The translations under genes and the position numbers were made by a program. Below, piece by piece: positions 1 through 37,304 of a DNA stretch of 37,304 bases (position 1 is its first letter; every line of letters starts with the position of its first letter). The stretch is from the IMG/VR virus record IMGVR_UViG_3300027896_000116, positions 1-37,304 of that record; one strand, 5' to 3'. The stretch is from a virus. The notes beneath the pieces were generated by a model, which was given only the letters and a program-made list of their open reading frames with translations, made no database searches and was not told where the DNA came from.

Positions 1-432
1 ACATCCGTGGTGGCAATAACATCCGTGGTGGCAATGACATCCGTGGTGGCAATGACATCCGTGGTGGCAATTACATCCGTGGTGGCAATTACATCCTTGG
101 TGGCAATGACATCCGTGGTGGCAATTACATCCGTGGTGGCAATGACATCCGTGGTGGCAATGACATCCGTGGTGGCAATGACATCCGTGGTGGCAATTAC
201 ATCCGTGGTGGCAATAACATCCTTGGTGGCAATAACATCCTTGGTGGCAATGACATCCTTGGTGGCAATGACATCCGTGGTGGCAATGACATCCGTGGTG
301 GCAATAACATCCTTGGTGGCAATGACATCCTTGGTGGCAATTACATCCTTGGTGGCAATGACATCCTTGGTGGCAATAACATCCGTGGTGGCAATAACAT
401 CCTTGGTGGCAATTACATCCTTGGTGGCAATG
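1..432. repeat. 18-bp minisatellite, 24 tandem copies
   Basis: Twenty-four head-to-tail copies of an 18-bp unit, acatccGtggtggcaatN, start at base 1, so the array probably continues outside the window. Only two positions vary: base 7 is G or T, and base 18 is A, G or T. There are no spacers, which excludes CRISPR. Three frames are open: frame 1 reads T-S-[VL]-V-A-[IM], frame 3 reads I-[RL]-G-G-N-[NDY], and one reverse frame reads V-I-A-T-[TK]-D. Only frame 3 continues into the next gene. Such arrays often end a contig, so copy number may be affected by assembly. Confidence 0.95.
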
Positions 433-794
433 ATGTTATCGGTTGTATGAAATGCGAAGGAATATCCCGATCTATCTTTTGTTTAGATCGAAGTGGTAAA
501 CTCTTAGCATTCAACAAAAAAATCACAGAGAAACGTTTTGAAGAAATAAAGAAAAACATTTTGAGATTGTACGATGGTTGGAATCCAACATTCAACAATC
601 TTCAATCTTTATATCTTAAAAATGGATCAAAATGGGAAAAGACACCCATTCCCAAGGCGGCAAAAATATCAAAAGAAGAAGCATGGAAAGATATACCACA
701 AGATGCAATTGCTTATTTGTCAAGCCTAAAAGAATTCAATAGCAAGATATTCTTTGAAATCACTGGAATCAAAGTTGCCAAGAAACGTAAATAG
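3..794 (+). CDS. Hypothetical protein with repeat-encoded N-terminus, possibly 5'-truncated (alternative start 447)
   Basis: I do not recognise this gene. The ATG-initiated form (447-794, 115 aa) is basic and has C-x2-C near its start (MKCEG after a preceding Cys) plus a lysine-rich C-terminus. No convincing ribosome site precedes 447. The same frame is open without a stop through all 24 minisatellite units, giving about 24 hexapeptides I-[RL]-G-G-N-[NDY] joined directly to D-V-I-G-C-M-K-C-E-G. In this frame both variable bases of the repeat change the amino acid. No ATG occurs in the repeats, so a long form would need a start left of the window. The existence of the C-terminal domain is fairly safe; the true start is open. 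Confidence 0.5.
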   Translation: MRGGNNIRGGNDIRGGNDIRGGNYIRGGNYILGGNDIRGGNYIRGGNDIRGGNDIRGGNDIRGGNYIRGGNNILGGNNILGGNDILGGNDIRGGNDIRGGNNILGGNDILGGNYILGGNDILGGNNIRGGNNILGGNYILGGNDVIGCMKCEGISRSIFCLDRSGKLLAFNKKITEKRFEEIKKNILRLYDGWNPTFNNLQSLYLKNGSKWEKTPIPKAAKISKEEAWKDIPQDAIAYLSSLKEFNSKIFFEITGIKVAKKRK

Positions 795-802
795 GAAATA
801 TC

Positions 803-1090
803 ATGACTTCCGTATCTCAAATACCCAAAGGTCTGTGGTCAGCTTTCCTTTACGAAATGAAGAAGCATAAATCTTTTCGTGAAGGTTATCATCAGGGGCA
901 TCAATTAGGGCTTGCTGCTTTTTGTCTCACACGAGAAGCAGACTCAGGATATAGACATAAGTTCGGTGCTCTGGTTGCTTGCTTTGAAGATGGCCGGGTG
1001 ACAGATGTTGAACTTGATAAATCTGCTTACAGCGTCCGGGCTTACTCAGGAAAGAAAATAATCTACGATTATAGGGAGGTTAAGAAATGA
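803..1090 (+). CDS. Hypothetical protein, 95 aa
   Basis: Unrecognised small soluble protein, mixed alpha/beta in appearance, with an aromatic and basic middle (YHQGHQLGLAAF) and no membrane segment. A purine-rich GGAAA site lies just upstream of ATG 803. The stop overlaps the next start as ATGA (1087-1090), so the two are probably translationally coupled in an early operon of small accessory proteins. Confidence 0.75.
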   Translation: MTSVSQIPKGLWSAFLYEMKKHKSFREGYHQGHQLGLAAFCLTREADSGYRHKFGALVACFEDGRVTDVELDKSAYSVRAYSGKKIIYDYREVKK

Positions 1091-1305
1091 CAAAGGAAGA
1101 TTTTTCATTCGAGATTGACCTGGGGATAACAAAGTACAAAGTCTCGGGTACGTTTTTAGTTACTGATGAAACCCCGGAGGACTTCACACCTACGAGCATT
1201 ATTGAAGTAGAATCAGGGAATTCCTTAGATATTAAAACCTTAGACCCGCAATGGCTTGAAATAATAAAGGAAGAAGCTTTTGAAGAATGGGAGAACCAAT
1301 TATGA
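1087..1305 (+). CDS. Hypothetical acidic protein, 72 aa
   Basis: Unrecognised. The start is supported by AGGGAGG 7-8 bases upstream and the ATGA overlap with the preceding gene. The protein is strongly acidic, with a predicted beta-rich N-terminal half (FSFEIDLGITKYKVSGTF) and an acidic helix at the end (EIIKEEAFEEWENQL). Its stop overlaps ATG 1302. Cargo and order suggest an early phage operon; no function is visible. Confidence 0.7.
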   Translation: MTKEDFSFEIDLGITKYKVSGTFLVTDETPEDFTPTSIIEVESGNSLDIKTLDPQWLEIIKEEAFEEWENQL

Positions 1306-1469
1306 CACAAGAAGATTGGACTTTATTCGGCGTGATTATCGCCTGTGCAATAGCACTTGGGGTTATAGGATATGGCCTTTATTGGATTATTTCATATCAT
1401 ATTTGGCTGAACGGTAAGACAACCATTGAACCAGAGAATGAGGAGGATGAAGATGTATTACGTCATTGA
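1302..1469 (+). CDS. Small membrane protein, 55 aa
   Basis: ATG 1302 is preferred over in-frame ATG 1287 because it overlaps the previous stop as ATGA and has GGGAG upstream. One hydrophobic segment (FGVIIACAIALGVIGYGLYW, about residues 8-27) is followed by an acidic tail (EPENEEDED). Single-pass membrane protein of unknown role. Confidence 0.6.
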   Translation: MTQEDWTLFGVIIACAIALGVIGYGLYWIISYHIWLNGKTTIEPENEEDEDVLRH

Positions 1470-1587
1470 TGTTGACAGACGGAGGATAATATTATGGAGA
1501 AAATCTTATCGCTCCATCAAGATGTTCATGCTTACGCATAATTTAGAGGAAGATGAACATACAAAGATTGTGAAAGAAATAAATTAA
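1453..1587 (+). CDS. Small hypothetical protein, 44 aa
   Basis: Starts MYYVIDVDRRRIILW and ends KIVKEIN. A strong GGAGGATGAAG site sits directly before ATG 1453, inside the 3' end of the preceding membrane protein gene, which it overlaps by 17 bases. Very basic N-terminal half, acidic C-terminal half. The good ribosome site and the lack of any other gene in 1470-1609 support it. Confidence 0.55.
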   Translation: MYYVIDVDRRRIILWRKSYRSIKMFMLTHNLEEDEHTKIVKEIN

Positions 1588-1609
1588 TCAAACTACAAGG
1601 AGAAGTAAA

Positions 1610-2587
1610 ATGACACAGGCAATACAAAAAACAAATGACAATATGATTGAATCACTCGTATTAAAAGGCGACCTGTCAGGTCTATCACCTCATGATAAGG
1701 TTGAATATTATCGTCTTATGTGCGAAAGAGTCGGCCTTGATCCAACAACGCAGCCATTCAAGCTTTTGAATCTATCCGGCAAGCAGGTGATGTATTGTGA
1801 TCGATCCGGTGCTCAACAGTTGAATAAAATACACGGCGTTTCACATCAAAAGTTGGAAGAAAAAGAAGTCCGGGATGTCTTCATTGTTTATATGAGGGCA
1901 TCGATGAAAAGCGAGAAGGGTGAACGATTCACCGATTCAAGTGGAGCAGTCAATATCGCGGGTCTGAAAGGTGATGCGCTGGCAAATGCTATTATGAAAG
2001 CAGAGACAAAAGCGAAACGTAGGGCAACACTTGATTTGCTTGGCCTCGGTATCTTGGATGAATCTGAAGTCGAGACCATACCAGGCGCACGCAAGGTCCA
2101 AATTGGTGAGAAGTTTGATGAATCCTTCCCTGAAGATATATCACAGGAAAAACCGGCACAGGTTCAATCTCAAGGCGCATCGTTCGATCAATTCGATCCG
2201 CGAAAAGAAATTATGACTTTCGGGAAAAATCACAACGGCATTGAATGGATAAACGTTCCTGATTCATATTTAGAATGGATGTCCGATGCTGCCAAAGGCG
2301 ATGACCAAATCAAAGCAAAAGCAACGCTTGAATTCAAAAAGAAAGTCGGTGCCCAATTGCCCGATGTGTTCGATGGCGTGTTTGATAAAAAGCCGGATGA
2401 ATTAACACCGATTGAACAACTCCAGGCCTCATTTGACATTGCTTATCGCAACAATAATGTTGAGGTTCTTGAAACATGGGCAGAAATACACAAGGCAGAA
2501 ATCGACAAGCTGTCTGAGACCGAAAAGAAGGGTATGCGAAAATTGTATGCTGATGCAATCAAAAAATTTGGAGGAAAAACGAAATGA
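1610..2587 (+). CDS. Putative Bet/RecT-like single-strand annealing recombinase
   Basis: 325 aa, start supported by AAGGAGAAGTAAA before the ATG. Residues about 15-150 show the pattern of phage annealing proteins: a short helical start, a GLDPTTQPF-type segment resembling the 'NPF/NPL' region of Bet/RecT proteins, and the motif AIMKAETKAKRRATLDLLGLG followed by an acidic DESEVETIPGA. The C-terminal half is charged and probably helical. These proteins bind ssDNA ends and anneal complementary strands. The adjacent coiled-coil gene and NinG nuclease fit a recombination module. No exonuclease partner was recognised, and the family call rests on motif resemblance only; other ssDNA-binding recombination proteins are possible. 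Confidence 0.5.
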   Translation: MTQAIQKTNDNMIESLVLKGDLSGLSPHDKVEYYRLMCERVGLDPTTQPFKLLNLSGKQVMYCDRSGAQQLNKIHGVSHQKLEEKEVRDVFIVYMRASMKSEKGERFTDSSGAVNIAGLKGDALANAIMKAETKAKRRATLDLLGLGILDESEVETIPGARKVQIGEKFDESFPEDISQEKPAQVQSQGASFDQFDPRKEIMTFGKNHNGIEWINVPDSYLEWMSDAAKGDDQIKAKATLEFKKKVGAQLPDVFDGVFDKKPDELTPIEQLQASFDIAYRNNNVEVLETWAEIHKAEIDKLSETEKKGMRKLYADAIKKFGGKTK

Positions 2588-3222
2588 ACCAAGCACTTAT
2601 AAAACCCGAAGAATATGACATCGACCTTACCGAATGGAACGCCCTTTCAATCAAGGCCGAAAGAATCTCTGAAGCAATTGCTGTGGATTCGGATGAAGAG
2701 GAAACAATGGCCATTGATTCGTTGGCAGATATAAAGCGATTCATGAAACAGATTGAAGATGCCAGAAAGAACCAGGTCGATCCATTTAACAAACTCGTCA
2801 AACGTGTCAACGATATATTTCGGCCTATTGGTGATGGTCTTGTAAAATCTGAATCTGTTATCAAAGACAAGGTTAAACAATGGCGAATCAAAAAAGAAGC
2901 CATCAGGCAGGAAGAGGAACGCAAACGACAAATTGAATATCAAAAGCAGATCGCCGAAGAACAGGCCAAAGCAAAGAAAGAAAAACGCGAAGCTGAAATA
3001 GTTCCGCCACCTCCGACAATTATGCAAACAAACGTCAGGGGAACACCATCAACTGCCTCAAGTCGTAAGGTCTGGAAGTTTGAGGTATTGGATGAGACAA
3101 AAATCCCACGTGAATATCTCGTCTTGGACGAATCAAAGATCAAGGCAATGATTAAGACCGGCACACGCGAGATCGCAGGAATCAAAATATACGAAGATTT
3201 TGAAATATCGGTAAGGGCTTAA
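2584..3222 (+). CDS. Coiled-coil recombination-associated phage protein
   Basis: 212 aa; ATG overlaps the previous stop (ATGA) with GGAGG upstream. Residues about 45-140 form a long charged helix (KRFMKQIEDARKNQVDPF, then repeated EEERKRQIEYQKQIAEEQ). A proline stretch (VPPPPT) follows, then a compact C-terminal domain with KVWKFEVLDETKIPREYL and EIAGIKIYEDFEISV. From memory this two-part architecture recurs in phages next to annealing or replication genes; its biochemical role is not established. Coupling to the annealing protein suggests they act together. Confidence 0.6.
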   Translation: MNQALIKPEEYDIDLTEWNALSIKAERISEAIAVDSDEEETMAIDSLADIKRFMKQIEDARKNQVDPFNKLVKRVNDIFRPIGDGLVKSESVIKDKVKQWRIKKEAIRQEEERKRQIEYQKQIAEEQAKAKKEKREAEIVPPPPTIMQTNVRGTPSTASSRKVWKFEVLDETKIPREYLVLDESKIKAMIKTGTREIAGIKIYEDFEISVRA

Positions 3223-3224
3223 TT

Positions 3225-3422
3225 ATGCCCGATGAAATCAAAATAACACACAAGACGGAGGATGGCAAGAAGTCAAGCATTGTCATCCTCGAAAGCAAAA
3301 GTAAGAGAGCTGTAATTGACTATGCGAACCATAAATACGTAAAACACGGTTGGAAGTGGAAACAGAAGCTTGAATTGATCGGATGGTTCAATAAACGATA
3401 CAGAGGGATATTGACAAAATGA
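3225..3422 (+). CDS. Small basic protein, 65 aa
   Basis: Unrecognised. Lysine-rich throughout (KITHKTEDGKKSS, HKYVKHGWKWKQKLELIGWF), consistent with nucleic acid binding, but no named motif is visible. It begins two bases after the previous stop, and its stop overlaps ATG 3419 as ATGA. Confidence 0.65.
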   Translation: MPDEIKITHKTEDGKKSSIVILESKSKRAVIDYANHKYVKHGWKWKQKLELIGWFNKRYRGILTK

Positions 3423-3535
3423 AAAACCAAATGATTAACACAGATCCGCGCAATAACGTATTCTATCCAATTGTCTTAATGGCCATCGGGTATCTTCTGG
3501 CTATTTTTACAATTGCACTGATAAGGGGATGCTAA
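3419..3535 (+). CDS. Small single-pass membrane protein, 38 aa
   Basis: Reads MKNQMINTDPRNNVFYPIV and then a hydrophobic helix VLMAIGYLLAIFTIALIRGC. ATGA overlap with the preceding gene and GATATTGACAAA just before the start. Being short, it would be missed by ordinary length cut-offs. Function unknown. Confidence 0.5.
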   Translation: MKNQMINTDPRNNVFYPIVLMAIGYLLAIFTIALIRGC

Positions 3536-3536
3536 T

Positions 3537-3767
3537 ATGGAAAACTTCGCTTTGAATCATTTCGATGTTCATTACCAGAATCCTTTTCGAGAAGACGGTG
3601 AAAGTTTCAATAAGTTCAAAGCCCGCTGCAATCGTAGCATGGCATGGGTTAAGAATGCCTACATGCTCAGATTCGGTCAATGTAAGAAGTGGAAGAAAAG
3701 CCCGAACAACGGACACGTACCACATCAACCAAGAGATGGAAAGACACATGCCAAAATCCAAAGGTAA
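3537..3767 (+). CDS. Hypothetical protein, 76 aa
   Basis: ATG 3537 lies one base after the previous stop and is preceded by AAGGGGATGC. Contains a helical segment ESFNKFKARCNRSMAWVKN and a very basic C-terminus. Its 3' end overlaps the NinG start by 20 bases, as is common for coupled genes. No family recognised. Confidence 0.55.
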   Translation: MENFALNHFDVHYQNPFREDGESFNKFKARCNRSMAWVKNAYMLRFGQCKKWKKSPNNGHVPHQPRDGKTHAKIQR

Positions 3768-4176
3768 ATTATCCATCCCGAAACCTGGTAAGAAGATCAA
3801 CTGGAAGAAACGTTTCTGGAAAGTCTTTTCTGAATATATCCGCAGACGGGATAGGGGGCAATGTTTTACTTGCTCAACTCGCAAAGATTACAAAGAAATG
3901 GACGCTGGTCACTATATCCCGGCTGGCGTCTGTCAATTAGCACCAGCTTTATACTTCAGCGAAAAAAATGTCCATTGTCAGTGTACAGCATGCAACAGGT
4001 TCAAGCACGGAAATCTATCGGTTTATGCGATTAATCTTGTGAGAAAATATGGTCCCAATATCTTGACCGAATTAGATCATTTGAAAAATCAACATACCAA
4101 ATGGACTGATTGGACTTACAAAGTTTATATCGATGAATATAAAAGGAAACTTGAAGAATTAGAAAAAAGTTCTTGA
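3748..4176 (+). CDS. ninG: NinG/Rap-like recombination endonuclease
   Basis: 142 aa, choosing ATG 3748 (MPKSKGKLSIPK) because the upstream in-frame sequence overlaps another gene and does not resemble the family. It carries the NinG signature: WKVFSEYIRRRDRG, a C-F-T-C pair, KEMDAGHYIP, then NVHCQCTACNRFKHGN. The paired cysteines and the GH / H-x-Q-C-x2-C-N-x-F residues form the metal-binding nuclease site. In lambda, NinG (Rap) is a structure-specific nuclease that works with Red-type recombination, matching the upstream recombination genes. Length is somewhat below that of lambda NinG. Confidence 0.88.
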   Translation: MPKSKGKLSIPKPGKKINWKKRFWKVFSEYIRRRDRGQCFTCSTRKDYKEMDAGHYIPAGVCQLAPALYFSEKNVHCQCTACNRFKHGNLSVYAINLVRKYGPNILTELDHLKNQHTKWTDWTYKVYIDEYKRKLEELEKSS

Positions 4177-4201
4177 CTTTGTGGATATGTTTTTTTATCA
4201 T
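4173..4201 (+). promoter_or_regulatory. Predicted sigma70-type promoter for the replication operon
   Basis: TTGACT (4173-4178), a 17-base spacer, then TATCAT (4196-4201); each box matches 5 of 6 consensus bases. It overlaps the last codons and stop of ninG. Transcription would start near 4208, at the first base of the inverted-repeat leader described next. Confidence 0.6.
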
Positions 4202-4208
4202 TTTTATA

Positions 4209-4320
4209 GCGATGACACTGATTAATTCCATATCGAAAATTCAAATTGCCCCAAAGGAATTCAGGATACCCTTCCTCGGATTGGTGTCATCGCAACTGAT
4301 GAACGGCGGGGCTTTCTTTT
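4209..4320 (+). ncRNA. Structured leader or small RNA ahead of replication genes
   Basis: A perfect 10-bp inverted repeat, GCGATGACAC (4209-4218) and GTGTCATCGC (4284-4293), closes a 65-base loop. Inside it AATTCC (about 4225) can pair with GGAATT, or AGGAA with TTCCT. GCCCC in the loop (4248-4252) is complementary to GGGGC (4308-4312) downstream, which would make a pseudoknot or a competing, terminator-like stem just before CTTTCTTTTT. It sits immediately after the predicted transcription start. It could be a cis-regulatory leader or a free small RNA; I recognise no known class. Confidence 0.4.
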
Positions 4321-4336
4321 TATTGGACAAAGTCTA

Positions 4337-4432
4337 ATGGAAAAACGATTTAATGATTTTATAAATGAATGTTTATCATATTACAAAATAGAAACCACAT
4401 GGGTAAGATTGCATTTTGACGGGAAATTATAA
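4337..4432 (+). CDS. Possible leader peptide or micro-protein, 31 aa
   Basis: Reads MEKRFNDFINECLSYYKIE and ends LHFDGKL. Its stop overlaps the helicase-loader start as TAATG, a typical coupling arrangement. The ribosome site is weak (GGACAAAG). It may serve to couple or tune translation of the loader. Confidence 0.4.
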   Translation: MEKRFNDFINECLSYYKIETTWVRLHFDGKL

Positions 4433-5181
4433 TGCCGAGGAATCGTATGATTAAGCCGGAATTTTGGTCAAGTCAGTCATTGCATCGAGTTTCTCTTGAA
4501 GCTCGGCTGCTTTTTATCGGTATTTGGAATTTTTCTGATGACTTTGGTGTATGTTTGGACTCAAATCGGAAAATATTGGGTGAAATCTTTCCTAATGACG
4601 AGCAGATCACTGAGCGAAAAATACAAAAATGGAAACAGGAGCTTATTAACGAAACACTTCTTTTGCCTGTTGTTCATAATGCCGCAAATTATTTGATTAT
4701 AAGAAGTTGGAGCGAACATCAGAAGGTAGATCATCCCTCTGGAAGGCGATGGTTAGCCAACGAAATCATCGAAGAACTCTCGACAAAATACCTATCTTCT
4801 CGCGAAGGACTCGCGACAAACTCGCGCTCTAAAGAAGAAAGAGGAAAGAAGAAAGAGGAAAGTGAAAAGACAAAGTATGGAGACTCTGTTTTTCTTTCAA
4901 ATGAAGAATACTCTTCTTTGCTTATACGTCTTGATGAAAAAGATTCTCGCGTGAAACGGTGTATCGAAATTCTGGATAATTACAAAGGTGCGTCCGGCAA
5001 AACATACAAATCAGATTACAAGGCAATTCTTTCTTGGGTTATCGGTGAACTCGAAAAAAGAGAGCAGACCGGCGGCAAGAAAACCAAACCCACAAACGGA
5101 GCTGGTGACATAAACGCTGGATTTCAAACGCAAAGAATTCTCCGAGAAAAAGAAGAACAAAAAAAGAGTAAAGCACAATGA
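4432..5181 (+). CDS. Replication initiator / helicase loader, DnaD-DnaT-like
   Basis: 249 aa. The N-terminus MPRNRMIKPEFWSSQSL..ARLLFIGIWNFSDDFGV followed by GEIFPNDEQIT..KIQKWKQELI and WSEHQKVDHPS is the winged-helix found in many phage primosome proteins. The C-terminus has KTYKSDYKAILSWVI, the short helical motif of DnaT/DnaD-type helicase loaders. A charged lysine/glutamate linker joins the two. Such proteins bind the phage origin and deliver DnaB; the helicase gene follows with a 4-base overlap. The origin may lie in or near this gene, but no iterons were found. Confidence 0.8.
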   Translation: MPRNRMIKPEFWSSQSLHRVSLEARLLFIGIWNFSDDFGVCLDSNRKILGEIFPNDEQITERKIQKWKQELINETLLLPVVHNAANYLIIRSWSEHQKVDHPSGRRWLANEIIEELSTKYLSSREGLATNSRSKEERGKKKEESEKTKYGDSVFLSNEEYSSLLIRLDEKDSRVKRCIEILDNYKGASGKTYKSDYKAILSWVIGELEKREQTGGKKTKPTNGAGDINAGFQTQRILREKEEQKKSKAQ

Positions 5182-6536
5182 ATGATCGAACACCTCCACA
5201 GTGTATTGATGTTGAATGTGCCGTTCTTGGTTCTATGCTTTTAGAACGGGATGCGATTTATATTGCCTCTCGAATATTAAGGGCAGATTCGTTTTATAAG
5301 CCAGCACATCAGACAATCTTCCAAAGATTAATTGACCTTTACGAAAAAGATATAGACGCGAATCTTATTTCTTTGACTCAGGAATTAAAACAAAACGGCG
5401 AACTTGAATCTATCGGCGGTGAATATTATCTCACAGAACTTACAACAAAGATTTCAAGTGCCGCAAATGTTGAATATCAGTCTCATGTGGTTTTTGAAAG
5501 TGCACTAAAACGATTGGTGATTCAAGCATCATCTTCAATCTCAGAAGAATCATTCTCTGATACGTCTGACATATTCGACCTCATTTCTTCAATACAGAAT
5601 CTTGATATTGAACTTATGGGCCGGGTGAACGCTTGTAAAAGTTACGATAAACTTTCTCTACTCAATGCTTTTGTACAGTATATCCAAGATAAAAACAACA
5701 AGAAAAAGTTTCCAACTGGCTTTCCCACTCTTGATCGAATGCTAAAGGGTGGACTTCCTACGGGTGGGTATTCCATCTTAGGTGGAGATCCTGGAGCTGG
5801 GAAGACCAGTTGGATGCTTTCTGCTGCTCTTCACATGGCAAAACAAAACCACAATGTATGTTTTATCGAAGGTGAAATGCCAACACATGAAATATTCGAG
5901 AGGATGAATGGTATATGGTCCGGTGTGGATATTGATGAAATTGTTTCCGGGAATAGATACGATGAACTGACCAAGCCATTTATTTCGATGATACATAATA
6001 TTCCTTTTACGCTTGTGAAAAATTTTGATCGAACTATCGAAGCATTGGTTGCAGACATAAAACATGCGGTTTATAAAAAAGCTGATATTGTATTCATAGA
6101 TTATTTGCAGGTCTTTGCACCTCGCGGAAAATCTGACAATGAATTTTCAGCTATTAAATTAGTCTCAGAAACTATACGTTCTTTGTCTTTGAAAAATCCG
6201 ATTCATATCTGTGTGGCCTCGGCTTATACTCGTGATGCTGAATTTTATGGATCGAATCTTTTGAAGTTTGATGCCTCCCAGTTGTTGAGATTGAATTTTG
6301 ATAAAGAAGATAAGTCGAAAAGACTTGAAGAGTTGACAAATCCCCGTCGTGATATTACTTTGGAAGTAGAAAAAAATCGCGGCGGTGCAAGAGGTGATTT
6401 ATCTATCAGGTATTTTTTGGATTCTCAAAAAATGATTGAACTTGATGAAAGCGGTCAATATGTTCCTCCAGCATTTAATAATAATAATGTTATAGGTGAA
6501 CATGAAGAATCAACTCAGACTGAAGCACCTTTTTGA
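5178..6536 (+). CDS. dnaB: Replicative DNA helicase, DnaB family
   Basis: 452 aa, full length for the family. The N-terminal domain (PPQCIDVECAVLGSMLLE..FYKPAHQTIF) resembles DnaB. The RecA-like domain contains Walker A GGDPGAGKTS (about residue 198), an EGEMP segment, Walker B ADIVFIDYLQVF, and the C-terminal EVEKNRGGARGD motif that supplies arginine finger and DNA-binding loops. It unwinds the fork on the lagging strand as a hexamer. ATGA overlap with the loader gene supports an operon. No separate primase was recognised in the window. Confidence 0.95.
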   Translation: MNDRTPPQCIDVECAVLGSMLLERDAIYIASRILRADSFYKPAHQTIFQRLIDLYEKDIDANLISLTQELKQNGELESIGGEYYLTELTTKISSAANVEYQSHVVFESALKRLVIQASSSISEESFSDTSDIFDLISSIQNLDIELMGRVNACKSYDKLSLLNAFVQYIQDKNNKKKFPTGFPTLDRMLKGGLPTGGYSILGGDPGAGKTSWMLSAALHMAKQNHNVCFIEGEMPTHEIFERMNGIWSGVDIDEIVSGNRYDELTKPFISMIHNIPFTLVKNFDRTIEALVADIKHAVYKKADIVFIDYLQVFAPRGKSDNEFSAIKLVSETIRSLSLKNPIHICVASAYTRDAEFYGSNLLKFDASQLLRLNFDKEDKSKRLEELTNPRRDITLEVEKNRGGARGDLSIRYFLDSQKMIELDESGQYVPPAFNNNNVIGEHEESTQTEAPF

Positions 6537-6690
6537 AAAGGCCAAGTCAGAAAATGCTCCGCAAGGATCTGCCAATTTTTCTGATGGAACAATTCTTTAC
6601 GGTCGAGTAATAAAAGGGCGTGGAGAAAATAAAGTTTTGATCGGTATGAAACATAAAAGATACAAGATATTGCCATTTATTGAGATTTAG
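6502..6690 (+). CDS. Hypothetical basic protein, 62 aa
   Basis: ATG 6502 is preferred over GTG 6496 because ATAGGTGAAC gives it a ribosome site; it overlaps the dnaB end by 35 bases. The protein (MKNQLRLKHLFEKAKSE.. then GTILYGRVIKGRGENKVLIG) looks like a small beta-barrel-type domain with a helical start. Function unknown. Confidence 0.6.
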   Translation: MKNQLRLKHLFEKAKSENAPQGSANFSDGTILYGRVIKGRGENKVLIGMKHKRYKILPFIEI

Positions 6691-6691
6691 T

Positions 6692-6710
6692 TCACTCGCT
6701 GCGCGAGTGA
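6692..6710. other. Perfect hairpin, 8-bp stem
   Basis: TCACTCGC / GCGAGTGA separated by TGC, one base after the stop of the preceding gene. No T-run follows, so it is not a standard terminator. It stands at the left edge of the accessory island and could be an RNA processing or recombination landmark. Confidence 0.6.
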
Positions 6711-6726
6711 CAACAGAACGGGATGC

Positions 6727-7124
6727 GTTTAACCTGCGGGCGTAGGATGTTTCAAGACATTAAAACAGTTGTTGTTTTTGCGCGATTCACGGAGGAAAAT
6801 ATGAGATTGAAACGAAAGGAGCAAGTATGACATTAGAACGATTCTTCAAAATAGCACATCAAAAAGGAATTATAGATTTCAATTTACGTGCAGATGTTTA
6901 TACCGGAATCGTATCTTTCTACATTCATCCAGACAGCAAGGACGGCGATACAAGAGACTATTATGTATTCGGCAACGAATTGATACCGAAAGAAGAATTT
7001 GACAAACGAAAAGCTGAGTGTGGCGAAAAACTGATAAAACGATTCTTGGAAATTAAGGAGCGCAAAAATAACACAACGGGAAATGCAGAAAGCTCTTCCC
7101 GTCCACTTGAGCCGCTGGTTAGGC
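6727..7124. repeat. attC-like junction 1 (degenerate) with nested module 6768-7077
   Basis: Left end GTTTAACCTGCGG (6727), right end TTGAGCCGCTGGTTAGGC (to 7124). The inner arms pair poorly, so this copy is decayed. After a TTCAAG..TTAAAA segment shared with junctions 3 and 4, a nested module begins with GTTGTTGTTTTTGCGC (6768-6783) and ends with GCGCAAAAATAACACAAC (7060-7077), its near-complement. CGGGAA/TTCCCG (about 7077-7101) forms a further hairpin on the right. Confidence 0.45.
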
Positions 7125-7252
7125 AGTTGCCGCTACCAGAGATTAAGAGATTATGTGATATAATACTTAACAATATTACGAATGTTGGAAAAGAAGCCGA
7201 AGGGTTGGCATTGCTGATTGCACACGATGAATCTTTGCGGCAATCTGCCTAA
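6827..7252 (+). CDS. Hypothetical protein, apparent module fusion, 141 aa
   Basis: Strong GAAAGGAG site before ATG 6827. A 9-codon minicistron (6801-6830), itself with GGAGGAAAAT, overlaps the start as ATGA and may couple translation. Residues 1-80 form an unrecognised domain (LERFFKIAHQKGIIDFNL..DYYVFGNELIPKEEF). Residues about 90-101 (SSRPLEPLVRQ) are simply the attC-like junction read through in frame, and the last 40 residues (EIKRLCDIILNN..) come from the next module. The stop is the TAA of GCCTAAC. It may be a chimera created by module insertion. Confidence 0.55.
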   Translation: MTLERFFKIAHQKGIIDFNLRADVYTGIVSFYIHPDSKDGDTRDYYVFGNELIPKEEFDKRKAECGEKLIKRFLEIKERKNNTTGNAESSSRPLEPLVRQLPLPEIKRLCDIILNNITNVGKEAEGLALLIAHDESLRQSA

Positions 7253-7377
7253 CGGTTGCGGTAAGCTGCCACGACGGAAAGGATGAATAACGATGAATGA
7301 CGATGCTAATAAAAATCAAAACAACAACGGGGAATTGCAATCCGGCTCAAGTGGTCAGCTTGACCACGAGGTTAGGC
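7247..7377. repeat. attC-like junction 2
   Basis: R'' GCCTAAC (7247-7253), inner arm GCGGTAAGCTGCCAC (7258-7272); opposite arm GTGGTCAGCTTGACCAC (7351-7367), R' GTTAGGC (7371-7377). The arms pair at 14 of 15 positions, leaving C and A unpaired on the right arm, six bases apart. 131 bp, within the usual attC range. The right arm is also nearly self-complementary. Confidence 0.7.
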
Positions 7378-7712
7378 ACACTTGCCCATCTTGCGATGGT
7401 AGTGGACAGATATTCGGAATGTTTCCGGTTTACGCCGAATCTGTTCCACCAGAGAAAAAGAAACCATTTATAAAACTAAAGTGTGATTTATGCAATGGAA
7501 CTGGTTTGATGGATGAAGGTTATCCATTGCGGAAACAAAAAGGCGAACAATCCAGAAGATTGAGAATGAACAACAACTATGGATTGCGTGACGTATCAAA
7601 ACGATTCGGTGTAAACCCCTCAATCATATCTTCGTTTGAGCGTGGCAAGAAGTTGACCGACAAAGAAACGATTGAATTAAAACAATGGCTTGATGTATTG
7701 GAGGGCAAGTAG
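7293..7712 (+). CDS. Zinc-finger plus XRE-type helix-turn-helix protein
   Basis: 139 aa. After a low-complexity N-terminus (NKNQNNNGELQSGSSGQ) comes a DnaJ-like half-finger pair, CPSCDGSGQ and CDLCNGTG, about residues 31-72, then a Cro/CI-type helix-turn-helix: GLRDVSKRFGVNPSIISSFERGKKL. Probably a small DNA-binding regulator. The first 25 codons lie in the attC-like junction, and GLDHEVRH-type residues at the border are junction sequence read in frame, so the native start may have been different (an internal ATG at the MFPVYAES segment exists). AAAGGATG lies 10 bases upstream. Confidence 0.65.
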   Translation: MNDDANKNQNNNGELQSGSSGQLDHEVRHTCPSCDGSGQIFGMFPVYAESVPPEKKKPFIKLKCDLCNGTGLMDEGYPLRKQKGEQSRRLRMNNNYGLRDVSKRFGVNPSIISSFERGKKLTDKETIELKQWLDVLEGK

Positions 7713-7795
7713 TGCCTAACGGTTGCGGCTAAGATGCTGCAACGAAAATTTTCAAGTTGTTAAAAACAAGTAAATGCCGTGCGAGGGAAAAAGAG

Positions 7796-7987
7796 ATGAC
7801 CGACGATAGTATAATGTATTTTGGAAAATATAGAAGTGAAAAATTGCGAGATGTTCGGGCATCATATCTACTTTGGCTAAACGCGCAATGGGATGACGCG
7901 CCACCTGAGAGAGACCGAGACAAAGAATTGAAACAATACATTGAGGAAAACTTGGAAGTATTGAGAATGGAAAGGAACAAAGAATGA
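7796..7987 (+). CDS. DUF3820-like small protein, 63 aa
   Basis: Starts at ATG 7796 (GAGGGAAAAAG upstream) rather than TTG 7757, which lies outside the module. The core MYFGKYRSEKLRDVRASYLLWL matches the 'FGKYKGKxLxDVPxxYLLWL' motif of DUF3820 proteins, small proteins common in phages and next to exonucleases; their role is unknown. A charged helical C-terminus follows. ATGA overlap with the next gene. Compact, complete and fully contained in the nested module. Confidence 0.75.
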   Translation: MTDDSIMYFGKYRSEKLRDVRASYLLWLNAQWDDAPPERDRDKELKQYIEENLEVLRMERNKE

Positions 7988-8250
7988 CTATTCACAAAGA
8001 CAGAATGCGAGCAAAACTTGCGATGGCTTCGATTGAGAACACCAACCTATTGCAACAAAATTTAGACATTGATAAACGGATCGGAGAACTGCAAGACTTT
8101 CTTATGCGACTTGCGGAAAAAGGCGGAACAATTGTTTCATCAAATGATTGCTCGGTCTCTGAAATAACATTGGCGCAGGCGTGTAAAAGATTCTTGGTTA
8201 TTGATTCGCTTGGATTCGTTTACAGACCAAAACCAACGGAGGAAAAATGA
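7984..8250 (+). CDS. Hypothetical helical protein, 88 aa
   Basis: Overlaps the previous stop by ATGA, with AAAGGAACAAAG as ribosome site. Residues 8-45 are predicted helix or short coiled coil (AKLAMASIENTNLLQQNLDI). The C-terminal half (SEITLAQACKRFLVIDSLGF) shows no known motif. Ends at the right inverted repeat of its module. Confidence 0.6.
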   Translation: MTIHKDRMRAKLAMASIENTNLLQQNLDIDKRIGELQDFLMRLAEKGGTIVSSNDCSVSEITLAQACKRFLVIDSLGFVYRPKPTEEK

Positions 8251-8546
8251 GCACGGCATTTACTCTTTGGAAAATTGTAGTGAGCTACTTCAGTCATCTT
8301 GAGCCGCTGGTTAGGCAGTGTTGCCGACATTGCATATACCTGATAAAAGAGTTGGTAGAAGTAGAAGACGAACCCGATTATATGAGTGGACGTTGTTTGA
8401 AATACCGAGAGATGAATAACGCGTTCCCACAATGGAATAATTTTAACCGTGAATTAATATGTTGCGTAGATGTTGACAACCAATGCCAGAATTATAAACA
8501 GAAAGAACTTAGTAGCGCACCCTTGTTTGAGGCAACATCTGCCTAA
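8247..8546 (+). CDS. Cysteine-rich protein reading across an attC-like junction, 99 aa
   Basis: ATG 8247 (GGAGGAAAA upstream, ATGA overlap) lies in the nested module's right repeat. The first 26 residues, including SHLEPLVRQ, are junction sequence. The module-encoded part has Cys pairs (CCRHC, then GRCLKY, ICC, NQC), suggesting metal binding. The stop is the TAA of GCCTAAC. The native gene may have had another start; the current arrangement supplies a good ribosome site from the inserted module. Confidence 0.5.
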   Translation: MSTAFTLWKIVVSYFSHLEPLVRQCCRHCIYLIKELVEVEDEPDYMSGRCLKYREMNNAFPQWNNFNRELICCVDVDNQCQNYKQKELSSAPLFEATSA

Positions 8547-8597
8547 CGGTTGCGGCTATGCTGCGAACAGATAAATTTTCAAGATTTATTAAAAAGA

Positions 8598-8929
8598 GTT
8601 AGGCAAAAAGGATTATGAAAAAAGCAGAGGAAATAAAACCAAGCTATGCGCCCGTTTATGCTGCGGCATTATACCCCGATTTAGCAAAGTTATTTGTGCG
8701 GAATGGATACGCCTTGGCAGTACACGGTAGTCTGGCGCGTGACTTTGACTTGATCGCCGTGCCGTGGGCGGATAAAGTAGAAAGCATTGCAACAGTTATG
8801 ACAGAAGTGATGTCTACTTTTGCGATAAGGATAATTGGTAACCCAGAGACTAAAAACCACGGGCGCATAGCGTTTACGCTGTCTGTTGGTTTTGGAGAAT
8901 GCGCGGTCGATTTATCCTTTTTGCCTAAC
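8598..8929. repeat. Nested module with 14-bp perfect inverted repeats
   Basis: GTTAGGCAAAAAGG (8598-8611) and CCTTTTTGCCTAAC (8916-8929). The left repeat includes the ribosome-binding AAAAAGG of the enclosed gene; the right repeat encodes part of its C-terminus (SFLPN). Confidence 0.85.
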
Positions 8930-8953
8930 ACAATGAATAACGTACCGAGCTAA
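8615..8953 (+). CDS. Nucleotidyltransferase-fold-like phage protein, 112 aa
   Basis: Residues 28-45, YALAVHGSLARDFDLIAVPW, match the 'HGS..RDfDLi' pattern of a small phage family related to nucleotidyltransferases (G-S then D-x-D). Near the end GFGECAVDLSFLP carries a third acidic residue, so the metal-binding acids appear present. Substrate unknown. The family recurs as phage cargo (from memory). It is complete and carried on a nested module; the last eight codons run past the right repeat. Confidence 0.7.
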   Translation: MKKAEEIKPSYAPVYAAALYPDLAKLFVRNGYALAVHGSLARDFDLIAVPWADKVESIATVMTEVMSTFAIRIIGNPETKNHGRIAFTLSVGFGECAVDLSFLPNTMNNVPS

Positions 8954-9002
8954 TTTCGTCAGCATGAGCCGCTGGTTATACAGCGTGGCGTGCTTTAAGA
9001 CT

Positions 9003-9191
9003 ATGATACATATACTGCCGATAGATGATTTAGAGCCGCACATAGAAAGCGGAACGAGTTGTAAGTGCAACCCGAAGGTGGAAATTGAAGAAGGCGAATT
9101 GATAGTGATACATAACGCATTTGACTTGCGAGAGGTTGTGGAAAAGGTAAAAAGCATATTGACAAACGATGATAACGCCACGCCTGTATAA
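9003..9191 (+). CDS. Small conserved phage-type protein, 62 aa
   Basis: Reads MIHILPIDDLEPHIESGTS, then CKCNPKVEIEEGELIVIHNA and FDLREVVEKV. I recall similar 60-residue proteins in many phages ('HxLPxNDLxEHxES..C.CxP'), function unknown. ATG 9003 fits that family better than the upstream ATG 8964, which would add junction-encoded residues. The stop is the TAA of GTATAAC. The ribosome site is poor. Confidence 0.65.
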   Translation: MIHILPIDDLEPHIESGTSCKCNPKVEIEEGELIVIHNAFDLREVVEKVKSILTNDDNATPV

Positions 9192-9314
9192 CGTTGAAGC
9201 TAAATTGCGGTACTGAAAAACTTAAAGAAAGGACAAAGACGATGCAAAAAATAATACAACTGATACGGAATTTTGTAGTGAGCTAATTCCGTCAAATTGA
9301 GTGCTTGGTTAGAA
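9186..9314. repeat. attC-like junction 5
   Basis: R'' GTATAAC (9186-9192) followed by GTTGAAGCTAAATTGCGG; opposite arm CCGTCAAATTGAGTGCTTG (9289-9307), R' GTTAGAA (9308-9314). Pairing is less perfect than in its sisters but keeps the CGG/CCG block and the unpaired C and A positions. A separate 8-bp hairpin ACGGAATT / AATTCCGT (9265-9272, 9285-9292) lies in the loop. Confidence 0.55.
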
Positions 9315-9345
9315 CGCAACACAACACAAACGAAAAGGTAGAAAG

Positions 9346-10299
9346 ATGAATGAACCCAACTTATACGGCAAAGACTTATTTGGAGATGTTGTTTTGCCGC
9401 CGCGAAGAGGGGCTTTAGCGGATAAGTTTTTAATTCCTCCTTTTTCAGTGTTGAATGCAAGGGAAGGTTTTTGGCAAGAAAGAAAAAGCGCGTGGAATTC
9501 TATTGGTATAAAAGGCGCAGAAGGAAGGGGGGGGGAATTACATTCTGGTGATACGGTTGATGCAAGAAATGGTGATGAATGGGAAGGTGGAAGAAGTTGT
9601 TGGCAAAACGAGGGAACATCTGTTTTTGATCCGGTGCTTTGTGAGTTAGCATATAAATGGTTTTGCCCGAACAGTGGAACAATACTTGACCCGTTTGCAG
9701 GAGAGGCAACCAAAGGAATCGTGGCTACATTTCTTGGATATAAATACGTTGGAATAGAGTTGAGAGCAGAGCAAATTGAGGCGAACAGAAAGCAAGCGGA
9801 AAAAATAGAAGTTACGCCAGAATGGTTTTTAGGTGATAGTGCAAAACTAAGCGAACTTGTGCCAAAAGAATTTAAGGCGGATATGGTTTTTACAAGCCCC
9901 CCATATTATGACTTAGAAATTTATAGCAAGGATGAAAAAGATGGAAGTGCATTTGAAACCTACGAAAAATTTATGGTTTGGTATGAGAATATATTTAGGC
10001 AGGCAGTGGAGCATCTGAGAGAAAATAGGTTTTTAGTCGTTAAGGTTGGAGAAATAAGAGATGAAAAAGGGTATTACCGGAACTTTGTTGGGGATAACAT
10101 TTCTTGTTTCCTCCGGCTGGGCTTGAAGTATTACAATGAAGCAATATTGATAACAAGCGTTGGAAGTTTGCCAATACGGGTAGGACGGCAATTTTTGGCA
10201 GGTAGGAAACTTGGAAAAACACATCAGAATATACTGGTTTTTTTCAAGGGTGATGCAAAGAATATAAAAGCGGAATTTGGCAATGGATCATTCGATTAA
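9346..10299 (+). CDS. DNA (cytosine-N4/adenine-N6) methyltransferase
   Basis: 317 aa, GGTAGAAAG before ATG. Motif I is DPFAGEATKGIVATFLGY followed by the acidic GIEL (SAM binding, about residues 125-147); the catalytic motif IV is TSPPYYDLE (about residue 186). The N-terminal LADKFLIPPFSVLNAREGFW and C-terminal GRKLGKTHQNILVFFKGD are typical of a phage methyltransferase family. TSPPY favours an N4-cytosine type, but specificity cannot be told. Probably modifies phage DNA against restriction. No restriction partner is visible. It lies in the largest linear module, whose two ends do not match each other. Confidence 0.85.
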   Translation: MNEPNLYGKDLFGDVVLPPRRGALADKFLIPPFSVLNAREGFWQERKSAWNSIGIKGAEGRGGELHSGDTVDARNGDEWEGGRSCWQNEGTSVFDPVLCELAYKWFCPNSGTILDPFAGEATKGIVATFLGYKYVGIELRAEQIEANRKQAEKIEVTPEWFLGDSAKLSELVPKEFKADMVFTSPPYYDLEIYSKDEKDGSAFETYEKFMVWYENIFRQAVEHLRENRFLVVKVGEIRDEKGYYRNFVGDNISCFLRLGLKYYNEAILITSVGSLPIRVGRQFLAGRKLGKTHQNILVFFKGDAKNIKAEFGNGSFD

Positions 10300-10795
10300 T
10301 TTGTTACAAAAAAACATACGTGCAAAAGTAATAGCGGAACACTTACGCAAACTCGGGAAAAATGATTGTGTCTGTTTCACTTGTGGTAATGCAGGAAAGG
10401 CATTGAGAGTGCAGGGCTTAGGTGTAATTGAAATAAATAACCCTGAGAGGTGGTATTCCTTTGCGGAAATAGGGAAACAATACAACGGCTTTGATGCAAC
10501 CAGCGGGCATTTACCTATGCCACTTATGGCAATTATAGCCAATGAATTGAAAAAGGAATTAAAAACTGTGCCAGTTGAATTTGAATTGCCTACTGGTTCT
10601 GGAGAAACTTTTGTATGTCTGAAAATGGCTTTCCCCTTTGCAAAAATAACGCCTGTATATAATTTAGATAAGTCAACCGAGTTTCACGAACTTGCACCAT
10701 TAAATGACTTAGTAGATGCAATTTACCAAAATGGGAAAACAATCTTTTCCCTGAGCGCGGGAAAAGTTTTTATCAACATAACGGATCGCGTATAA
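10283..10795 (+). CDS. Conserved protein of unknown function beside the methyltransferase
   Basis: 170 aa from ATG 10283, overlapping the methyltransferase end by 17 bases. Notable blocks: CVCFTCGNAGKALRV, FDATSGHLPMPLMAII, PTGSGETFVCLKMAFP and the acidic/aromatic ITPVYNLDKSTEFHELAPL. The glycine- and serine-rich loops suggest a nucleotide- or cofactor-binding fold. I recall this protein next to the same methyltransferase family in other phages but know no activity. Coupled translation suggests a joint role. Confidence 0.6.
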   Translation: MDHSINLLQKNIRAKVIAEHLRKLGKNDCVCFTCGNAGKALRVQGLGVIEINNPERWYSFAEIGKQYNGFDATSGHLPMPLMAIIANELKKELKTVPVEFELPTGSGETFVCLKMAFPFAKITPVYNLDKSTEFHELAPLNDLVDAIYQNGKTIFSLSAGKVFINITDRV

Positions 10796-11014
10796 ATTGC
10801 GACAATGAAAACCATTAACAAATTGCAAGCGGCTGTAAAACCACGCTGGCGAGTGTGGTGGAGAGTAAGACAATGATGCACATGCTTTTCAATAGGACTA
10901 CTGGGTAGTTGAGATTGTGGGACATTGCAGCCACGCAGAAAACAGCCGCTTGCATCTAATTTAGGAGTTAAAATATGAAACGCCCATCTCGTCAATTTGA
11001 TACGCTGGTTAGCC
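10776..11014. repeat. attC-like junction 6
   Basis: R''-like ACATAAC (10776-10782), inner arm GCGTATAAATTGCGA (10788-10802); opposite arm TCGTCAATTTGATACGC (10989-11005), R' GTTAGCC (11008-11014). Arms pair perfectly over 15 bp with unpaired C and A six apart, the clearest example in the island. The loop holds a 13-bp inverted repeat enclosing a structured segment. Confidence 0.7.
10824..10954 (+). ncRNA. Candidate structured RNA inside junction 6
   Basis: Closed by TGCAAGCGGCTGT (10824-10836) and ACAGCCGCTTGCA (10942-10954), exact complements. Inside are hairpins ACCACGCT/AGTGTGGT with loop GGCG (10840-10859), ACTAC/GTAGT (10897-10909) and GTGG/CCAC (10917-10934). There is no credible reading frame. 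It occupies the place where other junctions carry nested genes, so it could be an RNA gene, a decayed module or only a DNA structure. The strand is assumed. Confidence 0.4.
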
Positions 11015-11199
11015 CGCAACCGCATTGCGAGTGCCAGAAGTGCAACCCAGAGTTGTATGGAATGAAAATGTTCATTTGCCCACGATGCGGTAATAAACGA
11101 TGCCCACACGCTACCGACCACGAACTTGCTTGCACGAATAGCAACGAGATTGGACAAAAGGGTAGTGAGTACGAATTTCAAGGGCGGTTGTCGGGCTAA
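10975..11199 (+). CDS. Small zinc-ribbon-like phage protein, 74 aa
   Basis: The start at 10975 has TTAGGAGTTAAAAT upstream but lies in the attC-like junction, so residues 1-13 (KRPSRQFDTLVSP) are junction-encoded. The body has CECQKC, then FICPRCGNKRCPHATDHELA and C, a pattern (C-x2-C-x2-K-R-C-P-H-A-x-D-H) I recall from many phage proteins of unknown role. Stop is the TAA of GGCTAAC. Probably binds one or two zinc ions. Confidence 0.65.
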   Translation: MKRPSRQFDTLVSPQPHCECQKCNPELYGMKMFICPRCGNKRCPHATDHELACTNSNEIGQKGSEYEFQGRLSG

Positions 11200-11220
11200 C
11201 GGATCTTATACTTCACGACA
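11194..11220. repeat. Orphan left half of an attC-like junction
   Basis: GGCTAACGGATC followed by TTATACTTCACGACAG has the same layout as the left arms at 7714, 8541 and 10776. No complementary right arm was found downstream. It marks the right border of the island. Confidence 0.5.
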
Positions 11221-11252
11221 GTTTTATTCAACAAAATGGGGGCTGAAAAGAC

Positions 11253-11513
11253 ATGGAGTTCCAACGTGTTTCGGAAAGACTAAGAACAGAAATCGTCCAG
11301 AGGAATCATTCGATGCAGACGTTCAATTCTTACAACGCATCGTTAAGAATATTCTGCAAATATTTTCCTGACAAGAAAGACTCTGAGCACATTAACTCCG
11401 AACAGATATATACCCATACATCTGTAGGATTCAAGAAACGATTGCCGAATCCTTTTGATGAAGTTCAAAAGAAACCGGCGAATGTTTATCCATTACGAAA
11501 AACAGGAACATAG
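11253..11513 (+). pseudogene. Internally deleted tyrosine recombinase remnant, 86 aa
   Basis: Residues 5-50 (VSERLRTEIVQRNHSMQTF, YNASLRIFCKYF, HINSEQI) match the N-terminal core-binding domain of XerC/D-type recombinases ('yS..T..sY...l..F..yf....I'). Directly after EQI the sequence becomes IYTHTSVGFKKRLPNPFDEV, which resembles the extreme C-terminus, including the nucleophile Tyr ('IYTHxS..k..NPLD'). The whole catalytic domain between, with its R-H-x-x-R residues, is missing and the frame is kept. The shared Ile codon suggests a small-homology deletion. It lies about 50 bases from the island's last half-site. It cannot be active. An unrelated small ORF is possible. Confidence 0.6.
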
Positions 11514-11522
11514 GAGGTTAAT

Positions 11523-12062
11523 ATGCCAAGATATGTAAATATATTCCGGGACAAGGACGGGACCAGATTCATTTCCGAGGATTGGAAGACTCGTGCAGAA
11601 GCAGAGACTTTCCCGATTATGGATAGAGAACTTGTAATTGAGACTGTTCGATTGTTATCAAAAGATGAGGATCTCAAATTATCTGATAGTCTTAATCGTG
11701 AAGATAATATTGCACAAGTCAAAAGACTTCTTGGAGATCGAGAAGGATTCCCTGGGGTTGTTATGTTGGAATTTGACAGTCATCCAAATGTGAGACAATA
11801 TCAAGTTTTCTGTTCATGGATGTCTCGTTGGCATATTGACCATATCAATTGTTCTGTGGATATTTCTTACGAAGATGACGGCCGGGGACTTGATAGACAA
11901 TTAAGAATCGTGGTCAGGAAGAAGTATAAAAAATCCGTTCACAGTCTGGTGAAGGTTTTGAACAATGAAGAGTTGAATAATTTCACATCTTCAATCGACA
12001 TCAAACGAATGGCAGAAGATGCTTTGATGAAAATGGACGCAGAAAATAACAAGGAGAAATGA
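11523..12062 (+). CDS. Hypothetical protein, 179 aa
   Basis: Excellent ribosome site AGGAGG before ATG 11523. Residues 10-30 (DGTRFISEDWKTRAEAE) followed by an acidic helix; the centre (GFPGVVMLEFDSHPNVRQY) and C-terminus (SLVKVLNNEELNNFTSSI) look like a compact alpha/beta domain. No family recognised. Followed two bases later by the next gene, so co-transcribed. Confidence 0.75.
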   Translation: MPRYVNIFRDKDGTRFISEDWKTRAEAETFPIMDRELVIETVRLLSKDEDLKLSDSLNREDNIAQVKRLLGDREGFPGVVMLEFDSHPNVRQYQVFCSWMSRWHIDHINCSVDISYEDDGRGLDRQLRIVVRKKYKKSVHSLVKVLNNEELNNFTSSIDIKRMAEDALMKMDAENNKEK

Positions 12063-12063
12063 A

Positions 12064-12402
12064 ATGACACATATTGCCGAGGGTGTAACGATAACATTGC
12101 CAAAAACAACGTTTGAATGGATGGAGCAAAGAATTGATGATTTGACAAAAGCATTAAAGTCTAAGATGTATTTAGTTGAAAACAAAATAGGTAACGGATG
12201 GGTAGATCATGCCTATTATAGTTCGGACTCATACTACCGTGTTGTAACAAAAGATCAAGCATGGGAAATGACCTCGAAAACAATCGAGAATCTTATTTTT
12301 AAATTAACGACAGCAGAAAAGAGAATCCTTGAATTAGAAAATGAACTTGTGAAGAAAAAGACTGTAAAAAAGCGATGGAGGATATTTATCCATGGAAACT
12401 AA
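12064..12402 (+). CDS. Hypothetical coiled-coil protein, 112 aa
   Basis: AAGGAGAAATGAA precedes the ATG. Two helical stretches are separated by an aromatic part (WVDHAYYSSDSYYRV). The C-terminal helix KLTTAEKRILELENELVKKK has heptad-like leucines, ending in a basic tail. Function unknown. Confidence 0.7.
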   Translation: MTHIAEGVTITLPKTTFEWMEQRIDDLTKALKSKMYLVENKIGNGWVDHAYYSSDSYYRVVTKDQAWEMTSKTIENLIFKLTTAEKRILELENELVKKKTVKKRWRIFIHGN

Positions 12403-12760
12403 AACCTTCGTAGCTTATGCAGATTTTGCAAGTTTCAAGTCAAGGGTTAATCATACGATTGATGTGACGTTTAATGTCTCAGAGACTTCGGCAGCGGAAG
12501 CCTCATTACTTTTCCCGTTCTTGAATCAGCAGGGTGTTCTTGCATTCAAGATAGGGGATTTTACTGATGCAGAAATCAACGCCTTGCCAGAACCTAAGCC
12601 GGAATTCTCGAATCAGAAATCTCCATCAGAAAGACTTCGGAATGTTCTGTTTGTTTATTTCAAACAACAGGGCGGAGATCCATCAGACTTTGAATCTTTC
12701 CGAATTCGCGAAATGGGAAAAATTATTACAAGTTGGAAAGATAAACTTTCTCCAGAATGA
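12392..12760 (+). CDS. Conserved phage protein, 122 aa
   Basis: Start overlaps the previous gene by 11 bases, with TGGAGGATATT upstream. N-terminal beta-rich part (TFVAYADFASFKSRVNHTIDV, quoted across two strands) and C-terminal helical part SPSERLRNVLFVYFKQQGG, then FESFRIREMGKIITSWKDKL. I recall proteins of this layout in other phages, without known function. Possibly a small accessory of replication or recombination, by position only. Confidence 0.65.
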   Translation: METKTFVAYADFASFKSRVNHTIDVTFNVSETSAAEASLLFPFLNQQGVLAFKIGDFTDAEINALPEPKPEFSNQKSPSERLRNVLFVYFKQQGGDPSDFESFRIREMGKIITSWKDKLSPE

Positions 12761-12767
12761 GGCCATA

Positions 12768-13022
12768 ATGGATCACACTCAAATTGGTGTAGTCTGTAAA
12801 TACTGTCGCAAAAGAATATCATTCATCAAGAAAGGACAATATAATTGGATTCCGGTAGAACCTGAATTGATAATTGTCAAAGAAGATGACAAAGATTTAG
12901 TTTTGATAATGGCAAATGGTGAACGAAGAAAAGGATTCAAAGCCGGAGAGGCAGGACACAAGAGGCATACATGTTTTGAGAATAATTATGGCTTGTTGGG
13001 ATTTGAACTTCACAGAGAGTGA
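12768..13022 (+). CDS. Small zinc-binding phage protein, 84 aa
   Basis: The start at 12768 (MDHTQIGVVCKYCRKRISF) is chosen because it follows the preceding stop by a few bases with GAGGCC upstream. C-x2-C at residues 10-13 and H-x2-H-x-C near the end (GHKRHTCFEN) can complete one zinc site; W-I-P-V-E-P lies between. This layout recurs in small phage proteins of unknown role. Confidence 0.65.
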   Translation: MDHTQIGVVCKYCRKRISFIKKGQYNWIPVEPELIIVKEDDKDLVLIMANGERRKGFKAGEAGHKRHTCFENNYGLLGFELHRE

Positions 13023-13125
13023 TATTTGGAAATATAGACGAGATACCCGTGGATTGATGACGGGTGGTCATGCAAGAATTGTCGGAAACATTTATGAAAA
13101 TCCTGAACTATTGAAAATTAATTAA
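12988..13125 (+). CDS. Possible small protein, 45 aa, overlapping
   Basis: In a different frame from the preceding gene, overlapping it by 35 bases. Reads MACWDLNFTESDIWKYRR, then DTRGLMTGGHARIVGNIYEN. The second half looks like a genuine conserved peptide. The ribosome site is weak and the true start may be later. Confidence 0.4.
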   Translation: MACWDLNFTESDIWKYRRDTRGLMTGGHARIVGNIYENPELLKIN

Positions 13126-13158
13126 CGATTCAATCATAATAACACAAGGAGCAGTAAA

Positions 13159-13689
13159 ATGAAAAGAACGATTGTTTTGTTTGTATTAATCTTTGCCCTA
13201 TTATCGTTGATGGGCTTTGAATGCGATACAAATCAGACGAGCGATACTCAACTTGGGCAAAAGCAAGAAACATTAATGAAAGAGGCTAATGCACAGGTAG
13301 GTATGCCTGCGATAAATCATTTTCAAGAGCGTAAATTAATGAAAATGATTCTTGAAGAACGCGACAAAGAAAATCTTATTTGCTATGCTTATCTTTTTAG
13401 CGAAATGACAGGAAAACTTATTTATATCGGAAAATGTATCGGATATGGATTACCTTATGCCACACAATATACTAATCCCAAAAAAGTTATTAATTTTGGC
13501 GATACATATTATTCAGGGCAAGATCCGCAGACGATAGAACAAGCAGATCCTAATGGATTATTTATGCCTCAATCGGCAGAGGGAACATGGTTGAACCTGA
13601 TTGATCCTTCAACTGGGAAACCAAGGGTAATTTATGTAGAACCGCGTGTGATTGTTTCACCATTCCCACTGAAAGGAGAACCACAATGA
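13159..13689 (+). CDS. Phage-borne putative lipoprotein / exported protein, 176 aa
   Basis: Starts with a signal peptide (MKRTIVLFVLIFALLSLMGF) ending at E-C, near a lipobox but not canonical. The body has QVGMPAINHFQERKLMKMI, CIGYGLPYATQYTNP, QADPNGLFMPQSAEGTW and VYVEPRVIVSPFP-like ends; from memory this is a widespread phage and plasmid family. Ribosome site CAAGGAG. Likely anchored at the outer face of a membrane; superinfection exclusion or envelope roles are guesses. Coupled to the next, membrane-anchored gene by ATGA. Confidence 0.8.
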   Translation: MKRTIVLFVLIFALLSLMGFECDTNQTSDTQLGQKQETLMKEANAQVGMPAINHFQERKLMKMILEERDKENLICYAYLFSEMTGKLIYIGKCIGYGLPYATQYTNPKKVINFGDTYYSGQDPQTIEQADPNGLFMPQSAEGTWLNLIDPSTGKPRVIYVEPRVIVSPFPLKGEPQ

Positions 13690-14012
13690 AAATCGCTGGG
13701 ATTATTTTAACTGTACTCATTGGAATGTTTGTGCTTGCATGGATTATTCAAGGCAACGATTTCTTTATGTATAAATACTTCGCGCCAAAATATGAGAATG
13801 TGCGACGCGAAGTATTTGAGAACACGCAAAGTTATGTCGAGAGTAAGCGTCAAGACCTTGTGAAATATCGGCTTGAATATATAAAATGCAAGAACGATGC
13901 CGATAAAGAAGCGATTCGGCAAACCATCGTAATGGAGTTTTCTAATTTCGATGAATCAAAACTTGAACAGCTGGAACTTCGTAATTTTTTGCATGAAATG
14001 AAATATGAATAA
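13686..14012 (+). CDS. Membrane-anchored conserved phage protein, 108 aa
   Basis: AAAGGAGAACC before ATG, ATGA overlap with the lipoprotein gene. One N-terminal hydrophobic helix (IAGIILTVLIGMFVLAWII), then a periplasmic or cytosolic helical domain with FFMYKYFAPKYENVRREVFE. This pair (lipoprotein then FAPKYENVRRE protein) is familiar from other phages, without known function. Confidence 0.75.
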   Translation: MKIAGIILTVLIGMFVLAWIIQGNDFFMYKYFAPKYENVRREVFENTQSYVESKRQDLVKYRLEYIKCKNDADKEAIRQTIVMEFSNFDESKLEQLELRNFLHEMKYE

Positions 14013-14027
14013 TTAACGGTGCTGAAA

Positions 14028-14232
14028 GGCAATCAGATACTTTGTGAGTAGAACCAATGCAATCACAAGCGAACATATACCTTAGCTTGCAATTAGTCAT
14101 ATTAATCTCGCATTGCCAGAGTTGAAGATTGTTTCCTGTCTGTGGGTCAAGGCAAACCCAGTAGCTCCTGAGACGAGCAGGAGAGGCTCAAGGCTCACAG
14201 ACAAAATCAGCAGAAAAATTAACTTGACATTC
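14028..14232 (+). ncRNA. Candidate structured RNA (or cos/pac region) before the terminase genes
   Basis: No gene spans 14013-14245. GGCAAT (14028-14033) pairs with ATTGCC (14112-14117) and encloses AAGC/GCTT. A second domain is closed by TGTCTGTG (14137-14144) and CACAGACA (14196-14203), containing GGGT/ACCC (14144-14159) and CTCCTG/CAGGAG (14165-14183). A terminator-like hairpin follows at 14234. This suggests an RNA gene or a structured leader; position next to TerS also allows a packaging site. No known RNA class recognised. Confidence 0.45.
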
Positions 14233-14233
14233 T

Positions 14234-14269
14234 AAGCCAACCTTATTGAAAAATAAAGTTGGCTTTTCT
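14234..14269 (+). terminator. Rho-independent terminator-like hairpin
   Basis: AAGCCAAC (14234-14241) and GTTGGCTT (14258-14265) pair perfectly around a 16-base AT-rich loop, followed by TTCTATTGCTTTTCT. It would separate the early/accessory transcript or the candidate RNA from the packaging operon. The T-tract is interrupted. Confidence 0.6.
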
Positions 14270-14449
14270 ATTGCTTTTCTCAATTCATATTCTGATATTA
14301 ATACCGAAAATACTCAGAGGAAGGTTATCACAATTCACCCCATCATATTGAAGGAATTGGAAATCACCGCGAAGCTTTTCCTATCTTTATCTGCACTCGA
14401 AAAAATAATCCTTAGTTATTATATAAACGCTGACCTTCAAAGGAATTGA
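14246..14449 (+). CDS. Doubtful hypothetical protein, 67 aa
   Basis: The only available start near the 5' end is a TTG inside the terminator loop, with no ribosome site. The translated sequence (RKVITIHPIILKELEITAKL) looks protein-like, and the stop is one base before the next start, so a shorter product from an internal alternative start is possible. Confidence 0.3.
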   Translation: MKNKVGFSIAFLNSYSDINTENTQRKVITIHPIILKELEITAKLFLSLSALEKIILSYYINADLQRN

Positions 14450-14450
14450 A

Positions 14451-14657
14451 ATGATAAAGCAATTCTTTCAATGGTTAAAATCATTCTTCAGCAAGAAGCA
14501 AAAAGTAGTTGCTACCATCCCAAAGATTGTCATACCCCCATTGAAACCAAAAGAAACTCCAAAGAAGATTGAAGCAAAAGAATTCATAAAGCCGGACGAT
14601 CCTAATTTTAGATATGGGTCGAGTTATTTGGCAAGATTAAGGGCGAGTGGATTGTGA
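14451..14657 (+). CDS. Hypothetical basic, proline-rich protein, 68 aa
   Basis: AAAGGAATTGAA before ATG. Amphipathic aromatic N-terminus (MIKQFFQWLKSFFSKKQK), a proline/lysine-rich middle (IPPLKPKETPKK), and a C-terminal FRYGSSYLARLRASGL. Located directly before TerS with a 4-base overlap; could be a packaging accessory, which is only a guess. Confidence 0.6.
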   Translation: MIKQFFQWLKSFFSKKQKVVATIPKIVIPPLKPKETPKKIEAKEFIKPDDPNFRYGSSYLARLRASGL

Positions 14658-15160
14658 GCAAGAAGGGCAGAAAATCTCCTGGTAGCGGAAGAAAGAAAAC
14701 AACGGTAGCAGAGAAGCTATCGAAAATTCCTTTTGATTTGGAAAAAGTTAGAAAGATTGCAGCATTCTATGGTAGCACCGATATACAGCTTGCAAGCATT
14801 CTTGAAGTAAGCGAAGACACAATCAATGTATGGAAAAAAGACGCTACTTTTCTTCAAGCCCTTAAAGCCGGTAAGGATCAAGCAGATAATGATGTTGTTA
14901 AATCATTGTATGCAAGGGCTCTCGGTTACGAGTGTGAAGTGGAAAAAGCCGTTGTTGTATCAGATGGTAGAGACAATGGTTCACACGTTGAAATAGTAAA
15001 GGTCAAAGAGAAGTATCCCCCTGATGCAACATCAATGATATTTTGGTTAAAGAATCGAGATAAAGACAACTGGAGAGACAGACACGATTTCACAACTGAT
15101 GGTCAGGCATTGAAGGCTGGAACAATAATCATCAATGGAAAAACAATTACCCAAGATTGA
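14654..15160 (+). CDS. terS: Terminase small subunit
   Basis: 168 aa, GTG start inside the previous stop (GTGA), AAGGGCGAG upstream. Basic N-terminus, then a helix-turn-helix: AAFYGSTDIQLASILEVSED, TINVWKKDATFLQALKAGK. The oligomerisation part DVVKSLYARALGYECEVE and the characteristic KEKYPPDATSMIFWLKNRD..NWRD follow. It recognises phage DNA ends and recruits TerL, whose gene overlaps its 3' end by 26 bases. Confidence 0.88.
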   Translation: MSKKGRKSPGSGRKKTTVAEKLSKIPFDLEKVRKIAAFYGSTDIQLASILEVSEDTINVWKKDATFLQALKAGKDQADNDVVKSLYARALGYECEVEKAVVVSDGRDNGSHVEIVKVKEKYPPDATSMIFWLKNRDKDNWRDRHDFTTDGQALKAGTIIINGKTITQD

Positions 15161-16418
15161 AATAAAAAACGAAGTATTGAATAAAGTCTTTATTCCTTTC
15201 ATTGCAAGGGAACCGGAGACCTGTAAGCCATTGGTAGTCCATGAAGGTGGTCGCGCTTCTGGAAAGTCGGATGCTATCAGCCAATTCCTGATTACACTTA
15301 CCTATTCAACAAAGAAGCGCGTTCTTTTAATGCGTAAAGTTGAAAAGTCAATTCGCAACTCATCGTATCGTTTAATCCAAGACTATGTGAGAAAATGGAG
15401 ATTGTCAGATTTCTTCAGTTTTGTTTCTTCGATGCTTACAATTCGAGTGGCGAATGGTTCTGAATTCATTTGTATGGGATTCGATGAACCCGAAAAGATA
15501 AAGTCTATTGCCAATATAGATGTTGTATGGATTGAAGAGGCGACCGAGATAACACTTGAAGACTTTGAAACTCTTTTGTTCACTATTCGAGGTCAGGGAA
15601 TCAAGCGTATCATTCTATCGTTCAACAGGAAGCTCGGTAATTGGACGGAAGAGTATTTCTTTCACGGTAACGGGCAATTCAAGAAACGTGATGATGTTTA
15701 TCATTTGCACACAACATTCCAGGATAATGACTTCTTATCCAAACAAGATATTGATCGATTCAAGAGATTAAAGCTCGAAGATCCAAAGAAATATGATAAG
15801 ATTGCTCTTGGTCTTCCTGTTAAGCTTGAAGGATTGGTCTATGAGAATTGGGATGTTGTACCGGACTTCCCAGAATGCCGTGAAGTTCTCTATGGCTTAG
15901 ACTTTGGATTTACAGACCCGAAGGCTTTGGTCAAATGTGGGCGAATAGGGAATCATATTTATTTGGATGAAACTTTATATGAACGGAAGTTGATTCGAGA
16001 AGATTTTATCCGAATGTTGCCGTCATTGATTGAGGACCACGGTACAGAAATATGGGGAGATTCTGAAGACCCTGAGAGCATCCAAGTAATATTTAATTCA
16101 GGATGGAATATACACGCAGTTGAGAAACCAAAAGGAAGCGTGATATTTGGTGTTGAAGCTTTACAGGCTTTCAAGATTCATATTACTGCACGGTCGACAA
16201 ACGTTATTAAAGACTTTGAAAACTATAAATGGAAACAAAAACGAGATGGGTCGGTTGTGCCCGAAGAACCTGCACATGATTTCTCACATGCTCCAAGAGC
16301 TGTTGAATATGCGGTACGTAGTCGTTGGGCTAATCTTAATCCATTGATGACATTATCTGATGCTCGAAAAGTTCACATGGAAGAGATGGAAGCAATCAGC
16401 ATTGCGGAGGGATGGTAA
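15135..16418 (+). CDS. terL: Terminase large subunit
   Basis: 427 aa. ATPase domain with Walker A GGRASGKSD (about residue 38) and Walker B VVWIEEATE (about 133), plus coupling motif SFNRK near 158. Nuclease domain with YGLDFGFTDPKAL (first catalytic Asp, about 255) and WGDSEDPES (second). A C-terminal HDFSHAPRAVEYAV segment is usual in the family. It translocates DNA into the prohead and cuts it. PBSX-type / Terminase_3-like architecture. Overlaps terS. Confidence 0.95.
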   Translation: MEKQLPKIEIKNEVLNKVFIPFIAREPETCKPLVVHEGGRASGKSDAISQFLITLTYSTKKRVLLMRKVEKSIRNSSYRLIQDYVRKWRLSDFFSFVSSMLTIRVANGSEFICMGFDEPEKIKSIANIDVVWIEEATEITLEDFETLLFTIRGQGIKRIILSFNRKLGNWTEEYFFHGNGQFKKRDDVYHLHTTFQDNDFLSKQDIDRFKRLKLEDPKKYDKIALGLPVKLEGLVYENWDVVPDFPECREVLYGLDFGFTDPKALVKCGRIGNHIYLDETLYERKLIREDFIRMLPSLIEDHGTEIWGDSEDPESIQVIFNSGWNIHAVEKPKGSVIFGVEALQAFKIHITARSTNVIKDFENYKWKQKRDGSVVPEEPAHDFSHAPRAVEYAVRSRWANLNPLMTLSDARKVHMEEMEAISIAEGW

Positions 16419-16600
16419 TGGAAGTCTCGTATTCCATTGATGCCAAGATAAGCCAGTTTGAATGGCTGTTACTTCGAGAGCTTCGCAAACGACAGGCAGA
16501 TGGATTCGGTGATGTTTCAATGAAAATTGTAAATGGAGAAATCGTAGAATTGAAAAGCAGTCAGACATTTGGAGGAAAAGATTTAGCGGCTGTAAAATAA
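16418..16600 (+). CDS. Small protein, YezD/DUF2292-like, 60 aa
   Basis: ATG 16418 overlaps the TerL stop (TAATG) with GCGGAGGG well placed; ATG 16412 is less likely. The segment ELRKRQADGFGDVSMKIVNG followed by EIVELKSSQTF resembles the helix plus 'G.v.i.v.dG.iv.ie' hairpin of small DUF2292 proteins. Role unknown. A terminator follows. Confidence 0.6.
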   Translation: MEVSYSIDAKISQFEWLLLRELRKRQADGFGDVSMKIVNGEIVELKSSQTFGGKDLAAVK

Positions 16601-16627
16601 TTCACTAAACGCGGCAAAGACCTTTTG

Positions 16628-16666
16628 AGCGTATTGATACATTCATTGTATTGATACGCTTTTTTA
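16628..16666 (+). terminator. Rho-independent terminator
   Basis: AGCGTAT (16628-16634) pairs with ATACGCT (16654-16660), with an inner ATACA/TGTAT stem, followed by TTTTTT. Separates the packaging genes from the portal gene; partial read-through would be needed unless a promoter lies just downstream, and none was recognised. Confidence 0.85.
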
Positions 16667-16677
16667 TTTATACGACA

Positions 16678-18324
16678 ATGGCGAAACGAAAATCATCCAG
16701 TAACCAGATTACAGCCCTTCCGGAATACAGCGAACTCGTAAGTATTATGCAGAACGAGACAGCCTCCATTGTCTCTGACTATATCCGGCAGTATGTAGGG
16801 GTCATAGCCGGTCAAGGATTCCAGACGGGTCAAAAAGCCATTTACATGAATCAGGATAGAGTCCAGAGATGGCAGACCTATCAAGAGCTGGCTTTCTATG
16901 ATTTGTATGCTGAAGTCGAAAGAGATCCGCATATATACTCAATCCTGAGTTCAGCAAAGCTTAACGTTGCTGGAATGAAATGGAATGTTGAGCCTTATGT
17001 CGGACAAAAGGAAAAGAAAGCCTCTGCACGTAATGTTGAAATAGCGCAGTTTGTTGAGAGGGCTTTGGACCGGATTGGGTACTTACCACAGCATCATTAC
17101 AATCTTTTGGGCGCAATTGGGATGGGCTTCTCAGTCTCTGAAATCATTTGGACTATTGAAGATGATGGAATATTCATCAAAGAGATTCTTAACAGACCTC
17201 AAAGACGTTTTCAATTTGATGCTGTTGATCGAAGTCTTAGAATCAGGACGATGGAGGAGCCTTACTATGGACTTTCTTTGCCGGATAAAAAGTTCATCGT
17301 TCACAGGTGTTCAGGTCAGTGGGACAATCCTTTTGGTGATGCTTTAGATCAAAGTCTATACTGGATGTGGTTGTTCAAAAAGACGGTTATAAAGTTCTAT
17401 ATGCAGCATCTTCAAGTAGGAGCTTCGAGTATTCCGATAGTTCAACATCCTACCGGAGCCAATGAAGCATTAAAGGCTGAGGCTTTAGAAATTGCGAAAA
17501 TGATTCGCAATGGTGCTTATGGAAGACTCCCGGCAAATTTTACGCTCCTGTGGGCGGAAGCAAAGAATGCAATAAACAATGCAGAGGCTTATCATACCTT
17601 TATTAGAATGTGTAATGATGAAATGTCCAAGTGTGTTAATGGTCAGACTTTGACGACTGAAGGCAGTTCTGGCGATGGTAAAGGATCGAGGGCTTTGGGT
17701 CAGGTTCATCAAGGTGCACAGACTTCAAGAGATGTATTTAGAGCTGAGGGATTGGCTGCGACTTGGAACGCGAGTGCAATCAAATGGCTGGTTGATTTCA
17801 ACTTTGCAAACGTTGATGGTTATCCTAAGTTAAGACCTGATTTGGAAGACCCTGCAGATCTGAAGATGGAGTCCGAGATAGTCAAAAATCTCTCTGATGC
17901 TGGATATAATTTTGATGAAACCGAATTATCCGAAAAGTTTTTTTATAAGATAACGAAGAAACAGGCATTGCAATTAACGCCTGACAATCCTTTAGATAAA
18001 AAATCCGAAGAGAATGCTAAGAAGTCTGAACAACAAGCACAAGAATTCGCTGAATTAAGTTCTCAAATCGGATATATTCAAGACATGATGAGCAAACAAC
18101 AGCCGACAATCAATGTAACAACCCCGCCGGTTAATGTTCACATCGATCCAAGTCCAGTGAATGTGACATCTCCATCTGTGACGGTCAATGTTCCAAAATC
18201 TGAGTTTAAGCAGACGATAGAGTCACCTCCGGTGAATGTAGATGTTCATATCCCAAAGAGAGCAAGTAAGTTTAGTTTCACACGAGATAAAAATGGCAAA
18301 GCAACTATTGAGGAGGAAAACTAA
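16678..18324 (+). CDS. Portal protein, Mu gp29-like (DUF935)
   Basis: 548 aa from ATG 16678 (MAKRKSSS); the extension to 16651 overlaps the terminator and needs TTG. No clear ribosome site. Family features: GMGFSVSEIIWTI (residues about 145-157), LPDKKFIVHRCSGQWDNPFG, the stem/wing segment and MCNDEMSKCVNGQTLTTEG followed by SRALGQVHQGAQTSRDVF. The C-terminal 110 residues add a repetitive PPVNV/SPVNVTSPSVTV tail unlike Mu gp29. Forms the dodecameric DNA channel at the head vertex. Confidence 0.85.
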   Translation: MAKRKSSSNQITALPEYSELVSIMQNETASIVSDYIRQYVGVIAGQGFQTGQKAIYMNQDRVQRWQTYQELAFYDLYAEVERDPHIYSILSSAKLNVAGMKWNVEPYVGQKEKKASARNVEIAQFVERALDRIGYLPQHHYNLLGAIGMGFSVSEIIWTIEDDGIFIKEILNRPQRRFQFDAVDRSLRIRTMEEPYYGLSLPDKKFIVHRCSGQWDNPFGDALDQSLYWMWLFKKTVIKFYMQHLQVGASSIPIVQHPTGANEALKAEALEIAKMIRNGAYGRLPANFTLLWAEAKNAINNAEAYHTFIRMCNDEMSKCVNGQTLTTEGSSGDGKGSRALGQVHQGAQTSRDVFRAEGLAATWNASAIKWLVDFNFANVDGYPKLRPDLEDPADLKMESEIVKNLSDAGYNFDETELSEKFFYKITKKQALQLTPDNPLDKKSEENAKKSEQQAQEFAELSSQIGYIQDMMSKQQPTINVTTPPVNVHIDPSPVNVTSPSVTVNVPKSEFKQTIESPPVNVDVHIPKRASKFSFTRDKNGKATIEEEN

Positions 18325-18743
18325 TGGCTGTTAATACAAGAACGTCCCTTACGCTCGATGCCGCCAAATTAGATGGCACGTCGGCATTGTTTAATTCGGG
18401 GTGGATAGATATTTATGACAGTACCGATGGAGGACAACCCGCAACACCCGAAACATCTGTGGGAGCGAATGTATTGATCGCTTCTCTTCGGTTCAATGCG
18501 ACAGCCTTCGCTGCCACTGTAGGGCGGATAGCAACGGCCAATGCCATTACATCTGGAACTGCCGTTGCAACAAAGACAGCGACGTGGGCAAGAATCTATA
18601 AATCAGACCATACGACAGTATTGGAAGATGTCTCTGTGGGGCTGGCAACTTCAAATATTATTCTGAATTCTGTTGCGATCCAAACTGGAGCAACGGTAAG
18701 TATATCTTCATTCACAAGAACAAGTCCAATGCAAGGAGCTTAA
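18324..18743 (+). CDS. Putative minor structural protein, 139 aa
   Basis: Overlaps the portal stop (TAATG), GGAGGAAAAC upstream. Ser/Thr/Ala/Gly-rich and beta-predicted throughout (FNSGWIDIYDSTDGGQPATP, VGRIATANAITSGTAVATKT). Resembles small immunoglobulin- or jelly-roll-like proteins encoded among phage head genes. No specific role. Confidence 0.6.
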   Translation: MAVNTRTSLTLDAAKLDGTSALFNSGWIDIYDSTDGGQPATPETSVGANVLIASLRFNATAFAATVGRIATANAITSGTAVATKTATWARIYKSDHTTVLEDVSVGLATSNIILNSVAIQTGATVSISSFTRTSPMQGA

Positions 18744-18745
18744 CA

Positions 18746-19291
18746 ATGGGACGACAACTATTTCAAGATGGGCCTTATATCGATCCGCCAGTTACGGCTC
18801 CATCAGCTTATACAACGACAACCATTGCTCCTTTATGGCCTGCAGCGGTCTGGACACCGATATTTGCTAATGACCCAAAGGCAGGGAAAATATATTGCGT
18901 GCGTGCAGGCGGAATAATTACTATGAGCGTAGCGACGTGTACAATGCTTATCACACCCAAATATGGGACAGGCGGGGTTGCTCTTGGTGCGGGCCCGGCT
19001 CAATTATTGCCCGTGATGTCAAATATACCTTGGTTTTTACAGGCTGAATTGATTTTCAGAACAATCGGAGCAGCTGGCACGAATTCAACAGCCGTATTAA
19101 GTGGCGCTATGACAATCCAAGGCACACTCGCAACTGCGGGAACAGGAACCAATGTCGTCTTTGGTTCTACTGCTTCTGTGTCTGTAGATGCGACTATTAA
19201 TTCAAATCTTGAATTCAATACAACTCTTGGTGGTACAACAGGATCGCCGTCAATTCAAACTTTGTGGGCTTATATTTTCTCAAGGAATTAA
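18746..19291 (+). CDS. Putative structural protein, 181 aa
   Basis: Starts MGRQLFQDGPYIDPPVTAPS with AAGGAG upstream. Thr/Gly/Ala-rich beta-type composition (TCTMLITPKYGTGGVALGAG, LEFNTTLGGTTGSPS), no membrane segment. Likely virion-associated by composition and place. Stop directly abuts the next start. Confidence 0.55.
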   Translation: MGRQLFQDGPYIDPPVTAPSAYTTTTIAPLWPAAVWTPIFANDPKAGKIYCVRAGGIITMSVATCTMLITPKYGTGGVALGAGPAQLLPVMSNIPWFLQAELIFRTIGAAGTNSTAVLSGAMTIQGTLATAGTGTNVVFGSTASVSVDATINSNLEFNTTLGGTTGSPSIQTLWAYIFSRN

Positions 19292-19645
19292 ATGCCAGCA
19301 GTTAATAATTATAATACAACACTTGGTGTCCCCAGAACAAGGGGAATGCATGCGGGTATGCAATTTCAGGAAGTTATACCATATTTTGAGGAACGAAATC
19401 TTGCAATATCAGGTATTACAAAAGATTCTACAGGTTCTGTTCTTGCCTCATGTGTAGTAAAGCTTTATGATGCACAAACAGACATTGAATCTAATTCGAC
19501 ACTATCAGGGGCAAGCGGAAATTTCTTTCTTGAAATACCCAAAAGCCTGAATCAACCGCAGACCACGACCTGGTATCTTATAGCTTATAAATCGGGCGGT
19601 ACCCCCGTAGTGGGATCGACTATCAATACATTGGTAGGAAGTTAA
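19292..19645 (+). CDS. Carboxypeptidase-regulatory / Ig-like domain protein, 117 aa
   Basis: Residues 40-105 show a transthyretin-like beta-sandwich pattern: GITKDSTGSVLASCVVKLYD followed by SNSTLSGASGNFFLEIP and TTWYLIAYKSGG. Such domains decorate phage surfaces and can bind carbohydrate. Overlaps the next gene by one base. Confidence 0.6.
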   Translation: MPAVNNYNTTLGVPRTRGMHAGMQFQEVIPYFEERNLAISGITKDSTGSVLASCVVKLYDAQTDIESNSTLSGASGNFFLEIPKSLNQPQTTTWYLIAYKSGGTPVVGSTINTLVGS

Positions 19646-20586
19646 TGCCAGACATATATTTATATTTAGGCGAAACAAATCCAAATGACATCACAGTCAG
19701 CGACCCGACAGTATTGCGTGGCGGAGTTGTGAATGTAACTGGTACCGGGACAGTTTATGAGTCCGGCAGTGTGATAGTCTGTTCAGCTCAAGAAGAGTTT
19801 GTCGCCGGTTCTGTTTTGTCTGAAGCAGGCGAATCTATAGTCTCTTCCAGTGCATTGATATTTCAATCTACAGCATCTTTATATGAATGTGGTGAAACCG
19901 CATCTTCTTCGGGTGCCTTGAATTTTGTAGGAGCGTCTAATATTTCTGAATGTGGAGAGATAGAAATAGTTTCGGGCACTCTTGAATTTACATCGAATGC
20001 ATTATTGCAAGAATGTGGTGAGAAATCTGATTCATCAGGGAAACAGACATTTGATGCAAATTCGTTTTTGAATGAATCGGGCGAAAGTCTTTCTATCTCG
20101 TGTAATTTAATATTTAACGGAATAACGGTTATATATGAAAGCGGAGAGAGTGCATCTTCTTCCAGTGAACAAATATTCGAATCTTTTGCATTAATCTCAG
20201 AACAAAGTGATGCCATTGGTTCCCCAGGAATGCCATTGGCAATTATTGTTGAATCTACTTTCTCCATCCAAGGGTTAGGGGAGATAACAAACGATGAAAT
20301 CACAATTGACGGAACTGTATCTCTTGAAGAATCGGGTGATTTTGCTGAATCTTCGGGTGAATCAACAAATATAATCCCCGCTTTTATGTGGGGTGGTGCT
20401 GGCGGCGGTAAGCTTGGAGATATTAAAAAATATAAATCCAATGCAACTGGCATTGATGGCGCCGAATCCGTCTCTGCATGTGGTGTTGTATTTATGCCTG
20501 AGTCTAAAGGTGATACAAAGATTGAAGATATTCTCAATGAAGATGAAGAGATATTAACATTATTTGCAATGATTGAAGGAGATTGA
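19645..20586 (+). CDS. Surface protein with seven 21-residue repeats
   Basis: 313 aa. Residues about 36-190 consist of seven consecutive units of exactly 21 residues with consensus x-[LI]-x-E-x-G-E-x-x-x-S-S-x-x-L-x-F-x-x-x-A (for example LLQECGEKSDSSGKQTF). Regular hydrophobic spacing and absence of helix suggest a beta-solenoid or stacked hairpins. The C-terminal part includes GGAGGGKLGDIKKYKS. Cys occurs at several equivalent positions. Probably a head fibre or adhesin-type protein; no family recognised. Confidence 0.6.
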   Translation: MPDIYLYLGETNPNDITVSDPTVLRGGVVNVTGTGTVYESGSVIVCSAQEEFVAGSVLSEAGESIVSSSALIFQSTASLYECGETASSSGALNFVGASNISECGEIEIVSGTLEFTSNALLQECGEKSDSSGKQTFDANSFLNESGESLSISCNLIFNGITVIYESGESASSSSEQIFESFALISEQSDAIGSPGMPLAIIVESTFSIQGLGEITNDEITIDGTVSLEESGDFAESSGESTNIIPAFMWGGAGGGKLGDIKKYKSNATGIDGAESVSACGVVFMPESKGDTKIEDILNEDEEILTLFAMIEGD

Positions 20587-20587
20587 A

Positions 20588-22123
20588 ATGCCGCAGATTT
20601 CAGGAGCACCCAAAGAACTTAACAATATACTTGAGGCATCTTATTCAAATGCCTTGAAAAAATATCCCGGTAACAAAGCAAAAGCATCAAAGATTGCTTA
20701 TGAAGCTGCTAAAAATGCCGGATGGACAAAAGGAAAGGATGGAAAGTGGATGAAAAAGAAAAAGGAAATGTCTGAAATAGTGATTGACGCTTTCAAGGAA
20801 GGAACATACCCACAGGGCACATTTGCCGCGAAAGAGCTTTCCGAGATAGCGTCAACTTATAATCCTGAAAACTATGAGGCTCCTATTCTTATTGGACATC
20901 TATCAGATCCATCTTATAAAGGCAAGAGTTCAATCCCTGCTTATGGATGGATAGGGAAAGCCAAAGTCGTAGGCGATCACCTGAAACTTGTTGTATCTCA
21001 ATTCTCTGATCAACTGAAGGAGTTTATTCAACAGGGATTTTATAAGAAAGTCTCTGCTGCATTCTTTCAACCGGATGACCCGAACAATCCAACACCTGGC
21101 AAATGGCATCTTCATCACTTGGCTTTCTTAGGTGGCACGCCTCCGGCAGTCAAGGGACTTGAAGGTATTGCTTTTGCTGAAATGACCTTAACCGGAGTGG
21201 AGTTTGCAGAGATGGATACAGAAATATCTGTCAATGGTGAACCCATCGACATCGTAGAAGAAGTCGGAACTGATGACACGATAAAAGATATCACAGAGTC
21301 TTGCGCGACATTCATTGACAAGATAACGGAAACTTTGAGCAATGACATCGATTACGACACACAGAAATCAAGATGCAATCTTGCTGCTTATGATTTGAAT
21401 ACAGAGATCACAGGGATATTAAATATGCACTGGATGTTCCAGGAAAAGCTTGAAAACATCGAAGAACATCAAGAGAATGAAACAGAAATGTCGGAGAAAA
21501 AGGGTTGGTTGGTCAAATTCGCCGCACTAATTACTAATAAACAAACTAAACGAAAGGAAATAGAAGTGGATAAACAAAAAGAAGAAGAGTATCAGAAGCA
21601 GATAGCAGCTAAAGATGCTCAGATCGCAGAGTTTGCCGAAAAGGAACGTCTGGCAAATGAAGCAAAGGCAAAGGCCGAGCAGGATGCAAAAGATGCAGAA
21701 CTGAAAGCGGCTCAAGAGCTTCAACAGTCCGAGATCAAACAGTTCTGTGAGACTGCGATCAAAGAAAACCGTATGACCCCGGCAATCCGTGAAAAGTCAG
21801 AGCCATTGATGTTTGAGATGGCAAAGGCCGGATTGAAGGTAAAGAGCAAGGACAAAGACGGCAAAGAAATCGAGGTCCCTGCTTTGAAAGTGTTCCAAGA
21901 ACAATTTTCAAGCCCAATAGTTCCATTGGGTGAAGTGGATTTGAAGGACCAAAAGGATGACAAACGTCCTCATGTTATCCAGCAAGCAGAAATATATGTA
22001 AAGTCACACCCTAAAGAGTTCGCAGGCTTATCTGCTACGGACGCTGTAAATCGTGCGATTTATCTGCAAAGCAAGTCAGAAATCAAATTTGAGGATATAA
22101 CCAAATCGAAAGGAGCCAAATAA
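20588..22123 (+). CDS. Capsid protease with fused scaffold, Mu gpI-like, ChaB-like N-terminus
   Basis: 511 aa from ATG 20588 (GAAGGAGATTG upstream). Residues 1-55 (ILEASYSNALKKYPGNKAKA, NAGWTKGKDGKWMKKK) look ChaB-like. Residues 60-215 are gpI-protease-like: FKEGTYPQG, APILIGHLSDP, SIPAYGWIGKAKV, HLHHLAFLGGTPPAVKGL. From about 325 a charged coiled coil (EEEYQKQIAAKDAQIAEFAE) matches a scaffold. An in-frame GTG at 21566 with CGAAAGGAAATAG could yield a separate scaffold (185 aa), as for Mu gpZ. It processes the prohead. Confidence 0.8.
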   Translation: MPQISGAPKELNNILEASYSNALKKYPGNKAKASKIAYEAAKNAGWTKGKDGKWMKKKKEMSEIVIDAFKEGTYPQGTFAAKELSEIASTYNPENYEAPILIGHLSDPSYKGKSSIPAYGWIGKAKVVGDHLKLVVSQFSDQLKEFIQQGFYKKVSAAFFQPDDPNNPTPGKWHLHHLAFLGGTPPAVKGLEGIAFAEMTLTGVEFAEMDTEISVNGEPIDIVEEVGTDDTIKDITESCATFIDKITETLSNDIDYDTQKSRCNLAAYDLNTEITGILNMHWMFQEKLENIEEHQENETEMSEKKGWLVKFAALITNKQTKRKEIEVDKQKEEEYQKQIAAKDAQIAEFAEKERLANEAKAKAEQDAKDAELKAAQELQQSEIKQFCETAIKENRMTPAIREKSEPLMFEMAKAGLKVKSKDKDGKEIEVPALKVFQEQFSSPIVPLGEVDLKDQKDDKRPHVIQQAEIYVKSHPKEFAGLSATDAVNRAIYLQSKSEIKFEDITKSKGAK

Positions 22124-22518
22124 TGGCTAATTACGTTGGCGGAGATAAATGGATAGAAGACAAAGAGCAGATTACCGCCGCTGCTAATCTTGTCGATAAA
22201 ACGTTTGTGAATATCGACGGTACAGTGCCTGCGAATGCAGCGAAATGTACTGGTGGTGTTCTTGAACGTGATATAGCAGTCAATGACTACGGTATAGTGA
22301 AAACCGGTATCGTTGAAGTTATTGCAACTGGTACAGTTACCGCCGGAAACTTTGTCGAAATTCTTACATCGACTTTCACAACCAAAGACACAACGGGCGT
22401 GACAGGTGCTGGTGTTCAAAATGCGACAACGACAAATATTTTTGTAGGGCAAGCCCTTACGAGTGGATCGGTTAACGATACCGTATTGGTTAGAACAAAA
22501 CATGGCGTCAACGTCTAA
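22123..22518 (+). CDS. Capsid decoration / stabilising protein, DUF2190-like
   Basis: 131 aa, TAATG overlap with the protease gene and AAAGGAGCC upstream. Beta-rich small protein: FVNIDGTVPANAAKCTGGVL, ATGTVTAGNFVEIL, FVGQALTSGSVNDTVLVR. The last block is typical of DUF2190-type head decoration proteins that sit between protease and capsid genes. Likely trimeric on the capsid surface. Confidence 0.7.
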   Translation: MANYVGGDKWIEDKEQITAAANLVDKTFVNIDGTVPANAAKCTGGVLERDIAVNDYGIVKTGIVEVIATGTVTAGNFVEILTSTFTTKDTTGVTGAGVQNATTTNIFVGQALTSGSVNDTVLVRTKHGVNV

Positions 22519-22529
22519 GGAGAACGAAC

Positions 22530-23570
22530 ATGAAGAACTTAATCTATGTCCGCAATCCTGAAAGTGGATTGCTTGATGTCAAAGAATTCGCCTCTGAATC
22601 ACAGTTAGGTCTATTGCGTATTGCTGATCCTGTGTCAACCGCTTTAGTGCAAGGATATACAAACGCACAGATGATCGGTGATCAAATTTTCACGCCTGTG
22701 AAAATGCCAAAAGAAACCGGCAGATTCCCTGCATTCGGTAAGGAAGCATTCGTGATCCCCGCAAACATCAAGCGTGATGTTGGCGAAAAAGTACAGAGAA
22801 TCCAGACACAATCTGGATATGTTACCATGTCTTTGAGTGAATATGCTCTTGGTGTTGCCCTTGAAAATAGGGAAAGAAACGAGTGGGCAGGTTCACCGGA
22901 TCTTCTGTTGAACGGCAAATTAAATACCGTTGCTGGTAAAATTGCTCTCTATCGTGAAAAACTTCAGGCTGTCCTGGCGACAACCAATGGCAGTTATGCT
23001 TCAGGTCTGTCAACAATCGGAGCCGCAAAGAAATGGGGCGGAGCAACACCTACAGGTGATGCAGTGAAAGATATGTTGGACTTGATTCTTTTGGTTCAGT
23101 CTTACAACGGCGTGCGTCCGAACGTTGTATGGTTCTCACCTGCAGCGTGGGCGCTCTGGCGTAGAAATCCTGCAGTCTTGGATTTAATTAAATACCAAGG
23201 CACACAGGGCAATCCTGCACAAGTCACGCTTCAGGGTACTGCGGCACTTCTCGAAGTCCCGAAAGTTGTAGTTGGTTACGCTGTTTATGGAACTGGCGGG
23301 AAAGCTTCTGGCGGTGGTGTTGGCAAAGCTGCTTTAACAATGGCTTATCTGTGGGATTCCGTGCAGTCTGCAAATGCTGGCTGCGCGATCGTTGGTTCCG
23401 GCGGTGGGATTGAGCCTGCGTTCGGTTATACATGGGAACGCATGAACAGCCCAGTGATCGAAAGCTATTATGACAACACGACAAAATCCCAAGTTTGGGA
23501 TTATGAACATTTCTTCGATCCGGCAGTCACATTGAGTACTGCTGGTGGACAATATTATTCGTTAGCATAG
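22530..23570 (+). CDS. Major capsid protein
   Basis: 346 aa, AAGGAGAACGAAC before ATG. Position after protease/scaffold and decoration genes, the size, and blocks such as ALVQGYTNAQMIGDQIFTPV, KMPKETGRFPAFGKEAF, EYALGVALENRERNEW and VVWFSPAAWALWRRNPAVLD fit an HK97-fold coat protein without a long delta domain. The C-terminal YDNTTKSQVWDYEHFFDPAV is also typical. Most abundant virion protein by expectation. Confidence 0.8.
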   Translation: MKNLIYVRNPESGLLDVKEFASESQLGLLRIADPVSTALVQGYTNAQMIGDQIFTPVKMPKETGRFPAFGKEAFVIPANIKRDVGEKVQRIQTQSGYVTMSLSEYALGVALENRERNEWAGSPDLLLNGKLNTVAGKIALYREKLQAVLATTNGSYASGLSTIGAAKKWGGATPTGDAVKDMLDLILLVQSYNGVRPNVVWFSPAAWALWRRNPAVLDLIKYQGTQGNPAQVTLQGTAALLEVPKVVVGYAVYGTGGKASGGGVGKAALTMAYLWDSVQSANAGCAIVGSGGGIEPAFGYTWERMNSPVIESYYDNTTKSQVWDYEHFFDPAVTLSTAGGQYYSLA

Positions 23571-23583
23571 GAAGGGGGATAAA

Positions 23584-24618
23584 ATGAGTGTAACAACTTC
23601 TTCAAATCCTTATCTTCCTGCGACTACGCTGGCTGAACTTAGTTATATCAGCCCGTTCGGTACTGTCCGCTTTGTTGACGGTACTAACGGTGCAGATACG
23701 AATAACGGTGCAAGCTGGGGTAATGCTTATGCAACGATCCAAGCGGCTGTAACGGCTTCTTCTGCGGGCGATACGATTTACATCGCCGCAAAGACTATCA
23801 CAGCAGGTGCGACAGATCCTACAAACTATGCAGAGTCGATTATCATCCCCGCCGCAAAGACAAGTCTGTCTTTGATCGGTGTTTCGCGTGGACGTACTCA
23901 GATGGGTTTGCCACAAATCAAACCCGGTGGGACTGTCAATGCGGCACTGTTGACTATCCGCGCGGGTGGATGTCTGATTAAGAATCTTGGCTTTAATGGT
24001 AATTCAACGGCAGGTGCTCCACTCAATTTCGGGATTCTTCTTGATGATGATGGATCAACGAAATCTGCTTGTGGAACGACTATCGAAGATTGCCATTTCA
24101 AGAACTGTGCTGGTTTAACTGTTGCAGATGCAACAACCGGCGGAGCGATTGTATGGTCGGCTAATGGTGGTGCATGGCAGGTTCGTATCAGAGGCAACCG
24201 ATTCTACAAAAACACCTCTGATGTATGCTTGCTTGGTACGTCTGTCAGTGTCCCGCAAGATGTTATCATTGAAGACAATATCTTTAGCGGTGCGGCTGCT
24301 GATGTAGATTGCAACTTGTGGCTCAAAGGTGGTGGATCGGGCATGAACGGTGTCATTATCCGTAACAATGTATTTGGTCAACTTCCTGCTTTGAGTGCCG
24401 GAGCTGTCAAGAGATACATTGACGCGACTGGTTGTGTAGGTATGTTGGTTGGATGCACATTTGGATGTCAGACCTCTGACGCTAGTGGTGCAACACTTAC
24501 ATTCCTTGCAGCTGGAACAGCGGCAAAGATTCCAACAACTCTGCACATTGCAAATTGTTGGGGTCAGTCAATAACGGCGAAAGAATCGGGCGAGGTAAAT
24601 ATCGCTGCGAATACATAA
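23584..24618 (+). CDS. Right-handed beta-helix (pectin-lyase-like) virion protein
   Basis: 344 aa. Residues 28-60, TVRFVDGTNGADTNNGASWG followed by NAYATIQAAVTASSAGDTIY, are the classic start of a beta-helix. Repeated rungs follow (CLIKNLGFNGNST, TTIEDCHFKNCAGL, VRIRGNRFYKNTSD, VIIEDNIFSGAA, VIIRNNVFGQ). Such folds bind or cleave polysaccharides and occur in spikes and head fibres. Placement next to the capsid gene suggests a capsid fibre. No catalytic residues could be assigned. Confidence 0.7.
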   Translation: MSVTTSSNPYLPATTLAELSYISPFGTVRFVDGTNGADTNNGASWGNAYATIQAAVTASSAGDTIYIAAKTITAGATDPTNYAESIIIPAAKTSLSLIGVSRGRTQMGLPQIKPGGTVNAALLTIRAGGCLIKNLGFNGNSTAGAPLNFGILLDDDGSTKSACGTTIEDCHFKNCAGLTVADATTGGAIVWSANGGAWQVRIRGNRFYKNTSDVCLLGTSVSVPQDVIIEDNIFSGAAADVDCNLWLKGGGSGMNGVIIRNNVFGQLPALSAGAVKRYIDATGCVGMLVGCTFGCQTSDASGATLTFLAAGTAAKIPTTLHIANCWGQSITAKESGEVNIAANT

Positions 24619-24635
24619 CCGTTAAGTTTTTTGAG

Positions 24636-24659
24636 TGTGGGTACTTTGATGTGCCCACA
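24636..24659 (+). other. Intergenic hairpin
   Basis: TGTGGGTAC (24636-24644) pairs with GTGCCCACA (24651-24659) including one T-G wobble, loop TTTGAT. No T-run follows, so it is more likely an RNA-stability or translation-control element ahead of the glycosyltransferase gene than a terminator. Confidence 0.5.
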
Positions 24660-24683
24660 TTCACTATACAAGGAGAAAGTAGA

Positions 24684-25379
24684 GTGAAGAAAACAATATA
24701 TCTTTTGAACATAAACGAATATGCACCGGAAGTCACTAAACTGACTTATCCTTTTATCAGATGTTATGCTGATAAAATCGGTGCGAATATTCAAATCATT
24801 ACAGAGCGTAAATTCCCTGATATGCCGATAACTTATGAGAAGATGCAAATCTTTAATCTTGCAAAAGAGAACGGATCAGATTGGAATATTTACCTGGATT
24901 CAGACGCTTTGGTTCATCCTGAGTTTTTAGACTTCACAAGTCATTTGAATAAAGATACTGTCTGTTGTTTTGGAAGAGACGAGGCAGATGGCAGATGGAG
25001 AATGGATGAACCCTTTCTAAGAGATGGTAGACATATCGGATGGGGTAATTGGTTTGCTGTGGCTTCTGATTGGTGTTTAGATTTGTGGAGCCCGTTGGAT
25101 ATAACTCTTGCCCAAGCTTTAGAGAACATCCGGCCAACACCGACAGAACTAAAGGCGGGAGTAACAAGAGAACATTTGATTGACGATTACACTCTTTCCC
25201 GGAATGTGGCAAGGTTTGGACTAAAGTTTAAAACAGCGAGACAGATTTACAAAGAGAACGGTCTTGATAATTTACTTGTTCAACATCAGTACACTCTGTC
25301 AATGCAAGAACAAGCTAAGTCTCATATGAAGCTTATTCTCGAATGGAATGTTGAAGATTATTTAACCAAGTGGAGTTGA
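24684..25379 (+). CDS. GT-A-type glycosyltransferase
   Basis: 231 aa from GTG 24684, which has AAGGAGAAAGTAGA upstream; longer in-frame starts run through the hairpin. N-terminus KKTIYLLNINEYAPEVTKLT, then ITYEKMQIFNLAKENGSDW and the metal-binding D-x-D motif in IYLDSDALVHPEF (about residue 75). CCFGRDEADGRWRMDEP and WGNWFAVASDWCLDLW resemble acceptor-side blocks. Uses a nucleotide sugar. Sitting within head genes, it may glycosylate a virion protein or the host surface. Confidence 0.7.
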   Translation: MKKTIYLLNINEYAPEVTKLTYPFIRCYADKIGANIQIITERKFPDMPITYEKMQIFNLAKENGSDWNIYLDSDALVHPEFLDFTSHLNKDTVCCFGRDEADGRWRMDEPFLRDGRHIGWGNWFAVASDWCLDLWSPLDITLAQALENIRPTPTELKAGVTREHLIDDYTLSRNVARFGLKFKTARQIYKENGLDNLLVQHQYTLSMQEQAKSHMKLILEWNVEDYLTKWS

Positions 25380-25380
25380 A

Positions 25381-26055
25381 ATGACTTACACAGTCTTAAC
25401 ACGCACAATCGCAGGTTTGACCTCGGGACAAATTGGTGCAGAGTATATAGGGTCTCCGATACTCTTTGTCATTGGTGGAGCGACTTACTTTGGAACGATA
25501 GAAACCATCGCTACGCTGACAAGTATTACCTTGCTTGCGTCTTCTGCTCTGCCCGCTACTGGTGGAACAGTAACGACAGTTACCTTGATTGATATGTCGG
25601 TCTATTACTGTTCACAGGACGACATCGAAAAGAGAGTTGGTGTTCCACAGTTGGCACAGTTGACAAATGATACTGCAAATACCACCGTACCAGACGCAAC
25701 GATCGTCCTTGCAATTATCCAAAAGTCTTGTGCTGAAATAGATTCTAAGGCCGGACAGGTATGGCAAACACCTTTTACGGTCCCGACTAATTGTGATTCA
25801 ATTCCAAGTCTTATCAAACAAATAGCGATTGATTATTCCATTTACTATTGCTTCTTACGAAGATTTACAGAAATTGACGTACCGAAACAGTGGGTTGAAT
25901 TATACAAAGATGCGAAACAAAAGCTTGATGATGTAAGTAATATGCTGGTTCAATTAGATGGAAACCCTACAGTATTAAGCGGTGAGGCGAACATGGTATC
26001 AAATACGCCTTTGATAGATTTCAACGATCAAACCAGTTCAATGAGTTTATACTAA
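25381..26055 (+). CDS. Head-tail joining protein, Mu gp36-like (DUF1320)
   Basis: 224 aa, GGAGTTGAA upstream. From residue 75 on it matches DUF1320: YYCSQDDIEKRVGVPQLAQL, then AIIQKSCAEIDSKAGQVW, SIPSLIKQIAIDYSIYYCF and a final helix WVELYKDAKQKLDDVSNML. About 75 extra N-terminal residues (small beta domain) precede it, which is longer than usual. Probably the head-completion connector under the portal. Confidence 0.75.
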   Translation: MTYTVLTRTIAGLTSGQIGAEYIGSPILFVIGGATYFGTIETIATLTSITLLASSALPATGGTVTTVTLIDMSVYYCSQDDIEKRVGVPQLAQLTNDTANTTVPDATIVLAIIQKSCAEIDSKAGQVWQTPFTVPTNCDSIPSLIKQIAIDYSIYYCFLRRFTEIDVPKQWVELYKDAKQKLDDVSNMLVQLDGNPTVLSGEANMVSNTPLIDFNDQTSSMSLY

Positions 26056-26056
26056 T

Positions 26057-26599
26057 ATGAGATATAAAATCAGTGAATTAGAAGATCAATTGATTGCCAC
26101 GCTTCGGGCAGATACAACAAACTTTCCTGCCTCAGAGGTAAGAATAGATACCTATGCAGGACAGATAGACTCTCGCATGTTCACTGACCCCGCTTATATG
26201 CAGGGATTTGTTCAGTTGCTTCCTTTTGTATTGATCTCATATCAAGGCAGGGCAACACGCGAACGCGGGGATAGAGACTCGGCAGCTCAAACTTATATCC
26301 ATACTGTTTATTTCAGAGTATTTGTAGGATCAAAGTCTTTACGTACCACACAAGAAGCTGCAAGAGGATGTTATGATTTAATGGCTGGGGTTTATGACGA
26401 CCTGCATGGTCGTGTACCTTTATCAACTCCACAACAGATGCCAAATCTTCCCAGACTTTCAGGAACGACAATTACGACTTCTGAATTTAACTGTGTCGGG
26501 CCAGTATTTGAAGCGGGCGGAAGAGATGAAAGTCTTGTGATTAACCTTCCAGGTATTGTAGTTTATCAATCTGATTATAGTCTGAGGCAACTTGCATGA
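26057..26599 (+). CDS. Head-tail joining protein, Mu gp37-like (DUF1834)
   Basis: 180 aa. MRYKISELEDQLIATLRADT, VQLLPFVLISYQGRATRERG, YIHTVYFRVFVGSKSLR, and EAARGCYDLMAGVYDDLHG match the gp37-like tail terminator/connector pattern. One base after the previous stop and ATGA-coupled to the next gene, the same order as in Mu-like heads. Confidence 0.75.
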   Translation: MRYKISELEDQLIATLRADTTNFPASEVRIDTYAGQIDSRMFTDPAYMQGFVQLLPFVLISYQGRATRERGDRDSAAQTYIHTVYFRVFVGSKSLRTTQEAARGCYDLMAGVYDDLHGRVPLSTPQQMPNLPRLSGTTITTSEFNCVGPVFEAGGRDESLVINLPGIVVYQSDYSLRQLA

Positions 26600-27063
26600 T
26601 AGATTTTATAGAACAGGGAAGAAAGATTTCAATTAACACAGACTTGATGTCAACATTTGAGTCTATCGGAGATTTAATGTACAGATCGGTACAGATGAAT
26701 TTCATAGCGGGAGGTCGTCCGAATCAGTGGGAAGGACTTCAACCCCTGGGAGAACCGTCTCATTTATACAAGACAGGGAAACTTCAAGAGTCCGTTCAAT
26801 TAAAATGGACGGATAATTCGGCAACAGTTTATGTAGATACGGCACGAGTACCTTATGCAAAAATCTTACATCGTGGTGGGACTATAAAACATCCGGGTAG
26901 TGATAAATTTCAGGTGTTTCCATATATGGGCGGGATGGTTTACACTCATGGGACACCGCCTCACGATATAAATATCCCGGCCAGACCTTTTATGATGTTC
27001 CAAGAACAAGATAGGATTGAAATTAAGAACAAGTTGAGAAATTCCATAGTTGTATTCCAATAG
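26596..27063 (+). CDS. Virion morphogenesis protein, Mu gpG-like
   Basis: 155 aa. Typical blocks: SIGDLMYRSVQMNFIAGGRP, WEGLQPLG, YKTGKLQESVQLKW, RVPYAKILHRGG, and the signature NIPARPFMMFQEQD. Needed for tail-end completion in Mu-like systems (family PF05069 from memory). ATGA overlap with the gp37-like gene. Confidence 0.85.
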   Translation: MIDFIEQGRKISINTDLMSTFESIGDLMYRSVQMNFIAGGRPNQWEGLQPLGEPSHLYKTGKLQESVQLKWTDNSATVYVDTARVPYAKILHRGGTIKHPGSDKFQVFPYMGGMVYTHGTPPHDINIPARPFMMFQEQDRIEIKNKLRNSIVVFQ

Positions 27064-27070
27064 GTGAATC

Positions 27071-27919
27071 ATGGCTGGAATTGATAAGGTTGAAATAGCA
27101 CAAATGATTGATGATATGGGAAAGGCATTGTTCTTTCCAGCCGTACCAAGAATTGTTTATGTCGATGCAGTCTATACCGACAATATTTTCCCGTATTTCA
27201 AAGACTGGACTTCTGCTCGTGCGGCTTTATTGGCTTTAGATCCTGTTCCAGATGTGACTCATCCTTGTTGGGCGATACGGTTTTCTGAATCAGATGGAAC
27301 ACAGATTTCAATCGGAGGGGACACAAAAGAAAGTCTTGAAGCTATTGGAATTATTTTGCGAGATGGGATGAATGGTGCGACCGGTGTCTCTGCATATGTT
27401 TATATAGCATATGCGACAGATGCTTCTGGTACTGGTTTTACAATGACGTTCAACAGCGGTATAGAATATATCGCAATCAAAACAACAACTACGCCGATAG
27501 CATCTCCACAAGCGAGTGACTTCACAGGTCTATGGAAAAGATACGTCGGCGAACAGGGCGTCCCTGGTGCCGCTGGAGCTGGTGCAATAACAACCTACAC
27601 ACCAATTTCTCCAACATTAAACACTGTATATCATAACACATCATCAACTCACAAGACATTAATACTGCAATTTATTATCGTAGCACAGATAGATGATTAT
27701 GCTCAGGTATATGTTTATGCAGATCCGACATCTGATCCAATGCAAAACGGATATATTATTGGACAGGCAGGGCTTGATAATTCATTTGGAAATTCTGTTT
27801 CTATCATAGGTTCATACGCCACAATCACCCCTCTGATTCCTGCCGGTTGGTATTGGGCTATTCAAGACCAGACTGGTAATGGAGCAATTTCAATATCACA
27901 ATGTTTTGAAGTCACATGA
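27071..27919 (+). CDS. Fibre-like structural protein with short collagen-like segment
   Basis: 282 aa. The N-terminal half is mixed (KALFFPAVPRIVYVDAVYTD); then TGFTMTFNSGIEYIAIKTTT, a hinge LWKRYVGEQGVPGAAGAGA with two to three G-x-P/G-A triplets, and a C-terminal beta domain (GWYWAIQDQTGNGAISI). Collagen-like hinges before receptor-binding domains are common in phage fibres. It lies where a tail tube gene might be expected, but does not look like one. Confidence 0.5.
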   Translation: MAGIDKVEIAQMIDDMGKALFFPAVPRIVYVDAVYTDNIFPYFKDWTSARAALLALDPVPDVTHPCWAIRFSESDGTQISIGGDTKESLEAIGIILRDGMNGATGVSAYVYIAYATDASGTGFTMTFNSGIEYIAIKTTTTPIASPQASDFTGLWKRYVGEQGVPGAAGAGAITTYTPISPTLNTVYHNTSSTHKTLILQFIIVAQIDDYAQVYVYADPTSDPMQNGYIIGQAGLDNSFGNSVSIIGSYATITPLIPAGWYWAIQDQTGNGAISISQCFEVT

Positions 27920-28158
27920 TAATTCAGATGAAATTAAAATCGGCAGTCCATCCTGCCTTAGATGAACTTTTAAGACAGAATGGTTTGGAATTACAAAAGC
28001 CATTTTTGAACCTGCCAATATCAAACGTTGCACTGTACGGCAAGATTCAAACACCCGAGAAAGATTTGCAGAGCGAATATGAATTACGTTCGTCACTTCG
28101 CATGTGTGAAGATGTCTCTGAAATCATAGATGACTTTGAGAACTCTGAGCCAGTATGA
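27916..28158 (+). CDS. Hypothetical protein, 80 aa
   Basis: ATGA overlap at both ends. Residues 6-35 are helical (VHPALDELLRQNGLELQKPF), and the C-terminus is acidic (SEIIDDFENSEP). No family recognised; co-translated between the fibre-like and subtilisin-like genes. Confidence 0.6.
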   Translation: MIIQMKLKSAVHPALDELLRQNGLELQKPFLNLPISNVALYGKIQTPEKDLQSEYELRSSLRMCEDVSEIIDDFENSEPV

Positions 28159-28841
28159 AACGAGCACTTGTCATAGGGACAGCAGGAAATGAAGCCCATG
28201 AGATACTTGTGCGAGGGTACTTTCTTCTGCAAAGCCCCGATTGGACTTGCGATATTTGCATGTCTGGAAGCGGAACGCCGCATGACAATATTGTCTATTA
28301 CACGATGGATGGAATGTGGGGACAGGGACTTTATGCAATTGCTCAGGGTTATGATATGGTGATTCGATCCTATACTTTGGGGTGGGTGTTCAAATATGTC
28401 TGGGATATTTGTTTTGCGGCGGGCATTCAAGTAGTCCACGCGCATGCGGCAAATGTTCATGCTGAGTATGGTTTGCCTTACGGCCCGCCTTATATAATGC
28501 AGAGTGCAGTAATGTGCGGAGCTGGAGTGACTGAGAATATTCAAAGTTATGGTCCGGGATTGGAATTCTTTGACAACATACAGGGATTTCCGATGGGTCA
28601 TGATTATGATGTGGCAGTCGAAAGCTATGCAACTCCAAGGATCGCTGGGAAACTTGCAAACATAAAAGATGCACTTGGATGTTCAAACCAAGAGGCAAGG
28701 TTCAGGGCGGAGATGACCGCAAGTAAAAACGGTATATGGGATTCTCATGATGGATATGGAATTATAGATGTCATAAATGCAATAGCTTATGGAATTCAGA
28801 AAAGAACCCAAATTACAAAGACCCCTTTATTAGCGGCGTGA
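28155..28841 (+). CDS. Subtilisin-like (S8-fold) protein with incomplete active site
   Basis: 228 aa. The C-terminal two thirds follow a subtilase: AIAQGYDMVIRSYTLGW, AAGIQVVHAHAANVHAEYG (in place of 'VVAAAGN'), SAVMCGAGVTENIQSYGPGL, then ESYATPRIAGKLANIKDALG (in place of 'GTSMATPHVAG', serine retained) and WDSHDGYGIIDVINAI. The N-terminal part with the catalytic Asp (V-x-D-T-G) and His (H-G-T-H) is not evident; the chain begins ALVIGTAGNEAHEI. May be a non-catalytic or altered protease, or a virion maturation enzyme. Confidence 0.65.
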   Translation: MKRALVIGTAGNEAHEILVRGYFLLQSPDWTCDICMSGSGTPHDNIVYYTMDGMWGQGLYAIAQGYDMVIRSYTLGWVFKYVWDICFAAGIQVVHAHAANVHAEYGLPYGPPYIMQSAVMCGAGVTENIQSYGPGLEFFDNIQGFPMGHDYDVAVESYATPRIAGKLANIKDALGCSNQEARFRAEMTASKNGIWDSHDGYGIIDVINAIAYGIQKRTQITKTPLLAA

Positions 28842-28842
28842 T

Positions 28843-29016
28843 ATGAAATGCAAATGCAAAAAATATACTTTTGTTTTTGAAGTTGAGTACGAATGTAATG
28901 CTCAATATGTTGAGGCAATTGCGCGAAAACTAAGAACAGACTTTCCGCAAATCACTGATATTAGAGTTAAGCGGATAGGCACTGGAGATGAAACACACAA
29001 GGAGAAACGAACATGA
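28843..29016 (+). CDS. Small cysteine/lysine-rich protein, 57 aa
   Basis: MKCKCKKYTFVFEVEYEC followed by a helix (AQYVEAIARKLRTDF) and beta strand (ITDIRVKRIG). Begins one base after the previous stop and overlaps the tail chaperone start as ATGA, so it fills what would otherwise be a gap. Short, hence easily missed. Function unknown. Confidence 0.6.
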   Translation: MKCKCKKYTFVFEVEYECNAQYVEAIARKLRTDFPQITDIRVKRIGTGDETHKEKRT

Positions 29017-29345
29017 ATATTAATGGAAGAGATTTTGAATTTGTCAGAATCACTCTTGACAAACAAAAGGAGATAGAAAAGAAAATCAGTAAATCTATCT
29101 GGATGAATCTGGGTGGGTTTGGGTCAAGCATGATATGGCGGAGATTTTGCCGGATTACTTTTGTGATGGATTGGAAATGGAAATATCTCCATATCCATCC
29201 AAAACAACTCTCCACCTCTGATATGCTATTGGGTAAGCCTGCCGAGGTGCAGGCGGCTTTTTTCGAGTATTATCAGGGCGAACTGAAAAAAGCGACCGAG
29301 CAATTAAAGCTTTTGGGAGTTTTAAACCCAAACAGTATAACGTAA
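29013..29345 (+). CDS. Tail assembly chaperone, unshifted product (gpG-like)
   Basis: 110 aa, AAGGAGAAACG upstream. Small helical protein (VRITLDKQKEIEKKISKSIW, VQAAFFEYYQGELKKATEQL) directly upstream of the tape measure gene. That position, size and the overlapping second frame are the hallmarks of the lambda gpG type. Chaperones of this type coat the tape measure protein during tail assembly. The zero-frame ends LNPNSIT. Confidence 0.75.
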   Translation: MNINGRDFEFVRITLDKQKEIEKKISKSIWMNLGGFGSSMIWRRFCRITFVMDWKWKYLHIHPKQLSTSDMLLGKPAEVQAAFFEYYQGELKKATEQLKLLGVLNPNSIT

Positions 29346-29536
29346 AACCGCCTCCGGATGAGTTTAATTTTGAATATACGCTTTACAGACTTTATCCTGA
29401 CGACATATTGAAACGAAAAGAAGCAATGAAGACTTTGACGGCAGAAGATTTGGTGATTGAAAGTTGTTTGAAACAGTACGACTCTTGGGCTGAAGAAAAA
29501 GCAATGGAACAAGCGATGAAAGATAATAAGAAATGA
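29013..29536 (+). CDS. Tail assembly chaperone, -1 frameshift fusion (gpGT-like)
   Basis: Ribosomes shifting -1 at 29321 would join residues 1-105 to a 69-residue extension beginning PKQYNVKPPPDEFNFEYTLY and ending AMEQAMKDNKK. The extension has no own start or ribosome site, is open from 29237 and stops at 29534, overlapping the tape measure start as ATGA. It is well formed (LYPDDILKRKEAMKTLTAED). As in lambda, the T-like part would contact the tail tube or tape measure. Confidence 0.75.
29321..29327 (+). promoter_or_regulatory. Programmed -1 frameshift site TTTAAAC
   Basis: In the zero frame the bases read T TTA AAC, a canonical X XXY YYZ heptamer, five codons before the zero-frame stop. 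A weaker-placed T TTG GGA (29312) and T TTT TTC (29258) also occur in register and in the overlap. Downstream pairing structure was not evident. Confidence 0.75.
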
Positions 29537-31377
29537 ACGAAGAGCTAATCATACAGGCCAAAGCTTTAGGCATTGAATCGATCAAAGAGTTGAACGAGGC
29601 TGTTAAGGCAACCAAGAAGGCTGTTAATGATGCTAAGTTTGGTAGTCAAGAGCACGCCGCCGCCGAGCAAAAGAATATTGCTGTTATGAAATTAAAGGCT
29701 GATGTAATGAGGGCTAATCAGTCTGAGAACAGCAAAATGATGCAGAGTTATTTTAAGCTTGGAGAATCTATACGAGATGTTACACAGACCTTGATGTTGG
29801 CTGGTGCTGCGTGGGCTGCTTTATCTGAAGCAAAAGATATGGCTGAATTGGCTTCGCGTGTGCAAATGTTACGTGAAGAATTAGAGATGCTGGGTAAGCA
29901 GGGTGGATTTAATGCAACTGAATTAATAAAACAGATGTCTGATGCTGCCGGGGGATCTGTTACACAATTAGATCTGATGCAAATAGCTTTAAGAGCTATC
30001 CGTCTTGGGAATATTGACCTTAATAAAATGCCCTTGATAATGCAGAAATTAGAACATGATTCAAAACTTGCAGGTGTTTCAGCAAGGGAGATGTTTGATA
30101 TATTCATCCGAGGCGCGGAAACCGGATCAAAGAAGTTCCAGGTTCAATTTGGATTACTTTTAGACATTGAAAAAGCACAAAGAGCATATGCAGCCTCTGT
30201 TGGAAAGACAGTCAAGGATTTGGACGACGAAGAAAAACGCGCTGTCAATGTTAAGGTTGCCTTTGATGCTTTATTAAGCAGACAACAAGCAGTAGGCGGA
30301 GAGGCTGAAAAATCACTTGAGAGTTTTGAAAAATTAGGTTCAGTTTGGGAAAAAGTAAAGATAACTCTCGGAGATTTAATTGCTGTACCATTGTCAAAAT
30401 TTCTTCTTTCTGTTGCACTTGAGGCTGCGGTAGTAGCAGAAGCTTTTTCTGCTGTATATCATACTGTTGTTATGGCTTATAAGGCTGTCACTAGAGATTG
30501 GTCTGGTGCAACTAAAGAGTTTGGTAAAATATCAAAACTTGGCGATGAAATAAGAAAACAGTTTCTTGAAATCGGCGATATGTGGACAGAAATCGAACGT
30601 AAGGCCTCAAAGGGTGGGGCGATAGGTGGAACACCGGGGGGAACACCGGGGGGATTACCCGGCGCAAGTGGTAGACGATCAATAAATACGTCAAATGTCG
30701 GAAGTGTATATGACGACAGGGGCCTTAGTGGCCAGATATATTCAAGGAATGCAGGATTGGTGTCGGGTAGAGATTATGCAATGCCTGTAAGTCTTCCGGC
30801 TGGATCTAAAACTATTGAACAAACAGAGGCTGAACGACGAGCAAAAGAAGAGGCAAAAGCAACAAATGATTATTTAATTGACCCATTAAAATCCGGTTTC
30901 TCCGCTGTGGCTTCAAGTGCTCAAAATGGCTTTATGAGAATGTTTGAGAACGTTGTAGGTGGAACAAACAGTCTTTTCCAACAAATGCTTTTAGGATTTG
31001 TAAACAAATTGTCCGAGAAATTATTTGAAAAAGCGGCTGTGGGACTTTTGAAATTATTAGGTCTTTCTGGCGGTGGTGATGTCGTGGCTTCAGGATCGCG
31101 GCTCCATTTTGCGGCTTCGGGTGGGCATTTTCCGTATGGTACGGGCGACCTTGTTATGATGGGTGAACATGGTGCAGAGCTTGCACAGGTTGGACAGAAC
31201 GGATTTCGCGTTTTCAGTCATAATGATACGCGCAGCGTAATGAAGGGTAACGAAGGTATGGCGGACATGGCAAGTGCTATTGCGTCGCTTCAAAACCACA
31301 TTATGCCGCAATCAGCAACAGAAATGTATTTTGCAGTAAAACGTGGCGGTAAACTTCGTGGTGGAGCCACAATATGA
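29533..31377 (+). CDS. Tape measure protein
   Basis: 614 aa, largest gene of the window, ATGA-coupled to the chaperone. Helical N-terminus (IKELNEAVKATKKAVNDAKF), hydrophobic stretches (QTLMLAGAAWAALSEAK; LIAVPLSKFLLSVALEAAVV), a glycine-rich linker (GGTPGGTPGGLPGASG, about 365-380) and a C-terminal GEHGAELAQVGQNGFRVFS, the 'E.G.E.....g....' motif seen at tape measure ends. Sets tail length; by the usual rule of thumb a tail near 90 nm. Confidence 0.88.
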   Translation: MNEELIIQAKALGIESIKELNEAVKATKKAVNDAKFGSQEHAAAEQKNIAVMKLKADVMRANQSENSKMMQSYFKLGESIRDVTQTLMLAGAAWAALSEAKDMAELASRVQMLREELEMLGKQGGFNATELIKQMSDAAGGSVTQLDLMQIALRAIRLGNIDLNKMPLIMQKLEHDSKLAGVSAREMFDIFIRGAETGSKKFQVQFGLLLDIEKAQRAYAASVGKTVKDLDDEEKRAVNVKVAFDALLSRQQAVGGEAEKSLESFEKLGSVWEKVKITLGDLIAVPLSKFLLSVALEAAVVAEAFSAVYHTVVMAYKAVTRDWSGATKEFGKISKLGDEIRKQFLEIGDMWTEIERKASKGGAIGGTPGGTPGGLPGASGRRSINTSNVGSVYDDRGLSGQIYSRNAGLVSGRDYAMPVSLPAGSKTIEQTEAERRAKEEAKATNDYLIDPLKSGFSAVASSAQNGFMRMFENVVGGTNSLFQQMLLGFVNKLSEKLFEKAAVGLLKLLGLSGGGDVVASGSRLHFAASGGHFPYGTGDLVMMGEHGAELAQVGQNGFRVFSHNDTRSVMKGNEGMADMASAIASLQNHIMPQSATEMYFAVKRGGKLRGGATI

Positions 31378-33056
31378 CGCTCACAATTCAAATAAATGAC
31401 GCGGGATTGGGATCGACAGTACCAGTTGCCGGTTTTGTTGTTGTTTCGTCTGGAGTACCAAAACCGATTAGCGCAATTCCCATCACAGGAAATCACTTTG
31501 TGAATTGGACGCTTCTTTCGGGATCAGCGACTTTTGGTGATGCAAATGCAACGGCAACTACCGTAACGTGCACGGCGGATTCTGTAATTCAAGCCACATT
31601 TTCAACCGGTGCAAAACTTACAGATATGGAAACCGATTCCGGTACGCTTAAATCCTATTTGTATTTAGATAGTCGATACCCTACACTTGTTGTACCAACG
31701 GATTGCGTTTTTGCAAATATTGGTGAATTTATAGAAAAAGTGGACACAGACGCCGGTGTAACCGACGTTGAAAACGTTCAGCTTCAAATAGTTGAGGACT
31801 ACAGCGTTTACACAGAGGGTTTTTGGAACAGGCTTTTAAACGCGTATCCGGATTATGATGTGCAAATTATGTTTACGCTTGTTGAAGAAGGAATAGAAAC
31901 CTTTCTGTTTCGCGGAAGCGTGTACAGGAATAATTTAAATTTTGATGATATGTATGTAAATGACTACGATAAAGTACATGGTTGCACTATTCAACTTGTT
32001 TCTCTTATTGGTGCGATCGATCTCGTTTCAACGACATCACTTGTTGCAGAGTGTATAGACAAGTCAACGTATGTTGAAGATGGTGCGGATGACCGGTACT
32101 TTGTTCAAATTCAATCAGTTTTCGCGTGTATTTTAAAATTGGCATTTAATCAGACGTACGACATAGACCTTGTTGTAAACTACAACGAAGATATAGTTGG
32201 GTCTTGGGACTATTCTCACTATTTTAATTGGATAAAACTCTGGATACTTGGTAAATTTTCAAGTAGCGAAGCAGTCGGTTATTTGTCAAATGACGATCCG
32301 ATTGCGTGGGTAAAACGTTTTGGAACGGCAAAGTCTGTGCTTCGTCATCTGTGTTTACTTTTTGGATGTGTTCCCGCGTATAAATATGGTACAACTGCTG
32401 GTGTAATAGACACAGATCCATCTAATAATAAACATCGCCTTATATTGCGAAGTCGCGGTAGTGGTGGCAATTTTTCTTCTCCCACGCCTGTAAACATGAT
32501 TGGTGACATTATAAAATCGGATTTTGTAAGTGCAACGCCGTTAAAAACGGACAATATACGGTTTTACAACATAAAGGATGCAGGGCGGTCGGATTGGTAT
32601 TTCAACGGTACGTATCACTACGGTACGAATTATCCGTCTGACGTTTCATTTGATATAGATGTAGAAGTTGATTTTGAGTACGACATAACCACAAGCGAAA
32701 TGTATCACTTGCATGAATCGCCGCAAACGTTTATGAATCAACGACCAATTGAAGTGTTTGAAATTTATGATTATCAAAATGTTGCGTGGCGTTCGGATAT
32801 AGTAAATTTGCGGTTCGCTATGGCGCAATATTATCATTACCGCCTTGCTCCATCGCGTTTTCAGTATACAAGAATATACAATGATGTAAAGGCAGCTGAT
32901 GGAATAATAGTATCGCACCGTGCTATACGTACGCTCACTAATCATAACATCAGATTTTTGCTTAATGATTCAGTTATAACACACCTTTTTTATGCTTCAG
33001 AAGTGCGAAAAAACGTAATCGAAAATAAAGTCACTGTTGTATGGGTTGCAGCATAA
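31374..33056 (+). CDS. Tail tip / baseplate protein with N-terminal Ig-like repeat domain
   Basis: 560 aa, ATGA overlap with the tape measure gene. Residues about 35-80 (GNHFVNWTLLSGSATFGD, VTCTADSVIQATF) resemble the bacterial beta-repeat 'W....G.........t...t..A.F' surface domain. The rest is aromatic-rich and unrecognised (NVAWRSDIVNLRFAMAQYYH). Position after the tape measure gene suggests the distal tail or hub complex. Base use looks richer in CpG than neighbouring genes. Confidence 0.55.
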   Translation: MTLTIQINDAGLGSTVPVAGFVVVSSGVPKPISAIPITGNHFVNWTLLSGSATFGDANATATTVTCTADSVIQATFSTGAKLTDMETDSGTLKSYLYLDSRYPTLVVPTDCVFANIGEFIEKVDTDAGVTDVENVQLQIVEDYSVYTEGFWNRLLNAYPDYDVQIMFTLVEEGIETFLFRGSVYRNNLNFDDMYVNDYDKVHGCTIQLVSLIGAIDLVSTTSLVAECIDKSTYVEDGADDRYFVQIQSVFACILKLAFNQTYDIDLVVNYNEDIVGSWDYSHYFNWIKLWILGKFSSSEAVGYLSNDDPIAWVKRFGTAKSVLRHLCLLFGCVPAYKYGTTAGVIDTDPSNNKHRLILRSRGSGGNFSSPTPVNMIGDIIKSDFVSATPLKTDNIRFYNIKDAGRSDWYFNGTYHYGTNYPSDVSFDIDVEVDFEYDITTSEMYHLHESPQTFMNQRPIEVFEIYDYQNVAWRSDIVNLRFAMAQYYHYRLAPSRFQYTRIYNDVKAADGIIVSHRAIRTLTNHNIRFLLNDSVITHLFYASEVRKNVIENKVTVVWVAA

Positions 33057-33071
33057 AAGATCGGACAAACT

Positions 33072-33905
33072 ATGAGCGTTTCACTTTTATATCAAACTAA
33101 GTTGCCAATTCTCGCAAACACGTCGTTTGAAACGATCGGTGAAAATTGGGCGGATCACGGTTCACACGCGTTAACGAGAACGGCTATTCCGGCGCAAGTA
33201 AAAATTGGTTTTGGTGCGGGGAAAATAATTGCAGGTGGTGTTGGTGACTACTCCACAAACAACGTGTCACTCGATGCAACGTACATGCCCGCGTGTATAG
33301 CCGCGCAGACGTGGAGAGTACGTCTCGACGCTTTAGCGGACTCTGGAACGCCTTCACTTATTATAGCCAACGCGGGAAACCACACAGGCGCAGAAACGGT
33401 ACTTAACAATGCGACATGGACAGAATGTGTCTTGGACTACGTGGCGCAAGCGGCTGATGTTGCAACGCACATAATCAAACTTTTTCTTTATAATGCGGCA
33501 ACCGTGTATATCGACAACATTCGCGTTATGCGTATTGAAACCTTTTCGCGCGAAATGGGTGTAAAGGGCGTAGCGGATAACGATGGAATTGAAATTGCTC
33601 CAGACGTGCTTCAAAAAGTACTAAACGGTAACTATAAAAGAGTAGAACCCAAAGTATTTAACCGTAATATGCATGTTAATCTTGGCGTTGTTCCACTAAA
33701 AACACAACGCGTTTTTCTTGCGGAATATTCGTTTAACACGCGTTATAATTCTATTATTTATGGTTCTGAAGAAATTGAAGTGGTCATTCCTAATCCAAAA
33801 CAATTTGGTGGCATATGGGTTGACGACTTCGAAGGTACACGTGCATACGAATTTGATTTAATAGAAAAAATAGGTAGAAATATAAATCCATCTTCATGGT
33901 CATAA
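33072..33905 (+). CDS. Tail protein with jelly-roll carbohydrate-binding-like domain
   Basis: 277 aa. Residues 15-150 have a CBM-like pattern: NTSFETIGENWADHG, WRVRLDALADSGTPSLI, TWTECVLDYVAQAADVATHI, ATVYIDNIRVMR ('vyiDni.v' end strand). The C-terminal part (FGGIWVDDFEGTRAYEFDLI) is unassigned. Likely tail tip component touching host glycans. CpG-rich like the preceding gene. ATG with weak GGACAAAC site. Confidence 0.55.
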   Translation: MSVSLLYQTKLPILANTSFETIGENWADHGSHALTRTAIPAQVKIGFGAGKIIAGGVGDYSTNNVSLDATYMPACIAAQTWRVRLDALADSGTPSLIIANAGNHTGAETVLNNATWTECVLDYVAQAADVATHIIKLFLYNAATVYIDNIRVMRIETFSREMGVKGVADNDGIEIAPDVLQKVLNGNYKRVEPKVFNRNMHVNLGVVPLKTQRVFLAEYSFNTRYNSIIYGSEEIEVVIPNPKQFGGIWVDDFEGTRAYEFDLIEKIGRNINPSSWS

Positions 33906-33924
33906 TCATAAGGAGTAAAACAGT

Positions 33925-34845
33925 ATGGCGATAGGAATTGCTTTAGCTCGTGGGAATGTCGTTGTTGACGGTATTTCCAATATTCAGGTTTCAATGGGAA
34001 TCGCTTCTACGACTCCTAAATGTTATTCGTTTGGGGAATTGTACGACGGTAAGTTGACCTTGACTCCAATAACTCAAAAAGATTCACAAGGTCGGAATTG
34101 TACAATAGCTTTCACCTTAGAATGTGAAGCTAAATTGATGTACACAAGCAAGACGAACTGTCTGAAGATATTAGACTATCTTTCTGTCAATTATCTTGAT
34201 TTTGTCATCACAGCGGTCAATGGTACGACTTATACCTCCGGTCTTTTGACCAATAAACACTTTGGGTTTTCGTGGACGTTTGATTCCTCGAAAGATGTGG
34301 ATGGAATAAGGTTTGTGCAGATTAAGATTGACCGCAAGCTTTTGATTGCGGAAATCGACACGTTGATCGGAAGCAATACGGCGATACTTGCTTACAATAC
34401 CGCTGACGCTGTGATTGCCTTGTTAGAATCTCAGACAGTGGCTGATAGAATACCAGCGGGGGTCACGAATTATAGTCTTGCTCCTACGGGTGCGGGGTTG
34501 GAAGATATTGGCGTTATCAGAAACGCAAAACTTCAGTGTGAACTTCAAACATCTTTAGATAATCTTGGTCGGTCGGTCGGTCATTCGATTAAATTACACA
34601 CAGAGGTTGAAGGCATGCAAGCAAAATCTACAGAACTTGCTCTGGCTGATAATGCTGCAGGCATTTCTGTTGACCATTCTTTGACTCTAATGGACGGTAC
34701 GGTCTTCAAGTCGATAAATAAGCAAGGTATTGGCTGGGAGTTCCACAGTGACAAAGACACTGAAGATGTTGCATTCATAAAATTCACAGGCGATGGAACG
34801 ATAACAAATATTGTTTCTTCAGCTTGGGATGGATTGTTTACATAG
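33925..34845 (+). CDS. Structural protein, paralogue A
   Basis: 306 aa, AAGGAGTAAAACAGT upstream. Beta-rich, starting MAIGIALARGNVVVDGI. It shares with the gene at 34917 the blocks DGKLTLTP, AKLMYT, FDSSKDVDGIR, GVIRNAKLQCEL, LTLMDG, NKQG and DKDTED-AFIK along its whole length, so the two are a tandem duplication. Candidates are tail tube or tail tip proteins; I recognise no family. No other tail tube gene was identified, which makes this plausible. Confidence 0.6.
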   Translation: MAIGIALARGNVVVDGISNIQVSMGIASTTPKCYSFGELYDGKLTLTPITQKDSQGRNCTIAFTLECEAKLMYTSKTNCLKILDYLSVNYLDFVITAVNGTTYTSGLLTNKHFGFSWTFDSSKDVDGIRFVQIKIDRKLLIAEIDTLIGSNTAILAYNTADAVIALLESQTVADRIPAGVTNYSLAPTGAGLEDIGVIRNAKLQCELQTSLDNLGRSVGHSIKLHTEVEGMQAKSTELALADNAAGISVDHSLTLMDGTVFKSINKQGIGWEFHSDKDTEDVAFIKFTGDGTITNIVSSAWDGLFT

Positions 34846-34859
34846 TTTTGATCATTTTC

Positions 34860-34882
34860 ATAAGTATAATTTACTTATAAGT
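34860..34882. other. AT-rich palindromic intergenic element
   Basis: ATAAGT (34860-34865) pairs with ACTTAT (34873-34878), and ACTTATAAGT (34873-34882) is itself a perfect palindrome; TATAAT lies at 34865-34870. It could be a weak promoter or operator for the second paralogue, but no correctly spaced -35 box is present. Confidence 0.3.
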
Positions 34883-34916
34883 ATGCTTAAATGCAATATG
34901 AAGGAGGTAAAATAAA

Positions 34917-35834
34917 ATGGCAATAGGTCTAAGCTTAAATCGCACAAATGTTGTCTGTGACGGTATTGAAAAAATACTGGTTAATTTAAGTCTAAACGGG
35001 GAAACAAATAGTAATTACTCCCTTGGAAGAATTTTTGATGGCAAGTTGACCTTAACGCCCGTTATTCAAAAATCAACGCAGGGGCAAAATAGAACCGTAG
35101 CATTTGACTTTCTTTGTACAGCAAAATTGATGTACACCGGTATCACAAGTTTGATAAAACTTCTTGATTTGATGTCTACTGATTATTTGTATATTTATAT
35201 TATTGCTAATAATGGCACTCAGTTTGGGGTAGATGAAAGTTTCTTTGTTGGCTTCAAGTGGTCATTCGATTCAAGTAAGGATGTTGATGGAATCAGGTAT
35301 GTTGAAGTCGAGTTTGATAGACGGCTGACTTTAGCAGAAGCTGGGGCATTCACAACAACTAACCAAACAACAGCAGCATACCCAACAGATTTTTTATATC
35401 CTCTTTATTCTCTTTCTCCTGCGGATGTAATACCTGCTGGTATTTCAAAGTACGAACTCCGCCCAACAGGAGTTGGAAGTTATGAAGATTTGGGTGTCAT
35501 AAGAAATGCAAAGCTTCAATGTGAACTAATAACAACGAAAGACAGCATTGGGCGTTCCTGTGGAGTGGGGATAAAACTTCATTCAGAAGTTGAAGCGATT
35601 CAAGGCACAGTCACAGAACTTGCGCTTGCAAATAACATCGCAGGTATTAACGTCGATCATAAACTAACACTGATGGATGGTGGTATATTTACTTCTGTCA
35701 ATAAACAAGGTGTGGCTTGGGATTTACATCTTGACAAAGACACAGAAGACGCTGCATTTATTAAAATAATTGGTGATGGAAATATACGAAATCTTGTCTC
35801 TGATGCATGGGATAATCTTTGGACAGCACCATAA
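34917..35834 (+). CDS. Structural protein, paralogue B
   Basis: 305 aa, strong AAGGAGGTAAAATAAA site. Collinear paralogue of the gene at 33925; both begin MAIG and end in VS-x-AWD-x-L. The middle (about 145-175) and the N-terminal 40 residues are the most diverged parts. The 71-base gap between the copies gives B its own, stronger ribosome site. Role as for paralogue A; two related tube or tip subunits would be a simple explanation. Confidence 0.6.
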   Translation: MAIGLSLNRTNVVCDGIEKILVNLSLNGETNSNYSLGRIFDGKLTLTPVIQKSTQGQNRTVAFDFLCTAKLMYTGITSLIKLLDLMSTDYLYIYIIANNGTQFGVDESFFVGFKWSFDSSKDVDGIRYVEVEFDRRLTLAEAGAFTTTNQTTAAYPTDFLYPLYSLSPADVIPAGISKYELRPTGVGSYEDLGVIRNAKLQCELITTKDSIGRSCGVGIKLHSEVEAIQGTVTELALANNIAGINVDHKLTLMDGGIFTSVNKQGVAWDLHLDKDTEDAAFIKIIGDGNIRNLVSDAWDNLWTAP

Positions 35835-35851
35835 AAAGAAAGGATACTACA

Positions 35852-36010
35852 ATGAAAAAGCAAACAGAAATAAAACTATTAAAGTGGCTCAAGAAATATG
35901 AGATATGGTATGCGAAATATCTTGAATCATTAAAACCCGTTGCACCGGGGACTATTCAACCGATGAGGGACAAGGTTCCACCGCCTCCACTGCCACCGGA
36001 ACTTCCGTGA
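35852..36010 (+). CDS. Small proline-ended protein, 52 aa
   Basis: ATG 35852 with AAAGAAAGGATAC upstream. Basic helical N-terminus (KKQTEIKLLKWLKKYEIWYA) and C-terminal PPPPLPPELP. Lies between tail and lysis genes; function unknown. Confidence 0.6.
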   Translation: MKKQTEIKLLKWLKKYEIWYAKYLESLKPVAPGTIQPMRDKVPPPPLPPELP

Positions 36011-36014
36011 TCTT

Positions 36015-36371
36015 ATGTTACATCAATATGAAGAGGCACTCAATCAAGATTATAAAAGAGCTGCTTTACGTGTTGAAGTTGAACGCATACTCAAAGTGCG
36101 AGATATGCGAAACCTTGTGGGTGGGGCATTAATATTTATTATTTATGTGTTCTTAGCTATATGGATCGGATATGTAACGAAAGACGTACAAGATACGAAT
36201 ACATATAAAAAAGAAGTACTTCAAGAGCAAGCGCGGGTAGTTGCGGAAGAAGCACGAACGGACAGTATTAAAAGGTCAATGATTTATGAATTCAATAAAA
36301 AATATGATAAGTCGCTCAAAAAATACTATGGACAATTCGGAAAGAGTGACCAACATGGGACAACCAAATAA
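36015..36371 (+). CDS. Membrane protein with coiled-coil tail, 118 aa
   Basis: Helical N-terminus (EALNQDYKRAALRVEVERIL), one hydrophobic segment VGGALIFIIYVFLAIWIGYV (about 36-55), then a charged helix (YKKEVLQEQARVVAEEARTD). The type II/III-like layout in a lysis cassette suggests a holin accessory or spanin-like protein, by position only. Confidence 0.6.
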   Translation: MLHQYEEALNQDYKRAALRVEVERILKVRDMRNLVGGALIFIIYVFLAIWIGYVTKDVQDTNTYKKEVLQEQARVVAEEARTDSIKRSMIYEFNKKYDKSLKKYYGQFGKSDQHGTTK

Positions 36372-36768
36372 TATCCATTTCCATGTAGCATGGGCAATGC
36401 CGGCCATTGCGATTATAGTATTCATTATAGCTACCGGAAGATTGCTCGAATCTATTGACCGGAATGAACTTGCCAGAAAAGAAGATTCAGTACAAATCTC
36501 TGTTACTAAAGGCGAAGTATTGCAAATCAAATCTACTCTTGATAAGCGTGCTATCATTGATTCAATAGATCGAAAAGAAAGAAAAGAAGATCGTGACATG
36601 ATGAAAGAGGGATTCAAGAAAATTGACAATATGGACAAAAGACTTTTTCGTCTTGAACTGATGCACAAAATATCAGAGAAAAATCGTCCCGAGTCTTTGA
36701 ATCAAACAGATGGTGGCGAATCCGCGCTAACATTGACCAATAAAATCATGGTATCGGTGAACAAATGA
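36355..36768 (+). CDS. Membrane protein with coiled-coil tail, 137 aa
   Basis: ATG 36355 (MGQPNNIHFHVAWAMPAIAI) is chosen over 36286 because it has GGAAAGAG upstream and a shorter overlap. One membrane segment (AMPAIAIIVFIIATG) near the N-terminus, then a long charged helix (KKIDNMDKRLFRLELMHKI). Resembles the previous gene in layout. Lysis-related by context. Confidence 0.6.
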   Translation: MGQPNNIHFHVAWAMPAIAIIVFIIATGRLLESIDRNELARKEDSVQISVTKGEVLQIKSTLDKRAIIDSIDRKERKEDRDMMKEGFKKIDNMDKRLFRLELMHKISEKNRPESLNQTDGGESALTLTNKIMVSVNK

Positions 36769-37037
36769 AACCACTTGAATTTTTGAGACTCGCCTACAGT
36801 GAAAAAGGGGAACCAAGTTCTTCCCGAATACATACTGGATTTGTAGTGTTCTCTCTGACTATCGCCTTATGTTTGGGATTCTATCGGGTCTGCGGTGATC
36901 CTTCGTTAAAAGAACAGATAGTACCTTTTGCGGAGGTCTTAACTGTGACGGTATTGGGTGCGCTCGGATTTTACATTTCAAAAAGTATCTTCGGGAAAAA
37001 AGACCCTGAAGATAAGCCGGGTGCTTTAAAACAATAG
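36765..37037 (+). CDS. Putative holin, 90 aa
   Basis: ATGA-coupled. Two hydrophobic segments, GFVVFSLTIALCLGFYRV (about 25-42) and VLTVTVLGALGFYISKSIF (about 58-76), with a charged C-terminus (KKDPEDKPGALK) and SSSRIHTGF before the first helix. Size, two helices and position directly before the endolysin fit a class II-type holin. Confidence 0.7.
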   Translation: MKPLEFLRLAYSEKGEPSSSRIHTGFVVFSLTIALCLGFYRVCGDPSLKEQIVPFAEVLTVTVLGALGFYISKSIFGKKDPEDKPGALKQ

Positions 37038-37131
37038 GGATTTTTTGAGATTAGTCTCAATCATCCTTTTACTTGTTATCTTAATTCCAGTTCATCTGGA
37101 AAGGTTCAGTTGTACACAACAGGAGGAAGAT

Positions 37132-37304
37132 ATGGCAGAGTATATTAAAGGATGGTTGAAGACCTCAAAGATTGAGGCGGGTTACGCTCACAACCCCAAC
37201 GATAGTGGAGAGGAAACTTATCGTGGTATCAGTATCAAATATAATCCCAAATGGGAGGGATGGATTATAATCCATTCAGTTATCAAAAACATGGGAATAA
37301 TCGA
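37132..37304 (+). CDS. Endolysin, GH108-type N-acetylmuramidase, cut by window end
   Basis: First 57 residues only. KIEAGYAHNPNDSGEETYRG matches the family signature 'EGGYvnDPxDpGGeTxxGI'; the catalytic Glu is residue 15. AGGAGGAAGAT directly precedes ATG 37132. The frame is also open upstream to TTG 37045, which has its own AGGGA site and would add a hydrophobic leader (RLVSIILLLVILIPVHLERF then S-C) like an export or lipoprotein signal. Either one or both starts may be used. Confidence 0.85.
   Translation, partial: MAEYIKGWLKTSKIEAGYAHNPNDSGEETYRGISIKYNPKWEGWIIIHSVIKNMGII

Follow-up and report, generated by a model that had tools for sequence, protein, structure and literature searches.

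The window, that is, the whole 37,304-nt stretch of a metagenomic viral contig analysed here, carries between the replication and packaging genes of a tailed-phage genome an array of five attC-like hairpins and a sixth right half, located in the 7247–11014 region with a stem detector and a nucleotide profile. The detector was defined as AAC, a spacer, a stem of 5+6+2 pairs whose right arm has a T and a G bulged out, a second spacer and GTT. It recovered attC1 (7247–7377, 131 bp; profile E = 1.1e-23) with one mispair, and attC2 (7714–8316, 603 bp), attC3 (8541–8981, 441 bp) and attC5 (10776–11014, 239 bp) with none, all on the + strand and all where an earlier note on this DNA had placed attC-like sites. 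Sixty dinucleotide shuffles of the window, searched on both strands, yielded no perfect match, and no match with up to one mispair and TAAC/GTTA boxes. The three long sites are attCs of about 130 bp with loop insertions, two of which carry ORFs; the profile found the halves of attC2 (7714–7766 and 8269–8316, ends pairing as AGTAAATGCCGTGC / GCACGGCATTTACT), of attC3 (8536–8589 and 8935–8988, enclosing an inserted unit that has GTTAGGCAAAAAGGAT / ATCCTTTTTGCCTAAC at its ends) and of attC5, which has an extended loop. attC4 (+ strand, 9186–9314, 129 bp), described earlier as a less perfect relative, indeed has partly decayed, mispaired arms, yet a profile derived exclusively from other phages matched it at E = 2.1e-23. 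An orphan right half, attC0 (+ strand, 7065–7130; core box GTTAGGC at 7118–7124), previously overlooked, was detected with a phage-only nucleotide profile at E = 1.8e-10.

The genes of the array all lie on the + strand. ORF 6827–7252 contains attC0, crosses its core in frame and stops with a TAA in the attC1 box, where the cut is expected between 7252 and 7253 (CTAA^C). The cassette ORF 7293–7712, with weak matches to Zn-finger-like and HTH proteins, has its start codon within attC1. The attC2 loop holds ORFs 7757–7987 (similar at the nucleotide level to a phage gene annotated DUF3820) and 7984–8250, and is followed by cassette ORF 8247–8546, which starts inside attC2, stops with a TAA in the attC3 box and has a homologue at the same position in phage G002. 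ORF 8615–8953 (phrog_35913, E = 5e-37) lies in the attC3 loop, and cassette ORF 8964–9191 (phrog_2864) starts in the attC3 arm and stops with a TAA in the attC4 box. Then come a DNA methyltransferase (N6_N4_Mtase, 9346–10299), an ORF with no family match (10277–10795) and cassette ORF 10975–11199, which starts in attC5 and stops with a TAA at a terminal box, GGCTAAC (11194–11200, + strand). This box ends the last cassette, pairs over 16 bp with the attC5 box and is followed by no further attC; it is a candidate attI junction (11199/11200).

The core boxes are inverted, as in attCs: GCCTAAC/GTTAGGC in attC1 and attC2, GCCTAAC/GTTATAC in attC3, GTATAAC/GTTAGAA in attC4 and ACATAAC/GTTAGCC in attC5, the last three being one or two positions off the RYYYAAC/GTTRRRY consensus. 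Unpaired central spacers (GGTTG / CTG and similar) separate box and arm, and the arms are variable yet paired: over 29 sites, S1 takes 21 different sequences and S2 takes 12. In every perfect copy the right arm on the + strand bears an extrahelical T and G with 6 nt between them, as in the attCs of Tetrasphaera phage TJE1, two of which the detector found with this geometry; in integron attCs, such bases on one arm determine which strand is recombinogenic. The bulge positions given in the earlier note are right, but its letters, C and A, belong to the other strand. Its statement that arm sequences differ while pairing and bulges are kept holds across 27 phage sites, where 12 of 13 pairs show changes on both sides; covariation was 0.72 against 0.14 after shuffling, a figure inflated by the selection of sites for pairing. 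Related phages have sites of the same kind, in register. attC1 was matched by a plain profile from 39 bacterial attCs (E = 3e-4), as were several other phage sites (E < 1e-3), and an Rfam search of the window returned no family at gathering thresholds. Folded as single-stranded DNA, attC1 gives the attC hairpin whereas attC4 gives no full hairpin; by folding energy on its own, the sites are indistinguishable from shuffles. The earlier note's reading of them as phage-borne sites of the integron attC type is supported. Having five sites within 3.8 kb and lacking a functional intI, the array is a CALIN (at least two attCs without a functional intI), though a recombinase relic is present.

A second pairing system, which the earlier note had also overlooked, links the two ends of each cassette over about 12–17 bp that flank a bulge of constant position. 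On the + strand, GTTAGGCAGTTGCCGC pairs with GCGGCAAtCTGCCTAAC (7118–7253), GTTAGGCACACTTGCCC with GGGCAAGTaGTGCCTAAC (7371–7720, a full hairpin when joined), GTTAGGCAGTGTTGCC with GGCAACAtCTGCCTAAC (8310–8547), GTTATACAGCGTGGCG with CGCCACGCCTGTATAAC (8975–9192) and GTTAGCCCGCAACCGC with GCGGTTGtCGGGCTAAC (11008–11200). The mean pairing score in phages is 10.6 for neighbouring boxes vs 5.0 for non-neighbours, and in most cassettes the ends, once joined, fold into a single uninterrupted hairpin that is more favourable than the linear site by about 10 kcal/mol. A methyltransferase cassette is shared between phages, and in its homologous copies in G001 and G002 a change from GTTAGGC to GTTATAC is paired with one from GCCTAAC to GTATAAC. 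The outer boxes, several of which the earlier note described as off consensus, find their best partner across the gene, in the neighbouring site's box, as expected for an excised cassette circle. This end-to-end pairing, predicted to complete a long attC stem solely once the cassette is excised as a circle, appears to be new for the window and related uncultured phages; paired ends that meet only in a circle speak, at the sequence level, for selection acting on the excised circle. The pairings might instead be RNA structures of a polycistronic transcript, serving translation control or processing rather than DNA recombination, since the hairpins lie on the transcribed strand and the sites contain the Shine-Dalgarno sequences and start codons of the following genes. 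We find this hardly credible: pairing links both ends of a gene and completes a single stem only when these are joined, boxes and bulges match attC, and in bacteria the same hairpins lie mostly on the antisense strand.

The hairpin strand carries the longer ORF at 19 of 22 sites in viruses but at only 14 of 48 in bacteria, and an open frame of at least 40 codons ends at the box TAA at 17/22 and 10/48, respectively (Fisher p about 1e-5 for the contrast in orientation and stop codon). The attC often supplies the Shine-Dalgarno sequence and start codon, the reading frame passes through the GTTAGGC core, and the TAA within the cut site CTAA^C serves as stop codon; as exceptions, some cassettes have their own start codon after the core and two read through in another frame. 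Whereas a classical cassette has its attC downstream and its gene on the non-recombinogenic strand, here the predicted recombinogenic strand is the coding strand, so that the attC stands ahead of its gene. Homology of the C5-methyltransferase of G001 to most other phage enzymes starts at residues 27–32, directly after the leader, and two annotated homologues have their own start at this position. For the window and related uncultured phages, both the placement of cassette genes on the predicted recombinogenic strand, the reverse of classical arrays, and the attC-borne Shine-Dalgarno sequence and start, with a frame through the core and a stop in the cut site, appear to be new; phage attCs are known as clusters, and we found no report of an attC ahead of a gene giving its start and stop signals. 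The nearest parallel is attI1 of class 1 integrons, whose ORF-11 and ORF-18 support the translation of cassettes (review PMC8876359). There, too, a recombination site gives a Shine-Dalgarno sequence and start to a cassette without them, but by translational coupling and for the first cassette only (PMC8876359), whereas in the phages an attC does so in each cassette, usually with a frame through the core as an N-terminal leader.

A tyrosine recombinase gene starts about 50 bp past the last cassette. It is intact and Xer/IntI-like in phage G013, and an internally deleted relic in the window (11253–11513, + strand; BLASTP matches at either end of the G013 recombinase, tblastn, weak PF02899), with an N-terminal SAM-like domain joined to a Tyr-bearing C-terminal tail. 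The relic and the platform-like end at 11194–11200 are further features missed earlier. PF00589 and TIGR02249 had no match in the window, no functional recombinase was found in the window, G001, G002 or G010, and a search of IMG/VR for relatives of the G013 recombinase returned that protein alone. A complete integron has a functional integrase with the IntI-specific domain; the window has the relic only, and the intact G013 recombinase reaches 130 bits where the TIGR02249 cut-off is 265, most of the IntI-specific insertion being missing from it. The earlier note had considered a phage-borne, integrase-less array unusual. Clusters of attCs in phages (CALINs) have already been published (Qi et al. 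2023, PMC9892861), and the present array, with a deleted recombinase gene at its end, cannot simply be called integrase-less. A recombinase, intact or relic, adjoining the last cassette appears to be new for the window and related uncultured phages.

Most probably, the locus is an integron cassette array of five attCs and a sixth half site in a tailed phage, excised and inserted by an integron-type tyrosine recombinase. On the + strand, each cassette runs from the C of CTAA^C through the attC and one gene, and typically closes at the following cut point with the TAA stop of this gene, with the attC hairpin predicted to be recombinogenic on this same coding strand. The recombinase may be a host IntI acting in trans or the phage's own. 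Cassettes would be excised as circles, their joined ends completing the long attC stem, and then inserted into phage genomes. A gene body that lacks a start codon could be expressed as soon as it is inserted, since phage transcription runs across the array and translation begins in the attC leader. The cargo, mainly methyltransferases and small accessory genes, may help evade host restriction.

The array could also be what remains of a chromosomal integron that the phage took from a host and that no longer moves, its attCs passive leftovers and its genes kept as ordinary phage genes. Most records are without a working recombinase, the window has the recombinase relic, attC4 has decayed arms and attC0 is without a left half. 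We judge such an origin improbable, as most arms pair perfectly despite many changes on both sides, gene orientation is the reverse of that in host arrays, the phage attC family pattern is absent from 395 + 82 (477) genomes of two candidate host phyla, and cassettes or parts thereof are common to phages whose terminases are just 27% identical.

The attC family was found in about eight viral contigs; isolated phages searched with the array DNA gave short gene matches and nothing more. The pattern GCCTAACGGTTGCGGC by itself had six viral matches, of which L004 is the sole array and the others look like chance. attC2 is common to the window and G002 (end segments about 91–97% identical), with homology that stops at CTAAC and GTTAG and different neighbouring genes, which indicates that an attC and its gene are sometimes inherited separately. 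This pattern, and the unit with GTTAG...CTAAC ends in the attC3 loop, could suggest that the + strand units from box to box are not integron cassettes but move on their own, as transposon- or IS200/IS605-like elements whose inverted ends resemble attC. We rate this as very improbable: the T-6-G bulges and boxes are like those of IntI-recombined attCs, only tyrosine recombinase traces are seen beside arrays, and Vibrio-type integrons also have near-identical attCs on different genes. ORF-containing box-to-box units were dropped as transposon candidates; the ends of gene units pair likewise, and both join into one attC stem.

Beyond mobile cassettes as such, a dedicated phage integron-like system is conceivable though doubtful, in which a phage Xer-type tyrosine recombinase without the IntI-specific domain, intact in G013 but deleted in the window, would use inverted attCs at an attI-like junction and build ready-to-translate fusions out of start-less genes. 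It would constitute a second, phage-specific integron lineage and offer a view of cassette formation, because genes and attCs reassort at boxes; start-less genes beside exchangeable attCs make the question of cassette origin testable. In a classical integron, cassettes of the phage type would not be expressed, and phages may therefore maintain a cassette pool of their own.

In the parts of PMC9892861 drawn on here, the phage CALINs (TJE1, Polaribacter phage P12002L, Pseudoalteromonas phage H101/PH101) belong to virulent phages and, like the window array, have no functional integrase; they carry methyltransferase cassettes, as window-type arrays do, and TJE1 attCs are recombined by IntI1, mainly via the bottom strand. 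Start codons borne by the attC, extended cassette-end stems and loop-borne ORFs, features of the window, are absent from the descriptions in those parts. TJE1 genes lie opposite the hairpin strand, the classical arrangement, whereas window genes lie on it; P12002L and H101 had no convincing detector matches and were excluded as controls. Sedentary chromosomal integrons (Vibrio VCRs, Photobacterium, Rubrivivax) resemble the window in attC boxes, variable arms, bulges, similar attCs on unrelated genes and partial R-stem complementarity between cassette ends. Unlike the window, sampled bacterial arrays have genes mostly on the opposite strand, and their cassette ends pair over about 4–14 nt, with the bulge missing in all but one. 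The detector also found the T/G bulge geometry in bacteria with an IntI above the TIGR02249 cut-off.

Matches to a DnaB-like helicase, NinG, terminase, portal and major head protein identify the window as a phage contig, with a GC content of ~41% along its whole length and its phage genes read on the + strand. In the stretch from the helicase gene (5178-6536) to the small terminase gene starting at 14654, the hairpins that the earlier note had described as integron attC-like were found where it had placed them (sites 1 to 5: 7247-7377, 7714-8316, 8541-8981, 9186-9314 and 10776-11014), matching the integron attC plan in boxes, unpaired spacer, arms and bulges; the two extra bases on the + strand right arm are T and G, separated by six bases. 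A strict detector (AAC, spacer, paired stem with bulged T and G on the right arm, spacer, GTT) returned four sites in the window, three of them perfect and the fourth with a single mispair, and in 60 dinucleotide shuffles neither perfect sites nor sites with boxes. Applied to other loci totalling 1.2 Mb, it placed almost every match of at most half a mispair in an attC array. Both-side changes were seen in 12 of 13 arm pairs among 27 phage sites, a count inflated by the detector's selection for pairing; a sequence-only profile picks out the same places.

With a profile built from other phages only, sites 1 and 4 were recovered at full length in the window (E about 1e-23). Because this profile matched sites 2, 3 and 5 each as two halves, the long copies are ordinary attCs of ~130 bp with loop insertions. 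In sites 2 and 3 the inserts end in inverted repeats, which would hold the loop closed; the site 3 loop contains a gene unit (8598-8929) bounded by GTTAGGCAAAAAGGAT and ATCCTTTTTGCCTAAC, with inverted ends perfect over 16 bp. The protein of this unit has homologues in several giant phages.

The bulge rule makes the + strand the predicted recombinogenic (bottom) strand. In classical arrays, such as those of the Tetrasphaera phage TJE1 and of Photobacterium, genes lie opposite the recombinogenic strand, whereas window-type phages carry them on the recombinogenic strand itself (19 of 22 viral vs 14 of 48 bacterial sites), so that attC precedes its gene. Frames of 40 codons or more terminate at the box TAA in 17 of 22 viral vs 10 of 48 bacterial sites. 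Roughly 18 cassettes of this family have an open frame beginning inside attC, often preceded by Shine-Dalgarno-like AAGGA or GGAG; these frames cross the right arm and the GTTAGGC core (about 16 in the same frame) and stop at or near the next box. Several cassettes start directly past the core instead. In the methyltransferase of the related contig G001, the gene body appears to have lost its own start and to rely on that of attC, because homology to most other phage enzymes sets in directly after the attC-borne leader, and two annotated homologues begin at the leader's end.

A second pairing spans the gene, between the right box and flank of one site and the left flank and box of the next, typically over 12-17 nt or more (window, G001, G002, G010), with one bulged base after the ninth pair (T or A on the + strand). 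Its mean score in phage arrays was 10.6 for neighbouring vs 5.0 for non-neighbouring sites; in bacterial arrays it was 8.6 vs 5.2, with the bulge mostly absent. Circularisation of a cassette excised at CTAA^C, the expected cut point, would join the paired ends into a longer attC stem, and in folding predictions the joined ends of most cassettes form a single hairpin, more stable than the linear site by ~10 kcal/mol. The two boxes of the G001 and G002 methyltransferase cassettes show a paired change.

The array type recurs in the IMG/VR contigs G001 (L004), G002 (L009), G010/G011, G012, G013, L047 and L164, and distant structural proteins are common to the window and several related contigs; the attC type of G014 differs. 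G002 is likely a complete genome because it has terminal repeats of 127 bp. Its counterpart of window site 2 with the loop ORF is ~91% identical over the first 275 bp; the homology ends at CTAAC and GTTAG, with different genes alongside, and attC and gene are reassorted at the right-hand box too. G001 and G002 share a C5-methyltransferase cassette, a homologue of which lies outside any cassette in G013.

A 317-aa tyrosine recombinase, transcribed away from the cassette, starts about 50 bp beyond TGGCTAA^C, where the only cassette detected in G013 stops. This placement relative to attC is that of the class 1 platform. The enzyme scores best as Xer-like and second as integron integrase, with the IntI-specific insertion mostly absent; it could be an ordinary lysogeny integrase located there by chance. 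In the window, ORF 11253-11513 begins about 54 bp beyond the last box and corresponds to the first ~60 and last ~40 residues of the G013 enzyme, the catalytic middle being absent. Since this relic matches both ends of that enzyme, the array probably once carried its own recombinase.

Integron integrases above the family cut-off were found in seven tested bacterial genomes vs none of 13 viral records. The detector also matches sites in Photobacterium, Calditrichota, Ignavibacteria, Gracilimonas and others, and two attCs of TJE1, whose sites are recombined by IntI1, mainly via the bottom strand (PMC9892861). To judge from weak profile matches, the host may belong to Ignavibacteria, Calditrichota, Balneolota or similar bacteria; a phage-family pattern gave no direct match in 477 genomes of two candidate host phyla. 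In L262 (3912-4450), a short contig assigned to Candidatus Shapirobacteria by binning, two attCs have their genes on the hairpin strand; the contig may be a misbinned piece of phage.

In the most likely mechanism, cassettes are excised and inserted via the folded + strand by a recombinase of the integron type, either IntI of the host or a G013-like phage enzyme, with expression by phage read-through from translation starts borne on attC. The sequences show the structure, orientation, start and stop layout, sharing and relic, whereas recombination, the enzyme and the benefit are inferred. The methyltransferase cargo would be consistent with restriction evasion, as put forward for other phage cassettes (PMC9892861). 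Clusters of attC in phages are already known; for inverted attC-first cassettes and extended circle stems, no description was found in the open-licence papers searched, which does not imply absence elsewhere.

At G012 24355 and L164 470, the core box of an attC is followed by the same terminator-like sequence, GCATACGCTTTTCAAATTGCGAGCGTTTTT, which suggests a shared array-end context. Similar DNA lies beyond the final cassette junctions of G001 (3467; CTACTGATTAG) and G002 (30660; CTACTAAGTA), a possible attI-like sequence. At the contig end (window 1-433), the 18-bp unit ACATCCGTGGTGGCAATG is repeated 24 times in tandem, perhaps as a true repeat or an assembly edge. Two side-by-side window genes, 33925-34845 and 34917-35834, are mutual duplicates with ~68% DNA identity over 330 bp.
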